In this document: piece by piece, positions 1 to 64,000 of the stretch
Layout: the number at the start of each line of letters is the position of its first letter
How positions within the stretch are numbered: the first letter of the stretch is position 1
Assembly (NCBI RefSeq): GCF_021532625.1
Contig: NZ_JAKGAR010000001.1
Span: 1,054,001-1,118,000 of the forward strand
Direction: 5' to 3'
Source: Octadecabacter algicola
Lineage (GTDB): Bacteria > Pseudomonadota > Alphaproteobacteria > Rhodobacterales > Rhodobacteraceae
Length of the DNA stretch: 64,000 nucleotides
Notes under the pieces: generated by a model
The model's input: the letters and a program-made list of their open reading frames with translations, nothing else
The model's database searches: none
Told to the model about the DNA's origin: nothing
Made by a program: the position numbers and the translations under genes

Positions 1-532
1 CATTCGCCTTGGCCTCAGCCAAGGTGCGGTGCAGCGTGATGGGTTCCGGTGTGGTGTGTTTAAGCGGATGCGTCCATGCGCCTTCTACGCCCGTGGTACC
101 TAGATTGACTGCAGACAGCCCCATTTCGATCCAAATTTGGCGCGCAAATGTCGAGACTGATGTTTTGCCATTGGTGCCCGTCACAGCCATCATCGTCGCA
201 GGGTGCGCCCCGAACCACAGGCTCGCGGTTTGCGCCAAAGCGCCGCGTGGGTCTTCGGCAATAATCAATGCCACATCGCTGTCGGCCAGTTCTGCCGCGG
301 CGATCTCCGCGCCCTTGGCATCTGTCAAAATAGCCGCCGCCCCCATGCGTAACGCATATTGAATAAACTCGCCGCCATGCACCGTGCTGCCCGGAAGCGC
401 GAAGAACAACGTCCCTTCACGCACCTCGCGGCTATCCACAGTCAGGGATGTAATTTCAGGATTGCGTCCACCTTGGGCACGCAGACCAAGGGCAGATAGC
501 GCCATTGTCTTTGGAGTTGTGTCGTTGCTCAT
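1..532 (-). CDS. murE: UDP-MurNAc-tripeptide synthetase MurE (N-terminal part)
   Basis: MurE adds meso-diaminopimelate to UDP-MurNAc-L-Ala-D-Glu in the cytoplasmic phase of peptidoglycan synthesis. The 177 residues present include the Mur-ligase N-terminal motif VDSREV (residues 32-37) and the ATP-binding motif GTNGKT (119-124). A TTPEP motif near residue 165 follows, as in MurE. The rest lies beyond the left edge of the window. The start is the ATG at 532, directly after the end of ftsI (36-base gap), consistent with co-transcription in the division cluster. MurE versus MurF is decided by the gene order and the TTPEP segment; the diaminopimelate-specificity loop is not visible here. Confidence 0.93.
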   Translation of the reverse strand, partial: MSNDTTPKTMALSALGLRAQGGRNPEITSLTVDSREVREGTLFFALPGSTVHGGEFIQYALRMGAAAILTDAKGAEIAAAELADSDVALIIAEDPRGALAQTASLWFGAHPATMMAVTGTNGKTSVSTFARQIWIEMGLSAVNLGTTGVEGAWTHPLKHTTPEPITLHRTLAEAKAN

Positions 533-568
533 GGCTGCCCTCGTGGTTGGTGGTCCAGCCCACCGATC

Positions 569-2362
569 CTAGTTTGAGGTCAGTGTTACACCTGTTGGCG
601 TGCTGGTTTCAACGTCCGGTCGCATCCCAAGCAAAGGAGCAACGCGGCGGATCATCTCTGCTGCCACGGGAACGGCTGTCCAACCGGCTGTGCGTCGTTC
701 TTCGCCCAAGGCGTCAACTGAGGGTTCATCGAGCGTAACGATCAACACATATTGCGGATCGGACGCAGGAAATACGCTGGCAAACGTCGCGATTGTGCGA
801 TCGTCATAATAGCCTCCAGAGGGGCGCGGTTTGTCGGCTGTGCCTGTTTTACCGCCAACCTCGTAGCCCGCTACATCACCAAAGGATGCCGTTCCGCGAT
901 CTACAACCGCACGCAACATATTACGTGCCGCCGCTGAAACGGATTCGCTTACGATCCGCTCACCGTGCTGGGGGCCGTCCTGACGGATCAGGGTTGGTTC
1001 TACACGATACCCGCCATTCAAAAGGCTGGAATACGCAGTAGCAAGATGCACCGGAGAGGAACTCAGCCCGTGCCCATAAGAGATTGTCATCGTTGAAATT
1101 TCTGACCAGTTCGGTGGAAGCAGTGGGCGGCCTGTCGGCGCCTCAACCATTTCAACGGGCGTTGCCTCAAGGAAACCGAGGGCTTCCAAGAAATCGCGCT
1201 GACGTTCAGCTCCGATCATCATCGCAATGCGGGCGGTCCCGATGTTAGAGGATTTCACGATGACATCCGTCGCAGTCAGTTCAGCGCCGTAATCATGGAA
1301 ATCGCGAATTCGGAAACGGCCCCATTCAAGCGGCCCACGTGTGTTGATCATCGTATTGGCATTGATCAAACCAAGTTCCATACCCTGCGCCGTGGCGAAG
1401 ATTTTGAAAACACTGCCCAGCTCGTAGACGCCTTGAACCGCACGGTTGAACAACGGGCTATCAGACTGATCCCCCGCCCCATCGGCAGCCGTCAGAACAC
1501 GCGGGCGGTTATTGGGGTCAAAGTCTGGCAGCGACACCATCGAAACAATCTCGCCTGTGTGCACATCCATCAACACAGAAGACGCGCCTTTCGCAGACAT
1601 CAGCATCATACCGCCCTGCAACACGCGTTCACTTGCGGCCTGTACTGTTAGATCAATAGACAATTCCAGCGGCGCGCCTTCATTGGCGGGGTCACGTAGG
1701 AAGTCATCGAAGTATTTTTCAACGCCTGCTACGCCAACAACTTCTGCGCTGTTTACGCCTTCGCGGCCATAAGTCGCGCCACCAAGGATGTGCGCGGCAA
1801 CGGACCCATTCGGGTAAAGGCGCATTTCACGGGGCCCAAACAAAAGACCAGGATCGCCGATGTCGTGCACGGCTTGCATCTGTTCTGGGGAAATTTCACG
1901 TCTGATCCAAAGGAAACGGCGCTGGCCGGTGAAGTCCTCAAGAAGTTCTTCGGCATCCAGTTCAGGGAAAATCGCAGCCAGATCGGTCGCCGCCTTTTGC
2001 GGATCGATCATGTCAGGGATTTGCGCATAAAGGCTGTGCGTGTCGAGATTGGTCGCCAAAACACGACCATTTCTGTCAATAATATCAGCACGCTGGCCAA
2101 CAATCGGTGAACCTGAGGCTTGCGCTGTTGGCTCTTCCGGGACGGAGCCCGCCAGTGTTCCCATACGCGCACCAATAACTACGAACGCACAGAAGAACGC
2201 GATCCCCATAACCAACAAACGCCCCTCAGCGCGAGTGCGGTCACGGTCGCGATCATCCTCGTGGCGTAGCCTGATATTTTCAGCCTCGATTGCATCAGGG
2301 TTTTGCCCCTGATCGCGGGCTTTCAAGATACGGGCAAGCGGACGAAGAGGTGTGCGGATCAT
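569..2362 (-). CDS. ftsI: Peptidoglycan transpeptidase FtsI (PBP3)
   Basis: Septal class B penicillin-binding protein, 597 residues, the usual length. There is one N-terminal membrane helix (about residues 48-68, LLVMGIAFFCAFVVIGARMG), then the dimerisation domain and the transpeptidase domain. The three penicillin-binding motifs are visible: SVFK (around 315), SSN (around 371) and KTG (around 505). It crosslinks septal peptidoglycan in the periplasm together with FtsW and FtsL. Its ATG overlaps the ftsL stop by 4 bases (ATGA), which implies translational coupling. Nothing is missing or unusual. Confidence 0.96.
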   Translation of the reverse strand: MIRTPLRPLARILKARDQGQNPDAIEAENIRLRHEDDRDRDRTRAEGRLLVMGIAFFCAFVVIGARMGTLAGSVPEEPTAQASGSPIVGQRADIIDRNGRVLATNLDTHSLYAQIPDMIDPQKAATDLAAIFPELDAEELLEDFTGQRRFLWIRREISPEQMQAVHDIGDPGLLFGPREMRLYPNGSVAAHILGGATYGREGVNSAEVVGVAGVEKYFDDFLRDPANEGAPLELSIDLTVQAASERVLQGGMMLMSAKGASSVLMDVHTGEIVSMVSLPDFDPNNRPRVLTAADGAGDQSDSPLFNRAVQGVYELGSVFKIFATAQGMELGLINANTMINTRGPLEWGRFRIRDFHDYGAELTATDVIVKSSNIGTARIAMMIGAERQRDFLEALGFLEATPVEMVEAPTGRPLLPPNWSEISTMTISYGHGLSSSPVHLATAYSSLLNGGYRVEPTLIRQDGPQHGERIVSESVSAAARNMLRAVVDRGTASFGDVAGYEVGGKTGTADKPRPSGGYYDDRTIATFASVFPASDPQYVLIVTLDEPSVDALGEERRTAGWTAVPVAAEMIRRVAPLLGMRPDVETSTPTGVTLTSN

Positions 2363-2736
2363 TGCGAGGGTTCCACGGGTAATTGAGTATCAAGAAGCGG
2401 AGCGTTGTCAGACGACACAGTCACAGAATTGGCGATGTCAAAGACGATACCTGTTGGATAGGCGATCTGTTCGACCCGCCCAAACGCATCTGGCATCAGC
2501 GGCAAAAGACCAAGACGGTCAAAGTTCAGCTCGGCAAGGTCACGCAAACGGTCGGGGCGGTTCAGATAGGCCCACTCGGCCTCAAGAATATTCAGCCGCT
2601 CATGCGCCGCGCCAATCTGGCGGTGCAGACTACGTACGTCTTTCAATGAGGCCTGCGTTTCATAGTTTTCGTGATAGGCCCAATAGCCTAGCCCAATAAC
2701 AATCATTGCCGACAAAATGTAAAAAATAGAACGCAT
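2359..2736 (-). CDS. ftsL: Cell division protein FtsL
   Basis: A 125-residue bitopic membrane protein with a short cytoplasmic start, a membrane helix at residues 4-20 (IFYILSAMIVIGLGYWA) and a heptad-rich coiled coil to about residue 65 (SLKDVRSLHRQIGAAHERLN). FtsL forms the FtsQLB complex and activates FtsWI at the septum. The family is poorly conserved, so the identification rests on size, topology, the LNRPDRLRDLAELNF segment and its place between rsmH and ftsI. It overlaps both neighbours by 1-4 bases. Confidence 0.88.
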   Translation of the reverse strand: MRSIFYILSAMIVIGLGYWAYHENYETQASLKDVRSLHRQIGAAHERLNILEAEWAYLNRPDRLRDLAELNFDRLGLLPLMPDAFGRVEQIAYPTGIVFDIANSVTVSSDNAPLLDTQLPVEPSQ

Positions 2737-3713
2737 TACCTATGGCCTTTCAGCTGCGGCATACCAAGTTTATTGCGATCGACCGGTCCCGCTGGGGCAT
2801 CAGTGCGACGTGCAACACGTAACTTTGCAGAACGCGCGCGCGGGTTTTGCTCCAGTTCGGCCTCATCAGGGCCAACCGCTTTCTTTGTAAGAATTTCGAA
2901 CGCTGGTTTTACGGCTTCGATTGCAGGCGCGTAACGGTTGGCGTTCCCAGTGCCGCCGCCACGCTGCTGCAAGAACCGTTTGACCATGCGGTCTTCGACG
3001 GAATGAAAGGTCACTACCGCAAGGTGCCCACCGGGCTTAAGCGCGCGTTCAGCGGCCTCAAGTCCTTCTGCAAGCTGACCATATTCGTCGTTCACTGCGA
3101 TGCGGATCGCTTGGAAGCTTCGCGTGGCGGGATGGCTTTGCCCCGGTTTGGAACGCGGCAAACAGCCTTCAATCAGCTTCGCGAGGCGGAGCGTGGTGGT
3201 AATAGGCTCACGATCACGTTCTGAGACGATTTTACGGGCAATGCGCCGCGACGCACGTTCTTCCCCATACGTAAATAAAATGTCAGCAAGATCGGTTTCG
3301 GTTGCTTCATTGATAATGTCAGCTGCACTTTGTCCCTCCTGTCCCATCCGCATATCCAGCGGACCATCTCTCATGAATGAAAACCCACGCTCTGCTTGAT
3401 CAAGCTGCATGGACGAAACCCCAAGGTCGAGAACGATCCCATCCAAATTGGATGCAATCACGTCAAGATTAGAAAATGTATCTTCAACAAGCTCAATTCG
3501 GGGGTCATCGACCGCCCATTGTGCGTTTTTAAAAACATCAGGATCGCGATCGACGCCGATAATCTTGGCGGCACCTGCGTCCAACAGCTGTTTGGAATAG
3601 CCACCAGCACCGAAAGTGCCATCAAGCCACGTGCCCCGAACAGGCGAACAGGCCGCAACAAGCGGCCCGATCAATACGGGAATGTGGGGGGGAGAGGCGG
3701 CAGCGTTCTCCAT
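2736..3713 (-). CDS. rsmH: 16S rRNA (cytosine(1402)-N4)-methyltransferase RsmH
   Basis: RsmH (MraW) methylates N4 of C1402 in 16S rRNA using SAM. The 325-residue protein starts with [10 protein letters not shown] and the SAM-binding [11 protein letters not shown] (about 31-41). Further family segments are [19 protein letters not shown] and the C-terminal [13 protein letters not shown]. The ATG follows the mraZ stop immediately, and the stop shares one base with the ftsL start, so the four genes form a tight transcription unit. In the family, RsmH typically follows mraZ at the head of the dcw cluster, as here. Confidence 0.96.
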
Positions 3714-4217
3714 CTATTCGGACCCTGGTGGGTAAATCAGGGAAAGCGGATCGAAATCACCGTCGAACTCTTCTTCCATCGCTGCAGCCTCGGCCGCCTC
3801 GGCTTCGGCGTAGGTTTCGGCGTTCCAGATTTCAAAGAAGTCCCCCATGGCGACCATTGTGGCCTCACCTGTCAGGCCGATCTGCTGGCGAAGACGCTGG
3901 GGCAAAACAATGCGCCCATCTTTATCAACTTCGGTGTCCCATGATTTACCAAGGATCATACGGCTTGCGCGCTTGCGGGCTTCAGACCCACGCGGCAAGG
4001 CTTTGATGCCCTCTTCAATCTCTTCCATCGCTTCAATCGTATAAGCGTGAAGTGAATCTTTCAGGTGAGTGCCGTGCAACACAACCATACGCGGGAGAGG
4101 ATTTTCAGGGCATCGCGGATCGCCGTCTGCAAGCACAGAACGAAAATCGGCAGGGATCGACATGCGTCCCTTTCCGTCAACCTTTTGGTTGAATTCGCCT
4201 CTGAAACTCAGACCCAC
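3714..4217 (-). CDS. mraZ: Transcriptional regulator MraZ
   Basis: MraZ is a small AbrB-fold (double SpoVT-AbrB) DNA-binding protein that controls the dcw operon promoter in other bacteria. This one has 167 residues, slightly longer than the usual 140-150 because of an acidic Ala/Glu-rich tail. Each half carries a swapped-hairpin motif: DGKGRMSIPADFR (about 14-26) and DKDGRIVLPQRLR (about 98-110). The start used is the GTG at 4217, giving MGLSFRGEFNQKVD, the canonical N-terminus. No ATG fits upstream. It is the first gene of the division cluster on the minus strand. Confidence 0.94.
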   Translation of the reverse strand: MGLSFRGEFNQKVDGKGRMSIPADFRSVLADGDPRCPENPLPRMVVLHGTHLKDSLHAYTIEAMEEIEEGIKALPRGSEARKRASRMILGKSWDTEVDKDGRIVLPQRLRQQIGLTGEATMVAMGDFFEIWNAETYAEAEAAEAAAMEEEFDGDFDPLSLIYPPGSE

Positions 4218-4245
4218 TGTCCCGCGGCTCCCTCACTCGTCCCCC
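4212..4245 (-). promoter_or_regulatory. Possible MraZ-box-like GGG(A/T) repeats
   Basis: Read on the minus strand, GGGA occurs at 4243-4240, 4232-4229 and 4223-4220, and GGGT at 4215-4212. The offsets are 11, 9 and 8 bases, running into the mraZ start codon. Known MraZ operators are TGGG-type repeats about 10 bases apart upstream of mraZ. The spacing here is irregular and one copy also serves as the ribosome-binding site, so this is only a candidate. Confidence 0.25.
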
Positions 4246-4842
4246 GATTTAAAAACTTGGTTTAGAACGGAAAACGGCGGATTGATCTGCTGCCACTGAT
4301 CAATCCGCCGCCCTCGTCCCGCTTTGCGGGCTGTCCAGCTGCGCGCGCCACCTGGGGGGATGTCTGCTCGCTCGCGCGCCGGATCTCTTCGTTCAAGAAT
4401 TTGGGTGCCTGTATGAAACCTGACCTAAGTTTTCTTAGTGTCGGTGGGGTCGTTTGGTGCCCCGTATTGTCTGCCCGTCTTCTTGTCATCATGTATGCAC
4501 GGGAATTCATGGTCCGCCAAGTACTTTCTGGGACTTCATGGTACTAGATGGTGTTTTCAGGGCCCTTCAAACACAATATTTTGTGTCGAAATCGCCAAAA
4601 TTATGCAAAATGCTGTGATAGAAACTCAAGCAGGCACAAGATGTAGCCCTACAAGCCGCGTTGAAAAAAGTTCCAGACTTTCCCAGAATTTTTGTCGATT
4701 TCCGTAAAAACCGCCATACTGGGGACAAGAATCTTGCTCTAAACACGAATCTACGGCGTAAATTCGTCCGATTTTGTGAATTTGATTCGGATTTAGCGAG
4801 TAAGTGCCATGGTTTCCCAAAAATGCGAAACCGCCCTCTCCG
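4218..4842. other. Gene-free leader region upstream of mraZ
   Basis: These 625 bases hold no convincing gene. The half nearest mraZ (4265-4440) is GC-rich and full of short inverted repeats when read on the minus strand: CTAAG/CTTAG at about 4424-4438, CCCGC/GCGGG near 4319-4331, and the 13 bp hairpin listed separately. The distal half (4441-4842) is more AT-rich and probably contains the cluster promoter. It includes a direct repeat, GGGAATTCATGGT at 4501-4513 and GGGACTTCATGGT at 4530-4542 (12 of 13 bases equal, 29 apart). An 82-codon minus-strand reading frame at 4262-4510 resembles no family. Confidence 0.5.
4271..4310 (-). terminator. Rho-independent-type hairpin ahead of mraZ
   Basis: CGGCGGATTGATC (4275-4287) and GATCAATCCGCCG (4298-4310) form a perfect 13 bp stem with a 10-base loop. 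On the minus strand it is followed directly by TTTT (4274-4271). It lies 54 bases upstream of the mraZ GTG and would stop or attenuate minus-strand transcription coming from further upstream. Confidence 0.6.
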
Positions 4843-5319
4843 TCAGAGCGTCTTCCACATGACGTGCGCATCAACGAAGCCAAGCTTCGGATGATCAAAG
4901 ACGGACGGCAACGTACCGACGATGTCGAAACCTAATTTTTGCCACAGCGCCACAGCGCCGACGTTGGACGCCAACACAAGATTAAACTGCATCGCGCGGT
5001 AGCCAAGATCTTTGGCCTGATCGAGGGAATGCGAACACATCGCCCGCGCGATCCCCCTGCCCTGAGCCGCCGCCACTGTAACATAGCCGCAATTGCAAAC
5101 ATGGCGCGCGCCGCCCGCATGGTTGGTCTTAATATAGTAGGTGCCCAAAACCGCACCGTCGTCCGCAACAAAGGTGGCGGTAGGTGCGTCCATCCAGATC
5201 GCCTTTGCGGCGTCCTCGGATATGTCGCGATCCACGGCATAGGTCTCGCCCGCTCGAAACACGGGTTCAAGAATTGCCCAGATAGCGCGCCAATCGGCGT
5301 CTGTGGCGCGGCGTATCAA
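4843..5319 (-). CDS. GNAT-family N-acetyltransferase
   Basis: A 158-residue single-domain GNAT protein that should transfer an acetyl group from acetyl-CoA to an amine; the substrate cannot be told. Acetyl-CoA binding motif A is visible as [15 protein letters not shown] (about 82-96, Q-x-x-G-x-A type), and the C-terminal motif B includes [13 protein letters not shown]. The ATG overlaps the mrp stop by 4 bases, so the pair is probably translationally coupled. The family resembles the RimI/PhnO-like 'L-amino acid N-acyltransferase' branch, which is inference. Confidence 0.85.
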
Positions 5320-6413
5320 CTCATGCCACCATCTATCAGCCGTTTGGCAAGCACGGCATAGGCCTGCGCCATCTCATTGTCACCGGCTGCAATTGGTGTA
5401 CCAGCATCGCCAGCCAACCGCGTATCCAGATCAATCGGCAGCGAACCAAGGAAAGGCACATCGATAGCGTCTGCTTCTTTGGCAACGCCACCATGGCCAA
5501 ATAGATGTGCCTCGTGGCCGCAACTAGGACATATATATGTAGACATGTTTTCGATCAGCCCCAGCACAGGGGTTTTCAGTGTGTTGAACATGTCCAGCGC
5601 TTTACGGGCATCAAGCAATGCCACATCCTGCGGTGTCGAAACAACGATAGCCCCCGTCAGTGCCGTTTTCTGACAGAGAGTCAGTTGCACATCACCCGTG
5701 CCGGGCGGCAGATCAACCAGCAAAACATCCAATTCGCCCCACTCCACTTGCGTCAGCATCTGCTGCAACGCGCCCATCAACATTGGACCACGCCAAACGA
5801 CCGCCTTTGCCGGATCGACCATAAGTCCAATCGACATCATCGTGACGCCGTGCGCGTGCAGGGGGGTAATGGTTTTACCGTCAGGCGATGCAGGGCGCTT
5901 ATTGACCCCCATCATGCGCGGCTGACTTGGACCGTAGATGTCGGCATCCAACAAACCAACCTTGCGCCCTTGCTTGGCCAACGCCACTGCGAGGTTACTG
6001 GACACGGTTGATTTACCCACGCCACCCTTGCCGGACCCAATCGCAATAATGCGTTTCACACCTGGCACACCCTCTGGCCCCGCTTGCGGGGTCGGGTGAC
6101 GTCCGATGGTCAGGTTCGGCGGCGTCTTATCAGCAGGTGGTGGCGGCTGATTTGACGTCCCTGCGGCGGTGGGCGCCGTCAACACGACAGATGCAGACGA
6201 CACACCATCCATTTTGGAGACGATCATTTCTGCGGCTTGGCGGATAGGTTCCATACGGCCAGCAGTTGCGGCGTCTGGCGCTTCAATCACGAAACGAACC
6301 GCATCGCCCTGCACCTGCAAAGCTCGAATCATATCGCGAGACACCAAATCACCGCCATCAGGCAATCCAATTGTCTTAAGGGCCGCGAGAATAGTTTCAT
6401 TATTTTGCGTCAT
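5316..6413 (-). CDS. mrp: Mrp/ApbC-type Fe-S cluster carrier ATPase
   Basis: Cytosolic P-loop ATPase of the Mrp/NBP35 family that carries Fe-S clusters to apo-proteins; 365 residues. The N-terminal DUF59/MIP18-like domain (about 1-85) is followed by a Pro-rich linker and the ATPase domain. The deviant Walker [12 protein letters not shown], lies near residue 127. The bridging cluster ligands are the CxxC in YICPSCGHE (about residue 287-290). The ORF length and domain order are normal. It is the first gene of a two-gene unit with the downstream acetyltransferase. Confidence 0.95.
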
Positions 6414-6592
6414 GGATTCACCTGCCTGAGTTCACTGGATACTTAAACTGCCTGACGTCAGGACAACAACGGTGAACTTTTGTGCAATTTCAGGGGTGAC
6501 CCTACGTCCGATCACCTTGATGGCGCTAAATGTAACACTTTCAAGGCACTAACCATGCAGTTTCTGCATAGCGGCATTGATCATCCGAGGGA

Positions 6593-6619
6593 TTGTGCAA
6601 GTGCAGCAATTGCCTATTT
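6593..6619 (+). promoter_or_regulatory. Possible promoter of the DUF1127/cuckoo RNA unit
   Basis: TTGTGC (6593-6598) and CTATTT (6614-6619) are separated by 15 bases, about 75 bases upstream of the DUF1127 start. In R. sphaeroides the equivalent unit is transcribed from an RpoHI/RpoHII promoter with a TTG...CTAT-type sequence. The match here is partial. The rest of 6414-6694 shows no gene. Confidence 0.3.
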
Positions 6620-6694
6620 TCAATCAGGAAGGCGCAATACGGCGCTACAGCAGAAGGCCCCGAGATTGGGTCTAACTTAGAAAAGAGACTTAAG

Positions 6695-6931
6695 ATGGCA
6701 CACGCTACTGACACAAATTTTTCCGCTGGCAACGCACAAGCAGTTTCCAACGCCCGCACATTCGCTTCTGGCTTGGTCCAGTCCATCCGCACAAAGATGG
6801 AACAGCGCCGCGTCTACAACACAACACTAAACGAGCTCCTGTCTCTGACAACTCGTGAGTTGAACGACCTCGGCCTGCACAAAAGCCAACTGAACACAGT
6901 CGCTCGTGAGGCTGCTTACGGCAAAGCATAA
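6695..6931 (+). CDS. ccaF1: Small DUF1127 protein, CcaF1-like
   Basis: A 78-residue protein with the Arg-rich DUF1127 core near the C-terminus: YNTTLNELLSLTTRELNDLG (about 47-66), followed by LHKSQLNTVAREAAYG. The ATG at 6695 is chosen because GAGACTTAAG lies just ahead and because the upstream in-frame codons are not family-like. The gene is followed within 15 bases by an array of CCTCCTCCC-loop hairpins. That is the arrangement of RSP_6037 (CcaF1) and the CcsR1-4 sRNAs in Rhodobacter sphaeroides, where the protein affects sRNA processing and RNA turnover. The symbol rests on domain plus synteny. Expression is probably stress-induced and read through into the array. Confidence 0.85.
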   Translation: MAHATDTNFSAGNAQAVSNARTFASGLVQSIRTKMEQRRVYNTTLNELLSLTTRELNDLGLHKSQLNTVAREAAYGKA

Positions 6932-6944
6932 CGAATACCGGAAT

Positions 6945-7019
6945 CGATGCGGCTTTACCTCCCTTTAGACGCATCGTGATCGCACCTAGCTCCGCTTCTC
7001 CTCCCTAGGGGTCGGGTGC
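6945..7019 (+). ncRNA. Cuckoo RNA unit 1 (two hairpins)
   Basis: First hairpin: CGATGCG (6945-6951) pairs with CGCATCG (6970-6976), and the loop contains CCTCCC (6958-6963). Second hairpin: GCACC and CCTAG (6982-6989) pair with CTAGG (7005-7009) and GGGTGC, and the loop contains CTCCTCCC (6998-7005). It begins 14 bases after the DUF1127 stop codon. Confidence 0.75.
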
Positions 7020-7021
7020 AC

Positions 7022-7074
7022 AGATCAAGACGCGGCGGTGTCTTCCTCCTCCCTGACACCGCCGTGCTTGATCT
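7022..7074 (+). ncRNA. Cuckoo RNA long hairpin A1
   Basis: AGATCAAG (7022-7029) pairs with CTTGATCT (7067-7074), and GGCGGTGTC (7034-7042) pairs with GACACCGCC (7055-7063). The 12-base loop carries the complete CCTCCTCCC (7045-7053). It is nearly identical to the hairpin at 7162-7214, with compensating changes (GGTGTC/GACACC here versus GATGTC/GACATC there) that preserve pairing. Confidence 0.85.
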
Positions 7075-7086
7075 CAAGAATACAAG

Positions 7087-7159
7087 GATCGGGGCTTTTC
7101 TTCCTCCCAGAAGCCGCCCTGAGATCGCGCCCTACCCGTCCTCCCACGGGGATCGGCGC
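7087..7159 (+). ncRNA. Cuckoo RNA unit with two short hairpins
   Basis: The first hairpin has GATC/GATC ends and a GGCTT/AAGCC stem around the CCTCCC loop (7103-7108). The second pairs GCGCC (7127-7131) with GGCGC (7155-7159) and CCCGT (7135-7139) with ACGGG (7146-7150), leaving exactly CCTCCC (7140-7145) as the loop. Confidence 0.75.
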
Positions 7160-7161
7160 AT

Positions 7162-7250
7162 AGATCAAGACGCGGCGATGTCTTCCTCCTCCCTGACATC
7201 GCCGCACTTGATCAACCCAGAATGGGCCGCCTGTCCTCCCACAGGCTGAC
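7162..7250 (+). ncRNA. Cuckoo RNA unit: long hairpin A2 plus short hairpin
   Basis: GATCAAG (7163-7169) pairs with CTTGATC (7207-7213), and GGCGATGTC (7174-7182) with GACATCGCC (7195-7203). The loop holds CCTCCTCCC (7185-7193). A second hairpin, GCCTGT (7229-7234) with ACAGGC (7241-7246), has CCTCCC (7235-7240) as its entire loop. Confidence 0.82.
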
Positions 7251-7261
7251 CCAACACAAAG

Positions 7262-7299
7262 GCGATGAAATCCTCCTCCCAGGGTTTCGTCGCTTTTTT
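7262..7299 (+). terminator. Rho-independent terminator of the cuckoo RNA unit
   Basis: GCGATGAAA (7262-7270) pairs with TTTCGTCGC (7285-7293, one G-U pair), followed by TTTTTT (7294-7299). Its loop also contains CTCCTCCC, so the terminator itself is the last member of the hairpin family. Confidence 0.88.
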
Positions 7300-7326
7300 G
7301 TTTTCGGCTCCCAACTTTTGGAAATT

Positions 7327-7779
7327 TTAAGCGCGGGTGTCTTTGGGCGACCCCATCACCATATGGCTTGTGATAGATCGGACATGGGGAACTGTGCCCA
7401 ATTTGTCTGTATGGAACGTCTTATAAGATGGCAGATCCGCCACCTCGACTCGTAGCAAATATTCAAAGGCACCGGCGATGTTGTGGCACTCCGTCACCTC
7501 ATCGAAACGCTCCATAGCAATTTCAAATCCCTCTTGTGCTGACTTGGAGTGCTCTGCAAGGCCCACAGCCACATACACGACGTAGGCCTTACCGGTTTGC
7601 ACGGGGTCCATTTGTGCGCGATAGCCGGTAATCACGCCACGGCGTTCGAGATCATGGACACGTCGTAGGCAGGCCGATGGCGACAACCCCACCTTATCAG
7701 CTAAGGCCAAATTACTTATTCGGCCATCATCACGCAGCGCGCGCAATATCTGAGCATTTTTCGAGTCAATATCCGTCAT
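7327..7779 (-). CDS. Lrp/AsnC-family transcriptional regulator
   Basis: A 150-residue Lrp/AsnC protein. The N-terminal helix-turn-helix spans about residues 4-60, with LALADKVGLSPSACLRRVHDLE as its core. A RAM/AsnC-type ligand-binding domain follows (about 65-140). The family senses amino acids and often controls a divergently transcribed exporter. Here the neighbour across a 72-base intergenic region is a LysE-type exporter, and a 10+10 bp dyad lies midway. I infer that it regulates itself and the exporter. The amino acid sensed cannot be read from the sequence. Confidence 0.93.
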   Translation of the reverse strand: MTDIDSKNAQILRALRDDGRISNLALADKVGLSPSACLRRVHDLERRGVITGYRAQMDPVQTGKAYVVYVAVGLAEHSKSAQEGFEIAMERFDEVTECHNIAGAFEYLLRVEVADLPSYKTFHTDKLGTVPHVRSITSHMVMGSPKDTRA

Positions 7780-7799
7780 ATGTTGTTAAATTACAGATC

Positions 7800-7832
7800 A
7801 ATGGCACAACTAAGCAATTACATTGTGCCATT
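7800..7832. promoter_or_regulatory. Dyad operator between Lrp regulator and LysE exporter
   Basis: AATGGCACAA (7800-7809) and TTGTGCCATT (7823-7832) are perfect inverted repeats around a 13-base AT-rich spacer, so the half-site centres are about two helical turns apart. The dyad is about 20 bases from both start codons. It is the obvious candidate binding site for the Lrp-type regulator. Confidence 0.6.
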
Positions 7833-7851
7833 TTTCGCATAAATTCACACC

Positions 7852-8484
7852 ATGTCGTTTGAAACATTTCTCGCCCTCATTAGCTTTGCATTCGTCGGAA
7901 CCGTTACACCGGGGCCTAACAATGCCATGTTGATGGCATCTGGCGCCAATTTTGGCGTCTGGCGGTCCCTACCCCATATGGCGGGAATTTCTGTTGGCTT
8001 TCCGCTGATGATTGCCCTCGTCGGCCTTGGTCTGATGCAGGTGTTTGACGCCTTTCCAATAGTGGACACCGTGCTACGGGTCGTCTCAGTGGCCTATCTT
8101 TTGTGGCTGGCATGGAAGATTGCCACAGCCGCTCCGAAAATCGGGGATGCCCCCGACACGGGCGGCACGCCTCTGACGTTTTTACAAGCGGCGTCGTTTC
8201 AATGGGTAAACCCCAAGGCATGGTCGATGGCCGTCTATGCAATCACGCGGTTTGCGACGGATGCGGATGGCGCGCGATCGCTGGGGGCGGTTGCGGTTGT
8301 TGCAGGCGCGTTCTTTGCGGTCAGCCTGCCATCGGTGTCGGCGTGGACAAAACTGGGACAACAGATGCAGCGGTTCCTGACATCCCCGCGCCGATTGCGG
8401 GCGTTCAACATTACTATGGCCGTACTGTTGGTGCTGACACTGGTGCCGCTATTCTTTCCAGAGCTGTTCGCAAAGCTGCAATAG
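7852..8484 (+). CDS. LysE-family amino-acid exporter
   Basis: A 210-residue inner-membrane protein of the LysE/RhtB superfamily with about six hydrophobic segments. The signature TPGPNNAMLMASGANFG (about 20-36) follows the first helix. NPKAWSMAVYAI (about 122-133) is the second family motif. Members export amino acids or small derivatives by proton exchange. The start ATG at 7852 gives MSFETFLALISFAF. It is divergent from the Lrp-type regulator and probably induced by it. The substrate is not determined. Confidence 0.92.
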   Translation: MSFETFLALISFAFVGTVTPGPNNAMLMASGANFGVWRSLPHMAGISVGFPLMIALVGLGLMQVFDAFPIVDTVLRVVSVAYLLWLAWKIATAAPKIGDAPDTGGTPLTFLQAASFQWVNPKAWSMAVYAITRFATDADGARSLGAVAVVAGAFFAVSLPSVSAWTKLGQQMQRFLTSPRRLRAFNITMAVLLVLTLVPLFFPELFAKLQ

Positions 8485-8490
8485 GTCGCC

Positions 8491-9042
8491 CTAGTGCAGT
8501 TCGATTGATCCTGCAGCAAGCGGAACGAACCGCATGGGCCAAACGCCAGAGTCTTCGCCGTATTGAAAATTGCTGATCATATCGCCAAATGAACCGTCCT
8601 GTGTGATCCAGCCATAACAGTAGGACATCGCCCTCCTGTCAGCGTAAGCCGCGCGTAGTTGGATGGTGTCAGCCGCGGACATCTGTGTGGCATTGGACAA
8701 ATCAAATTGCAAGGTGCGGTCTGACACCGCCAAGGTCCATGCATCAATCACACCTTCAGCCGTGTCGGGGACACAAATTTGGTTTTCGCGCCAGGTTGCG
8801 CGTTCCTGCACAATCGTAAACGATCCGCCGTTGTCGACCATGTAAACGATATCGACAGTTTCCTTGCCAATGTTGCGATAGAATTCAGCGGCGTAGCAAT
8901 CACCCTCTTCGGTGGCATAGCAGGTCGCATTCTTCGCCATCATTGTGATCATTTCGGCGCGATCTAGGGCGCGACTCTCAGCTTGCGCAGCTCCGGCCCA
9001 GACGAGGACAATCAGGACGCTAGAACGGAACATTGTTCGCAT
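8491..9042 (-). CDS. Secreted protein of unknown function
   Basis: I do not recognise the family. With the start at MRTMFRSS (ATG at 9042) the protein has 183 residues and a clear Sec signal peptide (FRSSVLIVLVWAGAAQAES, cleaved near residue 23). Four or more Cys (NATCYATEEGDCYA, NQICVP, MSYCYG) suggest disulfides in the periplasm. The body alternates short charged and aromatic strands and ends MRFVPLAAGSIELH. The gene overlaps the stop of the upstream helicase by 23 bases, so it is probably the last gene of that unit. A slightly longer start at 9057 is possible but would add residues before the signal peptide. Confidence 0.65.
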   Translation of the reverse strand: MRTMFRSSVLIVLVWAGAAQAESRALDRAEMITMMAKNATCYATEEGDCYAAEFYRNIGKETVDIVYMVDNGGSFTIVQERATWRENQICVPDTAEGVIDAWTLAVSDRTLQFDLSNATQMSAADTIQLRAAYADRRAMSYCYGWITQDGSFGDMISNFQYGEDSGVWPMRFVPLAAGSIELH

Positions 9043-11440
9043 CGCTCGCACCAACAACGAATTTCGCTACGACCTTTTTCTCTCCGGCTTTGTCGAATTC
9101 AATGACAAGCTTGTCGCCCTCGATTTCCATCACTTCTCCGTAGCCGAATTTTTGATGGAATACCCGATCACCTGTGGTGAACGAACTGGTTGCCGTCATG
9201 TCGATGACGACGCTGCGGCTCTCTTTGGGTTGGCTGACAGGGCGCTGTTGGCTGCGTTGCTGCAAGCGGCGCCAACCTGGGGAATTGTAAACATCCGCGC
9301 TCGCAACTCGATCATGTAAGTTGGAATGCATACCGTCGCTAGCTGGGTTCGCTTGTGCGGACATACCGCCCATTCCTGCTGCGCCATAACCACCGCCATA
9401 TAGGCCCGGCGGCGTGAGAACTTCGACGTGTTCCTCAGGCAGCTCGTCAATGAAACGGCTTGGCATCTGGCTTTGCCATTGACCGTAAACACGGCGATTG
9501 GCCGCAAACGAAATTGTGCACAATTCCTCGGCCCGCGTGATGCCCACATAGGCCAAACGCCGTTCTTCCTCGAGGCCCTTTAGCCCGCTTTCATCCATTG
9601 ACCGCTGCGACGGAAACAGCCCGTCTTCCCATCCGGGGAGGAACACAGCGGGGTATTCGAGCCCCTTGGCAGCGTGCAGGGTCATGATGGTGACTTTGTC
9701 GTCTTCTTCTTCCTGTGCGTTGTCCATGATCAACGACACATGTTCGAGGAACCCCTGTAGGTTTTCGAAATTTTCCAACGCTTTGACGAGTTCTTTGAGG
9801 TTTTCCAACCGGCCCGGACCTTCGGGCGTCTTATCGTTTTGCCAAAAGCCCGTGTAGCCCGATTCATCTAGGATCACTTCAGCCATCTCAACGTGCGTAT
9901 CCGCCTCATCGTGCAATTGACGATGCCAGCGGTCCAACCCCTGCACCAGTTCGCGCAGGGCATTGCCGCCCTTCCCCTTGATCAAGGCCCCTTCGACACA
10001 AAGCCGCGCGCCTTCGACCAAGTTCACACCGTTTGCACGTGCGGTTGTCTGGATCGTCTGTACAGCTTTGTCACCTAGCCCGCGTTTGGGGGTGTTAACG
10101 ATCCGTTCAAACGCAAGGTCGTCGTCTTGGGACACCGCCAGCCGGAAATAGGCCATGGCATCACGGATCTCCATGCGTTCGTAAAAACGCGGACCACCGA
10201 TGACGCGGTAAGGCAAACCGATCGTCAGGAATCGATCCTCAAACGCGCGCATCTGGTGGGAGGCGCGCACAAGGATTGCCATACCATTTAGCGGCAATGG
10301 TGGATTGCCACGTGTGCCGCGTTGCATGGATTCGATTTCTTCACCGATCCATCGGGCCTCTTCTTCGCCGTCCCAATGGCCAATCAGGCGCACTTGGTCG
10401 CCGTCTTCGTCATCGGTGAACAGGGTCTTGCCAAGGCGGCCTTTGTTGGCGGCAATCACACCAGCCGCAGCCCCAAGGATGTGACCCGTAGAGCGGTAGT
10501 TCTGTTCCAGACGTACCACATGGGCGCCGGGGAAATCTTTTTCAAAGCGTAGGATGTTGCCGACCTCGGCCCCGCGCCAGCCGTAGATGGATTGGTCATC
10601 ATCCCCGACACAACAAATGTTTTTGTGGCTTTGCGCCAGCAGGCGCAGCCATAGGTACTGAGCGACGTTGGTATCCTGATATTCGTCCACAAGGATATAT
10701 TTGAACCAGCGTTGATACTGCTGCAGCACGTCTGGGTGGGTCTGGAAGATCGTCACCATATGCAAAAGCAGGTCACCGAAATCGCAGGCGTTCAATTCTT
10801 TCAGGCGGAGTTGGTAGGCGGCATAAAGTTCAATCCCCTTGCCGTCGTAAGCGCTGCTTTCGGCGACGGGCACTTGGCTTGGCGTCCATGCTTTGTTTTT
10901 CCAACCGTCAATAATTCCAGCCAACATGCGTGCAGGCCAGCGCTTGTCGTCAATCTCTGCTGCGCGGACCAGTTGCTTCAACAGGCGCAACTGATCATCG
11001 GTATCCAGAATCGTGAAACCTGATTTCAAGCCTACAAGTTCCGCATGACGGCGCAATTGTTTCACACAAATTGCATGGAAGGTGCCCAACCATGGCACGC
11101 CTTCAACGGCTTGGCCCATCAAAGCACCCACACGGTTCTTCATCTCGCGCGCGGCTTTGTTAGTAAACGTCACCGCTAGGATTTCATTGGGCCGTGCCCT
11201 GCCCGTCACCAAAAGATGCGCAATGCGGCAGGTCAGCGCTTTGGTTTTACCGGTTCCAGCACCCGCGAGCATCAAGACGGGTCCATCCAGCGTTTCGACG
11301 GCTTCGCGTTGGGCTGGGTTCAGCTCATCCAGATAGGGAGCCGCGCGTGCGCCCATCGCCCGTTGTGATAAGGATTGCCCGCCGGATTGTTGCGGGGCTG
11401 CGGCGGCCTCAAAGGCGTCTTCGTCGGAATAACTGCTCAT
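9020..11440 (-). CDS. uvrD: UvrD/PcrA-type 3'-5' DNA helicase
   Basis: Superfamily 1A helicase of DNA repair; 806 residues from the ATG at 11440 (MSSYSDEDAF). An in-frame extension of 32 codons upstream exists but is not family-like. Visible motifs in order: Q-motif LNPAQREAV, Walker A GAGTGKT (60-66), motif II DEYQDTN, motif III VGDDDQSIYGWRGA, motif IV LEQNYRST, motif V TMHAAKGLEYPAVF and motif VI VGITRAEE. The C-terminus ends in a short PcrA-type Tudor-like domain (GDRVFHQKFGYGEVMEIEGD) that binds RNA polymerase in PcrA/UvrD. PcrA and UvrD cannot be separated by eye. Confidence 0.94.
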   Translation of the reverse strand: MSSYSDEDAFEAAAAPQQSGGQSLSQRAMGARAAPYLDELNPAQREAVETLDGPVLMLAGAGTGKTKALTCRIAHLLVTGRARPNEILAVTFTNKAAREMKNRVGALMGQAVEGVPWLGTFHAICVKQLRRHAELVGLKSGFTILDTDDQLRLLKQLVRAAEIDDKRWPARMLAGIIDGWKNKAWTPSQVPVAESSAYDGKGIELYAAYQLRLKELNACDFGDLLLHMVTIFQTHPDVLQQYQRWFKYILVDEYQDTNVAQYLWLRLLAQSHKNICCVGDDDQSIYGWRGAEVGNILRFEKDFPGAHVVRLEQNYRSTGHILGAAAGVIAANKGRLGKTLFTDDEDGDQVRLIGHWDGEEEARWIGEEIESMQRGTRGNPPLPLNGMAILVRASHQMRAFEDRFLTIGLPYRVIGGPRFYERMEIRDAMAYFRLAVSQDDDLAFERIVNTPKRGLGDKAVQTIQTTARANGVNLVEGARLCVEGALIKGKGGNALRELVQGLDRWHRQLHDEADTHVEMAEVILDESGYTGFWQNDKTPEGPGRLENLKELVKALENFENLQGFLEHVSLIMDNAQEEEDDKVTIMTLHAAKGLEYPAVFLPGWEDGLFPSQRSMDESGLKGLEEERRLAYVGITRAEELCTISFAANRRVYGQWQSQMPSRFIDELPEEHVEVLTPPGLYGGGYGAAGMGGMSAQANPASDGMHSNLHDRVASADVYNSPGWRRLQQRSQQRPVSQPKESRSVVIDMTATSSFTTGDRVFHQKFGYGEVMEIEGDKLVIEFDKAGEKKVVAKFVVGASDANNVPF

Positions 11441-11548
11441 ACCCGGCAATCTAGCGTTAATGCCTTGGCAAGAAAAGCCCATGTTCGCGCTATGTTCGCA
11501 AACACAACTATCGGTTTGAATTTTTCCTCGTATCAAAGCAAAAGCTCG

Positions 11549-11617
11549 TTAGCGCTAAATACCCAGTATCAACCAGTTTACACTTCTGGGAATATCGATT
11601 TTATTGCTGCACGTGCA
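11549..11617. promoter_or_regulatory. Two palindromes upstream of pyruvate carboxylase
   Basis: TTAGCGCTAA (11549-11558) and TGCACGTGCA (11608-11617) are perfect 10-base palindromes in the 194-base region between the helicase and pyc. The second is 18 bases from the pyc ATG, flanked by ATTGC and AAAATA. Either could be an operator, but no specific regulator can be named. Confidence 0.25.
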
Positions 11618-11634
11618 AAATAGAGGACCCAAGA

Positions 11635-14600
11635 ATGGCCGACTTTAAGAAAATCCTGATCGCAAACCGGGGTGAAATCGCCATCCGCATCATGCGGGCC
11701 GCTAACGAGATGGGTAAAAAGACGGTCGCCGTCTTTGCCGAAGAAGACAAACTAGGCCTGCACCGTTTCAAAGCAGACGAAGCCTACCGTATCGGCGAGG
11801 GCTTGGGTCCGGTCGCTGCCTACCTCAGCATTGAAGAAATCATTCGCGTCGCGCTTGAGTGTGGCGCAGATGCGATCCACCCGGGCTATGGTCTGCTGTC
11901 AGAGAACCCTGATTTTGTGGATGCATGTGAAGCCAACAACATCAAGTTCATCGGCCCAAAGGCCGAAACCATGCGCATGTTGGGTGACAAAGCCAGCGCG
12001 CGTAATGTTGCAGTAGACGCAGGCGTCCCTGTTATTCCGGCAACTGACGTTCTTGGCGATGATATGGCCGAGATCAAAAAGCAGGCCGCTGAAGTCGGCT
12101 ACCCGCTGATGCTTAAGGCGTCATGGGGCGGCGGCGGTCGCGGTATGCGCGCCATCAATTCTGAGGACGAGCTGGAAGAAAAGGTTCTTGAAGGGCGCCG
12201 CGAGGCCGAAGCCGCATTCGGCAATGGCGCAGGTTTCCTTGAAAAGATGATCGTGCGGGCCCGTCACGTAGAAGTACAGATCCTTGGCGACAGCCACGGC
12301 GCGATCTACCACCTGTGGGAACGCGACTGTTCTGTTCAGCGTCGCAACCAAAAGGTTATCGAACGCGCCCCTGCCCCGTACCTGTCTGGCACCCAGCGTG
12401 AACAGCTATGTAACTTGGGTAAGAAAATCTGCGAACACGTGAACTACGAATGCGCCGGTACAGTCGAATTCCTGATGGATATGGACAGCGGTGAGTTTTA
12501 CTTCATTGAGGTTAACCCACGCGTTCAGGTGGAACACACCGTCACCGAAGAAGTCACCGGCATTGATATTGTACAGGCGCAGATCAAGATTGCCGAAGGC
12601 AAATCCTTGGTCGAAGCCACAGGCTGTGCATCCCAGTATGACGTCAAACTGGATGGTCATGCGTTGCAGACCCGTGTCACCACGGAAGACCCAACCAACA
12701 ATTTCATTCCAGACTATGGCCGCATCGGAACATACCGTACGGCAACCGGCATGGGCATTCGTTTGGATGGCGGCACGGCCTATAGCGGCGCAGTTATCAC
12801 CCGTTACTACGACAGCTTGTTGACCAAAGTGACCGCATGGGCGCCTACGCCCGAAGCTGCGATCGCCCGAATGGATCGCGCCTTGCGTGAATTCCGCATC
12901 CGCGGCGTCAGCACAAACATTGCTTTCGTTGAGAACCTCCTGAAACACCCGACGTTCTTGAACTACGAATACCACACCAAGTTCATCGACGAGACACCGG
13001 AGCTCTTCAATTTCAAGGCGCGACGTGACCGTGCGACTAAGATCCTAACCTACATCGCGGATATTACGGTCAACGGGCACCCTGAAACGCAAGGCCGCGC
13101 CAAACCGGGTGCGGATGCTTTGCCACCCAAGGCGCCAGAACCGCGCTCCAAAGACAATACACCAGGCACACGTCAGATCCTTGACCAGTTCGGGCCCGAG
13201 GCCGTGGCGGACTGGATGCGTGATCAGAAACAACTGTTGATCACCGATACAACTATGCGCGACGGTCACCAGTCCTTGCTCGCGACCCGTATGCGGTCCG
13301 TGGATATGATCCGCGTTGCGCCGACTTATGCAGCAAACATGTCTGGCTTGTTCTCCATGGAATGCTGGGGCGGTGCGACGTTTGATGTGGCCTACCGGTT
13401 CTTGCAGGAATGCCCATGGCAGCGCCTACGCGACATCCGTGAAAAGATGCCAAACATCATGACGCAGATGCTTTTGCGTGCGTCCAACGGGGTTGGCTAT
13501 ACCAACTATCCTGACAACGTCGTTCAAGAATTCGTGCGCCAAGCCGCCACGTCCGGCGTTGACGTGTTCCGCGTCTTCGACAGCCTCAACTGGGTTGAGA
13601 ACATGCGCGTCGCGATGGATGCCGTTATCAAGGCCGAAAAGGTCTGCGAGGGCACGATCTGTTATACAGGCGATATGATGGACCCTGACCAGTCCAAATA
13701 TGACCTGAAATACTATGTCGCGATGGCTAAAGAGATGGAAAAAGCCGGCGCGCACGTGCTGGGCCTCAAGGACATGGCAGGCTTGATGAAGGCCAACACG
13801 GCAACAGCCTTGATCAAAGCGCTGAAAGAAGAAGTCGGGTTGCCGATACACTTCCACACGCACGACACATCTGGTGCTGCAATCGCCACGGTTCTCGCGG
13901 CATCGGCTGCGGGTGTTGACTGTATCGATGCGGCCATGGACAGCTTCTCTGGCAACACATCCCAGCCGACGCTGGGATCTATCGTTGAGGGGCTAAAAGG
14001 CACCGAACGCGATACGGGCTTGGATATTTCTGCAATCCGCGAGATCTCGAACTACTGGGAAACGGTTCGCGCCCACTATGCACCGTTCGAGTCCGGCCTG
14101 CAGGCCCCTGCTTCGGAAGTGTATCTCCACGAAATGCCCGGCGGTCAGTTCACCAACCTTAAAGCACAAGCGCGTTCTTTGGGTCTTGAAGAACGCTGGC
14201 ACGAAGTTGCCCAGACCTATGCAGATGTGAACCAAATGTTTGGCGATATCGTAAAGGTCACGCCGTCTTCCAAAGTGGTTGGCGACATGGCGTTGATGAT
14301 GGTCAGCCAAAACCTGACACGCGAACAGGTCGAAGACCCAGAGACAGATGTGTCCTTCCCTGACTCCGTGATCGACATGATGCGCGGCAACTTGGGCCAG
14401 CCTCCGGGCGGGTTCCCAGACACTATCATCAAAAAGGTCCTAAAGGACGAAAAGCCGAACCTCGAACGTCCGGGCAAGTCGTTGAAACCTGTTGATCTGG
14501 AAGCTGTTCGTAAAGAACTGTCAGAAAAACTGGACGGCGCCACGATCGATAACGAAGACCTCAACGGCTACCTGATGTACCCAAAGGTCTACACCGATTA

Positions 14601-15078
14601 TGCCGAACGCCACGAGACCTACGGCCCAGTGCGTACCTTGCCGACGAAGACGTTCTTCTATGGTATGGAACCTTCTGAAGAAATTTCAGCCGAGATCGAC
14701 CCCGGCAAGACATTGGAAATCCGCCTACAGGCCGTGTCCGAGACCACCGAAGAAGGTGAAGTAAAAGTCTTCTTCGAACTCAACGGTCAACCGCGCACGA
14801 TCCGTGTGCCAAACCGTGCGGTCACGTCTTCAACCCAACAGCGCCCTAAGGCGGAAGCTGGCAACGAAAACCATATTGGCGCGCCAATGCCGGGTGTTGT
14901 GGCAACGGTAGCCGCGACTGTCGGCAAAGAGGTCAAAGAAGGCGATCTGTTGCTGACCATCGAAGCGATGAAGATGGAAACGGGTATCCACGCCGAACGC
15001 GACGCAGTGATCAAAGCTGTGCATGTTCAGGCAGGTGGGCAGATTGATGCCAAAGACCTGCTCGTTGAATTGGAGTGA
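11635..15078 (+). CDS. pyc: Pyruvate carboxylase
   Basis: Anaplerotic enzyme making oxaloacetate from pyruvate, bicarbonate and ATP. At 1147 residues it is a full-length single-chain Pyc. The biotin carboxylase domain (1 to about 460) starts KILIANRGEIAIRIMRAANE, with the ATP-grasp loop GGGGRGMR (about 165-172) and EVNPRVQVEHTVTEE. The carboxyltransferase domain (about 530-830) begins DTTMRDGHQSL. It is followed by the PYC/OADA domain and a C-terminal biotinyl domain with EAMKMETG, biotin Lys1113. A GAGGA ribosome-binding site precedes the ATG. The long upstream region suggests its own promoter. Confidence 0.97.
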   Translation: MADFKKILIANRGEIAIRIMRAANEMGKKTVAVFAEEDKLGLHRFKADEAYRIGEGLGPVAAYLSIEEIIRVALECGADAIHPGYGLLSENPDFVDACEANNIKFIGPKAETMRMLGDKASARNVAVDAGVPVIPATDVLGDDMAEIKKQAAEVGYPLMLKASWGGGGRGMRAINSEDELEEKVLEGRREAEAAFGNGAGFLEKMIVRARHVEVQILGDSHGAIYHLWERDCSVQRRNQKVIERAPAPYLSGTQREQLCNLGKKICEHVNYECAGTVEFLMDMDSGEFYFIEVNPRVQVEHTVTEEVTGIDIVQAQIKIAEGKSLVEATGCASQYDVKLDGHALQTRVTTEDPTNNFIPDYGRIGTYRTATGMGIRLDGGTAYSGAVITRYYDSLLTKVTAWAPTPEAAIARMDRALREFRIRGVSTNIAFVENLLKHPTFLNYEYHTKFIDETPELFNFKARRDRATKILTYIADITVNGHPETQGRAKPGADALPPKAPEPRSKDNTPGTRQILDQFGPEAVADWMRDQKQLLITDTTMRDGHQSLLATRMRSVDMIRVAPTYAANMSGLFSMECWGGATFDVAYRFLQECPWQRLRDIREKMPNIMTQMLLRASNGVGYTNYPDNVVQEFVRQAATSGVDVFRVFDSLNWVENMRVAMDAVIKAEKVCEGTICYTGDMMDPDQSKYDLKYYVAMAKEMEKAGAHVLGLKDMAGLMKANTATALIKALKEEVGLPIHFHTHDTSGAAIATVLAASAAGVDCIDAAMDSFSGNTSQPTLGSIVEGLKGTERDTGLDISAIREISNYWETVRAHYAPFESGLQAPASEVYLHEMPGGQFTNLKAQARSLGLEERWHEVAQTYADVNQMFGDIVKVTPSSKVVGDMALMMVSQNLTREQVEDPETDVSFPDSVIDMMRGNLGQPPGGFPDTIIKKVLKDEKPNLERPGKSLKPVDLEAVRKELSEKLDGATIDNEDLNGYLMYPKVYTDYAERHETYGPVRTLPTKTFFYGMEPSEEISAEIDPGKTLEIRLQAVSETTEEGEVKVFFELNGQPRTIRVPNRAVTSSTQQRPKAEAGNENHIGAPMPGVVATVAATVGKEVKEGDLLLTIEAMKMETGIHAERDAVIKAVHVQAGGQIDAKDLLVELE

Positions 15079-15080
15079 AT

Positions 15081-15575
15081 ATGCGCGTGACCAGGGCGGC
15101 GGTTTTGATCGCCTTGGTTTGCGCAACTGCATCTGGGGCGCAGGCGGCGTGTTCACCTGCCATAACGGCTGATGATCGCGCCACCCAATCTCGCGCACAG
15201 ACCACCGTGCCGCTGATGTTGCGCAACGCCTTTGATGCGGATGGGAAAGAAACCGTCGGCCTTGCGCTGATCGTGGAATTGCCCCGCACTATTGCGCCTG
15301 ATTGCGCCCCGTCGCGCGAAACCGTCTTTAACGTACAAAAAGACAGCGACCTTGTGTTGCGCGGAACCGTCCTAACCAATTTTTTGTCCGAAAACACCGC
15401 GCTGTTCATGCAAGAGATAACGTTTTCGCCGGATGCAATCCTTGATTGGTCTTTCAACGATTTTTCGAGCTTCCCCGTCGTTCAATACCGCCTTTATTCC
15501 CAGCGTCCTGTGACCGAGGACGGACGGATGTTGTATAACCTGACTGAACAGGCTGTTCCCGACAACTGGAACTAG
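15081..15575 (+). CDS. Small secreted protein of unknown function
   Basis: I do not recognise the family. It has 164 residues from the ATG at 15081, only 2 bases after the pyc stop codon, with GGAG inside the end of pyc as ribosome-binding site. A Sec signal peptide is clear (MRVTRAAVLIALVCATASGAQA, cleaved near residue 22). The mature part has two Cys (ACSPAI, PDCAPS) and a charged, mostly beta-like composition. It may be translationally coupled to pyc by position only; nothing in it suggests a metabolic link. Confidence 0.6.
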   Translation: MRVTRAAVLIALVCATASGAQAACSPAITADDRATQSRAQTTVPLMLRNAFDADGKETVGLALIVELPRTIAPDCAPSRETVFNVQKDSDLVLRGTVLTNFLSENTALFMQEITFSPDAILDWSFNDFSSFPVVQYRLYSQRPVTEDGRMLYNLTEQAVPDNWN

Positions 15576-15644
15576 CCAATATTGGGCTTGCTGCTCGGCG
15601 GCGAAACATGTGTGATGTCTGTACCCAACCCAAAGGCCAATCCT

Positions 15645-16706
15645 ATGACACTTCCTAAAACAATGTCCGGCGTTGCCACACTTGGCCACGGTGGCCCTGA
15701 AATGCTGCAATGGCGGGATGACCTTCCGGTCCCCGTTGCGGGTTCCAATGAGGTTGTGATCAAGGTCGCAGCGGCCGCTGTAAATAACACCGATATCAAC
15801 ACGCGGATTGGCTGGTATTCCAAAACGGTTACAGGCGCGACCGATGCGGTTAGTGATATGGACGCCGACGATGGGGGGTGGGCCGGAACACCGTTGAATT
15901 TCCCGTTGATCCAAGGGGCCGATTGCTGCGGCTATATCGTCGCCGTCGGGTCCGATGTGGACCCTGCCCGCATCGGTGATCGTGTGATCGTGCGGGCAAT
16001 GCAATCCACTGGATCAGGCAATCAGCCGTTCGTTACGGATACCTTTGGATCTGAACACAATGGCGGTTTTGCCCAATACACCAAGACCTATGACGCCGAA
16101 GCCTTTCGCGTTGATGACAGCCTGAGCGATCTTGAATGGGCAACGATCCCCTGCGCGTTTTCCACGGCAGAAGGTATGTTGCAGCGCGCATCGGTCGGGG
16201 CGGAAACCGTGCTGATAACGGGTGCGTCCGGCGGTGTTGGGGCCGCGGCGGTTCAGCTTGCCGCCTTGCGAGGGGCTGACGTCACGGCCATGACACAAGA
16301 CATCAAAGCCGACGCCGTTCGCGCTCTCGGTGCAAAGCACACAGTTGAGCGTGACCCAGTGCTGCCCAAGCACCACTTTGACGTCGTTATCGACCTTGTC
16401 GGTGGCCCCTCTTGGCCTGCTCTTTTGGAGTGCCTGAAGCGTGGCGGGCGCTATGTAACGTCCGGCGCGATTGCGGGACCTATGGTCGAACTCGACCTGC
16501 GCACGCTTTACCTGAACGATCTGACGTTGTTTGGCAGCACTTACCAACCCGCGTCAGTGTTTTCCGATTTGATCGGCTATGTGCAAGCTGGAAAGCTGCG
16601 CCCTGCAATTGCGGCTACTTATGATTTGCAGGACATCCACGCCGCACAAGACGCATTCGCGGCCAAAGCCCACGTCGGGAAAATCGCCTTAAGGGTCCCA
16701 CAATGA
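15645..16706 (+). CDS. Zinc-type/quinone oxidoreductase (MDR family)
   Basis: A 353-residue medium-chain dehydrogenase/reductase. The GroES-like domain (about 10-130) has GADCCGYIVAVGSDVD, and the NAD(P)-binding Rossmann motif GASGGVGAAAVQLA lies around 185-198. The Cys-rich structural zinc loop of alcohol dehydrogenases is not evident, so it groups with NADPH:quinone reductase-like members. The substrate is unknown. The ATG at 15645 is preferred to upstream starts (15582, 15615) because AAAGG lies 8 bases ahead of it. The stop overlaps the next gene by 4 bases, suggesting co-expression with the VOC protein. Confidence 0.85.
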   Translation: MTLPKTMSGVATLGHGGPEMLQWRDDLPVPVAGSNEVVIKVAAAAVNNTDINTRIGWYSKTVTGATDAVSDMDADDGGWAGTPLNFPLIQGADCCGYIVAVGSDVDPARIGDRVIVRAMQSTGSGNQPFVTDTFGSEHNGGFAQYTKTYDAEAFRVDDSLSDLEWATIPCAFSTAEGMLQRASVGAETVLITGASGGVGAAAVQLAALRGADVTAMTQDIKADAVRALGAKHTVERDPVLPKHHFDVVIDLVGGPSWPALLECLKRGGRYVTSGAIAGPMVELDLRTLYLNDLTLFGSTYQPASVFSDLIGYVQAGKLRPAIAATYDLQDIHAAQDAFAAKAHVGKIALRVPQ

Positions 16707-17089
16707 GCAAACGACTGTCGACACTATCAATCCTCGTACCCGATTATGAAGCAGGGATAGCATTCTTTGTCGGCCAATTAGGGTTTGATCTTTTAGAAGA
16801 CTCCGATCATGGCGGCGGCAAGCGCTGGGTCAAAGTGGCGCCGCAAGGTGCAGAAACCGCGTTCCTGATCGCAAAGGCTTCGACGCCAGAACAGGTCGCG
16901 GCCATTGGCAACCAAGGCGGCGGACGTGTTTGGTTGATACTCGAGACGGATGATTTCGGGCGCGACCACGCCGCGTTCACAACCAACGGCATCGTATTCG
17001 AAGAACAGCCACGCCATGAACCCTATGGCACCGTAGCGGTTTTCAACGATCCTTTCGGCAACCGGTGGGATTTAATCGAGTTCTCGTAG
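16703..17089 (+). CDS. VOC-superfamily (glyoxalase/dioxygenase fold) protein
   Basis: A 128-residue protein with the paired beta-alpha-beta-beta-beta modules of the vicinal oxygen chelate fold: STLSILVPDYEAGIAFFVGQLGF at the start, and a C-terminal PYGTVAVFNDPFGNRWDLIEF typical of the second metal-binding strand. It is translationally coupled to the upstream oxidoreductase (ATGA overlap). Members include glyoxalase I, dioxygenases and resistance proteins. Which reaction applies cannot be decided, so the call stays at the superfamily level. Confidence 0.88.
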   Translation: MSKRLSTLSILVPDYEAGIAFFVGQLGFDLLEDSDHGGGKRWVKVAPQGAETAFLIAKASTPEQVAAIGNQGGGRVWLILETDDFGRDHAAFTTNGIVFEEQPRHEPYGTVAVFNDPFGNRWDLIEFS

Positions 17090-17152
17090 ACGCCTATTGC
17101 AAAAAGATACGCTGCTTAAGCATACTTCAATTCCAGATTGAAAGGTTATCAT

Positions 17153-17653
17153 ATGCTGCGCTTCCTAATCGCCGGTCTTTTATTGGCAGCACCGAATGTC
17201 GCGCTCACCCAAGAAGGCGACCCGATCACGAATTTTGCGACCGACGATACCGCAATGAGTGAAGCACAAGAGGTCGCCCGTGAGTCCCTGCCCCTTTTTC
17301 TGGTGAATGGAACGGACTCAGATGGTTACGGCCTCGAGGGGTCTGCGGTGAAGGTCGCCTTTGACTTAGGAGGCAATGATGCAGAGGTGATTTGGGTCGC
17401 ACCGTTTTTGTGGGATGGCGATCAGCTCATGATGGGGCTTTTGGCCAACCAGCCAAACTTCTTAGGCAACCTCAACGCGGGAGATCGAGTGGACTTTGAC
17501 ATCTCGATGGTGCGCGACTGGTCGCTCCCAGCGCCGAACGGGCAGATCTACGGCAATTTTACGACGCGTGTAATGTTGCCACATCTTGATGCTGCAACAG
17601 CTGCCGAATTGAATGCAGCGCTGACAAAAAATCCCGTCCCCACGGATTGGTAG
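17153..17653 (+). CDS. Secreted DUF2314-family protein
   Basis: A 166-residue protein with a signal peptide (MLRFLIAGLLLAAPNVALTQ) and a DUF2314 (YegJ-like) domain. The family pattern is visible: an EAQEVARESLPLFL helix, then VKVAFDL, VIWVAPFLWDGDQ, LLANQPNFLGNLNAGDRVDF and MVRDWS. The function of DUF2314 is unknown. The start ATG at 17153 has AAAGG 7 bases ahead. It stands alone, 63 bases after the VOC gene. Confidence 0.75.
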   Translation: MLRFLIAGLLLAAPNVALTQEGDPITNFATDDTAMSEAQEVARESLPLFLVNGTDSDGYGLEGSAVKVAFDLGGNDAEVIWVAPFLWDGDQLMMGLLANQPNFLGNLNAGDRVDFDISMVRDWSLPAPNGQIYGNFTTRVMLPHLDAATAAELNAALTKNPVPTDW

Positions 17654-18117
17654 CGATCGACCGTCGCCGAAAAGGGGGCCAAGAATCTGACTTGCCGCCA
17701 TCTTCGGTGTGGAATTTTTTAACTTCCGTGGCGGCAGGTGAAAACAACAAGTCACATTCCGCCGACCGCCCCCAAAAAGGTGGAGCTAATCCGCCTATTC
17801 TTGTTCGTCCAAAGTGCACATTTTTTGACCAGATGCCTGGCAAAAACCCGCCTACACGCGAGGTTCCCTAACGGCGATGTATCCACATAACCCAATGTAA
17901 ATAATTCATTTTAATACAATCTCGCCCAAAAATTTGAACAGCCAAACAGCCCCCTTCAGACATCCATCACGCTCTCGAAAAATCACAACGCGTTCACAAA
18001 AATGGGAATGTTATGGAACGGTTTCTTTTCCCCCTCGTTTCTCTCTCAGGTGGCTCATAGGTCTCCTACTCAGCGCACCTCTCCCGTGCGCAACAAAGCA
18101 TTGAAGGAACGAAAACA
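17654..18117. other. Gene-free region before the DUF481 gene
   Basis: These 464 bases contain no credible gene. Near the left end, TGCCGCCA (17693-17700) and TGGCGGCA (17729-17736) form an 8 bp inverted repeat around a T-rich loop. It is not followed by a T-run on the plus strand, so it is not a clear terminator. The AT-rich stretch 17889-17935 and the bases up to GAAGGAA (18104-18110) should hold the promoter and ribosome-binding site of the DUF481 gene. The long leader suggests regulation, but no known motif was recognised. Confidence 0.45.
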
Positions 18118-18930
18118 ATGAAAAATACGACCCTCTTCTTCGCGGGCACAGCACTGTCCATTCTTGCGACTGGCGCGACAGCCCAAACATTCGGCGACAG
18201 CGCCGTTGATACACGCAACGAACAGCTGGCCGAGAACATCGCAGATGACTTTGACCGCGATGTCAGCACGTTCGGCAACACAGGCCGCGCATTGGGCTTT
18301 GAAGGCTCCATGTCCTTGCAAGGGTCTGCTACGTCCGGCAACACAGACAGCTCCTCCATCGGCATCGGCGCTGACTTCGGCTATTACGATGGCACAAACG
18401 GCTACACCGCTCAGCTGAGCTACCTATTCTCCGAAAATGAAGGCACAACAGACGAAGACAGCCTGCTGTACGATCTGGAATACACACGTGACCTCGGCAC
18501 GTCCTACTACGGCTTTGCAACATTGCAAGGTAGCGTCGAAAGCATTCCTTTCGACACATCCGACAACTTCCTCGGCTTCGGTGTCGGTTACCGCATCTAC
18601 GACACAGATCAGACATACTGGGCCGTTCAAGGTGGTGTTGGTTACCGCGTTGCTGACCTGACTTCTGCTGATGATCTGGACGAAGGCGCGATCACAATCG
18701 GGTCCGCGTATTCCAATCAGCTGAACGAAACGCTGGCATTGACGATGGATACAGACATCATCTCATCTGACAGCGACACTGTGGTCTACAACGACTTGGG
18801 CTTGAACGTCGCGATGACTGAAGTTCTCGCGCTGCGTACATCCTTGGTAACAGAATATCACACAGAGCCAGACGCTGGCCTTGCTAGCACTGACAACACA
18901 TACGGCGTTTCCCTCGTTTACAACTTCTAA
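18118..18930 (+). CDS. DUF481-type outer-membrane beta-barrel protein
   Basis: A 270-residue protein with a Sec signal peptide (FFAGTALSILATGATAQT, cleaved near residue 23) and a DUF481 (YdiY-like) domain of alternating beta strands such as GFEGSMSLQGSATSGNTDSS, GYTAQLSYLF and VGYRIYDTDQTYWAVQGGVG. It ends SLVYNF, the terminal-Phe signature recognised by the BAM machinery. The acidic composition fits a surface barrel in a marine bacterium. Its role (porin-like, salt-induced) is not known. A strong ribosome-binding site and its own terminator suggest high expression. Confidence 0.85.
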   Translation: MKNTTLFFAGTALSILATGATAQTFGDSAVDTRNEQLAENIADDFDRDVSTFGNTGRALGFEGSMSLQGSATSGNTDSSSIGIGADFGYYDGTNGYTAQLSYLFSENEGTTDEDSLLYDLEYTRDLGTSYYGFATLQGSVESIPFDTSDNFLGFGVGYRIYDTDQTYWAVQGGVGYRVADLTSADDLDEGAITIGSAYSNQLNETLALTMDTDIISSDSDTVVYNDLGLNVAMTEVLALRTSLVTEYHTEPDAGLASTDNTYGVSLVYNF

Positions 18931-18953
18931 ACTAGGCAACACGTGTTTGCAGG

Positions 18954-18986
18954 AAGAGGCGGTTGCATCAAGCAGCCGCCTCTTTC
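18954..18986 (+). terminator. Rho-independent terminator of the DUF481 gene
   Basis: AAGAGGCGG (18954-18962) and CCGCCTCTT (18976-18984) pair perfectly, extended inward by GTTGC/GCAGC, and the stem is followed by a short T-run. It lies 23 bases after the stop codon. Confidence 0.8.
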
Positions 18987-19020
18987 ATGTTTGGGGCACC
19001 CCTATTGATCGGAGATCTCC

Positions 19021-19398
19021 ATGATTACTGGCTTATATGCCGCACTCGTCGCCATCGTTTTCATCGCTCTTAGTGCTCGGGTTATCTTGTTCCGTCGCGC
19101 TCATCAGATTGGCCTTGGGGACCATGGGAACAAAAGCCTGATGAAACGCATGCGTGCGCAGGCCAATTGTGCGGAATATGCGCCCTTTGGGTTACTTCTG
19201 ATGGCACTGGTCGAACTTCAAAACGGCTATGCGCTCCTTTTGCACCTTATCGGCGTGACACTTTTGGCGGGCCGGATGGTACATGGGTACGGTTTTTCGA
19301 CCTCCCCGCCCATCATGGTGATGCGTCAAACAGGAATGATGCTGACGCTGACGTCTTATCTCCTGAGTATTTTGGCTCTGATCTTTCTTGTTTTCTGA
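19021..19398 (+). CDS. MAPEG-family membrane protein
   Basis: A 125-residue protein with four predicted membrane helices in the MAPEG (glutathione-linked eicosanoid metabolism) arrangement. The family motif appears as RMRAQANCAEYAPFGLLLMA (about 42-61; R-x-x-x-N-x-x-E-x-x-P). R(M)VHGYG in the third segment is also typical. Bacterial members include microsomal glutathione-transferase-like proteins; the substrate is unknown. A GGAGATCTCC palindrome sits just ahead of the ATG and supplies the ribosome-binding site. Confidence 0.88.
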   Translation: MITGLYAALVAIVFIALSARVILFRRAHQIGLGDHGNKSLMKRMRAQANCAEYAPFGLLLMALVELQNGYALLLHLIGVTLLAGRMVHGYGFSTSPPIMVMRQTGMMLTLTSYLLSILALIFLVF

Positions 19399-19447
19399 GG
19401 TTTTTCCAAGCTTTTACAAAAAGGTTCAAGAATTGCGTTTTTTCCTC

Positions 19448-19476
19448 TTGCGGGGTCCCGCATGACTTTGTAAATG
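19448..19476 (+). promoter_or_regulatory. Predicted promoter of tRNA-Gly
   Basis: TTGCGG (19448-19453) and TAAATG (19471-19476) are 17 bases apart and end 17 bases before the tRNA. This fits a housekeeping-sigma promoter with an abbreviated -10. Confidence 0.45.
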
Positions 19477-19493
19477 CTGCCTCACGAAACGGT

Positions 19494-19568
19494 GCGGGCG
19501 TAGCTCAGGGGTAGAGCATAACCTTGCCAAGGTTAGGGTCGGGCGTTCGAATCGCCTCGCCCGCTCCA
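19494..19568 (+). tRNA. tRNA-Gly(GCC)
   Basis: The complete cloverleaf can be drawn. Acceptor GCGGGCG pairs with CGCCCGC (19558-19564), the D-arm is GCTC/GAGC, the anticodon stem TAACC/GGTTA and the T-arm GGGCG/CGCCT with TTCGAAT. The anticodon GCC is at 19526-19528. Discriminator T is followed by an encoded CCA (19566-19568). Confidence 0.97.
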
Positions 19569-19600
19569 TTTCGATCCAGTTTACCCAGCTGGAAGTGCAA

Positions 19601-19624
19601 AGGCCGCCCTCGGGTGGCCTTTTT
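19601..19624 (+). terminator. Terminator after tRNA-Gly
   Basis: AGGCCGCCC (19601-19609) pairs with GGGTGGCCT (19612-19620, one G-U pair), followed by TTTTT. It separates the tRNA from the convergent acetyltransferase gene. Confidence 0.75.
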
Positions 19625-19656
19625 GCTTTGGTGCCTCTGAACCCTTCAGATTTTGA

Positions 19657-20250
19657 TTATTCAGGGATGATCGGCAATTGCGGTGCGCTGTCTTTTGGCA
19701 AAGCACCCACGAGCCTTGGGTCATCCGCAATTTCGATTTCGCGCTTAAAGGCTTTGAAACCGCTTCGGACGTAGAACGGCAGTGCTTGCGGGCTGTCCAA
19801 CGTACAAGTGTGAACGTGCAGCCGCGTGATCGGCGCGGCCCATGCCTTGCTCAGGGCCTGCTCCATCAACCAGCGCCCTGCCCCCGTTCCGACCATGTCC
19901 GCTGTTAGTCCGAAATAACCGATCTCGCATTCACCAGTGATCCGAAAGTCCAACTCAAGCATCCCAACATCGCGGCCATCAACATTCGCAGAATAGATTT
20001 GGTTTGCCGGATCATTCAGAATCGCTACCAATTCATCGTCACTCATCCCAAGCCGCGAAAACCACAGCCAGTCCTGTCCGCCGACACGTGTGTACAGATC
20101 GCGATACCAATCAAGGTCAGGTGTGTCGTGGGCGATCAATGTCGCGCCCCCGAAGTGGGTCGGCCGTTCGGCGGGCTTTTCAAACATCTGTAAATGCGTA
20201 ACCACTGCGGCGACTTTGCCTTGCGGCACATCTAAAAATTCAGATTTCAT
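19657..20250 (-). CDS. GNAT-family N-acetyltransferase
   Basis: A 197-residue acetyltransferase. Motif A appears as GLTADMVGTGAGRWLMEQAL (about 123-142; G-x-G-A), preceded by the strand ECEIGYF. The C-terminal motif LHVHTCTLDSPQALPFYVRSG gives the asparagine/tyrosine-type motif B. The first 70 residues form an additional N-terminal segment with many acidic and aromatic residues (DLDWYRDLYTRVGGQDWLWF), seen in 'GNAT-like' proteins of Rhodobacteraceae. The substrate is unknown. It is a single gene, convergent with tRNA-Gly. Confidence 0.85.
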   Translation of the reverse strand: MKSEFLDVPQGKVAAVVTHLQMFEKPAERPTHFGGATLIAHDTPDLDWYRDLYTRVGGQDWLWFSRLGMSDDELVAILNDPANQIYSANVDGRDVGMLELDFRITGECEIGYFGLTADMVGTGAGRWLMEQALSKAWAAPITRLHVHTCTLDSPQALPFYVRSGFKAFKREIEIADDPRLVGALPKDSAPQLPIIPE

Positions 20251-20350
20251 TGCGGTGCGTCCTTATTCTGCTCAAACCATTACCCGCCAATAACCAAACT
20301 CCTGCCCCATTCCCGTCACACCGAAACGATTTGTTCAGTGACAGGAAACA

Positions 20351-21061
20351 ATGAACCGAGCAGGACACGACATGCCTATTGCGACGTTGCACGTATCAGA
20401 CGCCAAACCAGACGCGACATTCAACCCCGATCAAGGGCCTGACATCCAAGAGGTGCGCAAAAAGCTGGATGAGTATCGCCAACGCCCAAGAATTGGGTTC
20501 GAAGCGATCCGTGACAACACGGATGTCTGTGCCGACCCACAGATCGCGGCCGTCTTTGTGGAATGCTGCATCGCTGCTGAACGCCCTGATGTTGCAGAAA
20601 TTGCTTTACCGCTGGCTGACGACCCGCAAGGATGCTTGGCGGCCACGTTGCACATGCTGAATGACAAACCGGCACAGGCCTTGGCCGCGCTCAAGGGGCG
20701 CCCTCTAGATGCCCGTCATCGTTCGCGCATGTATGGGCTAAGGATTCGTGCACATAGCGCAACAGACAACCATATGGGGGCTGTTCAGGCCGCTCATGAA
20801 TGGTCCAAGGACGCACCGAATTCACCTGCGCCGATGCGGGTTATGGCCAAAACGCTGGCCCAAGCCGGAGATGCACGTGCCGAAGCGTGGTTCAAACGCG
20901 CGATCAAGGTATCAGGAGGGCGTCCTGCGCTTATTATGGACCTCGCCGAGTTCTTGATGGAGCACGGCAAGACAGAAGCAGCCAAAGATCACCTCAGCAC
21001 AATCACGAATGCGACCAAACAAGAAAACCGCCGTAAAACCCGCCTGTTGCAAGCCATCTGA
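20351..21061 (+). CDS. TPR-like helical repeat protein, unknown role
   Basis: I do not recognise the family by name. The 236-residue protein has no signal peptide or membrane helix. It is built of short helix pairs with TPR-like spacing: AERPDVAEIALPLADDPQG, DKPAQALAALKGRPLDARHR and AQAGDARAEAWFKRAIKVSG, then HGKTEAAKDHLSTI. It may be a cytoplasmic scaffold. The start is uncertain between 20351 (MNRAGHDMPI) and 20372 (MPIATLH). It precedes hisB by 61 bases in the same direction and may share transcription. Confidence 0.55.
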   Translation: MNRAGHDMPIATLHVSDAKPDATFNPDQGPDIQEVRKKLDEYRQRPRIGFEAIRDNTDVCADPQIAAVFVECCIAAERPDVAEIALPLADDPQGCLAATLHMLNDKPAQALAALKGRPLDARHRSRMYGLRIRAHSATDNHMGAVQAAHEWSKDAPNSPAPMRVMAKTLAQAGDARAEAWFKRAIKVSGGRPALIMDLAEFLMEHGKTEAAKDHLSTITNATKQENRRKTRLLQAI

Positions 21062-21122
21062 TGGCGGTTGCCCGACGGGTCAAACGCGGCCTATAAGGGC
21101 GCAAACCTAAGGGACTGAAATT

Positions 21123-21710
21123 ATGCGCAAGGCAACAATCAGCCGGAAGACCGCCGAAACAGATATTTCTGTGGAACTAAACCTCGATGGAACTGGGGTC
21201 TATGACAACCAAACGGGCGTTGGTTTCTTTGATCACATGCTGGATCAGCTGTCCCGTCACAGCCTAATTGACATGACAGTGCGCGCCACGGGCGATTTGC
21301 ACATCGATGACCACCACACGGTCGAGGATGTGGGCATTGCGATTGGCCAAGCTTTGGTCGAAGCTTTGGGTGATAAGCGTGGCATCAACCGGTATGGTGA
21401 TTGCCACCTGGCAATGGACGACGCACAGATCCGCTGCGCGCTTGATCTCTCCGCACGCCCCTATTTGATCTGTAACTTGGATATTCCTACCGCCAAGATC
21501 GGCACGTTTGACACCGAGTTGGTACGCGAGTTCTTTCAAGCGCTCGCCACACACGGCGGCATCACGTTACACATCGACCGTTTGCACGGCTTTAACAGCC
21601 ACCACATCGTAGAAGCTGCGTTTAAATCCGTGGCGCGTGCGTTGCGGGTTGCGGTAGAATTCGATCCGCGTAAATCGGATGCGATCCCGTCTACTAAAGG
21701 CGCGCTGTAA
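21123..21710 (+). CDS. hisB: Imidazoleglycerol-phosphate dehydratase
   Basis: Sixth step of histidine biosynthesis, imidazoleglycerol phosphate to imidazoleacetol phosphate, a Mn-dependent dehydration. The 195-residue monofunctional enzyme shows the duplicated metal-binding motifs: [12 protein letters not shown] (about 37-48), [10 protein letters not shown] (about 62-71), [10 protein letters not shown] and [14 protein letters not shown] (about 157-170). No phosphatase domain is fused, as in other alphaproteobacteria. It starts the hisB-hisH pair; the hisH ATG follows 4 bases after its stop. Confidence 0.97.
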
Positions 21711-21714
21711 CCCC

Positions 21715-22353
21715 ATGACAACGGTTCTGATCGACTACGACAGCGGCAATCTTCATTCCGCCCAAAAAGCGTTTGAACGCATGGCGCAGGAAACCGACGC
21801 GGGCGACGTGGTTGTCACCGGCGACCCTGATGTGGTGCGTCGCGCGTCCCGTATCGTCTTACCCGGTGATGGCGCGTTCCCCCATTGTCAGGACGAATTG
21901 CACGGGATTTCGGGTCTGGCCGAAGCCATCGTAGAAGCGGTCGAGCGCCGCGCCGTGCCTTTCCTTGGCATTTGTGTTGGCATGCAGATGATGGCCAAAC
22001 GCGGTTTTGAGTATGAAGAAACACCCGGGTTTGGTTGGATTGACGCCGAGATCCGAAAGATCACACCAAGTGATCCAACCTTCCCCGTGCCACACATGGG
22101 TTGGAATGATCTTGTAATCGACATACCGCACCCGGTTTTGGACGGAATTGCGACGGGCGATCACGCCTATTTCGTTCACTCATGGGCTATGCAAATGGGC
22201 GACCCAACGCAACGTTTGGCCCATTGTGATTACGCTGGCGACATCACTGCGATCGTTGGTCATGACAACATCATCGGGATGCAATTCCACCCTGAAAAAA
22301 GCCAAGACGCTGGCTTGCGGATGATTGCAAACTTCCTGAAATGGGCACCATAG
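21715..22353 (+). CDS. hisH: Imidazole glycerol phosphate synthase, glutaminase subunit HisH
   Basis: Class I glutamine amidotransferase that feeds ammonia to HisF. It has 212 residues from the ATG at 21715. The oxyanion and nucleophile segment GICVGMQMM (Cys at about 86) and the His-Glu pair in QFHPEKSQ (about 189-196) complete the catalytic triad. The N-terminus VLIDYDSGNLHSAQKAF is typical. Its partner HisF lies 4 kb downstream, beyond hisA and an inserted block. A terminator follows directly. Confidence 0.96.
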   Translation: MTTVLIDYDSGNLHSAQKAFERMAQETDAGDVVVTGDPDVVRRASRIVLPGDGAFPHCQDELHGISGLAEAIVEAVERRAVPFLGICVGMQMMAKRGFEYEETPGFGWIDAEIRKITPSDPTFPVPHMGWNDLVIDIPHPVLDGIATGDHAYFVHSWAMQMGDPTQRLAHCDYAGDITAIVGHDNIIGMQFHPEKSQDAGLRMIANFLKWAP

Positions 22354-22354
22354 A

Positions 22355-22388
22355 AAAGCCGCGCTCGGATCGCTCCAAACGCGGCTTT
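22355..22388 (+). terminator. Terminator after hisBH
   Basis: AAAGCCGCG (22355-22363) and CGCGGCTTT (22380-22388) form a perfect 9 bp stem immediately after the hisH stop codon. The T-run is short, so termination may be partial. Confidence 0.7.
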
Positions 22389-22433
22389 CGTAATTATTAT
22401 CAAATCACTGCAGATTGACCTTAATGTGATGCC

Positions 22434-22820
22434 TTAGTTGCGTGTCCACGTGCCGCCATCTCGACAGATACCCAGAACACAACCAGATACGGACAAGGTG
22501 TTACCGTTCAACTGCAAGCGCGAGTTGTAGGTCTTGTCACGATCAGGCGACCAAACCTGACCACGGTATTCGCCACCGCCGCTTGGTGTCGTATCAAAGA
22601 TGATCTGACGGCCAATATTTGCGGATTGCATTGCGGCACCGTTGCCGTCGAATGCCTGTGTCAGCGTGCCGCAAAGCGCCGCGCCACACGGTGCCACGTT
22701 TACGATGCCAGAGTTGCCATTGTCGTCCGCAGGTGTGCGCCAGTTGCCTTCCAGCGGATCAGCAAACGCTGCGCCAGCGAAACCCAGCGTCGCCGCTAAT
22801 GTAAGTGCGATAGTCTTCAT
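22434..22820 (-). CDS. Secreted DUF2147-family protein
   Basis: A 128-residue protein on the opposite strand inside the histidine cluster. Signal peptide MKTIALTLAATLGFAGAAFA is followed by the DUF2147 pattern: LEGNWRTPADDNGNSGIVNV, a Cys pair (PCGAALCG) and the C-terminal GCVLGICRDGGTWTR. The ATG at 22820 is chosen because of a very strong ribosome-binding site (GGGAGGAGA) 9 bases upstream; longer in-frame starts would bury the signal peptide. DUF2147 is a lipocalin-like periplasmic family of unknown function. That ribosome-binding site is perfectly complementary to the CTCCTCCC loops of the cuckoo RNAs in this window. Confidence 0.85.
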   Translation of the reverse strand: MKTIALTLAATLGFAGAAFADPLEGNWRTPADDNGNSGIVNVAPCGAALCGTLTQAFDGNGAAMQSANIGRQIIFDTTPSGGGEYRGQVWSPDRDKTYNSRLQLNGNTLSVSGCVLGICRDGGTWTRN

Positions 22821-22980
22821 ATTGATATCTCCTCCCTGAGATTGGACGCAGTTTGCAGGGCTTGGGCGATTCAGATCAAGGATAACGTAGGGTCGCAACA
22901 GGTCTGTGCTTAAGCGCACCGTGCGTTGCATCCCCTGCTCACCCGTGCATAAAGCGGCCAAACACGTGAAAGGCACTGCT

Positions 22981-23697
22981 ATGATCCTCTACCCTGCTAT
23001 CGACCTCAAAGACGGACAAGCCGTGCGACTGGTGCATGGGGACATGGACCAAACCACAGTGTTCAACGACGACCCTGCTGCGCAGGCGCTTGAGTTCGTT
23101 GAGGCCGGTTGTGAATGGCTACATTTGGTTGACTTGAACGGTGCCTTTGCAGGCGAACCTGTAAACGCCGCACCGGTTGAAGCCATCTTGAAGGCCTGTA
23201 AGGTGCCCGCACAACTTGGTGGCGGCATTCGTGACATGAAGACCATCGAGCGCTGGATTGATCGCGGTCTACAGCGCGTGATCCTTGGCACTGTGGCAGT
23301 GGAAAATCCTGACCTCGTGCGCGAAGCCGCTAAAGAATTCCCCGGTCACGTGGCTGTTGGCCTTGATGCGCGCAACGGGTTTGTCGCGACCAAAGGCTGG
23401 GCCGAAGAGACTGATGTGCAGGTCACGGACCTTGCCAAGTCGTTCGAAGACGCGGGCATTTCGGCGATCATCTACACTGATATCTTGCGTGATGGCGCCA
23501 TGAAGGGCCCCAATATCGCCGCCACCGAAGCCTTGGCCCGCGCCGTCGATATTCCAGTCATTGCGTCTGGTGGCGTGTCGTCCATGGCTGATCTTGAGGC
23601 GCTCAAAGCGACTGGCGTGATTTCGGGTGCGATTTCTGGTCGTGCCTTGTATGATGGTGCCATTGATCTAAAGCAGGCGCTCAAAACCCTCGCTTAG
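22981..23697 (+). CDS. hisA: Phosphoribosyl-AICAR isomerase HisA
   Basis: HisA isomerises ProFAR to PRFAR by an Amadori rearrangement. The 238-residue TIM barrel shows [20 protein letters not shown] with catalytic Asp8, the first-half phosphate motif [12 protein letters not shown] and the second-half catalytic Asp in [14 protein letters not shown] (about 166-179). [12 protein letters not shown] closes the phosphate site. The ATG at 22981 follows AAAGG. It is separated from hisH by the opposing DUF2147 gene, so it needs its own promoter in 22821-22980. Confidence 0.95.
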
Positions 23698-23813
23698 CAA
23701 CGCTTAATATCGCATTCCTGACATATAATCTTCCAAATTCACCTTAAATTGGTCGATCCGCTTCCATAATATCCGACTAAGAAACATTAGGATATTCTGG
23801 TAACGGTGTCAGC

Positions 23814-25175
23814 ATGGCAATAGGTGAAGCAGGTTCGATCACGACGAATTCTCCAACGGAGAATGCGCCGATTATGGTCACCTTTGATCAGGCGCTGACT
23901 GATCCCGTCATCGTCATGACCGGCACCAACAATGGCGGTAACGCCTATACGTTTCGAATTACAGACATCCAAACAGACGCGAACGGAGACGCCACAGGTT
24001 TCACATTCATCGTAGAAGAGTGGGAATATCTCGACGGGCCACATACTGCGGTAGAGACGTTTAACTTCCTCGCTATCGAAGAAGGGGTTCATACCCTGCC
24101 AGATGGTCGGGTCATCGAAGCCGGCATAACCTCAGCTACCTCAGGAAATTCGACTGTCGATCTACAGGGTACGTACACAGATGCACCTGTCGTGATGACA
24201 TCAGTGATGTCCGAGAACGACACCACGACAGTGGACAGTGACGCGTGGAACATCACGAACAGCGATTTCACTGTTTCCTTGCAAGAGGAAGAAGCCGAAG
24301 CAGATGACCACGGCGCAGAAACCGTCGGTTACATCGCCGTAGAGGGTGGCATCGGTGCCATCGTCCAAAGTGGGGTCGATGAAAGCACCGACACCGTCGG
24401 GCTGGGCGGCACTTTCAGTACCCCGATTTCTGTTGCCGACACCCAAACCATGAATGGCGGTGACCCTGGCGCCATCATGATTGACGGTGGAGACGGGTCA
24501 ACAAATATTGGTCTCTTTTTTCAGGAAGAACAGTCCGCCAATACAGAAGTGAACCACATCAATGAGGACGTGGGCGTCATTACGTTTGATGACGGTGTGA
24601 TCCTTTGTTTCGCTGAAAACACGCTGATTGATACGCCATTTGGCCAGCGATCAATCACTGATCTTGAACAGGGTGACCTGATCTTGACCGCAGATGCTGG
24701 CCCGCAACCCATCCAGATTATTGCCGACACAATGTTGCACAACCCCGCAATCGATCATCGCCCGATTACAATTCGCGCCGGATCCATTTCGGATGGGGTG
24801 CCTGCTGTAGACCTTACGGTTTCTCCACAACACCGCATTCTGGTGAACTCTTGGAAAGCGCAAATGCTGTTTGGCGAAGAAGAAGTTCTTGTCCCAGCCA
24901 AAGCATTGGTCAACGACAGCACCATCCTGCGTGCCAATACCGCGCAAGACGTGCGCTATATTCATCTGGGGCTGAAGGCGCACCATTTGATTACCTCCAA
25001 CGGCCTTGTCACAGAAACGCTGCACGCAGGCGACGTCAGTAAATCAGGCATAAGCGCACAGGCCCGCCGCGAGATATTCGACGTCTTTCCAGACCTAAAA
25101 ACGGCACCACAGGCTTGGGGACCGCCAGCACGACCGTCCTTGTCGGTCAAGGAAGGCCGCCTTTTGGTGGCTTAG
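23814..25175 (+). CDS. Hint-domain protein with H-type-lectin-like N-terminal region
   Basis: A 453-residue protein. The N-terminal half (1 to about 255) is beta-rich, highly acidic and Thr/Asp-rich, with a VEEWEYLDGPHTAVETFNFL segment and a related VGYIAVEGGIG segment that resemble H-type lectin strands. A Hint_2 domain (about 262-410) follows: CFAENTLIDTPFGQRSITDL, with nucleophilic Cys264, and the block B VDLTVSPQHRILVN. No signal peptide is visible, as is usual for type I-secreted proteins. Hint domains self-process through a thioester at the Cys. Whether cleavage occurs here is unknown. Such proteins are frequent in Rhodobacteraceae. The gene splits hisA from hisF. Confidence 0.82.
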   Translation: MAIGEAGSITTNSPTENAPIMVTFDQALTDPVIVMTGTNNGGNAYTFRITDIQTDANGDATGFTFIVEEWEYLDGPHTAVETFNFLAIEEGVHTLPDGRVIEAGITSATSGNSTVDLQGTYTDAPVVMTSVMSENDTTTVDSDAWNITNSDFTVSLQEEEAEADDHGAETVGYIAVEGGIGAIVQSGVDESTDTVGLGGTFSTPISVADTQTMNGGDPGAIMIDGGDGSTNIGLFFQEEQSANTEVNHINEDVGVITFDDGVILCFAENTLIDTPFGQRSITDLEQGDLILTADAGPQPIQIIADTMLHNPAIDHRPITIRAGSISDGVPAVDLTVSPQHRILVNSWKAQMLFGEEEVLVPAKALVNDSTILRANTAQDVRYIHLGLKAHHLITSNGLVTETLHAGDVSKSGISAQARREIFDVFPDLKTAPQAWGPPARPSLSVKEGRLLVA

Positions 25176-25618
25176 CCGCCTGTGGCCTGATTGGTCAAAC
25201 CATTCAACGCTCCATTGATCCGTTCAATAAATGGGGCGTCTGGGGCCACATCCAAACCTTCAAACAATGAGCCTGCATCCTCAAATCGGATCGTGGTTAC
25301 ACCACTATTGTCGTAGATCAGCACATGTAGCGGCAGGACCAGTCCCGCGCGTAAATCTTGCTGCATGACGGGGGTGCCAATCATAGGATTGCCGAAAATC
25401 AACAACTGCGCATCGGGCAGTTCCTGCTCAATAGACACTGCGCCTTGTGCGTGATCGACGCGTGCAAAAACAGTTGCGCCTGCATTCGTCACAGCATTTT
25501 CCAAGGCGTCCATCGCGTCTTCCACGTTCAAAGTACTCGTCTTTTCTACGGTTTCCGCCATCAAAGGCTGAACTGCCAATCCAAGAACTGCGGCGGTCGT
25601 AAGAACATAATTTTTCAT
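25172..25618 (-). CDS. Periplasmic DUF302-family protein
   Basis: A 148-residue protein with a signal peptide (MKNYVLTTAAVLGLAVQPLMA) and a DUF302 domain. The domain shows the pattern TLNVEDAMDALENAVTNAG, FARVDHAQGA, LIFGNPMIGTPVMQQDLR, LVLPLHVLIYDN and a C-terminal INGALNGLT. DUF302 has an alpha/beta fold of unknown function, sometimes linked to redox or heavy-metal stress. It is convergent with the Hint gene (4-base tail overlap). AGAAGGAGA precedes the ATG. Confidence 0.85.
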   Translation of the reverse strand: MKNYVLTTAAVLGLAVQPLMAETVEKTSTLNVEDAMDALENAVTNAGATVFARVDHAQGAVSIEQELPDAQLLIFGNPMIGTPVMQQDLRAGLVLPLHVLIYDNSGVTTIRFEDAGSLFEGLDVAPDAPFIERINGALNGLTNQATGG

Positions 25619-25771
25619 GTGTGATCTCCTTCTGGAGACAGACTAGAAGCAAGCCATGTGCGGCAACACTCACGGTTGCGTGAGAGCACGAAAGCCGCGG
25701 CGTTTTGGACGATTGCCCACCGCTCTGAACGCGGCAACACTCCAGTTGAGTTACCTTCTAGGACAAAGCTG

Positions 25772-26230
25772 ATGACCAACCGTGTTCACAAAATTGACCT
25801 TCCCACCGAAAGTGCGCTTCACGCCCGTTGCAGAACTGGGGACTTTCTCGATTGCTACTCCGTGGCATCAAACATACCGCCCCGTCAGGCGTCTGATATT
25901 ATTACAGACTTTCCAAGCTGGGCGCGGTTCCTATTGGTAATCCGAGGCATCGTGACAGCCCCATTTGGGCTCGACAATGACGGCCCAGAGGCCGACGACA
26001 AAGCAGGCATTTTTCCGATAGAAAGCGAAACGGCTCAGGAGGTTATCGCGGGCTTCAACGACAAACACCTGAACTTTCGTGTCTCTGTTTTGTCCAAGGA
26101 CGGCCGTGTGAGCCTTGCAACTTGGGTGTCACCACACAATTGGGGCGGGAAGCTCTATCTTACGGCGATTCTGCCGTTTCATATCTTGATTGCACGAAAT
26201 GCCCTGCGCCGCGTATCCCGCGCGGGGTAA
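25772..26230 (+). CDS. DUF2867-family protein
   Basis: A 152-residue protein from the ATG at 25772, with AGGACA upstream. A longer in-frame start at 25658 is unlikely. It has the DUF2867 layout: an N-terminal segment that lists aromatic and acidic residues ([14 protein letters not shown]), a central [13 protein letters not shown], and the C-terminal [20 protein letters not shown] and [18 protein letters not shown] typical of the SRPBCC-like lipid-binding fold. The function is unknown. It sits just ahead of hisF (41-base gap) and could be co-transcribed with it. Confidence 0.7.
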
Positions 26231-26271
26231 GCCCCCTTTTCCTTTCACACCAAAGGCCTTACACCAGCGCC

Positions 26272-27030
26272 ATGTTAAAAACCCGCATTATCCCCTGTCT
26301 GGACGTCGCAAATGGCCGCGTGGTCAAAGGCGTGAATTTCGTTGATATCGTGGACGCTGGCGACCCCGTTGAAAGCGCGATTGCTTATAACGAGGCCGGT
26401 GCAGACGAACTGTGTTTCCTCGACATCATGGCGACCGAAGAAAACCGTGGCACCATGTACGATTTGGCGACACGCACGGCTGAAGCCTGCTTTATGCCGC
26501 TGACAATCGGTGGCGGCGTGCGCACCCATGAAGACGTGCGCAAACTGTTGTTGGCGGGGGCGGATAAGGTTTCGTTTAACTCGGCGGCTGTGGCCAATCC
26601 TGATGTGCTGACCGAGGCTGCGTTGCGGTTCGGGTCCCAGTGCATCGTTTGCGCTATAGATGCCAAAACCGTGGCCCCAGGAAAATGGGAAATCTTTACC
26701 CACGGTGGCCGCCGTGCCACGGGCATTGATGCCGTAGAATTCGCCCTAACCGCCGAAGCCAAAGGCGCCGGGGAAATCCTGCTAACGGCGATGGACAACG
26801 ACGGTACGAAGTCGGGTTTTAATCTGGAACTGACAAAAGCTGTCACCGATGCAGTCAACATTCCCGTCATCGCGTCGGGTGGTGTCGGCACGCTTGACCA
26901 CCTTGTCGAAGGTGTCACCATAGGCGGCGCATCCGCTGTTTTGGCCGCCTCGATTTTCCACTTCGGCACCTACACGATCCCACAAGCCAAGGCGCATATG
27001 GCTGCCGCTGGCGTTCCGGTAAGGCCCTGA
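26272..27030 (+). CDS. hisF: Imidazole glycerol phosphate synthase, cyclase subunit HisF
   Basis: HisF uses HisH-derived ammonia to turn PRFAR into imidazoleglycerol phosphate and AICAR. The TIM barrel has 252 residues from the ATG at 26272 ([19 protein letters not shown]), with catalytic Asp11. The second catalytic Asp lies in [13 protein letters not shown] (about 168-180), and [16 protein letters not shown] binds phosphate. The hisE start follows one base after its stop. Its partner HisH is encoded 4 kb upstream. Confidence 0.96.
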
Positions 27031-27031
27031 T

Positions 27032-27334
27032 ATGTCGGTAAAAGACCTCGCTCAGACGATTGCAGCCCGTGTTGGCGCTGACCCAAGCGAAAGCTGGACG
27101 GCTAAGCTATTGGCGAACCCAGACAAAGCCGCCGAGAAATTCGGCGAAGAAGCCGTGGAAGCCATTATTGAAGCCACTAAAGGCGACAAAGCCCGACTGA
27201 CATCTGAAGCCGCGGACGTGATGTATCACCTGTTGGTCATGTGCGCGGCGCACGGCGTAACGCTCAATGATATCGAAGCGGAATTGGCAAATCGCACCGC
27301 CCAATCCGGCATAGCAGAAAAGGCGAGCCGATGA
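27032..27334 (+). CDS. hisE: Phosphoribosyl-ATP diphosphatase HisE
   Basis: HisE hydrolyses PR-ATP to PR-AMP. The 100-residue all-alpha NTP-pyrophosphohydrolase has the MazG-like metal-binding pattern EKFGEEAVEAIIEA (about 33-46) and EAADVMYHLLVMCA (about 58-71). No hisI domain is fused, as is normal for alphaproteobacteria. It overlaps the following gene by 4 bases and is the last histidine gene of the cluster. Confidence 0.95.
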   Translation: MSVKDLAQTIAARVGADPSESWTAKLLANPDKAAEKFGEEAVEAIIEATKGDKARLTSEAADVMYHLLVMCAAHGVTLNDIEAELANRTAQSGIAEKASR

Positions 27335-27621
27335 TCCGCCATATCGCCTTTTTCTCAGCCATTGATCCCAATGATCTTGATACCATCGAAGCAGGCCTTT
27401 GGGTTTTGAAAGACAACCCTCACGCCGAAAGCTTCGCGGTGCATCGCAACCTAAACCTTGATGAGATTCCTGGCCCCCACCCTGACTTCGTGGTCATGGC
27501 CGATATCAAAGACGAAGAGGCCCTCGCGGCGTACAAAGCACATCCGCTTTATGCAGAAAGCATCCGCCTTGTTCGCCCACTGCGCGATATTCGCGTGGCT
27601 GCAGATTTACGGCTCGATTAA
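27331..27621 (+). CDS. Dabb (stress-responsive alpha/beta-barrel) protein
   Basis: A 96-residue Dabb-domain protein: RHIAFFSAIDPNDLDTIEAG at the start, and PDFVVMADIKDEEALAAYKAH with HPLYAESI at the end. These are the conserved strand and His segments of the ferredoxin-like dimer. Members include stress proteins and small cyclases; the role is unknown. The ATGA overlap with hisE implies co-translation with the histidine genes, although no link to histidine synthesis is known. Confidence 0.85.
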   Translation: MIRHIAFFSAIDPNDLDTIEAGLWVLKDNPHAESFAVHRNLNLDEIPGPHPDFVVMADIKDEEALAAYKAHPLYAESIRLVRPLRDIRVAADLRLD

Positions 27622-28082
27622 AGCTTTGACGAAATGACGCCGGTGGCAAACCCACCCATGCGCAATTCACCAAACAATCTTTGATACTCGATCTTCGGAC
27701 AGCGGTTCTGGATGACGGTCACACCGCGCGCCTCCGCTTTTGCTGCAGCCTCGGCGTGTTCAACGCCGATTTGCATCCAGATCGTTTGTAGGTTTGGCCA
27801 TTTTGCCAATGCCTCATCCACGATGGCTGACACGGCATCCGAACGGCGAAAGATATCAACGAAATCCACATCAAAGGGAATATCGTTCAGTGATCCGTAA
27901 ACGGTCTCTCCAAACAACTCCTGCCCCGCCAGCCCCGGATTCACCGGCACGACACGCAACCCCCGTCGTTTGAGGTAACGCGCAACGAAATAGCTCGGGC
28001 GCACTTGGTTTGCCGACACGCCGACCACGGCCACTGTTTTAGCGCGTTGCAGGACGTCTCTCAGATGATCATCGCTATACAT
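27618..28082 (-). CDS. CoA-binding (YccU-type) protein
   Basis: A 154-residue single Rossmann-fold protein of the CoA-binding family: KTVAVVGVSANQVRPSYFVA (about 14-33; G-x-S-x-x-x-x-R), VVPVNPGLAGQELFGE, and DFVDIFRRSD. Homologues of succinyl-CoA synthetase alpha N-domains of this size bind CoA but have no known reaction. It is convergent with the Dabb gene (4-base tail overlap) and its promoter lies close to the terminator at 28112-28141. Confidence 0.88.
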   Translation of the reverse strand: MYSDDHLRDVLQRAKTVAVVGVSANQVRPSYFVARYLKRRGLRVVPVNPGLAGQELFGETVYGSLNDIPFDVDFVDIFRRSDAVSAIVDEALAKWPNLQTIWMQIGVEHAEAAAKAEARGVTVIQNRCPKIEYQRLFGELRMGGFATGVISSKL

Positions 28083-28111
28083 GTGGCTACCCTAACTCTG
28101 TTTTTTCAAAC

Positions 28112-28141
28112 AAAAAAGCGCCCGCATCAAAGTGCGGGCGC
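28112..28141 (-). terminator. Rho-independent terminator after the YHS gene
   Basis: GCGCCCGC (28118-28125) and GCGGGCGC (28134-28141) form a perfect 8 bp stem, followed on the minus strand by TTTTTT (28117-28112). Confidence 0.85.
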
Positions 28142-28200
28142 AAGTGCGGAACGAGGGACAGTGAGACGAAACGAAGGGTTCCAGTCTTCGTTTCCTGACT
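28112..28200 (-). ncRNA. Candidate small RNA downstream of the YHS gene
   Basis: Read on the minus strand, a -10-like CTATAT lies at 28209-28204. It is followed by a 9 bp hairpin (GAAACGAAG 28168-28176 with CTTCGTTTC 28186-28194) and then by a strong terminator at 28141-28112. A transcript of about 85 bases from near 28197 would have two stem-loops, the usual shape of a trans-acting sRNA. The -35 (TTCTTC) is weak, so this may simply be the 3' tail of the YHS mRNA. Confidence 0.35.
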
Positions 28201-28252
28201 TTGATATAGGAGCGTTAATGCGAAAAAGAAGAACAGATCATGAAAACGTGAT

Positions 28253-28708
28253 CTAGCCCAAGATCGTGGGCCAATAGCCGTTCGCGAGCTCAATATTTCC
28301 GGGAATGTCTTCGGACCACACTTGGCGCACATTAACCGAGTAGTTGAGGTACAGTTTGCCATCATGCACGGTCCACGCCTCGGGCACGGAAGATGCGATC
28401 GAACCTTTTGACATCGCAAAGGCGCAGTAACCACCGTATTGCGGCGCGTAGGTTTCGGGGTTGGCCATGAACAGTTCCATGTTCCCCACAGAGGCGAACT
28501 GCCATGTTGTTCCACGCCACATCACTGAATAGGCGGGGTCACCCTGCGCGGGCGCGCCTTGGGTGAAATATGCGACAGGGTCAGCGCCGCGAATTGCAAG
28601 CCCACCATCGGAAAAGACTTCAGGTTCTGCCGCCATGGCGGGGCGGTTAAACAAAACAGCCAAAGGTGCAGCGGCCGTTGCGGCCAAAAGTGTGCGTCGG
28701 GTCAGCAT
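28253..28708 (-). CDS. Tat-type secreted YHS-domain protein
   Basis: A 151-residue protein. The N-terminus MLTRRTLLAATAAAPLAVLF fits a Tat signal (T-R-R-T-L-L). The mature part matches the 'YHS domain-containing protein' family: IRGADPVAYFTQGAPAQGD, YSVMWRGTTWQFAS, then NPETYAPQYGGYCAFAMSKG. The single Cys in GGYCAFA is conserved in that family. YHS domains are thought to bind metals (copper in related proteins), and periplasmic members are common in marine Alphaproteobacteria. It is monocistronic with its own terminator. Confidence 0.85.
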   Translation of the reverse strand: MLTRRTLLAATAAAPLAVLFNRPAMAAEPEVFSDGGLAIRGADPVAYFTQGAPAQGDPAYSVMWRGTTWQFASVGNMELFMANPETYAPQYGGYCAFAMSKGSIASSVPEAWTVHDGKLYLNYSVNVRQVWSEDIPGNIELANGYWPTILG

Positions 28709-28811
28709 CGCAAACCTCCAATCAAATCAATTGCGTTGGATCATATTTGGCGCATTCGACGCACCAAAAGAACCCACCTCGCCTCCTCGTGACCAAGCGA
28801 GAGCAATTGTT

Positions 28812-29123
28812 TCAATCAAAAATATCTTCGATTTCGTCCCAAATCTCTTCTGCTATTTCATACCATAAGCCTTTGCGTTTCCTTCGCTTTTCCACCTTTC
28901 GGGGGCGAGGATGCGGCTGCTTAGGATGGGTCGTTTTAGCCGTTCGTTGTGATTTCACAGAACTGGCTGAACGGGTGTGCACAGCCCGTTTTGGTAACAT
29001 TTTGAGGTCGTGAAGCGGTGCGCCACAGCTGGAGCAGCTTAATTCATGGCGCCCTTCCTCCGCGAGGACCAACGCGGCGCGGGTCCCACAGTAACAACAG
29101 GTTGCTATTTTACGGACAGGCAT
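28812..29123 (-). CDS. Small zinc-ribbon protein of unknown function
   Basis: A 103-residue protein. Two CxxC knuckles at the N-terminus (CCYCG near 9-13 and CSSCG near 30-34) form a zinc ribbon. A long basic stretch follows (about 60-88, with KVEKRRKRKG) and then an acidic amphipathic end (YEIAEEIWDEIEDIFD). The basic part could bind nucleic acid. It lies 15 bases downstream of rlmB on the same strand and is likely co-transcribed with it, so a link to RNA or ribosomes is possible, but that is inference. Confidence 0.65.
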   Translation of the reverse strand: MPVRKIATCCYCGTRAALVLAEEGRHELSCSSCGAPLHDLKMLPKRAVHTRSASSVKSQRTAKTTHPKQPHPRPRKVEKRRKRKGLWYEIAEEIWDEIEDIFD

Positions 29124-29138
29124 AACTAATTCCGACCC

Positions 29139-29924
29139 TTAGCCACGGCTCGCATAAAGGGCGACGGCAGCGGCGTTTGACACGTTTAGTGACCCGAATT
29201 CGCCGGCAAAGTCGATCTTGACCAAAGCATCGCATGTTTCTTTTGTTTTCTCACGCAGTCCCGGGCCTTCGGCCCCTAGCACAAGCGCGATTGCACGGTC
29301 GCGTTTACCCTCAACAGCCGCTTCAATCGTGCCTTCTGCTTCGCCATCCAAGCCTAGCACCAGATACCCCATTCCCTGAAGTTCTACGATGGCATCTGCC
29401 AGATTACGCACACGTAGGTAAGGTTGGCGTTCCATGGCACCGCTAGCTGTTTTCGCCAAGGCTCCGGTTTCTGGCGCCGCATGGCGTGACATGGCCACAA
29501 CTGCCTGTGCGCCAAATACTTCGGCCGACCGCAAAATAGCGCCAACGTTATGCGGGTCCGTCACGCGATCCAGCAACACTACGCGTGGCGGGCGAACCCC
29601 GTCACCCATGCAGCGATCTGCGATTTTGCCCCAATCAAGTGGCTTAACTTCTAGGGCGACACCTTGGTGCACAGATTGGGGATCAATGGGGGCCGCAAAT
29701 TTCCGCGGATCCGACATTTCCGGTTCTGGACAGCCGTTTTCACCTGGAGTCACAGCATCACCCAAACGGTCCAACGCATTGCGCGTTACCACAAGCCGCA
29801 GTTTTTCACGGTCAGGGTTTTGCAACGCATCTCGGACCGCATGCAGGCCAAACAGCCAAACGGTATGGTTGGCTGCGGCGCGCTTATCGCGTTCCTTATC
29901 GACGACCCACTGAGGTTTTTTCAC
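29139..29924 (-). CDS. rlmB: 23S rRNA 2'-O-ribose methyltransferase RlmB (SpoU family)
   Basis: A 261-residue SPOUT methyltransferase. The N-terminal substrate-binding domain begins WLFGLHAVRDALQNPDREK. The catalytic domain shows motif 1 DRVTDPHNVGAILRSAEVFG (about 139-158), motif 2 LVLGAEGPGLREKT and motif 3 GSLNVSNAAAVALY, which form the knotted SAM site. RlmB methylates G2251 in the ribosomal P-loop. A TrmH-family paralogue cannot be fully excluded. It lies near tRNA-Tyr, an arrangement I recall for Rhodobacteraceae. Confidence 0.93.
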   Translation of the reverse strand: MKKPQWVVDKERDKRAAANHTVWLFGLHAVRDALQNPDREKLRLVVTRNALDRLGDAVTPGENGCPEPEMSDPRKFAAPIDPQSVHQGVALEVKPLDWGKIADRCMGDGVRPPRVVLLDRVTDPHNVGAILRSAEVFGAQAVVAMSRHAAPETGALAKTASGAMERQPYLRVRNLADAIVELQGMGYLVLGLDGEAEGTIEAAVEGKRDRAIALVLGAEGPGLREKTKETCDALVKIDFAGEFGSLNVSNAAAVALYASRG

Positions 29925-30001
29925 GGTGTGCTCCTTTGTGATGGCCCTGCCCTAGCGCTTGGCATGGTTTGGCGCAAGGGAGCGCGGCGCAGACGATACT
30001 T

Positions 30002-30841
30002 TCAGGTCGGCAACGACATCACAAACCACATAACACCAGCCACCATAAGCGTCGTCACAATCAAGACCGACGCCAGAACAGCCGTCATGGTGCCTTGAGT
30101 TTGTGAGTCCACCTCACCGTTGGGGCCGACCCCTCGCATGGTTTTACCCATCCATGATGTGTCAGGCGTGCCCTCACAACGTGATTTCAATTGTTTCAAT
30201 CCATCCTTTGCTGGATTGAGAAACAGGAACGCCAATGCCGTTGTCAGGGTAAGTTGGGACAGATTCTCGGCGTATGTGATACGGGTCTTACCTGCCTCGC
30301 GTTCCATCCAGATTTCAGTCGAAACCAAATCTTTGCCAAAAAGCGGCAGAGTCTCTGCATTCAGGTACCCCAACCGCAAATAAAAATTTTCAACCTTCTC
30401 TTCAATGACAGCCTCGATGCGCATTGGGATGTCACCATCCGCCGTCAGACGTTCATCAACATGAAGATCAAAGCGGTTCGGTTCGCCGGCGACTGCAGTA
30501 ATGCGTTTCATTGTTGGTTGATAGTAATCGTCACGCGGACGCAGGCGGACCTCGTCCCAGACTTCGGCGACGCTTGCATCAATATCCAACGTCGCGTGGC
30601 ACACATAGGGGCCATCAAAGCCGATCATCTTTGCAATCTTGCCCCAGATGTATTGCTTGGGAAGAACGAAAATCAGCGCCGCAAAGACCCATATTCCACT
30701 TATTCCATTCAGCCACGGCAACCCAAGAGCATTTCCTATGGCCAAAGCGACAGCACCCCAGATCAAATCTGTGACAACCATCAAGATGATGGCGAGAAGC
30801 ATTAGCGCGGCGACTGCGGCGAATATCTTTGCAAATTTCAT
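30002..30841 (-). CDS. Membrane-anchored SRPBCC-like protein, unknown function
   Basis: A 279-residue protein from the ATG at 30841, with GAGGTG ahead. It has three to four hydrophobic helices: about 4-25, about 30-60 (GAVALAIGNALGLPWLNGISG and following) and a C-terminal helix at about 253-275. They flank a soluble region (about 80-220) that reads like a START/SRPBCC fold: HATLDIDASVAEVWDEVRL, then FDLHVDERLTADGD and TEIWMEREAGKTRITYAE. SRPBCC domains bind lipids or hydrophobic ligands. I do not recognise a named family. It is a single gene on the minus strand between rlmB and tRNA-Tyr. Confidence 0.6.
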   Translation of the reverse strand: MKFAKIFAAVAALMLLAIILMVVTDLIWGAVALAIGNALGLPWLNGISGIWVFAALIFVLPKQYIWGKIAKMIGFDGPYVCHATLDIDASVAEVWDEVRLRPRDDYYQPTMKRITAVAGEPNRFDLHVDERLTADGDIPMRIEAVIEEKVENFYLRLGYLNAETLPLFGKDLVSTEIWMEREAGKTRITYAENLSQLTLTTALAFLFLNPAKDGLKQLKSRCEGTPDTSWMGKTMRGVGPNGEVDSQTQGTMTAVLASVLIVTTLMVAGVMWFVMSLPT

Positions 30842-30990
30842 GACGACACCTCGGGACGTTAAAACCTGCCTTTTCATAGTCAGAAACTAAGGCGTCGCCG
30901 TGGCAGAAACACGGAACTTTCAAACACACTCATTTTCCGTCCGTTTTGCAGTTGACGCGCATTGGGGCCGCAGCTATTGACGCCGCCAGT

Positions 30991-31074
30991 GGGCGACAGG
31001 CCGCAAGGTGTGGCAGGGGACTGTAACTCCCTCGCGGAGACGCACGCCTGGTTCGATTCCAGGGTCGCCCACCA
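30991..31074 (+). tRNA. tRNA-Tyr(GTA)
   Basis: A class II tRNA with a complete fold. Acceptor GGGCGAC pairs with GTCGCCC, the anticodon stem is GGGGA/TCCCT with loop CTGTAAC, and there is a long variable arm (CGCGGAGACGCACG region). The T-arm is CCTGG/CCAGG with TTCGATT. Anticodon GTA is at 31023-31025, and an encoded CCA ends at 31074. Confidence 0.96.
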
Positions 31075-31129
31075 CTACCTCACACCAACGACGATCACCG
31101 GTAAATATCGCCAATCGGCGACGTGGCCG

Positions 31130-32878
31130 CTATGTGGGCCACGTATCAAACGGTTGTTTTTCAAGCTGCATTGACCCGTCTGTGCCTTGGTAGATGTTAA
31201 TCCACGCGCGCCAGTTCACGTCATCCATATCCGGATAATCCAACCTGTAGTGGCTGCCGCGGCTCTCGGTGCGCATTAGGGACGCGCGCATTTTCATTTC
31301 AGCGCTTAGGATCATATTGCGGGTCTCATGGGCCAGTCGCAGCTCATGCATGTTGGCCGCCCTTAGCATCGGCACATGGTGATCGCGAAGCTCCTCGACG
31401 TAGGCCAATGCGGCCGTCATCATGGACGCTTTCTTGATATATAGGACGAAGTTGGGAATCATGATCCCCTGCAGAGTTTGCGTGACCCAAGCGGGGCCAT
31501 AACCCGCGTCAAGCCGTAGAGGCGCAAGGATTTCGTCTACTATTTCAGAAATCCGTACGTCTTGAATAACAGGCGTGTCCGCAGTTTCGGCGTATTCCGC
31601 CGCCGCTTCGCCCGCGATTGCACCTTGCACTGCGGACCCTGTGAGCGATGATCCGACCTGTGTATAGATACCGCCAGACATATGGCTGCCCAGCGCGTCC
31701 CCTGCCGCATAAAGCCCAGCAATGTTTGATGCACAGCGATCATCAAACGGCACCAAGCCCTCGGACTTATGGATGGCCATACCCGCCGAAGCACCGCCAA
31801 CATTGGCGCTTGGCTCAAATCCCGGAGGCGGAGCACCTGGCGCGCCACCCTCGCCAGAGGACGGGCCACCGCCTTCGCCGTCCCCGCCAGGGGCGCCAAA
31901 ATCGCGCTGGAATTCCTCCGGGGTCTGCGGGCCGCCTTCGACCTCTATGGTGTCGCCATCACTTGGTTGTGCGCCCGGACCACCTGCAACGGGGTTGCCA
32001 GTCATATAGGCCGTGTAGTTCAAATCCACGCCAAGGTCGTGGTGCACTTCTACGCCATTGGTAGAAGGCACCCGTTCAAACATATCGCCCCAGCCGTCAT
32101 AACAGGCGGCGGGATTGTCCGAACGTGTCATATGCCCGTCGTTCCATTCCTTGCCCGTGACTTTTGCACCGATTTCATAAGCCATGATCGTGCCGTCATG
32201 GGTCAGATCACCCAATGGGAAGCCGTTGGGTTTGAATCCACCTGCCCCCGTGCACAAGATCACCGACTTCGCGCGGATTGTGACAGTTTCTTCAGCGTCG
32301 TTTCGAAAGCCTGCCGCACCTGCAATCTTGCCATCTTCTTTGATCAGGTGGGTTACGTGCACCCGTTCCAACAGCGGAATGTCGCGATCTTCGATCGGTT
32401 TCATAAAAGGGCGATTGGACAGCGTCTGATCAAAATACCCCCACTCTCGAAGGTCAGCCGCGCGTGCCATTGAATGTTCGGCCATCTGGCGGGTGTAGGC
32501 TGGGTTGCTCGTGCCCAGCGCTGACCGCGACACCGTATCGACGAAGTCATCAATCGTGTCGGTTTCAACGTCTGTGTCAAAGACAAAGAACCCCTTCCCG
32601 AACGGCGTAAGCCCAGATGATCCAAGTCGCCCTTTTGATACGATCATCGTGGATGCCCCTGCATCATGGGCCTTAACCGCAGCAAACAAGCCTGCCATCC
32701 CGCCGCCTATGACCAGAACGTCAGTGGCGAAGTCGGTGTTGGTAATCGCATCGACGTCGACTTCAACGAAGTTCTGCCCCCAAGCGGCCATCCCGAGTGA
32801 AGCAGCCCCAGCCGTTGCACCAGACAACGCAAGGAATTCACGACGGTTTGGTGCGGGTTTTTCAGTCGGCGCGGTCAT
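31130..32878 (-). CDS. Tat-exported FAD-dependent reductase (AprA/FrdA superfamily)
   Basis: A 582-residue flavoprotein of the fumarate reductase/succinate dehydrogenase/AprA superfamily. It starts at the ATG at 32878 (MTAPTEKPAP), with AAGGGAG ahead. Residues 11-35 (NRREFLALSGATAGAASLGM) form a Tat signal, so it should act in the periplasm. The FAD motif VLVIGGGMAGLFAAVKAHDAG follows (about 53-73), and GLYAAGDALG closes the FAD site. The C-terminus has the SRGSHYRLDYPD segment. A Gly/Pro/Glu low-complexity insert of about 60 residues (about 297-357) interrupts the domain. It is the last gene of an operon with a haem membrane protein and a ferredoxin. The substrate is unknown; fumarate, APS or an organic acceptor are all possible. 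Confidence 0.82.
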   Translation of the reverse strand: MTAPTEKPAPNRREFLALSGATAGAASLGMAAWGQNFVEVDVDAITNTDFATDVLVIGGGMAGLFAAVKAHDAGASTMIVSKGRLGSSGLTPFGKGFFVFDTDVETDTIDDFVDTVSRSALGTSNPAYTRQMAEHSMARAADLREWGYFDQTLSNRPFMKPIEDRDIPLLERVHVTHLIKEDGKIAGAAGFRNDAEETVTIRAKSVILCTGAGGFKPNGFPLGDLTHDGTIMAYEIGAKVTGKEWNDGHMTRSDNPAACYDGWGDMFERVPSTNGVEVHHDLGVDLNYTAYMTGNPVAGGPGAQPSDGDTIEVEGGPQTPEEFQRDFGAPGGDGEGGGPSSGEGGAPGAPPPGFEPSANVGGASAGMAIHKSEGLVPFDDRCASNIAGLYAAGDALGSHMSGGIYTQVGSSLTGSAVQGAIAGEAAAEYAETADTPVIQDVRISEIVDEILAPLRLDAGYGPAWVTQTLQGIMIPNFVLYIKKASMMTAALAYVEELRDHHVPMLRAANMHELRLAHETRNMILSAEMKMRASLMRTESRGSHYRLDYPDMDDVNWRAWINIYQGTDGSMQLEKQPFDTWPT

Positions 32879-33546
32879 GATGTGGCTCCCTTGGAAACGG
32901 GTTTCGGTTTGGGCGAACGCACGCCCCAATACATGTGGGCCAGCATGGCAAAGCCCAAGATGGCAAGAATGATGAAGAAGACGGACATAGCCAGGTCGGT
33001 GTGTCGACCCAGCGCAATCGAGTGCCACAACGCAAGCACGGTAAACGCGACGGCAAGCCCGCCATGGAAATAGCGCCAGCCGCGGTATTTGAGCTTGAAA
33101 TGTGGGATCAGCTTTCTACGAAAGAAGACTGTTACACCAAGAACCACCATCACGACCCAAGCGATCAGACCAAGAACGATACCGGGGTTTCCGAAATCCG
33201 TAATCAAAGTGACGAATGCATCCCATGGCTTGATCCCGCCCTCAAAGTAACGCGGCAGAACGATCAGAACCGGATGCACAAAGATGATGGTAATGGCCGA
33301 ATAGGCGATGACCTTGTGGACCTTCTGGATTTGCAGCGGCTTGAAGAGGCTCAGCAAGGTTTCATTGCTGCGCGCGAGAAAGAATTGGCCAAGCATCATG
33401 GTGAACGCCAGCAAAGTAATCAGCGAAATGCCCTCTTTGAGCAGAGTACGCCGCGGCGCATCACCGAGAGCATAAAATAATAACGGCAGGCCGACGAATA
33501 CGGCGAGAGCAGAAAGGATGGCATAGGTTTGGGCGCTGAATTTCAT
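32875..33546 (-). CDS. Ferric-reductase-type haem b membrane protein
   Basis: A 223-residue inner-membrane protein with about six helices and the ferric-reductase-like transmembrane (FRD/MsrQ-YedZ) pattern. His residues suited to two b haems are in VHKVIAYSAITIIFVHPVLI (about 75-94) and YFHGGLAVAFTVLALWHS (about 158-175). No cytosolic FAD/NADPH domain is fused. It is coupled to the flavoprotein by an ATGA overlap and starts 3 bases after the ferredoxin stop. I infer that it carries electrons from the cytoplasmic side to the exported flavoprotein. Confidence 0.85.
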   Translation of the reverse strand: MKFSAQTYAILSALAVFVGLPLLFYALGDAPRRTLLKEGISLITLLAFTMMLGQFFLARSNETLLSLFKPLQIQKVHKVIAYSAITIIFVHPVLIVLPRYFEGGIKPWDAFVTLITDFGNPGIVLGLIAWVVMVVLGVTVFFRRKLIPHFKLKYRGWRYFHGGLAVAFTVLALWHSIALGRHTDLAMSVFFIILAILGFAMLAHMYWGVRSPKPKPVSKGATS

Positions 33547-33549
33547 GAC

Positions 33550-33759
33550 TTACCCCCACGGCACAATGACAGGGATGGATTTTTCCGGCGACATCTCGAT
33601 GGCGTCGACGGGGCAATACATTCGGCACAAATGGCAAATTTGGCAGTCGGCGGGATATGCGATCACCGCTTTGCCGTGCTCCATTCGAATGACATCGCAG
33701 GGGCAGGATTTCACGCATTCCTGACACCCAATGCATCCGTTAATACTTTTGATAGTCAT
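33550..33759 (-). CDS. AprB-like 2x[4Fe-4S] ferredoxin
   Basis: A 69-residue ferredoxin with two classic cluster motifs: CIGCQECVKSCPCD (about 9-22) and CQICHLCRMYCPVDAI (about 40-55). The short C-terminal tail ending PVIVPWG recalls AprB, the small subunit of adenylylsulfate reductase. It has no signal peptide, so it is cytoplasmic unless exported with a Tat partner. It is the first gene of the operon. GGAGATAATCG precedes the ATG, and a 15-base palindrome lies 23 bases upstream. Confidence 0.88.
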   Translation of the reverse strand: MTIKSINGCIGCQECVKSCPCDVIRMEHGKAVIAYPADCQICHLCRMYCPVDAIEMSPEKSIPVIVPWG

Positions 33760-33782
33760 CGATTATCTCCGATACAAAGAGA

Positions 33783-33797
33783 CGCCCCAATGGGGCG
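33783..33797. promoter_or_regulatory. Palindrome upstream of the ferredoxin-haem-flavoprotein operon
   Basis: CGCCCCA (33783-33789) and TGGGGCG (33791-33797) around a single base form a 15-base near-perfect palindrome. It lies 23 bases upstream of the first start codon of the operon. It fits an operator better than a terminator because no T-run follows on either strand. Confidence 0.35.
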
Positions 33798-33876
33798 ATC
33801 AATTCTACTACGATTAAGCCGTGGCTCTCCGTCGTAGGTATCGTGCTGCGCTTAGGCCTTCGTTGATCTAACGCAA

Positions 33877-33907
33877 ACAACCCGCCCAGAATGTCTGAGC
33901 GGGTTGT
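33877..33907. terminator. Terminator between unknown secreted-type gene and the ferredoxin operon
   Basis: ACAACCCGC (33877-33885) and GCGGGTTGT (33899-33907) form a perfect 9 bp stem. Short T-runs lie on both sides. It follows the minus-strand gene at 33930-34469 and separates it from the operon downstream. Confidence 0.65.
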
Positions 33908-33929
33908 CTTTTATAAATGTTGCCGACGT

Positions 33930-34469
33930 TTAGGGAATGCGGATTTCGTTGCGATCAAACTGGGCGAAATCTTCGGTACCGTCATCGTAAACAATTTCGA
34001 CGTAGACGCTTTCAACCGACCCCAGCGGAAAGGCAACGTAGGGTCGGTAGTTGTCCAGATCGATCATCACATTGGGTTGGGCGTAGTCCAGATTACACGG
34101 CTCCATAGGCATCACGTTCGTCGCAGGCTCTCCGTTGATCCCGTATCGGATATCCCAAAGGCCACAGCGCCACGCCATAAGGTGGCTGAAGTAGACCAAA
34201 TCCTGCCCCTCGTATTCGCGCACCCCGACCCAGTTGTTTTTGGTCATGCTGAGGATCGCGCGGATTTCGATGGCGGTTGTGTATTTGCCTGTTGGGATTT
34301 GTGGTTCTGGTTCGCGATCCGCGTTCAGATCATCACCAGACCCAAGGGCCAGCGGCAAAACCTCTTCTACAGCAGGCGTTGAGGCAGCGGCGGTTTCAGT
34401 TTGTGTAGGCTGAGGCGGCTCAATTCCGACCCCTAGCCCGATAATGAGCGGTAAAAATAGATCAATCAT
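33930..34469 (-). CDS. Protein of unknown function with N-terminal hydrophobic segment
   Basis: I do not recognise the family. It has 179 residues. A short hydrophobic N-terminus (MIDLFLPLIIGLGVGI) could be an anchor or an atypical signal. A Pro/Thr/Ala-rich linker follows (about 17-60). The C-terminal domain (about 62-179) is compact and Cys- and Trp-containing: TAIEIRAILSMTKNNWVGVR, AWRCGLWDIRYGING and YVEIVYDDGTEDFAQFD. The domain looks periplasmic. The gene is single, with a good terminator behind it, and divergent from the glycosyltransferase-like gene. Confidence 0.55.
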   Translation of the reverse strand: MIDLFLPLIIGLGVGIEPPQPTQTETAAASTPAVEEVLPLALGSGDDLNADREPEPQIPTGKYTTAIEIRAILSMTKNNWVGVREYEGQDLVYFSHLMAWRCGLWDIRYGINGEPATNVMPMEPCNLDYAQPNVMIDLDNYRPYVAFPLGSVESVYVEIVYDDGTEDFAQFDRNEIRIP

Positions 34470-34565
34470 TCAGGTCTCCAATGCAAAAAATATGCGGCAT
34501 TCGGCCCTTCCCTTGGGGGCTGTAGCACCCCTATACTGCCCCTAAAGAGCACACAGGCAAGCAAA

Positions 34566-35585
34566 ATGGCGAAAAAGAAATCTTCCAAGGCGGCGGAACA
34601 GCTGTCATCGGACTTTGACATCGTTATCGTCGGACAGTCTGGACGCCTACAGTATGAATGCCTTTTGCTCGCGGCCTCTCTAAAAGAAAAAGCGCCGAGT
34701 TTTTCTGGCACACTTTACGTGGCCGAACCCCAAGCGGGACCGCTTTGGGACAAAGACCCAACCATGGCAGGCGATATCAAAGGTGCGTTGACCGACCTTG
34801 GCGCAGTTATCTTGCCGTTCGAGAATACTGCGTTCGGGGAAAGCTACCCGCACGGCAACAAAATCGAAGCGCTTTGTGCGATGCCAGAAGGGCGGAATTT
34901 TCTGTTCCTTGATAGCGACACTTTGATTGTTGGCGATATTGGTAAGCTGGCGACAGATTTCACCCGTCCATCAGCCTCTATGCGGCGCACCGGAACTTGG
35001 CCCGAAGAAGAACTTTACTGGCCGGGCTATTCTGCGATCTGGAAATCACTTTATGACCGTTACGATCTGGATTTCGAGAGCACGCTCGACCTAGATCAGC
35101 CGGATGAGTATTGGGAACATTACCTTTACTTCAACGCGGGCTGGGTGACGGGTCATGATGCGCCCACATTTGGCGCGCGTTGGCGCGATTGGGCCGTTGA
35201 AACACGCGACAACCGCCCAGAAGAACTTGTGCTGCAATCCCTTGATCCGTGGCTCGACCAAGTCACGCTGCCGCTTGTGATCCATAGTTTTGGCGGCGGC
35301 CGTCCAGGTGACGATCTGGCCGGACTTGATGGGGACCTCACCTGTCATTACCGTCTGCTGCCCTTGCTTTATGCCCGTGAGGCCGATGCTGTTGTGACAG
35401 CACTAGAAGACGTCACAGCGCCCAACAAAGTGAAAAAGTGGCTCAAGCAGTATGATCCGTTCAAGCGGATGATCTACCAAAAGCGCGGCCAAAAAGTTCG
35501 CGACTTGTTTGACCGAAACGACCTACCCCCACGCGAACGCCAGTTACGCAACCGTATCAAGCGCGAAGGCTTCTGGATGCGCTAA
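34566..35585 (+). CDS. Glycosyltransferase-like protein (GT-A fold)
   Basis: A 339-residue cytoplasmic protein. After a Lys/Ser-rich start, the first strand FDIVIVGQSGRLQYECLLLA is followed by a nucleotide-sugar-like region. A DxD motif lies in NFLFLDSDTLIVGDIG (about 113-128), typical of metal-dependent GT-A enzymes. YFNAGWVTGHDAPTF and VIHSFGGGRPGDD correspond to acceptor and donor segments. The C-terminus is strongly basic (KVRDLFDRNDLPPRERQLRN). No other polysaccharide genes are nearby, so the product is unknown. It may be related to GT8-type enzymes. Confidence 0.65.
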   Translation: MAKKKSSKAAEQLSSDFDIVIVGQSGRLQYECLLLAASLKEKAPSFSGTLYVAEPQAGPLWDKDPTMAGDIKGALTDLGAVILPFENTAFGESYPHGNKIEALCAMPEGRNFLFLDSDTLIVGDIGKLATDFTRPSASMRRTGTWPEEELYWPGYSAIWKSLYDRYDLDFESTLDLDQPDEYWEHYLYFNAGWVTGHDAPTFGARWRDWAVETRDNRPEELVLQSLDPWLDQVTLPLVIHSFGGGRPGDDLAGLDGDLTCHYRLLPLLYAREADAVVTALEDVTAPNKVKKWLKQYDPFKRMIYQKRGQKVRDLFDRNDLPPRERQLRNRIKREGFWMR

Positions 35586-35596
35586 GGCTGTTTTAT

Positions 35597-35610
35597 TTGA
35601 TCGAGCGCAA
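35597..35610. promoter_or_regulatory. Imperfect FNR-type box upstream of hemN
   Basis: TTGATCGAGCGCAA has a perfect left half (TTGAT) and 3 of 5 right-half matches to TTGAT-N4-ATCAA. FnrL control of hemN-type genes is known in Rhodobacter. It lies only 34 bases from the ATG, so it is a weak candidate. Confidence 0.25.
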
Positions 35611-35644
35611 AGACCGCCTCGATTCTGCGCCTTATCGCAGGTGT

Positions 35645-37000
35645 ATGGAAAATATCGATCTTCTCACCCGCCACGGTTTGTTTGACGCCCAAGTCCCGCG
35701 TTACACAAGCTATCCGACCGCCCCCATCTTTTCACAAGACGTCGGCGCTGCATTCCAATCTGTGGCGATCGCGGCACTTGATCCCGCTGAACCTGTGTCG
35801 GTCTATATCCATATCCCGTTCTGCGAACGCCTTTGCTGGTTCTGCGCGTGTCGCACCCAAGGGACCCGTACGCTCAGCCCTGTCGAGCAGTATATCGAGA
35901 CCGTAAAACAAGAGCTCAAGCAGATGGCTGCCCTGTTGCCAGACGGGGTCCGGATGGGGCGTTTACACTGGGGCGGCGGCACTCCGACAATCTTACCCCC
36001 TGCCCTGATCCATGATCTGGCCCAAGCGGCAAAAGCCACCTTCCCGCCCGCTGAAGACTTCGAATTCTCTGTCGAGATTGACCCGATTCTGGTGGATGAC
36101 GCCAAGATCGCAGCCCTTGCAAGCGAAGGCATGAACCGTGCCAGCATAGGCATTCAAGATTTCTCGCCTGATGTTCAGGCCGCAATCGGGCGCGAACAGC
36201 CGTTTGAGGCGACACAGACCTGCGTGCAGTCCTTACGCGCGGCGGGTATTACGTCGCTCAATGCCGATCTGGTGTACGGCTTGCCCCATCAGAACGCAGC
36301 GAAAATCACAGACACCGTGCAAAAGGTCTTGGCCCTGAACCCAGACCGCATTGCCTTGTTCGGCTACGCCCATGTGCCCCATATGGCCAAACGCCAAAAG
36401 TTGATCAAAGAAGAGACCCTGCCTTCGGACATTGACCGTTTCGTGTTGTCTACCCTTGCAGCCGACTTGTTCTGTAAGGCGGGCTACCAGGCCATCGGGA
36501 CCGACCATTTTGCCAAGCCAGATGATGAACTGGCGCAGGCCGCAGCACGGGGCGACCTGCGCCGCAACTTCCAAGGTTACACCACAGACACCTGTTCGAC
36601 GCTTATCGGGGTTGGCGCATCGTCGATCTCGCGCTTTGCCCAAGGCTATGTGCAAAACGCTGCCGCGACCGGTGCGTATACACAGCGCATTCATGATGGG
36701 GATTTGTCTGGTTTCCGCGGCCACGAGCTCACCGTTGAAGACAAACTGCGCGCGCGTGTTATCGAGATGCTGATGTGCAATTTCGAAATCGATGATGCCG
36801 AACTGGCCGAAACCTACGGAACGCTTGCAGCATCACTCGACGTCACTCACGCACAAGTCCTCGTCAAATTCGACGGTGTAACCAAGCGTGGGCCAAATGG
36901 ATTAATGGTTCTCCCAGAGGGGCGCGCCCTCGTGCGGATCATCGCACAGCTTTATGACGGGTATTCCGACACCAAGGCGTTTTTCTCTAAGGCGTCGTAG
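35645..37000 (+). CDS. hemN: Oxygen-independent coproporphyrinogen III oxidase HemN
   Basis: Radical SAM enzyme that decarboxylates coproporphyrinogen III to protoporphyrinogen IX under low oxygen. It has 451 residues from the ATG at 35645; the in-frame start at 35597 would add an unlikely extension. The cluster motif C-x3-C-x2-C appears in IPFCERLCWFCACRTQG (about 56-72), preceded by PVSVYIHIPFC. GGGTPTIL is the SAM-binding loop, and NADLVYGLPHQ and ASIGIQDF are further HemN features. It is full length, with the C-terminal HemN domain (about 355-450). Confidence 0.94.
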   Translation: MENIDLLTRHGLFDAQVPRYTSYPTAPIFSQDVGAAFQSVAIAALDPAEPVSVYIHIPFCERLCWFCACRTQGTRTLSPVEQYIETVKQELKQMAALLPDGVRMGRLHWGGGTPTILPPALIHDLAQAAKATFPPAEDFEFSVEIDPILVDDAKIAALASEGMNRASIGIQDFSPDVQAAIGREQPFEATQTCVQSLRAAGITSLNADLVYGLPHQNAAKITDTVQKVLALNPDRIALFGYAHVPHMAKRQKLIKEETLPSDIDRFVLSTLAADLFCKAGYQAIGTDHFAKPDDELAQAAARGDLRRNFQGYTTDTCSTLIGVGASSISRFAQGYVQNAAATGAYTQRIHDGDLSGFRGHELTVEDKLRARVIEMLMCNFEIDDAELAETYGTLAASLDVTHAQVLVKFDGVTKRGPNGLMVLPEGRALVRIIAQLYDGYSDTKAFFSKAS

Positions 37001-37020
37001 TGAGTTCCGCCTCTTTGGCG

Positions 37021-37078
37021 AGGTCATTGAGGTTGCGGACCTTTGCCCTTACGTTGCCTCCCAACTGAAATTGGGAGG
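37021..37078 (+). promoter_or_regulatory. metY leader: hairpin that sequesters the ribosome-binding site
   Basis: CCTCCCAA (37057-37064) pairs perfectly with TTGGGAGG (37071-37078), leaving a 6-base CTGAAA loop. The right arm contains the Shine-Dalgarno GGGAGG, 5 bases from the metY ATG. A second small hairpin, AGGTC/GACCT (37021-37025 with 37038-37042), lies just upstream. Closing the first stem would block initiation. It does not match the SAM-II or SAM/SAH riboswitch cores I know. Confidence 0.6.
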
Positions 37079-37083
37079 ACACC

Positions 37084-38376
37084 ATGAGCGAACAGACAAC
37101 CTACGGCTTTGACACGCTGCAAATTCACGCAGGCGCGCGGCCAGATCCGGCAACCGGCGCACGCAACACGCCGATCTATCAAACAACGGCTTATGTGTTT
37201 CGCGATGCGGATCACGCAGCGGCTTTGTTTAACCTACAAGAAGTAGGCTACATCTATTCGCGCCTGACCAACCCAACAGTTGCGGTTTTGCAGGAACGCA
37301 TCGCAACCCTTGAAGGCGGTGCTGGTGCGGTTTGCTGTTCTTCCGGTCACGCCGCTCAGCTCATGGCGCTGTTCCCGATCATGTCGCCTGGTAAGAACGT
37401 CGTTGTATCCACCCGCCTCTACGGCGGTTCGGTCACGCAGTTTAGCCAAACAATCAAACGTTTCGGCTGGGAAGCAAAGTTCGTAGACATGGACGACACC
37501 GCTGCGGTGAAAGCGGCGATCGACGAAAACACCCGCGCGGTATTCGGTGAGGCTATCGCCAACCCCGGAGGTTACATTATGGATGTGCGTGCGATTGCGG
37601 ATATCGCGGATGAGGCCGGTGTCCCGCTGATCATCGACAACACAACAGCGACTCCCTACCTGTGCCGCCCGATTGAACATGGCGCGACACTGGTTGTGCA
37701 TTCAACGACCAAGTACCTCACGGGCAATGGTTCCGTGACGGGTGGCTGTGTTGTGGACAGTGGCAAATTTGATTGGGCCGCGTCCGACAAATTCCCAAGC
37801 CTGTCCCAGCCTGAGCCAGCCTACCACGGTCTCAAGTTTGCTGAGACGTTTGGCCCGCTTGCTTATACGTTCCACGGCATCGCTATCGGTCTGCGCGACC
37901 TTGGCATGACAATGAACCCACAAGCGGCGCACTACACGTTGATGGGCATCGAAACCCTGTCCTTGCGCATGGATCGCCATGTGGAGAACGCGACCAAACT
38001 AGCCAACTGGTTGGAAGCAGATGATCGCGTAGATTACGTGACCTATGCGGGTCTTGAATCTTCCCCCTATTTCCACCGCGTCAAAGACGTCTGCCCAAAG
38101 GGCGCGTCGTCCCTATTCACCTTTGCGGTTAAGGGCGGCTATGAAGCTTGCGTCAAACTGGTAGATTCACTGGAAATCTTCAGCCATGTTGCCAACCTTG
38201 GTGACGCTCGGTCGTTGATCATCCACCCCGCATCCACCACCCACCGTCAGTTGACAGCCGAACAGCAAGAGGCAGCGTCTGCCGGTCCGGGCGTTGTGCG
38301 TGTGTCTATCGGGCTTGAAGATGCCGATGATCTGATCGCTGATCTGGATCAAGCATTGGCCAAAGCAACATCTTAA
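37084..38376 (+). CDS. metY: O-acetylhomoserine sulfhydrylase-type PLP enzyme MetY
   Basis: Cys/Met-metabolism PLP enzyme that makes homocysteine from O-acetylhomoserine and sulfide, or a close relative. The 430 residues match the MetY subfamily (longer than MetB/MetC). The start is YGFDTLQIHAGARPDPATGA. The PLP-lysine motif HSTTKYLTGNGSVTGG (Lys at about 210) and the C-terminal SRL-like SLIIHPASTTHRQLT are present. A ribosome-binding site hidden in a leader hairpin suggests post-transcriptional control. A strong terminator follows, so it is monocistronic. Confidence 0.92.
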   Translation: MSEQTTYGFDTLQIHAGARPDPATGARNTPIYQTTAYVFRDADHAAALFNLQEVGYIYSRLTNPTVAVLQERIATLEGGAGAVCCSSGHAAQLMALFPIMSPGKNVVVSTRLYGGSVTQFSQTIKRFGWEAKFVDMDDTAAVKAAIDENTRAVFGEAIANPGGYIMDVRAIADIADEAGVPLIIDNTTATPYLCRPIEHGATLVVHSTTKYLTGNGSVTGGCVVDSGKFDWAASDKFPSLSQPEPAYHGLKFAETFGPLAYTFHGIAIGLRDLGMTMNPQAAHYTLMGIETLSLRMDRHVENATKLANWLEADDRVDYVTYAGLESSPYFHRVKDVCPKGASSLFTFAVKGGYEACVKLVDSLEIFSHVANLGDARSLIIHPASTTHRQLTAEQQEAASAGPGVVRVSIGLEDADDLIADLDQALAKATS

Positions 38377-38400
38377 GCCAAAGGCTTTTGCACCATGACA

Positions 38401-38426
38401 AAGGGCCCTTTCATCGGGGCCCTTTT
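38401..38426 (+). terminator. Rho-independent terminator after metY
   Basis: AAGGGCCC (38401-38408) and GGGCCCTT (38417-38424) form a perfect 8 bp stem, followed by TTTT and TCTT. Confidence 0.85.
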
Positions 38427-38494
38427 CTTATGTCTTGTGCGGCCAATTAAACCTCCCTACCAATGTTCAGGATTTGGCATTGAAAGGGACCATA

Positions 38495-39604
38495 ATGCAA
38501 AAAACTGTCGTAAACAGCTGGAACGAATGGGACCCGCTTCGCCACGTGATTGTCGGCCGTGCGGATGATTGCCACATCCCGCCCGAAGAACCCGCGCTGG
38601 ATGCGAAAGTTCCGGAAGACAGCGACATGCGCGGCCAATGGGGCCGTCGCCCACAAGAAACCATCGACCGCGCCAATGAGCTGCTGGATAATTTTGCGTC
38701 GATGTTGGAAAAGCGCGGCGTTCGCGTGGATCGCCCAACGTCGATTGACCATTCACTTCCGGCGACCACACCGGATTTCCACACCGACAGCCAGTTCGGT
38801 TGCATGCCACCACGGGATGTCTTGCTGACGGTCGGATCAGAGATGCTTGAGGCAACAATGTCTTATCGCTGTCGCTGGTTCGAATATCTCAACTACCGCC
38901 CGTTGATGCAGCAGTACTTCAACGAAGACCCTAATTTCCGCCACGAATCTGCGCCCAAACCGCGCCTGACGGATGCGGATTATCACCCTGATTACCTGTC
39001 CGAGAAGATTGGCGATGCAAAGCGTCTGCAGTGGGCGGCTGAAAAGTTCTTTGTCACCACTGAGGAAGAACCGCTTTTTGATGCTGCCGACGTGCTAAGG
39101 TTTGGCCGCGATCTGGTGGTACAACACGGGTTCACGACAAATCTTAAGGGCATAGAATGGCTGCGCCGCCACTTCCCCGATCACCGCGTTCACACCGTGA
39201 ACTTCCCCGGTGACCCCTATCCAATCCACATTGATGCGACGTTTACACCCCTACGCCCCGGTCTGATCTTGAACAATCCGCAGCGTCGCCTGCCAGACGA
39301 TCAACGCAAGATGTTTGAAGATAACGATTGGGAAATCGTCGATGCGGCCCAGCCGTCACACAACACACCGCCGCCGCTATGTTATTCATCAACTTGGTTG
39401 TCGATGAATGTTTTGGTGCTCGACCCGAAAACTGTTTGTGTGGAAAAATCAGAGGTTTATCAGGCAGAACAAATGGACAAACTCGGTATGGAAGTGGTCG
39501 AAGTTGACCTGCGCGATGCCTATGCCTTTGGTGGCGGATTGCATTGCTGCACGGCTGATGTCTACCGCGAAGGCACCTGCGAGGACTATTTTCCGAAGAT
39601 GTAG
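38495..39604 (+). CDS. Glycine amidinotransferase-like enzyme
   Basis: A 369-residue protein of the amidinotransferase family (L-arginine:glycine amidinotransferase, inosamine-phosphate amidinotransferase), which moves an amidino group from arginine to an amine. The N-terminus is SWNEWDPLRHVIVGRADD. The catalytic Cys is in GGGLHCCTADVYR (about residue 351), preceded by the His in PIHIDATF and the Asp in LFDAADVLRFGR. The ATG at 38495 has AAAGGGAC ahead. The acceptor amine is unknown; glycine (giving guanidinoacetate) is the default. It stands alone between two terminators. Confidence 0.85.
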   Translation: MQKTVVNSWNEWDPLRHVIVGRADDCHIPPEEPALDAKVPEDSDMRGQWGRRPQETIDRANELLDNFASMLEKRGVRVDRPTSIDHSLPATTPDFHTDSQFGCMPPRDVLLTVGSEMLEATMSYRCRWFEYLNYRPLMQQYFNEDPNFRHESAPKPRLTDADYHPDYLSEKIGDAKRLQWAAEKFFVTTEEEPLFDAADVLRFGRDLVVQHGFTTNLKGIEWLRRHFPDHRVHTVNFPGDPYPIHIDATFTPLRPGLILNNPQRRLPDDQRKMFEDNDWEIVDAAQPSHNTPPPLCYSSTWLSMNVLVLDPKTVCVEKSEVYQAEQMDKLGMEVVEVDLRDAYAFGGGLHCCTADVYREGTCEDYFPKM

Positions 39605-39621
39605 CCCCCCTATGATTTAGC

Positions 39622-39646
39622 GGCTTCGCCCCCATGGGGCGAAGCC
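39622..39646. terminator. Bidirectional terminator hairpin
   Basis: GGCTTCGCCCC (39622-39632) and GGGGCGAAGCC (39636-39646) form a perfect 11 bp stem with a 3-base loop between two convergent genes. T-runs are weak on both sides. Confidence 0.7.
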
Positions 39647-39653
39647 AGTTATT

Positions 39654-40376
39654 CTATTCGCCAATCGCATAGACCAGTGAAACCGATGCGCGAAGTTCAA
39701 TCTTCCCCGCAGAGATTGGCACATCGTATTGCGGCGAAGAGGCCGCCATTTCGAGCATCACAGGTTCAGCCCGCATTGGATTGTACCCGCTCGCCCCGCC
39801 TTCGGTCAGACGCAAAAGATCGCCAACGGAAACGCCTGCGGCACCCGCGTAGAGATTCGCCAAACGCGCTCCTTCAGCGACAGCACGGCGGCGCGCCTCA
39901 TCCATGGCTTCGCTTGGGTCCTGAAGGCCAAACTGAACGCCGTCCAATCGGTTCGCTCCGTCCCCGACGACAGCTGCCAGCAATCCACCAAGCTGGTCCA
40001 AATCATTGACGAGCACCTCAACAGAATTAACCGCCTGATACCCTGCTATCTGGTTGCCAGAACTTAGAACACTTTGGCTGTAGCGTGGGTTAAGTCGGAT
40101 CGCGCCGCTTCTGATATCTTCGGGCAAAACTCCTTCGATATCCAAAGTCGCCAGAATGGCGCCCGTCGCGGCACTCGCGCCATCTAGTGCTGTTGCAGCG
40201 TCTTCGGCTTCGATTTGAACGCCGATATTGATCGTTGCCATATCCGGCTCCACGCTCACTTCGCCTGTGCCGTTGACGGTTATTGTACGAGGTGTTTCTT
40301 CCGCCGAAGCAGGCGCGACAAGTGTGGCGCTGGCCAAAGTGGCCGCCAAGAGCAACAGAGCAATAATTGAACGCAT
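39654..40376 (-). CDS. Periplasmic SIMPL (DUF541) domain protein
   Basis: A 240-residue protein with a Sec signal peptide (IIALLLLAATLASATLVAPASA) and a SIMPL domain: ITVNGTGEVSVEPDMATINI, IRSGAIRLNPRYS, VSVEVLVNDLDQLGGLL-like core and ARRRAVAEGARLANLYAGAAG. It ends IELRASVSLVYAIGE, as in family members. SIMPL proteins (for example BP26 of Brucella, YggE) form periplasmic assemblies of unknown function linked to oxidative stress. It is a single gene. Confidence 0.9.
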   Translation of the reverse strand: MRSIIALLLLAATLASATLVAPASAEETPRTITVNGTGEVSVEPDMATINIGVQIEAEDAATALDGASAATGAILATLDIEGVLPEDIRSGAIRLNPRYSQSVLSSGNQIAGYQAVNSVEVLVNDLDQLGGLLAAVVGDGANRLDGVQFGLQDPSEAMDEARRRAVAEGARLANLYAGAAGVSVGDLLRLTEGGASGYNPMRAEPVMLEMAASSPQYDVPISAGKIELRASVSLVYAIGE

Positions 40377-40547
40377 AAGGTTTCTCCGAAAATAGGGACT
40401 GATACTATGTATGACGCATATCAGACCCCGATCCTTGGGGAGAAAGACAAGATTCTTAACCTTGGCGTGCGCGATTCCTTGCTATACCTTGAATCTATAA
40501 GAAAAAGGGGTGTTTGCAGCCTTGATTGAGGATGCTAAGTCACGAAG

Positions 40548-43500
40548 ATGAAAACGAATTTTGCACTGTCTTTGTCGTTTGATGGTTTGCGCCTCATGCA
40601 CCGCGTTGCGGATGGTTGGCATTTGGTCGGTCAGGTGGCGTTGGACAACCCCGACCTGACTGGCGCTTTGTCCAACCTGCGCGATGCCGCTGAGACGCTC
40701 GAGCCCTCAGGAATTTCAACCAAGCTTCTGATTCCAAACGATCAAATCAAATACCTCGCGCTGGACACCACCCGCGCAGAGGAAGCCGATGTTTGGGCCG
40801 CCCTTAACGGTGCCACCCCTTATGCAGTTGAGGACCTGTCCTTTGACTACGTTAAGGGTGGAGGTCGCACCTATGTCGCCGCCGTCGCCAAAGAAACCCT
40901 AAGCGAAGCCCAGCAGTTCGCGAGCGAACACGGGTTCAATCCTGTTGGTTTTGCCGCAGTGCCCGAACCGTTCACATACGTGGGCGAAGCGTTTTTTGGC
41001 GCGACCGAGGGCAACACCGCAGAACGGGATGCCGAACCGGTCATCGTCACGGGCCAGTCGGATGTGGTCATCGAAGCCACTGCCGCACCCGAAACGCCTG
41101 AAGTTGAATCGGTTGATGAAGACGCTACAGTGGCGGATGAACAGCCCGTAGTTGATACTCTCGTCGAGGACGCGGGAGACACCGAAACAGTCGATGTCGC
41201 AGAACCTGAATTAGAAGAACCCGAACTGGAAGAACCAGTTCTCGACATCTCCGAAGATCAAACGCCTGCAGATCCCGAGACTGAAACGGCCCCTGAAGTC
41301 GAGGCACCCGAAGTAGAGGCTGAAACACCTGAAGTTTTGGCTGACGAATTCACGGAAAACGTCGAGGCCATTTCGGACGGGGCTCAAGAGGAAATCACTC
41401 AAGAGATCGCAGAGGACGCGCCCGAGGAACGTCCCGAAGAGGCGCCAGTGTTCGCATCGCGCCTTCGCGCAGATCGCACCGATGGTCATCCCGTGCCACA
41501 ACCTGCCACCGAAGCACCTGCCGCGCCCCAGCGCACGGGACCGGTATTCAGCCGCACGGCCCCGCCGCCGCTTGCGGTTCCGACAGGCAAAGGCACAGAC
41601 GCAATGCCGCCTGTATCTGCACCGGCCCGCGATGAAACAATGCCGCCCGTGCAGGCGGCAACACCTTCTTTGTCGGCCAATGTACCCGAACCGGAAACGG
41701 CCCCAGCGATCACAGGCGAATCTTCAACCGCCCTGCCCGTAGACGCCGCTGTCGCGTCTGCGTCCTTAATGGTTGAACCAGATCCCGCGGAAGACAATGC
41801 TGCGGAACCTTCTGGTGGCAAAGGCGCAGCTGCTACGGCCCTTGGCGCGGCGGCAGCCGTTGGCAGCACCGTGGGTGGAATGTTTTCCAGCCGCCGCATG
41901 GCCCGCGCCGATGCGAAGACCCAAGAGGCCGAAACAAAAGAAGTCGCCCCTGAAGAGAAATCTCGCGTTACCGTGTTTGGTGCGCGTAAACAGCCCAAAC
42001 CCAAACCTGTGGTTGGCGGCAAGCCGCGTTTCTTGGGGTTGATCCTGACGGCGGTTCTATTGCTGTTCTTGTTGGCGTTCGCGGCGTTCGCGGCAATGTC
42101 AGAAGAAGGCATCGCAGGTTGGTTTGGCTTTGGCAGCTCGGATACGCAAATCGCAGCCGATCCTGATACGACTACGACTGACCCGTCGGCTTCGGAGGTG
42201 GCCGCGCTGCAGCCAGACGACGTCGACGCCGCGGTCAATGCGCCAGACGCATTGGCCTCTCCGACACCCCCTTCCGGAGGCCAGGTCCTTTCCCCGGAAG
42301 AAGCAACACGCATCTACGCCGCCACCGGCGTATGGCAACGGGCCCCTCGAATTCCACTTACACCTCGTACAACCAGCATCGACGAGATGACGGTTGGTAC
42401 TACGTCGCAGACGGTTCCTCGTGTTCCGCCCAGCCCCCTGGCCAGTGCCAGCAGCGTGGCTGGCGACGCTCTCATCGCCACACCGATTGACCCACCCGCC
42501 CCAGATGAAACCTTTAACTTTGGTGTCGACGGCGTTGTTGTCGCAACACCAGAAGGCAGTGTCACACCAGACGGCATCGTCGTAATTGCGGGCCGCCCAG
42601 CCTTAAACCCGCCAACACGCCCCGGCACCATCGCGCCTGAAATTACCCCACAAGATCAACTAGCTGCAGTCATTCCCGACACAGCAGCACCTGTAGCGGA
42701 TGCACCGGACGGCGTCGTAATCATTAATGGCCGCCCAGTCATTGAACCGCCCGTTCGCACAGGGACCACGGCGCCAGCGCCCGCACCGACAGTTGCTGCT
42801 GTTGAAGATGGAACAGGGCCTCTTGTCGCAACGGACGGTCTATTGGTGCTGGCCGGCACGCCCACAGTTCTGCCTCCAATCCGACCTGGTACTGTTGCTC
42901 CAGCGGCGGCGCCCACCACACCCGTTGCACCGGAAACGCCAATCGCGACCGTGCCAGAAACAGAGGACGTGCCAGAAACCGAACTCTCCGCGCCACAACC
43001 CGAAGGGCTTAACGTCATCGCAGGTGCGCCGCCTGTCCTCCCGCCCGCGCGTCCCGGAACCACTGCCCCCCAAATTGATGCGTCTATAGACGCGCTGTCT
43101 AGCGATGTTGCTGCGGCACTTGCGACGGGCACCGCCCAAACACCAACAGCGGACACGCCACGCCCGCTTGTGCGTCCTACTGCCGTAACTCAAGCAGCTG
43201 CTGCGGTCGCAAATCCACCTGTCGTAGGCGAACTCACCAACGAGCAAGCCTCTGCGTTTCGGCCGCGCACGCGCCCCGCTGGGTTAGCACCAACACCACA
43301 GGCTGAACCTGAACCGGAGCCTTTACCAGAACCCGAAACAGCTACGGCGACAGTTACCCCAACAGGCTTGCAGATTTCTCCGGAAATTGCGGCTGCTGTG
43401 CAAGCCGCTGCGAACCGTCCCGACCCCATCATAAACGCGACATCCCAAGCGGTGGCCGTGAGTGAACGCCCTGACACCCGTCCCCGCAATATGGCCCGCA

Positions 43501-43832
43501 TTGTTGAACGTGCGGCGGCCGCTCAAGAACGTGCAGCAACCCAAGTCGCTGCAGTGCCGCGCGCGGCTGCGGTTGCCCCAAGTGGACCGACGTCCGGCTC
43601 CGTGGCGCAGAACGCAACACTGGAAAACGCCATCAACCTACGTGAAGTCAATTTGATTGGCATTTACGGCGGCTCGAATGATCGCCGTGCTTTGGTGCGC
43701 CTGAGCAATGGCCGCTACGTACGGGTTACTGTAGGTGACCGTCTTGATAGCGGCCGTGTCACGGCCATCAGCGCCAGTGCTCTGAGCTACACAAAACGGG
43801 GCCGTGCCATTACGCTTGAGGTTGGCGGCTAA
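40548..43832 (+). CDS. Large acidic membrane protein with PilM/GspL-like start and GspC/PilP-like end
   Basis: 1094 residues. The N-terminal domain (1 to about 150) reads like PilM/GspL: FALSLSFDGLRLMHRV, TKLLIPNDQIKYLALDT and EEADVWAALNGATPYAVEDL. A long Glu/Pro-rich disordered region follows (about 170-480), then one membrane helix (about 494-517, LILTAVLLLFLLAFAAFAA). The C-terminal part contains four Pro-rich repeats (about 675-841) and ends in a small beta domain (about 1025-1094: NLIGIYGGSNDRRALVRLSN, VTVGDRLDSGRV) resembling GspC/PilP HR domains. I infer a cytoplasm-to-periplasm scaffold. Short exact family membership is not claimed; a misannotation as translation initiation factor 2 is common for such acidic proteins. 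Confidence 0.6.
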   Translation: MKTNFALSLSFDGLRLMHRVADGWHLVGQVALDNPDLTGALSNLRDAAETLEPSGISTKLLIPNDQIKYLALDTTRAEEADVWAALNGATPYAVEDLSFDYVKGGGRTYVAAVAKETLSEAQQFASEHGFNPVGFAAVPEPFTYVGEAFFGATEGNTAERDAEPVIVTGQSDVVIEATAAPETPEVESVDEDATVADEQPVVDTLVEDAGDTETVDVAEPELEEPELEEPVLDISEDQTPADPETETAPEVEAPEVEAETPEVLADEFTENVEAISDGAQEEITQEIAEDAPEERPEEAPVFASRLRADRTDGHPVPQPATEAPAAPQRTGPVFSRTAPPPLAVPTGKGTDAMPPVSAPARDETMPPVQAATPSLSANVPEPETAPAITGESSTALPVDAAVASASLMVEPDPAEDNAAEPSGGKGAAATALGAAAAVGSTVGGMFSSRRMARADAKTQEAETKEVAPEEKSRVTVFGARKQPKPKPVVGGKPRFLGLILTAVLLLFLLAFAAFAAMSEEGIAGWFGFGSSDTQIAADPDTTTTDPSASEVAALQPDDVDAAVNAPDALASPTPPSGGQVLSPEEATRIYAATGVWQRAPRIPLTPRTTSIDEMTVGTTSQTVPRVPPSPLASASSVAGDALIATPIDPPAPDETFNFGVDGVVVATPEGSVTPDGIVVIAGRPALNPPTRPGTIAPEITPQDQLAAVIPDTAAPVADAPDGVVIINGRPVIEPPVRTGTTAPAPAPTVAAVEDGTGPLVATDGLLVLAGTPTVLPPIRPGTVAPAAAPTTPVAPETPIATVPETEDVPETELSAPQPEGLNVIAGAPPVLPPARPGTTAPQIDASIDALSSDVAAALATGTAQTPTADTPRPLVRPTAVTQAAAAVANPPVVGELTNEQASAFRPRTRPAGLAPTPQAEPEPEPLPEPETATATVTPTGLQISPEIAAAVQAAANRPDPIINATSQAVAVSERPDTRPRNMARIVERAAAAQERAATQVAAVPRAAAVAPSGPTSGSVAQNATLENAINLREVNLIGIYGGSNDRRALVRLSNGRYVRVTVGDRLDSGRVTAISASALSYTKRGRAITLEVGG
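42570..43070 (+). repeat. Four Pro-rich protein repeats
   Basis: Units start at about 42570, 42708, 42834 and 43002 (residues 675, 721, 763 and 819). The shared pattern is (D/E)G-x-V-(I/V/L)-x-G-x-P-x-(L/I)-x-P-P-x-R-x-G-T-x-A-P, separated by variable Ala/Pro/Thr linkers. Repeat period is 42-56 residues. The DNA of the units has diverged while the pattern is kept, so the repeats are old and selected at protein level. Confidence 0.8.
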
Positions 43833-43870
43833 GGCCCGAAATATACCGCAAATCCGCGGACAGGATACCG

Positions 43871-45778
43871 ATGCAAGACACACTCATTCTCACGACATTG
43901 CTCTTGGGGGCAGCTGTGGTCGCCGTGCCGATGGCCGCGCGACTTGGGCTTGGATCGGTGCTTGGCTACTTGCTAGCGGGGGTCGCTATTGGTCCCCTGT
44001 TGGGGGCAGAAGCCGCAGAGCTTCAACATGTTGCAGAGTTCGGCGTCGTGATGATGTTGTTCCTAATCGGATTGGAATTGGACCCACGCGCCCTATGGGG
44101 GATGCGGCACCGACTGATCGGGCTTGGCGGCCTGCAAATCGGCCTAACGACATTGTTGCTGATGTTGGGGTTCATGGCCTTGGGGCAAGCGTGGCAAACC
44201 GCTCTGGCGATTGGTATGATCTTTGCGCTGTCCTCAACGGCGATCGTCCTGCAAACCCTTGATGAAAAGGGCCTTATGCAAACGAGCGGTGGGCGGAATA
44301 CGTTTTCGGTTCTACTGACCCAAGACATTGCCGTGATCCCCATGCTGGCGTTGTTGCCTCTCTTGGCATTGCGTTCGCCGGTTGTAATGCAAGACGACGG
44401 TTCTATGGCGCTCGGCAGTGACGTAGACGACGCCGCACATCACACAATCAGCCTTGTTGACGGTCTCCCTGCATGGGGCGTGACGCTTGTGACAATTGGT
44501 GCGGTCGCGTCTGTCATCCTCGTGGGTATTTTCCTTACCCGCCCACTGTTTCGCTATATCCACCACGCGCGCCTGCGTGAAATGTACACCGCTTTGGCCC
44601 TGCTTATGGTGGTGTCGATTGCTGCGTTAATGAGCCTTGTCGGGCTGTCTGCTGCTTTGGGCACGTTTCTGGCTGGCGTGGTCCTTGCCAATTCGGAATT
44701 TCGGCATGAGCTGGAAAGCGACCTTGCCCCGTTCAAAGGACTGCTCCTTGGGCTGTTCTTTATCACGGTTGGGGCTGGGATTGATTTCGGCACCCTCTTC
44801 GCCGCACCAGTTCGCATATTCGGCATTACAATCGCCATGATGCTGACCAAGGGCGCGGTGCTCTATCTACTGGCACGGATATTCGACCTGCGCGGCCGTG
44901 CACGTTGGTTGTTCACCCTTGGCCTGGCGCAGGCTGGTGAATTCGGTTTCGTGTTGTTGGCGTTTTCAGAACAGCAAAACGTCATCGGAACGGCGCTCAG
45001 TGCCGAATTGCTGCTGATCGTCGCGCTCTCTATGTTGATTACACCCCTGTTGTTTATTGCCTATGATCGCCTGTCCCACCGCATGGGATCGGATGCCAAG
45101 GAACCGTATGAAGAAGACGACATTGACGAAAAAGGACCGGTAATTATCGCCGGGATCGGGCGTTTCGGACAAGTCGTGAACCGCCTTGTGCAAGCCAGCG
45201 GCTACAGCACTGTGGTGCTCGATAGCGATTTGAATACTGTGCAATTGATGCGCACGTTTGGATTCAAAGGGTTCTTTGGAGACCCCACGCGCCCTGATAT
45301 CTTGCACGCAGCGGGCATTGATCAGGCATCGGTCCTTGTCGTCGCTCTGGATGGCAAAGCCTCGGCGGTGAATCTCGTGAGATATGCCCGCACACACTAT
45401 CCCGACCTGCATATTGTAGCGCGGGCGCGTGACCGTGTTCACGTTTACGAACTCTATGCGGCGGGCGCGAACGATATTGTCCGCGAATTGTTTGATGGAT
45501 CATTGCGGGCGGGCCGCTATGTGTTGGAGAACCTCGGGCTATCAGATTACGAGGCATCAGAGGCGGAGATGGCGTTCTACCACCATGACCGCGCTACCCT
45601 GCGTGACCTTGCAGAAGTCTGGGACCCCGACATCCCGATTGCGCAAAACAAAGCCTATGTCGAACGCGCAAAGGCCGCGAATCGCGATCTAGAAACGCAA
45701 TTGGCGCAAGCGTTGGATGAAACAGAACGCAATCAGAGCCGTCTAGGTGGTCGCGCAAAACGACCCAATGAAGACTAA
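43871..45778 (+). CDS. CPA2-family cation:proton antiporter (KefB/KefC-type)
   Basis: A 635-residue membrane protein. About 12 helices (residues 1-395) carry the family segments [27 protein letters not shown] and a central [17 protein letters not shown]. An RCK_N/TrkA-N regulatory domain (about 420-545) follows with [20 protein letters not shown] and [21 protein letters not shown]. KefB/C proteins mediate glutathione-gated K+ efflux. Gating by glutathione is not shown by the sequence alone. It ends with a charged coil and overlaps the convergent cobT tail by 4 bases. Whether it is functionally tied to the large upstream protein is unknown. Confidence 0.9.
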
Positions 45779-46785
45779 CCTGCCGCGACGCCAGCTTCGG
45801 CGAATGTTGCCATGCCAGAATGACAGGCGATTGCAGATTTAAGAACGCCAATCGCCAAAGCCCCACCGGAGCCTTCTCCTAACCGCAGCCCCATAGACAG
45901 GATTGGTGGTTTTCCCAAAGCATCCAAAAGACGGCCATGTGCACCCTCTGCGCTCAGATGGCCCGCCATTGTGTGATCCAATGACCCTTCAACAGCTTTT
46001 TCCAACGTGGCGGCGGCGGCTGAACAAATGAAACCGTCCAAGATCACTGGAATACGATGATGGCGCGCCGCGGCAATTGCGCCAGCCATTGCCGCCAATT
46101 CACGCCCACCGAGGCACCGCAAGGCCTCAAGCGGATCACTTAAGTCATGAAGGGCAAGTCCGCGATCAACAACATCAATTTTGCGCGCCAACCCATCGTC
46201 ATCAACGCCCGTGCCGCGCCCGACCCAGTCTTGCGCTGTGCCACCTAGAACAGCCGCAGCGACAGCCGCAGCCGACGTAGTGTTGCCGATACCCATTTCA
46301 CCTGTCACGAAAAGATCCGCGGTTGGATCGACGGCGTTCCACCCAGTCGTCAGAGCGGCAATCACCTCGGCTTCGCTCATTGCGGCCTCAACTGTGAAAT
46401 CTTTAGTCGGCGTTTCCAACTCCAGCGCATGAACATCCATTTTTGCGCCATTGGCCTTTGCCAACTGATTGATCGCGGCCCCGCCATGTTCAAAATTTGC
46501 CACCATCTGCACAGTCACTTCCGGCGGAAACGCAGAAACGCCCTGAGCGCAAACACCGTGGTTACCTGCAAAGATCACAATCTGAGGCGCCTCGATGCTA
46601 GGGCGGTCCGTATCACGCCAGCCCGCATACCAAATCGCAAGCTCTTCCAAACGGCCCAACGCGCCCGGAGGTTTGGTCAGTTGGTTGTTGCGGTCCTTTG
46701 CCCCTGCAATTGATGCCATATTTGGGCCTGTCGCTGCCTCTAACGTGGCGCGGAATTCGGAAAGTGTGGTGAACGGTGCGGTCAT
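45775..46785 (-). CDS. cobT: Nicotinate-nucleotide:dimethylbenzimidazole phosphoribosyltransferase CobT
   Basis: Makes alpha-ribazole phosphate for the lower ligand of cobalamin. The 336-residue protein shows [18 protein letters not shown] at the start, [20 protein letters not shown] (about 72-91), the [14 protein letters not shown] motif (about 160-173) and catalytic Glu-containing [17 protein letters not shown] near the C-terminus. It is divergent from cobS with 75 bases between them, too short for a full cobalamin riboswitch. Confidence 0.95.
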
Positions 46786-46860
46786 GACGTGGCCTCATTG
46801 CAAATTTGTGCCTCACTCTCTACCCAATGGAACGGAAATGACCAGACAGGAAACGGCCCG

Positions 46861-47634
46861 ATGACACCTAAGGACGACACAACGCCCCTTTTCACGGTTG
46901 GTGACCTGTCCGCTGCGTTGGGATTGTTAAGCCGTCTGCCCGTTCCCGTGAACACAGAGCTTGCAACATCTCGCGGGGGGGCAGCCGCTTGGGCCTATCC
47001 TATCGCAGGCTTGGCTATTGGGGTGATCGCATGCTTCGTTGGGCAGGTCGCGCTTTGGTTGGGGCTACCAGCTTCACTGGCGGCGGGGCTGATCGTTGCA
47101 TCATTTGCCATTACTACGGGCGGGATGCACGAAGACGGACTGGCCGACTGCGCAGACGGGTTCTGGGGGGGATGGGATAAAATCAATCGCCTGAAAATTA
47201 TGAAAGATAGCCACACAGGCGTTTACGGCGTCATCGCGTTAGTGCTCGGCCTTGGCTTGCGCTGGCAGGCGGTTGCGCTGCTTCTTGTGACACCTTTTTG
47301 GCCAGCGTTGATCTGTGTTGCCATGCTAAGTCGTGCGGCGATGGTTCCGATGATGGCCCACCTGCCCCATGCGCGGACCGAAGGGCTGAGCCACTCTGTG
47401 GGCCGCCCGCAACCCGCCACAGCTTGGTCGGCCATGGGGATCGCAGGGATTGCGGCCCTCATTCTTTTGCAGCTTGCAGCACTATGGCTGCTAATCGCGA
47501 CCCTGATGGCGACACTAGCTTGTGCGCAAATTGCACGCGCCAAGGTCGGTGGCCAAACAGGTGATGTCCTTGGCGCGACGCAACAAATCACAGAAATTGC
47601 GGCCCTTTTGACGCTCGTTGCAGTGCTGGCTTAG
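46861..47634 (+). CDS. cobS: Cobalamin synthase CobS
   Basis: Adenosylcobinamide-GDP ribazoletransferase, the final step of cobalamin assembly, an integral membrane enzyme. It has 257 residues from the ATG at 46861. Family motifs: LLSRLPVPV at the start, GGMHEDGLADCADGFWGGWD (about 83-102) and RLKIMKDSHTGVYGVIALVL. About six hydrophobic helices follow. The earlier in-frame start at 46789 would lie inside the cobT promoter region and adds no conserved residues. Acts with the product of divergent cobT. Confidence 0.95.
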   Translation: MTPKDDTTPLFTVGDLSAALGLLSRLPVPVNTELATSRGGAAAWAYPIAGLAIGVIACFVGQVALWLGLPASLAAGLIVASFAITTGGMHEDGLADCADGFWGGWDKINRLKIMKDSHTGVYGVIALVLGLGLRWQAVALLLVTPFWPALICVAMLSRAAMVPMMAHLPHARTEGLSHSVGRPQPATAWSAMGIAGIAALILLQLAALWLLIATLMATLACAQIARAKVGGQTGDVLGATQQITEIAALLTLVAVLA

Positions 47635-47637
47635 GTT

Positions 47638-48378
47638 CTAAAGCCCGCAGTCGAGTGCCGTTGCCAGTCGCTCGGGCGTAAAGCCCCCAAGCGATTGCAC
47701 CTGCCATTCTTCGTCAAACCGGATCACCATAAGATCGCTCCAATCGGCATCTGCTGTGATCATTTCCGGCCCGGTTCCACAATCCCGCATGCCGCTGGAA
47801 AAGAACGCATCGCCAATCCGGTGGTTCGTTAGCCCTGACACTTCGGTATCAAGGCTTAAGCCCGCGCCATCCCATTCGAAAATGCGCAGAGTTTTTGCCA
47901 AATGGGGACGATCTACGAAAGCCACTTCGACACGCCCATCTCCGTCGAAATCCGCAGCGGCCACGGGGGCCAACCAACGGTTGGACCGACCGATATGCGC
48001 CGTTTCAGCAACTTTGCCAGTCTCGTCATAAACCGCCAATGACCCGCCACGCGCCATATCTGTCTCAACCACGACCACTTCGGGTTCACCATCACCGGTG
48101 ATGTCCCAAAGACGCGGTGTCAAATCCTCAAATACATGATCACTTGGCAATGTGACACGATATTGAATGCGGTTGTTGCCGTCACGGGTCTGGATGACGA
48201 GCTCAGAATATTCAATCGCGTCACCCAAAACGCCATGGGCATATCGCTCTGTCGAGCCCGCGAATTCGGCCCCGACAATCTCTTGGCTTGCCGTTTGTGA
48301 GGCTGCCCCTAGGCACAACATCACCCCCGCGCCGCGCACGAGCCCTGTCAGAGGTCGCAATGGGTGACGCGGCGCCAT
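47638..48378 (-). CDS. Secreted FG-GAP/VCBS-repeat protein
   Basis: A 246-residue protein with an N-terminal signal-like segment (GLVRGAGVMLCLGAASQTAS). At least two FG-GAP-type repeats are visible: PRLWDITGDGEPEVVVVETD (about 89-108) and VAAADFDGDGRVEVAFVDRP (about 140-159), each with a DxDGDG-like calcium-binding loop. It ends with two Cys (MRDCGTGPEM, ALDCGL), so a disulfide is likely. Beta-propeller type; the partner is unknown. Its ATG is 1 base from the stop of the upstream ferredoxin gene, so the two are co-transcribed. Confidence 0.75.
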   Translation of the reverse strand: MAPRHPLRPLTGLVRGAGVMLCLGAASQTASQEIVGAEFAGSTERYAHGVLGDAIEYSELVIQTRDGNNRIQYRVTLPSDHVFEDLTPRLWDITGDGEPEVVVVETDMARGGSLAVYDETGKVAETAHIGRSNRWLAPVAAADFDGDGRVEVAFVDRPHLAKTLRIFEWDGAGLSLDTEVSGLTNHRIGDAFFSSGMRDCGTGPEMITADADWSDLMVIRFDEEWQVQSLGGFTPERLATALDCGL

Positions 48379-48379
48379 T

Positions 48380-48721
<342 letters not shown>

Positions 48722-48905
48722 TCATTCCGTTGCCCATAGATAGGCGGCGACGCGCCCGCCTTCTAGCCCATTTGCGCGAAATTGGTGGCGGATACGACAC
48801 CATTACCGCTCATTTTTGCGTCATCGGGGCTGTGTGCTTTGTAAAAAGGCGAAATCGCGCTAACACGGCTCAATTATAGGGCGCAAAGACCCATAGGCAG
48901 AGCAG

Positions 48906-49481
48906 ATGCAAACATCACTGATCCAGCGTTATCGCATGCCCGCCCGTTTCAGCGCGGTGTGTTCGGTTGCCTTGATCGTAGGGCTGTCAGGCTGTGTTGA
49001 AACGCCGCCTACTCGTCTAGATCAAACCCCAGCGGATCACAGCATCGGGCCACTCGAAACGCCCGTGGTCGTGGACTCCAACATCGGCACTTGCTTTGCG
49101 CGCGACACGACTCCCGCCATCATCGAGACAGTGACCGAACAGATCATGGTTCAACCTGCTGTCATGCGCAGCGACGGCAGTGTCGAGCAACCCGCCGCAT
49201 TCCGTACAGTGACGCGTCAACGCATCCTGCGGGAACGCCGCGAGGTCGAGTTCGAGACGCCTTGCGATCACGTTCAAACGCCCGAATTTATCGCCTCGGT
49301 GCAACGTGCTCTTGTCGCACGAGGCTATCACCGCGGCACGATTAACGGGACAATGGATGCACGCACAATCTCTGCCATTGAACGATTTCAGGCTGACCAC
49401 AACGATGTCCACACAGGTGTCCTAACCCTAAAAACGGCGTATGCCTTGGGATTAGTCGCCCTGCCGCGCGACCAGCTTTAA
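48906..49481 (+). CDS. Lipoprotein with peptidoglycan-binding domain
   Basis: A 191-residue protein. The lipobox LSGC (Cys at about residue 28) follows a hydrophobic stretch, so it is a lipoprotein. A central region of about 90 residues has Cys (IGTCFARDTTPAI and FETPCDHV). The C-terminal PG_binding_1 domain (about 128-185) shows VQRALVARGYHRGTINGTMD and AIERFQADH. The start may be 48906 or the ATG at 48936 (MPARFSAV). It presumably anchors to the outer membrane and binds peptidoglycan. Confidence 0.85.
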   Translation: MQTSLIQRYRMPARFSAVCSVALIVGLSGCVETPPTRLDQTPADHSIGPLETPVVVDSNIGTCFARDTTPAIIETVTEQIMVQPAVMRSDGSVEQPAAFRTVTRQRILRERREVEFETPCDHVQTPEFIASVQRALVARGYHRGTINGTMDARTISAIERFQADHNDVHTGVLTLKTAYALGLVALPRDQL

Positions 49482-49486
49482 ACGAA

Positions 49487-49513
49487 AAAGGGCGTCCCAT
49501 TGGGACGCCCTTT
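49487..49513. terminator. Bidirectional terminator between lipoprotein and degP genes
   Basis: AAAGGGCGTCCCA (49487-49499) and TGGGACGCCCTTT (49501-49513) form a near-perfect 12-13 bp stem. On the minus strand it runs on into TTTTTCG, and on the plus strand into CGTTC. Confidence 0.82.
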
Positions 49514-49534
49514 CGTTCTAGACTGACGTCTAAT

Positions 49535-51019
49535 TTATTCGAGGCCAAGTGCTACAAACCGTGGCGCGCCGTCACGACGAACCAGCAACAGCAAAGACTT
49601 GCGACCTGCGTCTTGGGCTTCTTCCACACGGGCTTCGAAATCAACGATCCCTGTGATTGGTTGTTGTCCAGCTTCGGTAATCACATCCCCCGCCAACAGG
49701 CCTTTGGTCTCGGCTTCGCTGTCCACCTCGACTTCGACAACTACAAGACCGCTGCCCAACTCAATGCCCATTTCTTCAGCCATTTCAGGTGAAACCTCAG
49801 ACAAGGTCATGCCAAGCATGTTGGTTGTGTCAGGTTCACCTGCTTCCGGTGCATCATCTGGGAAGGCAACTGATTCAGCTGTCTCACGACGGCCCAATAC
49901 GACCGTTAGATCGATCATTTCACCATTGCGCAGTGTCGCAACGGGGACTTCTTTTCCAACAGGACTGTTACCAACGATCTGAACCAGTTCGCGGGTGTCT
50001 TCGATATCAACTCCATCGAATGTCAGAATGATGTCACCGGCCTCCATGCCCGCATCTTCCGCAGGACCAGCGGGAACATCCGTTACCATCGCGCCGCGTG
50101 CTTCATCCAGCCCGTCAATCGCATCAACCATATCTACTGTAACGTCCTGAATGCGAACGCCCAACCAGCCGCGGCGGGTCTCGCCGAATTCTTGCAACTG
50201 ATCCACGACGTTGGTCACAACAGAAGACGACATCGCAAAACCGATACCGATGCTGCCGCCGTTAGGTGACAGGATTGCAGTGTTCACGCCGATCACGTCA
50301 CCGTCCATGTTGAACAATGGTCCACCAGAGTTACCTCGGTTGATCGCGGCATCTGTCTGGATGTAGTCGTCGTAGGTCCCCTGAAGGGACCGGTTGCGCG
50401 CCGAAACGATACCCGCAGACACAGAGAACCCCTGCCCCAGCGGATTGCCCATTGCCATGACCCAATCGCCAACACGAGAGCCCGCGCCATCACTGTCGCC
50501 AAAGCTGACGTATTGCAGAGGCGTGTCATATTCGACCTTGAGAACCGCAATATCGGTGTTCGGGTCCGTTCCGATCAGCTCGGCCGGCAGAAGTTCGGAC
50601 GGCTGTCCATCACCGGGGAAGAATTCGATCTCGATCGAATCTGCTCCTTCAATGACGTGGTTGTTCGTAACGATGAATCCATCAGCCGAAATCACAAATC
50701 CTGACCCCAATGCGGATGAGCGACGTTGGCCGCCATCGTTATTGTCATTGAAGAAGTCTTCAAATGGCGACCCTTCGGGAACAACGCCTTGCGGTCCCGT
50801 CCGGCTGGCGATCACCGTGCTGGTGGTAATGTTCACAACCGATGGGCTGACTTGTTCAGCCAACTCAGCAAAGGTCGCAGGGCGGTTTTGCGCATCAACC
50901 GGAACAACCGTCGCAACGGCAAGCGCCATACCGACCAACAAAGCACCCAGCCATTTTTGGCGACTATCTTGTTGTGTTTGGGCACGCACGGCGGCCTGTG
51001 GGTGTGATCTCTTTGTCAT
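49535..51019 (-). CDS. degP: DegP/HtrA-type periplasmic serine protease
   Basis: A 494-residue Deg protease from the ATG at 51019 (MTKRSHPQ); the in-frame upstream starts would add an unlikely tail. N-terminal basic residues precede the membrane/signal segment LGALLVGMALAVATVVPVDA. Catalytic triad: His in VTNNHVIEGAD (about 119), Asp in NTDIAVLKV (about 155) and Ser in RGNSGGPLF (about 230). Two PDZ domains follow (about 280-380 and 390-480). It degrades or refolds misfolded envelope proteins. Operon neighbours upstream are HflC/HflK and a DUF2065 gene, which fits a membrane-quality-control locus. Confidence 0.94.
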   Translation of the reverse strand: MTKRSHPQAAVRAQTQQDSRQKWLGALLVGMALAVATVVPVDAQNRPATFAELAEQVSPSVVNITTSTVIASRTGPQGVVPEGSPFEDFFNDNNDGGQRRSSALGSGFVISADGFIVTNNHVIEGADSIEIEFFPGDGQPSELLPAELIGTDPNTDIAVLKVEYDTPLQYVSFGDSDGAGSRVGDWVMAMGNPLGQGFSVSAGIVSARNRSLQGTYDDYIQTDAAINRGNSGGPLFNMDGDVIGVNTAILSPNGGSIGIGFAMSSSVVTNVVDQLQEFGETRRGWLGVRIQDVTVDMVDAIDGLDEARGAMVTDVPAGPAEDAGMEAGDIILTFDGVDIEDTRELVQIVGNSPVGKEVPVATLRNGEMIDLTVVLGRRETAESVAFPDDAPEAGEPDTTNMLGMTLSEVSPEMAEEMGIELGSGLVVVEVEVDSEAETKGLLAGDVITEAGQQPITGIVDFEARVEEAQDAGRKSLLLLVRRDGAPRFVALGLE

Positions 51020-51161
51020 CTGCACAAAGCGTCTCCTTCTTGAAACTTTAACAAGGGCGCGCGCGCCCGTTGACATAGAATGTAGGTACGTAAGCGCTGG
51101 ACGCAACGGCAAACACGTAACCGTCACCGAGACGTGAGCAGTCATCGGCCAAAAGTCGCGT

Positions 51162-51365
51162 CTATCCCAATGCGCCCAGTGCTGACGCCAACCATAACAA
51201 CGCTACTCCCGCGCAAAGCGCGGCAAACCCGACGATCCGCCGCGCTTCAAGCGGCATGGCTCGCAGCGCCGCAAGCATGTCTTCCACAAGCGAAGGGGCC
51301 AGTGCGTACACCAGCCCCTCTACGATCAGCACCAGCCCGAGGGCTAGGATGACTATTCCGATCAT
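51162..51365 (-). CDS. Small DUF2065 membrane protein
   Basis: A 67-residue protein with two membrane helices (about 2-19, IGIVILALGLVLIVEGLVYA, and about 43-63, IVGFAALCAGVALLWLASAL). It matches DUF2065, a small family found next to hflC in many proteobacteria. The ATG shares a base with the hflC stop codon. The function is unknown; association with the HflKC complex is inferred from the constant gene order. Confidence 0.85.
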   Translation of the reverse strand: MIGIVILALGLVLIVEGLVYALAPSLVEDMLAALRAMPLEARRIVGFAALCAGVALLWLASALGALG

Positions 51366-52249
51366 TACTCGGTCGCACCTGTAGGTGAACGCAGGTAATC
51401 AAAGAATGCTTCCGGTGGCGACATGACCATCCGCGCATTCCCTGTTGCCAGACCTTCACGGTATGCCTCCAGAGAGCGGTAGAATTCAAAGAATTCAGTG
51501 TCTTGCCCATAAGCCTCTGCGAAAATCGCGTTGCTTGCCGCGTCGGCTTCACCCTCAGTAATGCGCGCTTGACGGCTGGCGTCGGATTCAAGTTCAACCA
51601 CGGTACGATCCGCTTGCGCGGTGATCCGTGTCGCGGCTTCGCGGCCACGTGCCCGTTCGTCCTCAGCCTCTCGCTGACGTTCTGAAACCATCCGCAAGAA
51701 TGTACGTTCAAGGTTTTGGCTAGGCAGATCAGTCCGTTTCAAGCGCACGTCAATCACTGTCAGACCCAAGGAATTGGCCTGAGTAATTGCACCGTTACGG
51801 ATGCGTAGCATCAATGCGTCACGGTCCGTGGACAAGATGTCACCAGAAGAAACCGAGCCCAAAACCGCACGTGTTTGGGCGTTCAGGATACGTTCAAGAC
51901 GTTGATCCGCGACTGCAATCGCTTGATCACCACCGGCACCTGTCGCCTGACGGAACAGTTCAACATCGGAAATCCGGTAGCGGGCAAAGGCATCCACGAT
52001 CAAACGACGGTCATCGTTTGGAATGACTTCCTGAGCGGCCATATCAATTGAAATGATCCGGTCGTCATAGGTCACAACCTGATCCATCATTGGAATACGG
52101 AACCCAAGACCTGGATCTTCTTTAATCTGAACCACGCGGCCAAATCGAAGCACGAGCGCCTTTTCACGTTCATCCACGATAAAGATAGAGCTGATGACAG
52201 CAGCCAAGAAAATGACGATCACTGGCAGAATATAAAGTGACTTATTCAT
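51365..52249 (-). CDS. hflC: HflC, SPFH-family modulator of FtsH
   Basis: A 294-residue band-7/SPFH protein: one N-terminal membrane helix (YILPVIVIFLAAVISSIFIV), an SPFH domain beginning VVDEREKALVLRFGRVVQI, a long heptad coil (RERQREAEDERARGREAATR region) and the C-terminal FYRSLEAYREGL. HflK and HflC form large periplasmic cages around FtsH. hflK lies directly upstream (its stop shares a base with this start). Confidence 0.94.
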   Translation of the reverse strand: MNKSLYILPVIVIFLAAVISSIFIVDEREKALVLRFGRVVQIKEDPGLGFRIPMMDQVVTYDDRIISIDMAAQEVIPNDDRRLIVDAFARYRISDVELFRQATGAGGDQAIAVADQRLERILNAQTRAVLGSVSSGDILSTDRDALMLRIRNGAITQANSLGLTVIDVRLKRTDLPSQNLERTFLRMVSERQREAEDERARGREAATRITAQADRTVVELESDASRQARITEGEADAASNAIFAEAYGQDTEFFEFYRSLEAYREGLATGNARMVMSPPEAFFDYLRSPTGATE

Positions 52250-53502
52250 CAGTTCGACCCTCCTGTTGATGGGCTACGCAGTTGGTCAAGAGGAAGATAC
52301 GGCACAACGCCGCCCCCGCCTTCGCCGCCTGTTTCGTCAAGCAAGATAATGTTGCCAGAGCTAAAGACATCTTCGACCATTTCTAGATACAGACGCTGAC
52401 GTGTTACATCAGGTGCCTTTTGGTATTCCTCAAGAACGGAAACAAAACGCGCGGCTTCACCTTCAGCTTCGTTCACCACGCGAGCGCGGTACCCTTCGGC
52501 ATCTTCAAGAATTTGCGCGGCGTTACCACGTGCGCCAGCTGTTTCACGGTTTGCATAAGCATCCGCTTGGTTTTGTAGCTGGATGCGTTCTTGTTCAGCA
52601 TCCTGCACGTCACGATACGCAGCCAGCGGCGAAGTCTTTTCTTCGACACCGTCAATGTCCGTCGTAAGTACTTGGGTTGCGGGTGGATCGGCAGCACCAA
52701 GGTTGATCCGCACGATGTTCACGCCAGAATCGTAGCTGTCGAGCGTTTCTTGAGTTAGTTCCTGCATCCGTTGTTCGATGCTGTCACGATCTTGGTTCAA
52801 GTTCGCCAGCTGAGATTGCGCGATGATTTCTCGCATAACGGACTCAGAAACCGCCGCGATTGTTTCTTCTGGCTCAGCTAGGTTGAACAGGAACTGATCG
52901 GGGCGTGTGATGTTCCAAACAACTTGGAAATCGATATCGACGATGTTTTCGTCGCCTGTCAGCATCAAACCGATATCACCCTCGAGCATACGCAACACGG
53001 ACGGATTGTCGGACAGTTCTTGTGGAACAGGGTCTTCACCGATGTTGATGACTTGTTCGCGTGTCACCTGAACGATCTCGTATGTGACCAATGGCCACGG
53101 GGCAAAGTTCAGGCCACTGTCGCCGATACACGGTTCCATACATTCGCCAAGGAACAGCTCAACCGACTTTTCTTCGGGACGAACCGTATAAAAGCTAGAC
53201 GCGGCCCAAAGGACGACTGCGCCTAATACACCAAGACCGATCATGCCACGGCTGACTTGTGGACCACCGGCCCCACCGCCACCACCGCCGCCGACGCGAC
53301 CACGGTCATTGCCACCGCCCATCAGAACACGCAGTTGGTCCTTGGTTTTATTGATGATTTCATCAAATTCAGGGATTTGCGGATCGTTCGGTGGACGTTG
53401 CCCGCCATTGCGGTTTCCGTCCCCATTTGGTCGGCGACGGTCATCGTCGTCCCCGCCATCATTGCCTCCGCCCCCCCAGGGGCCGCCGTTGTTTCCAGCC
53501 AT
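52249..53502 (-). CDS. hflK: HflK, SPFH-family modulator of FtsH
   Basis: A 417-residue SPFH protein. An N-terminal Gly/Asn/Asp-rich cytoplasmic tail (about 1-85, GGNDGGDDDDRRRPNGDG and a poly-Gly GGGGGGAGG) precedes the membrane helix (about 95-112, GLGVLGAVVLWAASSFY). An SPFH domain beginning EEKSVELFLGE follows, then a coiled coil. The low-complexity tail is common in HflK. It starts the hflK-hflC-DUF2065 unit; gor is 81 bases upstream. Confidence 0.94.
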   Translation of the reverse strand: MAGNNGGPWGGGGNDGGDDDDRRRPNGDGNRNGGQRPPNDPQIPEFDEIINKTKDQLRVLMGGGNDRGRVGGGGGGGAGGPQVSRGMIGLGVLGAVVLWAASSFYTVRPEEKSVELFLGECMEPCIGDSGLNFAPWPLVTYEIVQVTREQVINIGEDPVPQELSDNPSVLRMLEGDIGLMLTGDENIVDIDFQVVWNITRPDQFLFNLAEPEETIAAVSESVMREIIAQSQLANLNQDRDSIEQRMQELTQETLDSYDSGVNIVRINLGAADPPATQVLTTDIDGVEEKTSPLAAYRDVQDAEQERIQLQNQADAYANRETAGARGNAAQILEDAEGYRARVVNEAEGEAARFVSVLEEYQKAPDVTRQRLYLEMVEDVFSSGNIILLDETGGEGGGGVVPYLPLDQLRSPSTGGSN

Positions 53503-53583
53503 TAAGCCTGTCTTCCCTTGTTGCGACCCATTTCCTCCGGGTCATATTCATCTTGTCTATAAGTGTGCTTTTACGCGCAAAGT

Positions 53584-54942
53584 TCAAGCAGTTCGCACGG
53601 GATCGCGCATTGTCACAAGTTCCTCACTGATCGTTGGGTGAACCGCGCAGGTCGCATCGAACTGTTCTTTGGTTGCCCCCATCTTTACAGCAATGCCCGC
53701 AAGCTGGATCATTTCACCCGCATGCGGGCTAACGATATGACACCCCAGAACCTTGCGCGTAGCCTTAGATACAACGAGTTTCATCAACACGCGATCGGGC
53801 CGTTCTGCAAACGCCGTCTGCATCGGTCGGAAGGATGTCGCGTAGATTTCCACGGGTTCCTGTTCGGCCGCCTGTTCTTCGGACAGACCCACGGTGCCCA
53901 TTTCCGGCTGCGTAAAGATCGCGGACGGGATCAGCTCGTGGTCTGGCTTTGTCGGGTTGCCGTTGAACACCGTCTCAACAAAAGCCATGCCCTCCCGGAT
54001 CGCGACTGGCGTCAACTGCACACGGTTTGTCACATCGCCAACGGCATAGATGCTTGGAACCTTGGTCTGGCTGTAATCGTCAACGATGATTTCTCCATTG
54101 CGGCCCAGTTCAACGCCGACCTCTTCAAGGCCAAGTCCATCTGTGTTGGGCACGCGCCCCGTCGCATACATGACCTGATCGTAAACCGCTTCGGAGCCAT
54201 TGGTGCATTTGACCCAAATTCCGTCTTCGTGTTTTTCCATCTCAAGGACGTTCGTCCCGAGGTGCAGATCAACGCCCTTCTCGATCATCATCTCGGACAC
54301 CAACCCACGGGCTTCGTCATCAAAGCCTCGCAAGATTTGTGCACCGCGATAGAATTGGGTCACCTCGACTCCGAGACCGTTGAGAATGCATGCGAACTCG
54401 GATGCGATGTAACCGCCTCCCACAACCAAGGTCTTCTGAGGTAGTTCTTTCAGCAGGAAGATGTCGTTGGACGTAATTGCCAAATCTGCGTTTTTCATGT
54501 CCGGCAAAGACGGTCGGCCACCAACGGCCACTAGGATATGTTTGGCACTATAAGTTGTGCCATCCGCAAGGGTCACTTCATGTGGGCCGCTGACAGTCGC
54601 ACGAGAATCGTGAATAGAAACATCTGAATTGCCCAACAGTTTACGGTAAATGCCCTCAAGACGGTCAAGCTCAGCATGAAGGTTTGGTTGGAACTTTGAC
54701 CAGTCGAACGATCCGTCTTCGACATCCCACCCGTAGGCACGGGCATCGGCAAACATCTCTTGATACTCAGATGCGAAGACCATCAGTTTCTTTGGGACAC
54801 AGCCACGGATCACGCAAGTTCCGCCCATGCGGAATTCTTCGGCTAGTGCAACTTTGGCCCCTGTTGCAGCAGCGACCCGCGCAGCACGCACGCCACCTGA
54901 TCCGCCACCAATCACAAACAAATCGTAATCAAAGTCAGCCAT
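53584..54942 (-). CDS. gor: Glutathione reductase
   Basis: A 452-residue FAD-dependent disulfide reductase that regenerates GSH from GSSG with NADPH. FAD motif IGGGSGGVRAARVAA (11-25). The redox pair is GGTCVIRGCVPKK (Cys43, Cys48), the signature of glutathione reductase and not lipoamide dehydrogenase (which has GGTCLNVGCIPSK). The second Rossmann segment VVGGGYIASEFACI binds NADPH, and AVHPTISEE holds the catalytic His-Glu. The ATG at 54942 (MADFDYDLF) is chosen; an in-frame upstream extension adds nothing conserved. Confidence 0.95.
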   Translation of the reverse strand: MADFDYDLFVIGGGSGGVRAARVAAATGAKVALAEEFRMGGTCVIRGCVPKKLMVFASEYQEMFADARAYGWDVEDGSFDWSKFQPNLHAELDRLEGIYRKLLGNSDVSIHDSRATVSGPHEVTLADGTTYSAKHILVAVGGRPSLPDMKNADLAITSNDIFLLKELPQKTLVVGGGYIASEFACILNGLGVEVTQFYRGAQILRGFDDEARGLVSEMMIEKGVDLHLGTNVLEMEKHEDGIWVKCTNGSEAVYDQVMYATGRVPNTDGLGLEEVGVELGRNGEIIVDDYSQTKVPSIYAVGDVTNRVQLTPVAIREGMAFVETVFNGNPTKPDHELIPSAIFTQPEMGTVGLSEEQAAEQEPVEIYATSFRPMQTAFAERPDRVLMKLVVSKATRKVLGCHIVSPHAGEMIQLAGIAVKMGATKEQFDATCAVHPTISEELVTMRDPVRTA

Positions 54943-55043
54943 TTTGGACGCGCCTTTCTTGGGGGAATAATTTGAAACTTGGTAAATCACAGCACTGCAA
55001 GCTTGGCCAGTCACAGTACCGTTCATTGCCCGGTGGTGCAGAC

Positions 55044-55832
55044 CTAGTCGTTCAGGTCCGCAAACAGGTTATCGTTCTCGACAAAATCAATGCGGTCTTC
55101 TTCGACAGTTCCCTGATTGATGTCGCGAATTTCCACACGACCATCGCCGTGACCGATCACAACCACATCACAGATGTCGATAAACAACCCATTCTCAACA
55201 ATGCCTGGTATCTGATTGATAACCAAAGATAACTGTCGCGCGTTCCCGATCCGGTTCAAGTGAAGGTCGAGGATATGGTTTCCCTCATCCGTGTAGAACG
55301 GAGCATCGCCATTCATACGTAGGCTGACATCACGGCCCAGCACATCCATGCCGATAAGGGTTTCTTCAACCAATGTTTTTGTAGTCTGCCAACCGAACGG
55401 AACCACCTCGATTGGGAGAGGGAAACTGCCCAACGTCTCAACCGACTTGGACGCATCAGCAATGACAACCATTTGATCGCTGGCCGTTGCCACGATCTTT
55501 TCTTGCAAAAGAGAACCACCGCCACCTTTGATCAGGTTGAGGTTGCCATCATATTCGTCTGCCCCATCAATCGCGATGTCGAGCCATTTGGCCTCATCCA
55601 AAGAAATTACGTCAATCCCAACTTCACGAGCGAGGTCCGCCGTGCGAGTGGATGTCGGGATACCTTGGATTTTAAGGCCCTCTTTTTCGACCATTTCTCC
55701 CAAACATTTCACCAACCATGCGGCGGTGGATCCAGACCCGAGACCGACTTTCATGCCATCTTCGACGTATTGAGTTGCCTGTTTCGCTGCTACGAATTTG
55801 GCTTTGTCGATGGGGGACAGTTCAGACGGCAT
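55044..55832 (-). CDS. rpiA: Ribose-5-phosphate isomerase A
   Basis: Interconverts ribose 5-phosphate and ribulose 5-phosphate. The 262-residue protein shows VGLGSGSTAAWLVKCL (about 29-44), IDGADEYDGNLNLIKGGGG (about 87-105) with catalytic residues, and KIVATASDQMVVIADASKSV. The C-terminus ends DNLFADLND. Full length. It lies 101 bases upstream of gor on the same strand. Confidence 0.96.
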   Translation of the reverse strand: MPSELSPIDKAKFVAAKQATQYVEDGMKVGLGSGSTAAWLVKCLGEMVEKEGLKIQGIPTSTRTADLAREVGIDVISLDEAKWLDIAIDGADEYDGNLNLIKGGGGSLLQEKIVATASDQMVVIADASKSVETLGSFPLPIEVVPFGWQTTKTLVEETLIGMDVLGRDVSLRMNGDAPFYTDEGNHILDLHLNRIGNARQLSLVINQIPGIVENGLFIDICDVVVIGHGDGRVEIRDINQGTVEEDRIDFVENDNLFADLND

Positions 55833-55986
55833 GGGGCAGCTCCTGCGCGGGAATAAACACTTCCCGTCTATATACGATGCTCGGACGCGCGGCGCTATGG
55901 TTCAAATAGGGCTAATTTACGCAAAGCCCTGCCTATCGGTCGCGTTTGGGCGGGTTGGTACGGCAGGAATGCTGAAACCTTGGGCC

Positions 55987-56661
55987 ATGACAAAGCTAAT
56001 ATTGCATTACGCCCCAGACAACGCATCGCTAATAATTCGCCTTGCGCTTGATCATCTGAACCTGCCGTTCGAGACGGTCTTGGTAGATCGCGCCAGTGGG
56101 GCACAGCGCGATCCGGCTTATCTTGCGATTAACCCAAATGGGCTGATCCCGACATTAATCACGCAGGACGGACCAATTTTTGAGACCGCCGCGATCTTAC
56201 TTTGGTTGAATGATCGGTTCGGGGCTTTGATGCCAACAGATCAACCAGCTCGAACGTCAACCCTTAAGTGGCTGATATGGATCGGCAATAGCTTACACCC
56301 AAGCCAACGGATGATGTTCTACCCCGACACATATACCGACGGCGACGCCGAAGACCTGCGCGCGCCCACGCGGCGGCGCATCGCACATCTGCTGACGGTA
56401 CTTTCCGACGCTGATGACGCCGACTGGCTAGAGAAACCACCATCCGCGCCCTCGTTCTACCTTGCGCCACTCCTGCGTTGGTGTGCGATCTACGGTGGAG
56501 ATCGCTGGTTCGATTTAGCAGATTATCCGCGCCTTTTCGCCTTTGCGCAGCGGATGGAACAAACTGAACCCGTTCTTCGCGCAATCCGCGCCGAGGGCCT
56601 TGGGGACCGGCCATTTACTGCTCCCAAGCCTCCAAATCCACCAGAAGGGAGCGCCGTTTAG
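55987..56661 (+). CDS. Glutathione S-transferase family protein
   Basis: A 224-residue protein from the ATG at 55987 (MTKLILHYAPDNASLIIRLA); an alternative start at 55969 is possible. The N-terminal thioredoxin-like domain includes NPNGLIPTLITQDGPIFETA with the cis-Pro and the Glu-Thr (normally Glu-Ser) that bind glutathione. An all-helical C-terminal domain follows. The substrate is unknown. The stop is immediately followed by the serine dehydratase start codon. Confidence 0.87.
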   Translation: MTKLILHYAPDNASLIIRLALDHLNLPFETVLVDRASGAQRDPAYLAINPNGLIPTLITQDGPIFETAAILLWLNDRFGALMPTDQPARTSTLKWLIWIGNSLHPSQRMMFYPDTYTDGDAEDLRAPTRRRIAHLLTVLSDADDADWLEKPPSAPSFYLAPLLRWCAIYGGDRWFDLADYPRLFAFAQRMEQTEPVLRAIRAEGLGDRPFTAPKPPNPPEGSAV

Positions 56662-58035
56662 ATGTTCTTATCCGTGTTCGATATGTTCAAGGTCGGGATC
56701 GGCCCGTCGTCGTCCCACACGATAGGCCCCATGGTTGCCGCCGCTCGATTCTTGGACCACCTGCGCGCGCAACCGTTTAAAGTCAGCGGGTTACGGGCCA
56801 GTCTTCACGGATCCCTGGCGTTCACAGGTGTCGGGCACGCGACGGATCGTGCAACCATACTGGGCCTCGCTGGATTTCGCGCGGATGATTACGATCGCAT
56901 CAAAGCAGACGCCGAAATGGCCCGCATTTCGGCTGAGGGTTGGGTCGCCCCTGACGGGTTGGGCCAACTGACGTTTGCCCCAAAAGAGCATCTTGAATTC
57001 GACTATGGGCCCAACCTTCCCGGTCACGCCAACGGCATGAAGCTTATGGGGACGGACGCGCAGGGCGATGTGGTCACCGAAGTGACATACTATTCGATCG
57101 GCGGCGGGTTCGTCCTGACCGAACAGGAACTTGCGGCAGGCGCTGATAAAGACGACGGCGCTCCGGTCCCATTCCCGTTTAAGAGCGCCGCTGAAATGCT
57201 TGAAATGGCGAAACAAAGTGGGTTCAGCATAGCGCAGATGAAACGGCGCAATGAACTCAGCCGACGGAATGCCACGGACCTTGATGCAGGGCTAACTCGG
57301 CTTTGGTCAGTAATGAACGACTGCATTGATCGCGGGATGAACACAGACGGCATCTTACCCGGTGGCCTGAACGTCAAACGTCGCGCGAGGGGTATCCATG
57401 ATGCTCTCAAGGCCGAAGCCGGTGTAAACCTAACGGCACCCCATACGATCAATGATTGGATGTCGACCTACGCCATGGCCGTGAACGAGGAGAACGCCGC
57501 GGGCGGTCAGGTCGTCACCGCCCCCACTAATGGCGCGGCAGGCGTCGTACCAGCGACGATCCGATACTACATGGATCATGTGCCAAGCGCGACGGCTGAA
57601 AAGATTCCGGATTTTCTGCTGACGGCGGCGGCTATCGGCGGATTGGTCAAATTCAATGCTTCGATCAGTGGGGCCGAGGCCGGCTGTCAGGCCGAAGTCG
57701 GCAGTGCTGCCGCGATGGCGGCAGCAGGCCTTTGTGCTGTGCTGGGCGGTACCCCCGAGCAGATCGAGAATGCAGCTGAGATCGCATTGGAACATCACCT
57801 CGGCATGACGTGCGATCCCGTCAAAGGGCTGGTGCAGGTGCCCTGTATTGAACGCAACGGATTGGGCGCCATCAAGGCGGTTTCTGCTGCGTCCTTGGCG
57901 ATGCGCGGTGACGGCACGCACTTAGTGCCGCTAGACGCCGCCATCGAAACCATGCGCCAAACGGGCGCGGACATGTCCGAAAAGTACAAAGAGACCGCTC
58001 TAGGCGGCTTGGCGGTGAACGTCCCGAACTGTTGA
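56662..58035 (+). CDS. sdaA: L-serine ammonia-lyase (iron-sulfur type)
   Basis: A 457-residue single-chain Fe-S L-serine dehydratase that turns serine into pyruvate and ammonia. The beta-domain motif [16 protein letters not shown] (about 13-28) and the alpha-domain segment [20 protein letters not shown] (about 276-295) are clear. Cluster Cys candidates are in EAGCQAEVG and [14 protein letters not shown]. It starts with no gap after the GST stop, so the two are coupled. Confidence 0.94.
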
Positions 58036-58107
58036 ACCGAGCCGATTGTTATAGAAAACGTCGCTTCCAGGCTGGACGCGTTATGCCCCGACAACCATAC
58101 CAAGCGG

Positions 58108-59049
58108 ATGACAAAAACATCTCAAATTTCACAAGGCCCAGATCGGGTTCCTCTCGGCATGGCTCTGGTGATCGGGTTCTGCGTGGTCGCCCCCATGCTC
58201 GACGTGTGTGCGAAGATCGCGGCTGACGCGATACCTGTTGGCCAAATCACGGCCGGCCGGTTTCTGGTGCAAACTGTGTTGATGTTGCCGGTGTGCCTAA
58301 TAATGGGTCTTTCCTTGCGGTTGCGTATCGGACTTTGGCTTCCGGTCGCGATGCGCGCGCTGTTTTTGATGCTTTCGACCTACTTCATTATCGCCGCATT
58401 ACGGTTCATGCCCTTAGCGGATGCTTTGGCGATCGTTTTTGTAGAACCCTTTATCATCTTGCTGTTTGGCAAGGTCATGTTTGGCGAAATCATCGGGCCG
58501 CGTCGTTTGTTGGCGGCGGCGGTGGGGTTTGCTGGCTGTTTGTTGGTTATTCAGCCCAGCTTTGTGGCCTTTGGTTATGTCGCACTTTTGCCTTTGGGAA
58601 CGGCCTTTACCTTTGCCGCCTATGTTCTGAGCACACGGTCTTTGCGCGGGCAGCTGCACCCCGTAGAAATGCAGTTTCAAACGGGACTGGCCGCTACGCT
58701 GATGATTGTGCCCCTGTTATGGTTCGCCGATGGACGTGGCTGGGATACTTTTGATCCTGTCTGGCCCCAGGGAATTTATTGGATGTTGATCTTTGGCGTG
58801 GGTTTCTTTGCAACGGTAGCCCATATGATGATGACCTACGCGCTGTCGATGGCCCCCGCCGCAACGCTTGCGCCCCTGCATTATCTTGAAATTATCATGG
58901 CGGCACTTCTTGGCTATCTGTTCTTTGACGACTTCCCCAACGGGCTGGCTTTGGCCGGTATCTTCGTCATAATGGCATCAGGTCTTTATGTCATTCATCG
59001 TGAACGGGTAAACGCCCGCCGGATCGAACTTCCTTCGGCACCGATTTAG
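58108..59049 (+). CDS. EamA/DMT-family transporter (copy 1)
   Basis: A 313-residue protein with about ten membrane helices, arranged as two EamA halves (about 15-140 and 155-290). The drug/metabolite transporter pattern includes FMPLADALAIVFVEPFIILL (about 95-114) and APAATLAPLHYLEIIMAALL in the second half. The substrate is unknown. It is closely related to the next gene (shared LPLGTA/V-FAL, LADA-AI-FV, TLAPMQYLEI patterns), so the two arose by tandem duplication. Confidence 0.9.
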   Translation: MTKTSQISQGPDRVPLGMALVIGFCVVAPMLDVCAKIAADAIPVGQITAGRFLVQTVLMLPVCLIMGLSLRLRIGLWLPVAMRALFLMLSTYFIIAALRFMPLADALAIVFVEPFIILLFGKVMFGEIIGPRRLLAAAVGFAGCLLVIQPSFVAFGYVALLPLGTAFTFAAYVLSTRSLRGQLHPVEMQFQTGLAATLMIVPLLWFADGRGWDTFDPVWPQGIYWMLIFGVGFFATVAHMMMTYALSMAPAATLAPLHYLEIIMAALLGYLFFDDFPNGLALAGIFVIMASGLYVIHRERVNARRIELPSAPI

Positions 59050-59095
59050 GGACGTCTCTCTAGACGCGCACCGTGATCCCCCGTAGCGTAACTTG

Positions 59096-60013
59096 ATGAC
59101 GTCCCAATCCCCTGATCGCCCGTTTCTTGGCATCTTACTGATGCTTGGCTTTTGTGTGCTTGCCCCGCTTGGCGATGCCACCGCCAAACTATTGGGAGAC
59201 GAAATGTCGGTGGGTTTCTTGGTGTTCATCCGATTTACTGTGCAAGCTGCGCTGTTGCTCCCGCTCGTTGTCTTATTTGGCTACCCAATGCCAAATGGTC
59301 GACGGTTGTTGCAACTGACGGCGCTGCGCACGCTGCTGCATATCGCTGGGATTGGATTGATGTTTTCATCGCTTCAATACCTGCCACTGGCCGACGCGAT
59401 CGCCATCGCTTTCGTCATGCCATTCATTATGTTGCTGCTTGGGCGGGTATTCTTGGGCGAAGACATTGGACCACATCGGCTGATTGCGTGTGCCGTTGGG
59501 TTTTGCGGCACGCTTTTGGTTGTGCAGCCGAATTTTATAGATGTGGGCGCGCCTGCGTTGCTGCCTTTGGGGGTCGCCGTTGTCTTTGCTCTTTTTATGT
59601 TGGTAACCCGTAAGATCGCCAAGGATGTCGACCCAATTGGCCTTCAAGCTTTGTCTGGCTTGATGGCCGCGCCCCTGATCGGTGGCGCGTTGCTGTTATT
59701 CCCGTCGCTCTCGCTACTGGAAACCGGCGCTGTTTCGGGGACTGCATGGTGGTTGCTGTTGTGGCTGGGCGTGTTGGGCACCCTCGCCCATCTGTTAATG
59801 ACGTGGAGCCTGCGGTTCGCGCCTTCGGCCACATTGGCACCGATGCAGTATCTGGAAATCCCGATTGGAACGGTAATCGGTTATCTGGTGTTCCGCGACC
59901 TCCCTAACGGGTTGGCGGCCATGGGCATCGGCATCACGATTGCTGCTGGGCTTTACATTATCTTGCGCGAGCGGGCCATCGCACGGACCCTTGCAAAAGC
60001 GCCTGCACCGTAA
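59096..60013 (+). CDS. EamA/DMT-family transporter (copy 2)
   Basis: A 305-residue protein, paralogue of the preceding gene, with about ten helices. Conserved pieces are YLPLADAIAIAFVMPFIMLL and APSATLAPMQYLEIPIGTVI. Start at the ATG at 59096; TTG directly before it (59093) is a possible alternative. The last 56 bases overlap the convergent thiamine diphosphokinase gene. Substrate unknown. The gap to copy 1 is 46 bases, so the two are likely co-expressed. Confidence 0.9.
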   Translation: MTSQSPDRPFLGILLMLGFCVLAPLGDATAKLLGDEMSVGFLVFIRFTVQAALLLPLVVLFGYPMPNGRRLLQLTALRTLLHIAGIGLMFSSLQYLPLADAIAIAFVMPFIMLLLGRVFLGEDIGPHRLIACAVGFCGTLLVVQPNFIDVGAPALLPLGVAVVFALFMLVTRKIAKDVDPIGLQALSGLMAAPLIGGALLLFPSLSLLETGAVSGTAWWLLLWLGVLGTLAHLLMTWSLRFAPSATLAPMQYLEIPIGTVIGYLVFRDLPNGLAAMGIGITIAAGLYIILRERAIARTLAKAPAP

Positions 60014-60644
60014 GTTCCAGCGCGTCACGAGGCAAAATCAACAACAATTTCGGTGCATCGGGCCGCAAAGTGACGGGTCCATCCGCTTTGTTTGACGTTC
60101 CGACCCGTCCATCCGGAGCCAACCTCAGCCCATCCGTCGGCCAGTGTAGCCCCTCACTCTCGCATCCGACATCAGCCATCGGAAAAAGCGAGACCAGTGA
60201 CCCCACATCCAAATCGAGCGTTAGTTCGGGTGGACACAGCAGCGCAAACGTTTCTTCGCCAATCAAAATAATCGGACGGTCAGGATACCGGACCATAACA
60301 GTGAGGGACGCCAATTCATGATCTAGTCGGGCACCACTGAACCCCACGCCGAGAACCAAGGGGGCCTCGATGTGGCGCAGCGCTTTATCCAGATCAGTGC
60401 TGTCTTGTTCGGGAATATGGTGCAGTACTTCTTTGAAGGCCTGCTTACTCGACTCGGAAATCGAATCCATGTCGCCCACAACTGCGGCAGGCTGTAGTCG
60501 CTCTGACAGGGCAATATCCGCTCCACCGTCAGCGCAAACCACAATTTTGCCCCACTTTAAGGCGATAGTAAGGGCACCAGATGCAGGGTTTGCACCACCA
60601 ATAAGCGTTATTGGACTGGGGTTTGAAACAATTGGCCGGATCAC
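59958..60644 (-). CDS. Thiamine diphosphokinase
   Basis: A 228-residue thiamine pyrophosphokinase that makes thiamine diphosphate from thiamine and ATP. The N-terminal TPK catalytic domain has VCADGGADIALSERLQPAAV (about 36-55), GDMDSISES (about 57-65), and EQDSTDLDKALRHI. The C-terminal TPK-B1 domain has GLHWPTDGLRL and SNKADGPVTLR. No other thiamine genes are near. Its last 56 bases overlap the convergent transporter; both reading frames keep sensible residues there (TVQALLQGSVRWPARAR). Confidence 0.9.
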   Translation of the reverse strand: MIRPIVSNPSPITLIGGANPASGALTIALKWGKIVVCADGGADIALSERLQPAAVVGDMDSISESSKQAFKEVLHHIPEQDSTDLDKALRHIEAPLVLGVGFSGARLDHELASLTVMVRYPDRPIILIGEETFALLCPPELTLDLDVGSLVSLFPMADVGCESEGLHWPTDGLRLAPDGRVGTSNKADGPVTLRPDAPKLLLILPRDALELTVQALLQGSVRWPARAR

Positions 60645-60782
60645 GTTAGATTACCCTCGAGTTGAGAAACTTGCCTTAAAACGGTCACGAAATAATACCC
60701 AGTTTATCGCGGTTCTGTTCCGGATTGCGAACCAATTGATGGTAAACAAGGTATCACTGGTTGGTTAGAAAGCGAGCAAACA

Positions 60783-62981
60783 ATGGTTGGAACAAGTAAG
60801 ATTCTTACCGTCTCATACGGCACTTTCTCGTGCACACTTGAAGGTTTCGACGATTCCTTCAGCACGATGAAAGCTATCGCGGAATATTTCCGCGGTCTGG
60901 CCGCTGATGACAGGTATTTTGGTGCGGAGCCCCCCACCCCTGATGCAGATATGTTGGCAAAAATCGCAGAGCGTGAAATTTCACGCCGCGTAGATGCTCG
61001 CATGGATGATGGCGAAATCGTTCTTCGGGCCACAGCCCTGAGCGATCAGTCTAAAGGCGACATGTCCGTCACCGACGCAGATGCCGACGATATTGCTGAG
61101 CGCACTGCTGAGGCAGAAGCCGCCGCAACCGCAGAGGCCAAAGCAGAAGCCGAAGCAAAGGCCGCCCGTAAAGCCGCGAAAGCGGCCGCCAAGGCCAAAC
61201 GCAAGGCGGAGAAAGCTGCGAAGGCAAAGGCGAAAGCTGAAGCGGAAGCCGACGCAAAAGCCGAAGCCGACGCAAAAGCCGAAGCCGACGCGAAGGCAGA
61301 GGCTGATGCGAAAGCCGAAGCCGATGCAAAGGCAGAGGCTGATGCGGCAAATAAACTAGACGAAGACACCTCCGTTTTGGAGTCCGTAAGCTCTGCGACA
61401 ACAGACGAGGCGGACACGGCACATGGGTCCGATGTCGAAGAAACACGCGATAGCGCGCTGTCTTCTATGCTCGCGATGTCCAATCCAGCGCCCGAAGCAG
61501 ACGTGAGCGAAACGGTAACAGTTCCGGCGCACCCTGACAGCGAAAGCGTTGCGGCGAAACTTCAGCGTATCCGCGCTGTAGTTGGCCAGTCGCCCGATAC
61601 CTCTGCCGCTAATGATCACACGGACGATTTGACGGAACCGTTCTTGCCAGATGCGGACGACGCATCTGCGATTGAGGACGGCGATGCAACCGACGCGCCA
61701 GACATGATTTCCCGTGTGATGGCACGCAATACTGACGACGCAGAAATCCTCGACGCCCCTGTACAGCCTGAAGCACCACGTGCCCGGGTTGTCCGGATGA
61801 AACGTGCGGATTTCGAAAAAGCGATCGCCGAAAATAAGGAACCAGAAGCAGAGACACCGACAGGAACAAATTTTGCCCTGTTGGACGGCGCTGACGATTT
61901 GGATGAATACCTTGAAGACAGCGACTTTACGGACACTGACATCAAAGAAGATGCGGACCTTGATGACGAGCTCGCTGAAGATCTGAAGGCGATCCATGAA
62001 GATGTGATCAATGACGATGATACGGGCACAATTGATGCACCTGTTGATGACGTTGAAATTGCCGAAGAAGATGAGGCTGAGGTCGACAGCTTTGAAGCTG
62101 ATGCAGAAGATGATGCAACGGACGCCGATACGACAGACGTTGATACCATGGACGCCGATACCACGCTAAGCAGTGCGATTTTGGGCGTCATAGCGGACCA
62201 AGACGAAGATGCTGTGGAAAGCGACGTTGAAGACAGTGTCGAAACTGCTGTCGAAGACGCGCCTGCCGCTTCTGAATTCTTCACCGAGGAACCACAGGTA
62301 GATGACTCCGCCTTGGATCGTTTGATGTCTGAAACAGACGCTCAGATGCAAGAACCCGAAGGCAGCCGTCGCCGCGATGCTATCGCACAGCTAAAGGCCG
62401 CTGTCGCAGCCAAAGAAGCTGCACGCATGGCTGGTGAGGATGACGACGACGACCAAGACGTCGAAAACGCATTCCGCAACGACCTCTCTGAGGTTGTTCA
62501 GCCAGAAAGCAGTGCGATACGTCCACGTCCGGTTATCCGCGACAAGACTCGCACTGAACGCCCTCGCCCTGCTCCGTTGAAACTGGTTGCTGCCCAGCGC
62601 GTCGACCTGCCTGAGACTGAACAACGCGATGGTCCGGTTGTCCCGCGCCGTGTTACCGCCCGTAAGGACGACGCACAGCAACAGCAGCCACAGGCCGCCG
62701 GCTCATTTGCTGAATTCGCAGAAAACATGGGTGCGTCTGAATTGCCGGACCTGTTGGAAGCAGCAGCAGCTTATACGGCCTTTGTTGAAGGTGCGGATGA
62801 ATTCTCTCGCCCACAGATCCTGCGCCGTGTGCGCACTGTGGCCAGTGATGAATTCAATCGCGAAGACGGGCTGCGCAGCTTTGCGGACCTGCTCAAGGCG
62901 GGTCGATTTACCAAAGTGCGCAATGGTCGTTTCCAAGTGGCCGATGACAGCCGCTTTAACCCTGAGAAGCGCGCAAGCTAA
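60783..62981 (+). CDS. Long acidic protein of unknown function with AKAEAD repeats
   Basis: I do not recognise a named family. 732 residues with no signal peptide or membrane helix. The N-terminal domain (1-85, ILTVSYGTFSCTLEGFDDSF, then AEYFRGLAADDRYFGAEPP) looks folded and conserved. A long helical Ala/Glu/Lys region (about 108-190) holds five exact AKAEAD repeats. The Asp/Glu-rich middle (about 200-600) should be disordered. The C-terminal domain (about 640-732: SFAEFAENMGASELPDLLEAAAAYTAFVEG in pieces, RPQILRRVRTVASDE) looks folded again. Cytoplasmic, perhaps a scaffold; automatic pipelines may mislabel it because of its composition. It has its own terminator. Confidence 0.6.
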   Translation: MVGTSKILTVSYGTFSCTLEGFDDSFSTMKAIAEYFRGLAADDRYFGAEPPTPDADMLAKIAEREISRRVDARMDDGEIVLRATALSDQSKGDMSVTDADADDIAERTAEAEAAATAEAKAEAEAKAARKAAKAAAKAKRKAEKAAKAKAKAEAEADAKAEADAKAEADAKAEADAKAEADAKAEADAANKLDEDTSVLESVSSATTDEADTAHGSDVEETRDSALSSMLAMSNPAPEADVSETVTVPAHPDSESVAAKLQRIRAVVGQSPDTSAANDHTDDLTEPFLPDADDASAIEDGDATDAPDMISRVMARNTDDAEILDAPVQPEAPRARVVRMKRADFEKAIAENKEPEAETPTGTNFALLDGADDLDEYLEDSDFTDTDIKEDADLDDELAEDLKAIHEDVINDDDTGTIDAPVDDVEIAEEDEAEVDSFEADAEDDATDADTTDVDTMDADTTLSSAILGVIADQDEDAVESDVEDSVETAVEDAPAASEFFTEEPQVDDSALDRLMSETDAQMQEPEGSRRRDAIAQLKAAVAAKEAARMAGEDDDDDQDVENAFRNDLSEVVQPESSAIRPRPVIRDKTRTERPRPAPLKLVAAQRVDLPETEQRDGPVVPRRVTARKDDAQQQQPQAAGSFAEFAENMGASELPDLLEAAAAYTAFVEGADEFSRPQILRRVRTVASDEFNREDGLRSFADLLKAGRFTKVRNGRFQVADDSRFNPEKRAS
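61254..61343 (+). repeat. Five 18-bp tandem repeats coding AKAEAD
   Basis: Five contiguous 18-base units start at 61254, 61272, 61290, 61308 and 61326. Units 1 and 2 are identical (GCAAAAGCCGAAGCCGAC). Units 3 and 5 differ from them only at synonymous third positions and are nearly identical to each other, and unit 4 is intermediate. Every unit encodes Ala-Lys-Ala-Glu-Ala-Asp. Confidence 0.9.
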
Positions 62982-63000
62982 TCTCTTGAAATAAGAACAC

Positions 63001-63034
63001 AAACGGCGCGTCGGGACATCCCGGCGCGCCGTTT
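63001..63034 (+). terminator. Rho-independent-type terminator
   Basis: AAACGGCGCG (63001-63010) and CGCGCCGTTT (63025-63034) pair perfectly, with an inner CGGG/CCCG extension, and are followed by GTGTTT. It lies 19 bases after the stop codon of the acidic-protein gene. Confidence 0.75.
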
Positions 63035-63126
63035 GTGTTTGAGAAGCCCTCTTGGCAGTAAAGGGCTCAGATCAGCCACAAGTTCCTGTGGAAACCGCGC
63101 CGCGCAGCGGCTCCGCTAGGATCGTG

Positions 63127-63357
63127 TCAGGCGTCAGGGTCCGCTTGGCCAATGCCCTTAAAGACGAACTTGAACGGAAAAGCCCAAAGAACCCCAAGCC
63201 CCACATAGATCGCAAAGTTCACCCAGAATGGGGGTTGATCCAACGGGTCAGGGAACAGCGTATTCATCACCGTCACCGCGATCACCAAGTAGGCAGGTAG
63301 CCCAATCAACAAGATCACCAGCGACCAGCGTTTGCGGGCTTTGTGACTTAGCGCCAT
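63127..63357 (-). CDS. Small DUF2842 membrane protein
   Basis: A 76-residue protein from the ATG at 63357 (MALSHKARKRWS). Two membrane helices (about 14-33, LVILLIGLPAYLVIAVTVMN, and about 45-65, NFAIYVGLGVLWAFPFKFVF) are separated by a Pro-rich loop. It matches DUF2842, a family of short alphaproteobacterial membrane proteins of unknown function. It starts 4 bases after the purA stop and is likely co-transcribed with it. Confidence 0.87.
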   Translation of the reverse strand: MALSHKARKRWSLVILLIGLPAYLVIAVTVMNTLFPDPLDQPPFWVNFAIYVGLGVLWAFPFKFVFKGIGQADPDA

Positions 63358-63361
63358 CAGA

Positions 63362-64000
63362 TCAATCCGCGAACGGGTCAGTGACGAGAATCGTATCTTC
63401 GCGTTCCGGAGACGTGGAAACAAGCGCCACAGGGCATTCGATCAGCTCTTCCACACGGCGCACATATTTGATTGCCTGAGCCGGAAGCTGCGCCCAAGAC
63501 CGCGCACCTTCGGTGCTTTCGGACCAGCCTTCCATTTCCTCGTAGATCGGCGTGCAGCGTGCCTGTGCATCTGCCGCGGTCGGCAAATAGTCCAACCGTT
63601 CGCCATCCAGATCATAGCCAACGCAGATCTTCAGCGTCTCGAACCCGTCCAGAACGTCCAGTTTCGTCAGGCAGATGCCCGTGATTCCAGATGTCGCGCA
63701 AGTTTGGCGCAGCAACGCCGCGTCAAACCAACCACAACGACGTTTGCGACCTGTGGTGGTGCCAAATTCATGGCCGCGCTCACCAAGGCGCTGGCCATCA
63801 GCGTCTTCAAGTTCAGTTGGGAACGGGCCTTCGCCAACGCGGGTTGTGTAGGCTTTTACGATACCCAGAACGTAATCAATCGCCGTAGGACCAAGGCCAA
63901 CACCAGTCGCCGCCTGCCCTGCAATCACGTTGGAACTGGTCACAAACGGATAAGTGCCGAAATCAATGTCCAGCAGTGCGCCTTGTGCACCTTCAAACAG
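63362..64000 (-). CDS. purA: Adenylosuccinate synthetase PurA (C-terminal part)
   Basis: First step of AMP synthesis from IMP (GTP and aspartate dependent). The 212 visible residues begin inside the protein at [19 protein letters not shown] and continue with [39 protein letters not shown] and the substrate-binding segment [15 protein letters not shown]. The 5' part lies beyond the right edge of the window. The last residues are [13 protein letters not shown]; family members often end in a short tail such as this. Confidence 0.95.

Follow-up and report, generated by a model that had tools for sequence, protein, structure and literature searches.

The cuckoo RNA family, or CIN1 locus, is said to have been described by Reinkensmeier and Giegerich in 2015. 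Its members combine a conserved loop with variable stems and lie beside a short DUF1127 gene, as described in PMC4504443 and PMC10253847; the motif has been described as comprising 2-4 hairpins. In R. (Cereibacter) sphaeroides, the DUF1127 gene ccaF1 is followed directly by the anti-Shine-Dalgarno (anti-SD) hairpins of CcsR1-4. RNase E is reported to cut the precursor into CcsR1-4, an RpoHI/HII promoter is reported for the operon, and the co-encoded DUF1127 protein is reported to bind RNA (PMC10253847). The account in PMC8307010 names flhR as a CcsR target and describes the glutathione pool and pyruvate dehydrogenase, not uptake genes, as affected. The ar14 RNAs (NfeR1, SmelA075; RF02344) are built of three hairpins side by side, every one of which has an anti-SD loop. 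For the sRNA NfeR1, a length of 115 nt is given, and both of its validated targets are described as encoding periplasmic solute-binding proteins (PMC8844928); its predicted targets are given as mostly ABC systems (PMC10746234). In Brucella, VtlR is reported to activate AbcR2 together with three DUF1127 proteins (PMC12595884). In S. meliloti, LsrB activates AbcR1 according to PMC8844928 and is reported as not involved according to PMC7486931.

We describe here a DUF1127 gene and a hairpin array of Octadecabacter algicola. Our evidence supports the view that this locus is an ordinary member of the described CcaF1-CcsR ('cuckoo', CIN1) family. The parts that go beyond the known family are a candidate regulator box upstream of the gene and a list of candidate targets.

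Organisation of the Octadecabacter locus

The features of the locus are collected in Table 1, with positions counted in the window, by which we mean the whole 64-kb stretch of DNA that was analysed. The hairpin array spans 6939-7302, and 7 nt separate its first predicted pair (6939) from the DUF1127 stop codon (6931). Hairpins were identified with a script in which each CCTCC was forced unpaired and then tested for its position in a hairpin loop. All eight CCTCC sites of 6932-7312 sit in hairpins, and the array is the sole cluster of at least two CCTCC hairpins on either strand of the window, which has six lone CCTCC hairpins per strand. Among 1000 dinucleotide shuffles of the array region, the maximum was three hairpins versus the real eight, and the folding z of the region is -10.4.

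Table 1. Positions and basis of the features of the ccaF1-like locus in the window
Feature	Position	Strand	Basis
Conserved block ATGCA-N5-TGCATRGCNGCATTG-N12-ATTGTGCA-N3-GCAGCA, divergent apbC-ccaF1 spacer	6555..6608	+	nhmmer and genus alignment
VtlR/LsrB-like box TGCATAGCGGCATTG	6565..6579	+	2/15 mismatches to reverse complement of VtlR motif (PMC12595884)
Candidate RpoH-type promoter TTG ... CCTATTT	6593..6619	+	largely conserved in genus; unproven
ccaF1-like gene, DUF1127 protein of 78 aa	6695..6931	+	PF06568, E 2.6e-9
H1, loop with ACCTCCC, first of module A	6945..6976	+	fold
H2, loop with TCCTCCC	6982..7019	+	fold
H3, loop with CCTCCTCCC, 20 bp stem	7022..7074	+	fold and covariation
H4, loop TCCTCCC, first of module B	7087..7126	+	fold
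H5, loop CCTCCC, preceding T in closing pair	7127..7159	+	fold
H6, loop with CCTCCTCCC, ends 75-nt repeat of H2-H3 stretch	7163..7213	+	fold
H7, loop CCTCCC, preceding T in closing pair	7223..7253	+	fold
H8, loop with CCTCCTCCC, then T6: rho-independent terminator	7257..7299	+	fold and stem covariation

An earlier note on this DNA had counted eight stem-loops and, besides them, a terminator whose own loop carries the motif. The eight hairpins exist and the terminator loop does bear the motif (H8 has CCTCCTCCC, then six T), but the terminator is itself one of the eight, so that the count becomes seven plus the terminator. The note had also read CCTCCC or the full motif in the loops, which holds for all eight, with full CCTCCTCCC only in H3, H6 and H8. 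At the RNA level, CCUCCC lies in 8/8 loops and full CCUCCUCCC in 3/8 (the same three), leaving five with CCTCCC alone. UCCUCCC falls wholly in the predicted loop of five of the eight hairpins; in H5 and H7 the T belongs to the closing pair, and H1 has an A.

The array has an internal repeat, in which the 75-nt stretch that ends with H3 recurs at 140 nt spacing with 85% identity. A three-hairpin module occurs twice in the window (H1-H3 and H4-H6) and likewise in Octadecabacter sp. B2R22, the nearest named locus, and the window array consists of two ar14-like modules and two further hairpins. In the other 15 genus loci there are 3-7 hairpins, arranged in most of them as one three-hairpin module, then at least one short hairpin, then the terminator. 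The window and B2R22 differ at 23 positions, all of them outside the CCTCC motifs.

The compensating pairs by which, according to the note, the two long hairpins differ (GGTGTC/GACACC in one, GATGTC/GACATC in the other) proved to be real, and covariation in related genomes was found as well, with 14 of the 28 module pairs changed on both sides among 19 modules from 17 genomes. In the alignment of the three-hairpin module, 97.7% of 529 cells are paired. Module covariation as high as this was reached by 0/500 shuffles, and structures slid by 1-3 columns yielded one to three double-sided pairs, a comparison in which the derived structure is favoured because it was derived from the same alignment as was scored. 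Five measures were scored; in that of 'further pair types', 25/500 shuffles reached the module value. The terminator stem has double-sided changes at 7/14 pairs; 6/500 shuffles reach seven, and 28/500 reach its pair types. The RNA structure of the three-hairpin module is under selection.

The DUF1127 protein of the window is 94% identical to its B2R22 orthologue, and the DNA of the locus is matched in 17 of 19 Octadecabacter genomes, the window genome counted. At the three other DUF1127 loci of the window genome, no CCTCC-hairpin cluster was found behind the gene. The idea that ccaF1 might be immune to its own RNAs was also considered: a GGAGG Shine-Dalgarno sequence was found at 0/76 ccaF1 starts of the named loci described below (four of the 80 yielded no start) and at 1/17 starts in the genus, versus 14/488 control starts, which were poorly called. 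Within the ccaF1 leader, a possible short hairpin (6656-6673, GGCCC/GGGTC-like) was seen by eye in the genus alignment. An upstream reading frame in the conserved leader was considered and rejected as not coding, with frame shifts in some species by eye.

Kinship and array length across Rhodobacteraceae

The locus was compared with 80 named Rhodobacteraceae loci, chosen as the best 80 among 207 loci that similarity to a four-sequence query had confirmed, and thus not a random sample. In 67 of the 80, Cereibacter included, apbC is the divergent neighbour upstream of the ccaF1-like gene. By the common apbC neighbour and a common upstream block, the window gene is an orthologue of the Cereibacter gene.

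Two Rfam models align with the window array at scores below their gathering scores. CcsR1 (RF02791) reaches 30.0 bits (E 3.5e-5; gathering score 65.3). The ar14 model (RF02344) reaches 37.3 and 37.2 bits (E 3.5e-5 and 3.7e-5; gathering score 58.8), its 123 nt aligning end to end with each of the two modules, and in both modules the three hairpins each have an anti-SD loop. CcsR1 lies above its gathering score directly after the DUF1127 gene in all four Cereibacter-group loci examined. Of three other loci, Cognatiyoonia sediminum and Flavimaricola marinus have ar14 above its gathering score at the same locus; neither model exceeds its gathering score at the B2R22 locus. Across the family, with an E limit of 1e-3, the CcsR1 model matches 324 of 394 genomes, and in 17 of these it exceeds the gathering score. 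Among 11 genomes without a CcsR1 match that were opened near their DUF1127 match, eight have clusters of 2-6 hairpins, so an absent Rfam match is a poor negative.

The note had identified the window locus as a CcaF1-CcsR or cuckoo RNA locus, and this is borne out by the Rfam matches, by CcsR1 in the same place in 4/4 Cereibacter-group loci and by apbC in 67/80. Three of the traits by which cuckoo RNA is described are found here, namely adjacent hairpins with a CCUCCUCCC-type loop, variable paired stems and a short DUF1127 gene directly upstream. Cereibacter-group loci share with the window the divergent apbC, the upstream block and arrays of eight or ten hairpins. In contrast to CcaF1-CcsR1-4, the units of the window are modules of three hairpins rather than two, and five of the eight loops have CCTCCC alone; in contrast to ar14, two modules stand in tandem inside the 3' UTR of a DUF1127 gene.

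An array was defined as at least two hairpins that begin no more than 450 nt from where the DUF1127 match starts. By this definition, 73 of the 80 named loci have arrays of 2-17 hairpins, and seven have none; two of these seven loci break off within 400 nt of that start. The upper figure differs from the 2-4 hairpins of the described cuckoo motif. On the opposite strand, none of the 80 loci showed a cluster. Eight hairpins are present in C. johrii, C. ovatus and Luteovulum azotoformans, and ten in C. changlensis.

We take RSs0680a of R. sphaeroides to be CcsR1. Two stem-loops are described for RSs0680a (PMC3927594). Four CcsR units of two stem-loops each therefore make eight hairpins in the original. 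The proposal that the window array is longer than the four-unit original thus fails, since its eight hairpins equal the eight of C. johrii, C. ovatus and L. azotoformans, a comparison of length that rests on Cereibacter relatives, R. sphaeroides not being among the named loci. Lengths from short-read assemblies may be lower bounds, because near-identical units could collapse.

Several arrays of unusual layout were observed. One locus (L008, genome G051) has 14 hairpins that form seven two-hairpin units, the later of which make up a 114-nt tandem repeat (5.4 copies, 95% matches). Besides the main array, Pseudoroseicyclus tamaricis (L137) and Alloyangia pacifica (L080) have another CCTCC hairpin cluster on that strand, with five and four hairpins, respectively. 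At L022 (G007:C6:20602-22631), four consecutive DUF1127 matches share one strand, and the clusters along this stretch have 8, 2 and 4 hairpins, sizes that are uncorrected for overlap; this is a multiplied DUF1127-array unit. Thirty loci of top-scoring DUF1127 matches (L186-L215) were inspected for paralogues, and a cluster stands close behind the gene in four and none in 24. Three of the four (L194, L195 and L209) have 6-7 hairpins each and are the same places as ccaF1-like matches, and the fourth (L211) has two hairpins. The clusters of L192 lie farther downstream of the DUF1127 gene, and that of L201 about 1.4 kb off.

The conserved upstream block

The conserved block in the apbC-ccaF1 spacer is 54 bp long and ends 86 nt before the ccaF1 start codon. 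Using nhmmer with a model of the genus upstream region, it was found in 78 of the 80 named loci. It was also observed at loci without a counted array (L090 and L105, which end soon after, and L108, L118, L127 and L153), so box and array may part.

Within the block lies a sequence that resembles the VtlR motif of PMC12595884. It is the sole place in the window with at most two mismatches to that motif; four others have three. Among the 80 named loci the motif occurs exactly in none, with at most two mismatches in 59 and with at most three in 72, versus 0 and 3, respectively, of 400 control windows taken from these loci. Two mismatches are found at 14 of the 17 genus loci and three at one; of the remaining two, one is masked by N there. 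A degenerate VtlR-like pattern had two matches in the window at up to two mismatches versus 1.5 expected, and weight is placed solely on the 80-locus comparison because the degenerate pattern came from the alignment itself. The VtlR consensus is given as GCAT-N3-TG-N3-T (PMC7486931). The loci agree with it except at one core position, the T of TG, which is A or G in most Rhodobacteraceae loci; the likeness is one of sequence.

The block also overlaps the TTG...CCTATTT element, which is compatible with the RpoHI/HII consensus TTG / TAT given in a figure legend of PMC10673084. Both VtlR and RpoH may provide inputs to the ccaF1 operon. The VtlR/LsrB regulon of Rhizobiales offers a parallel in its DUF1127 protein and anti-SD RNA outputs, its similar promoter box and the uptake-gene targets of its RNAs, as far as these are described; its outputs are separate genes, whereas those of the window would come from one presumed transcript. 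If the box is what it appears to be, it would join the CcsR stress RNAs of R. sphaeroides and the VtlR/LsrB-AbcR system of Rhizobiales into one circuit. In a search of titles and the starts of abstracts, nothing among the matches listed linked CcsR of R. sphaeroides with VtlR/LsrB.

Loop 7-mer, candidate targets and proposed mechanism

The loops are nearly constant. In 595 hairpins of the 73 named arrays, T precedes the last CCTCC in 581, C follows it in 588, and CCTCCTCCC is present in 545. The loop 7-mer UCCUCCC is the exact complement of GGGAGGA. The ribosome's own optimum is AGGAGGU, so the G before GGAGGA is unexplained by ribosome binding alone.

Searching the window genome for GGGAGGA-N4-10-ATG gave 51 sites versus two in the reversed control. 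With A, C or T first (HGGAGGA) there were 74 sites versus 19 in the control; two overlapping sites were fetched as one, giving 73 loci, of which 15 have A first. An ORF of at least 80 aa starts at 48/51 GGGAGGA sites versus 35/73 HGGAGGA sites, shorter ORFs having been dropped (3/51 and 38/73). Solute-binding proteins, as assigned by Pfam in this one genome, follow 21/51 GGGAGGA sites versus 3/73 HGGAGGA sites (p = 3e-7 over sites, 5e-4 over ORFs), where the 21 and the 3 were scanned singly after being picked from the first 25 of 52 and 47 families, so that a rarer binding-protein family could be missed, and where L166, counted among the 21, matches weakly (28.8 bits versus a cut-off of 26) and L272, counted among the 3, begins within its domain. 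The 21 comprise seven DctP, seven SBP_bac_1, three Peripla_BP_4, two Peripla_BP_6, one SBP_bac_5 and one NMT1_3 protein. Other GGGAGGA genes encode an ABC permease and a LacI-type regulator (L182, excluded from the tally), and neighbouring sites precede proteins with molybdopterin-binding and [2Fe-2S] domains.

GGGAGGA stands before 7/10 DctP genes here versus 5/24 in five genomes without a CcsR1 match (p = 0.015; 34 further DctP matches were found in the five comparison genomes and this one, and 24 of 26 in the comparison genomes were read, all but two of genome G136). Uptake genes may favour GGGAGGA for other reasons, because 5/24 DctP genes have it in genomes without a CcsR1 match. Genome-wide GGGAGGA excess differs weakly between genomes with and without a CcsR1 match (medians 1.56 versus 1.30, p = 0.026) in a typed subset of 91 of the 394 genomes, with three rows picked by eye. 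As a marker of the array, this excess was rejected as weak and confounded, the top value being in a genome without a CcsR1 match. That genome (G184, 6.14, the highest of the 91) also has no match to the window DUF1127 protein.

We consider it rather probable that the locus is a CcaF1-CcsR-type operon, in which a stress- or redox-induced precursor would give rise to anti-SD sRNAs that repress uptake genes. A single transcript would encode a small RNA-binding protein of the DUF1127 type and carry the eight hairpins in its 3' UTR. Cleavage of this precursor by an endonuclease (in R. sphaeroides, RNase E) would release small RNAs with two or three hairpins each, and an exposed UCCUCCC loop would pair with a GGGAGGA Shine-Dalgarno sequence and block translation. 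Several equal loops per transcript would make repeat number a setting of the dose. Under stress, the operon would lower nutrient uptake through TRAP and ABC solute-binding proteins, because these form the largest class of GGGAGGA genes (21/51). Two inputs would probably control transcription: an RpoH-type promoter and, at the upstream box, a LysR activator of the VtlR/LsrB type. We infer transcription, processing, repression and the role of the DUF1127 protein at the window locus, and stress induction of the array would follow by analogy with R. sphaeroides.

A wider reading is put forward more tentatively, as one that may well not hold in full. The Rhodobacteraceae CcaF1-CcsR operon might be the counterpart of the VtlR/LsrB-AbcR-DUF1127 system condensed into one transcript, with a LysR redox switch, an expandable UCCUCCC array and GGGAGGA-marked solute-binding genes that are shut down. 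In the same tentative reading, GGGAGGA before solute-binding protein genes could be a non-canonical start signal. If true, the 7-mer match turns the vague idea that such RNAs bind many ribosome sites into a list of named targets open to reporter assays.

Three other explanations were weighed against the operon model. Another anti-SD RNA, AbcR-like or of the ar14/ar15 kind, might read GGGAGGA and leave the array a smaller target set, for instance in C1 metabolism. The published CcsR target flhR (PMC8307010) would suit this, as would a separate CCTCCTCCC hairpin in the 3' UTR of a phasin-like gene and the GGGAGGA sites that precede some DctP genes where the genome lacks a CcsR1 match. We nonetheless regard it as rather unlikely, given that the loop 7-mer exactly complements the enriched 7-mer and that the array holds three of the nine CCTCCTCCC sites of the genome, both strands counted. 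Other anti-SD RNAs of the genome, such as the phasin-like 3' UTR hairpin, could shape the same GGGAGGA sites, and the array is the likeliest, though unproven, reader of them. A match between the loops and GGGAGGA start sites also bears on the idea that the array is an unprocessed, multivalent decoy of the CsrB type, which would hold the DUF1127 protein, free mRNA leaders or GGAGG-bearing RNAs, since a pure protein decoy needs no such match. Arrays that vary from 2 to 17 hairpins while their loop bases stay nearly constant are what a decoy might look like, and the DUF1127 protein of R. sphaeroides is reported to bind RNA (PMC10253847); the same source has RNase E cutting the precursor into CcsR1-4, and a decoy is in our judgement distinctly unlikely.

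That the hairpins mainly stabilise the DUF1127 mRNA and terminate it, with loop conservation arising from gene conversion and tandem duplication, appears highly improbable. The loops are nearly fixed over 73 arrays while within the genus the stems covary. All 23 differences between the window and B2R22 avoid CCTCC, and duplication alone would not spare the loops only. Such a role would fit a last hairpin that is a terminator, and tandem duplication is indeed visible both in the 75-nt repeat (85%, 140 nt) and in the 114-nt repeat of L008 (5.4 copies).

The phasin-like gene belongs to a further locus of the window genome. At L185 (1498-1579, minus strand; G000:C7:1136797-1136878), the 3' UTR of this gene holds one CCTCCTCCC hairpin with a terminator behind it, upstream of a PhaR-like gene, both names being our reading of the translations, and the ar14 model scores 36.7 bits there (E 4.3e-5).
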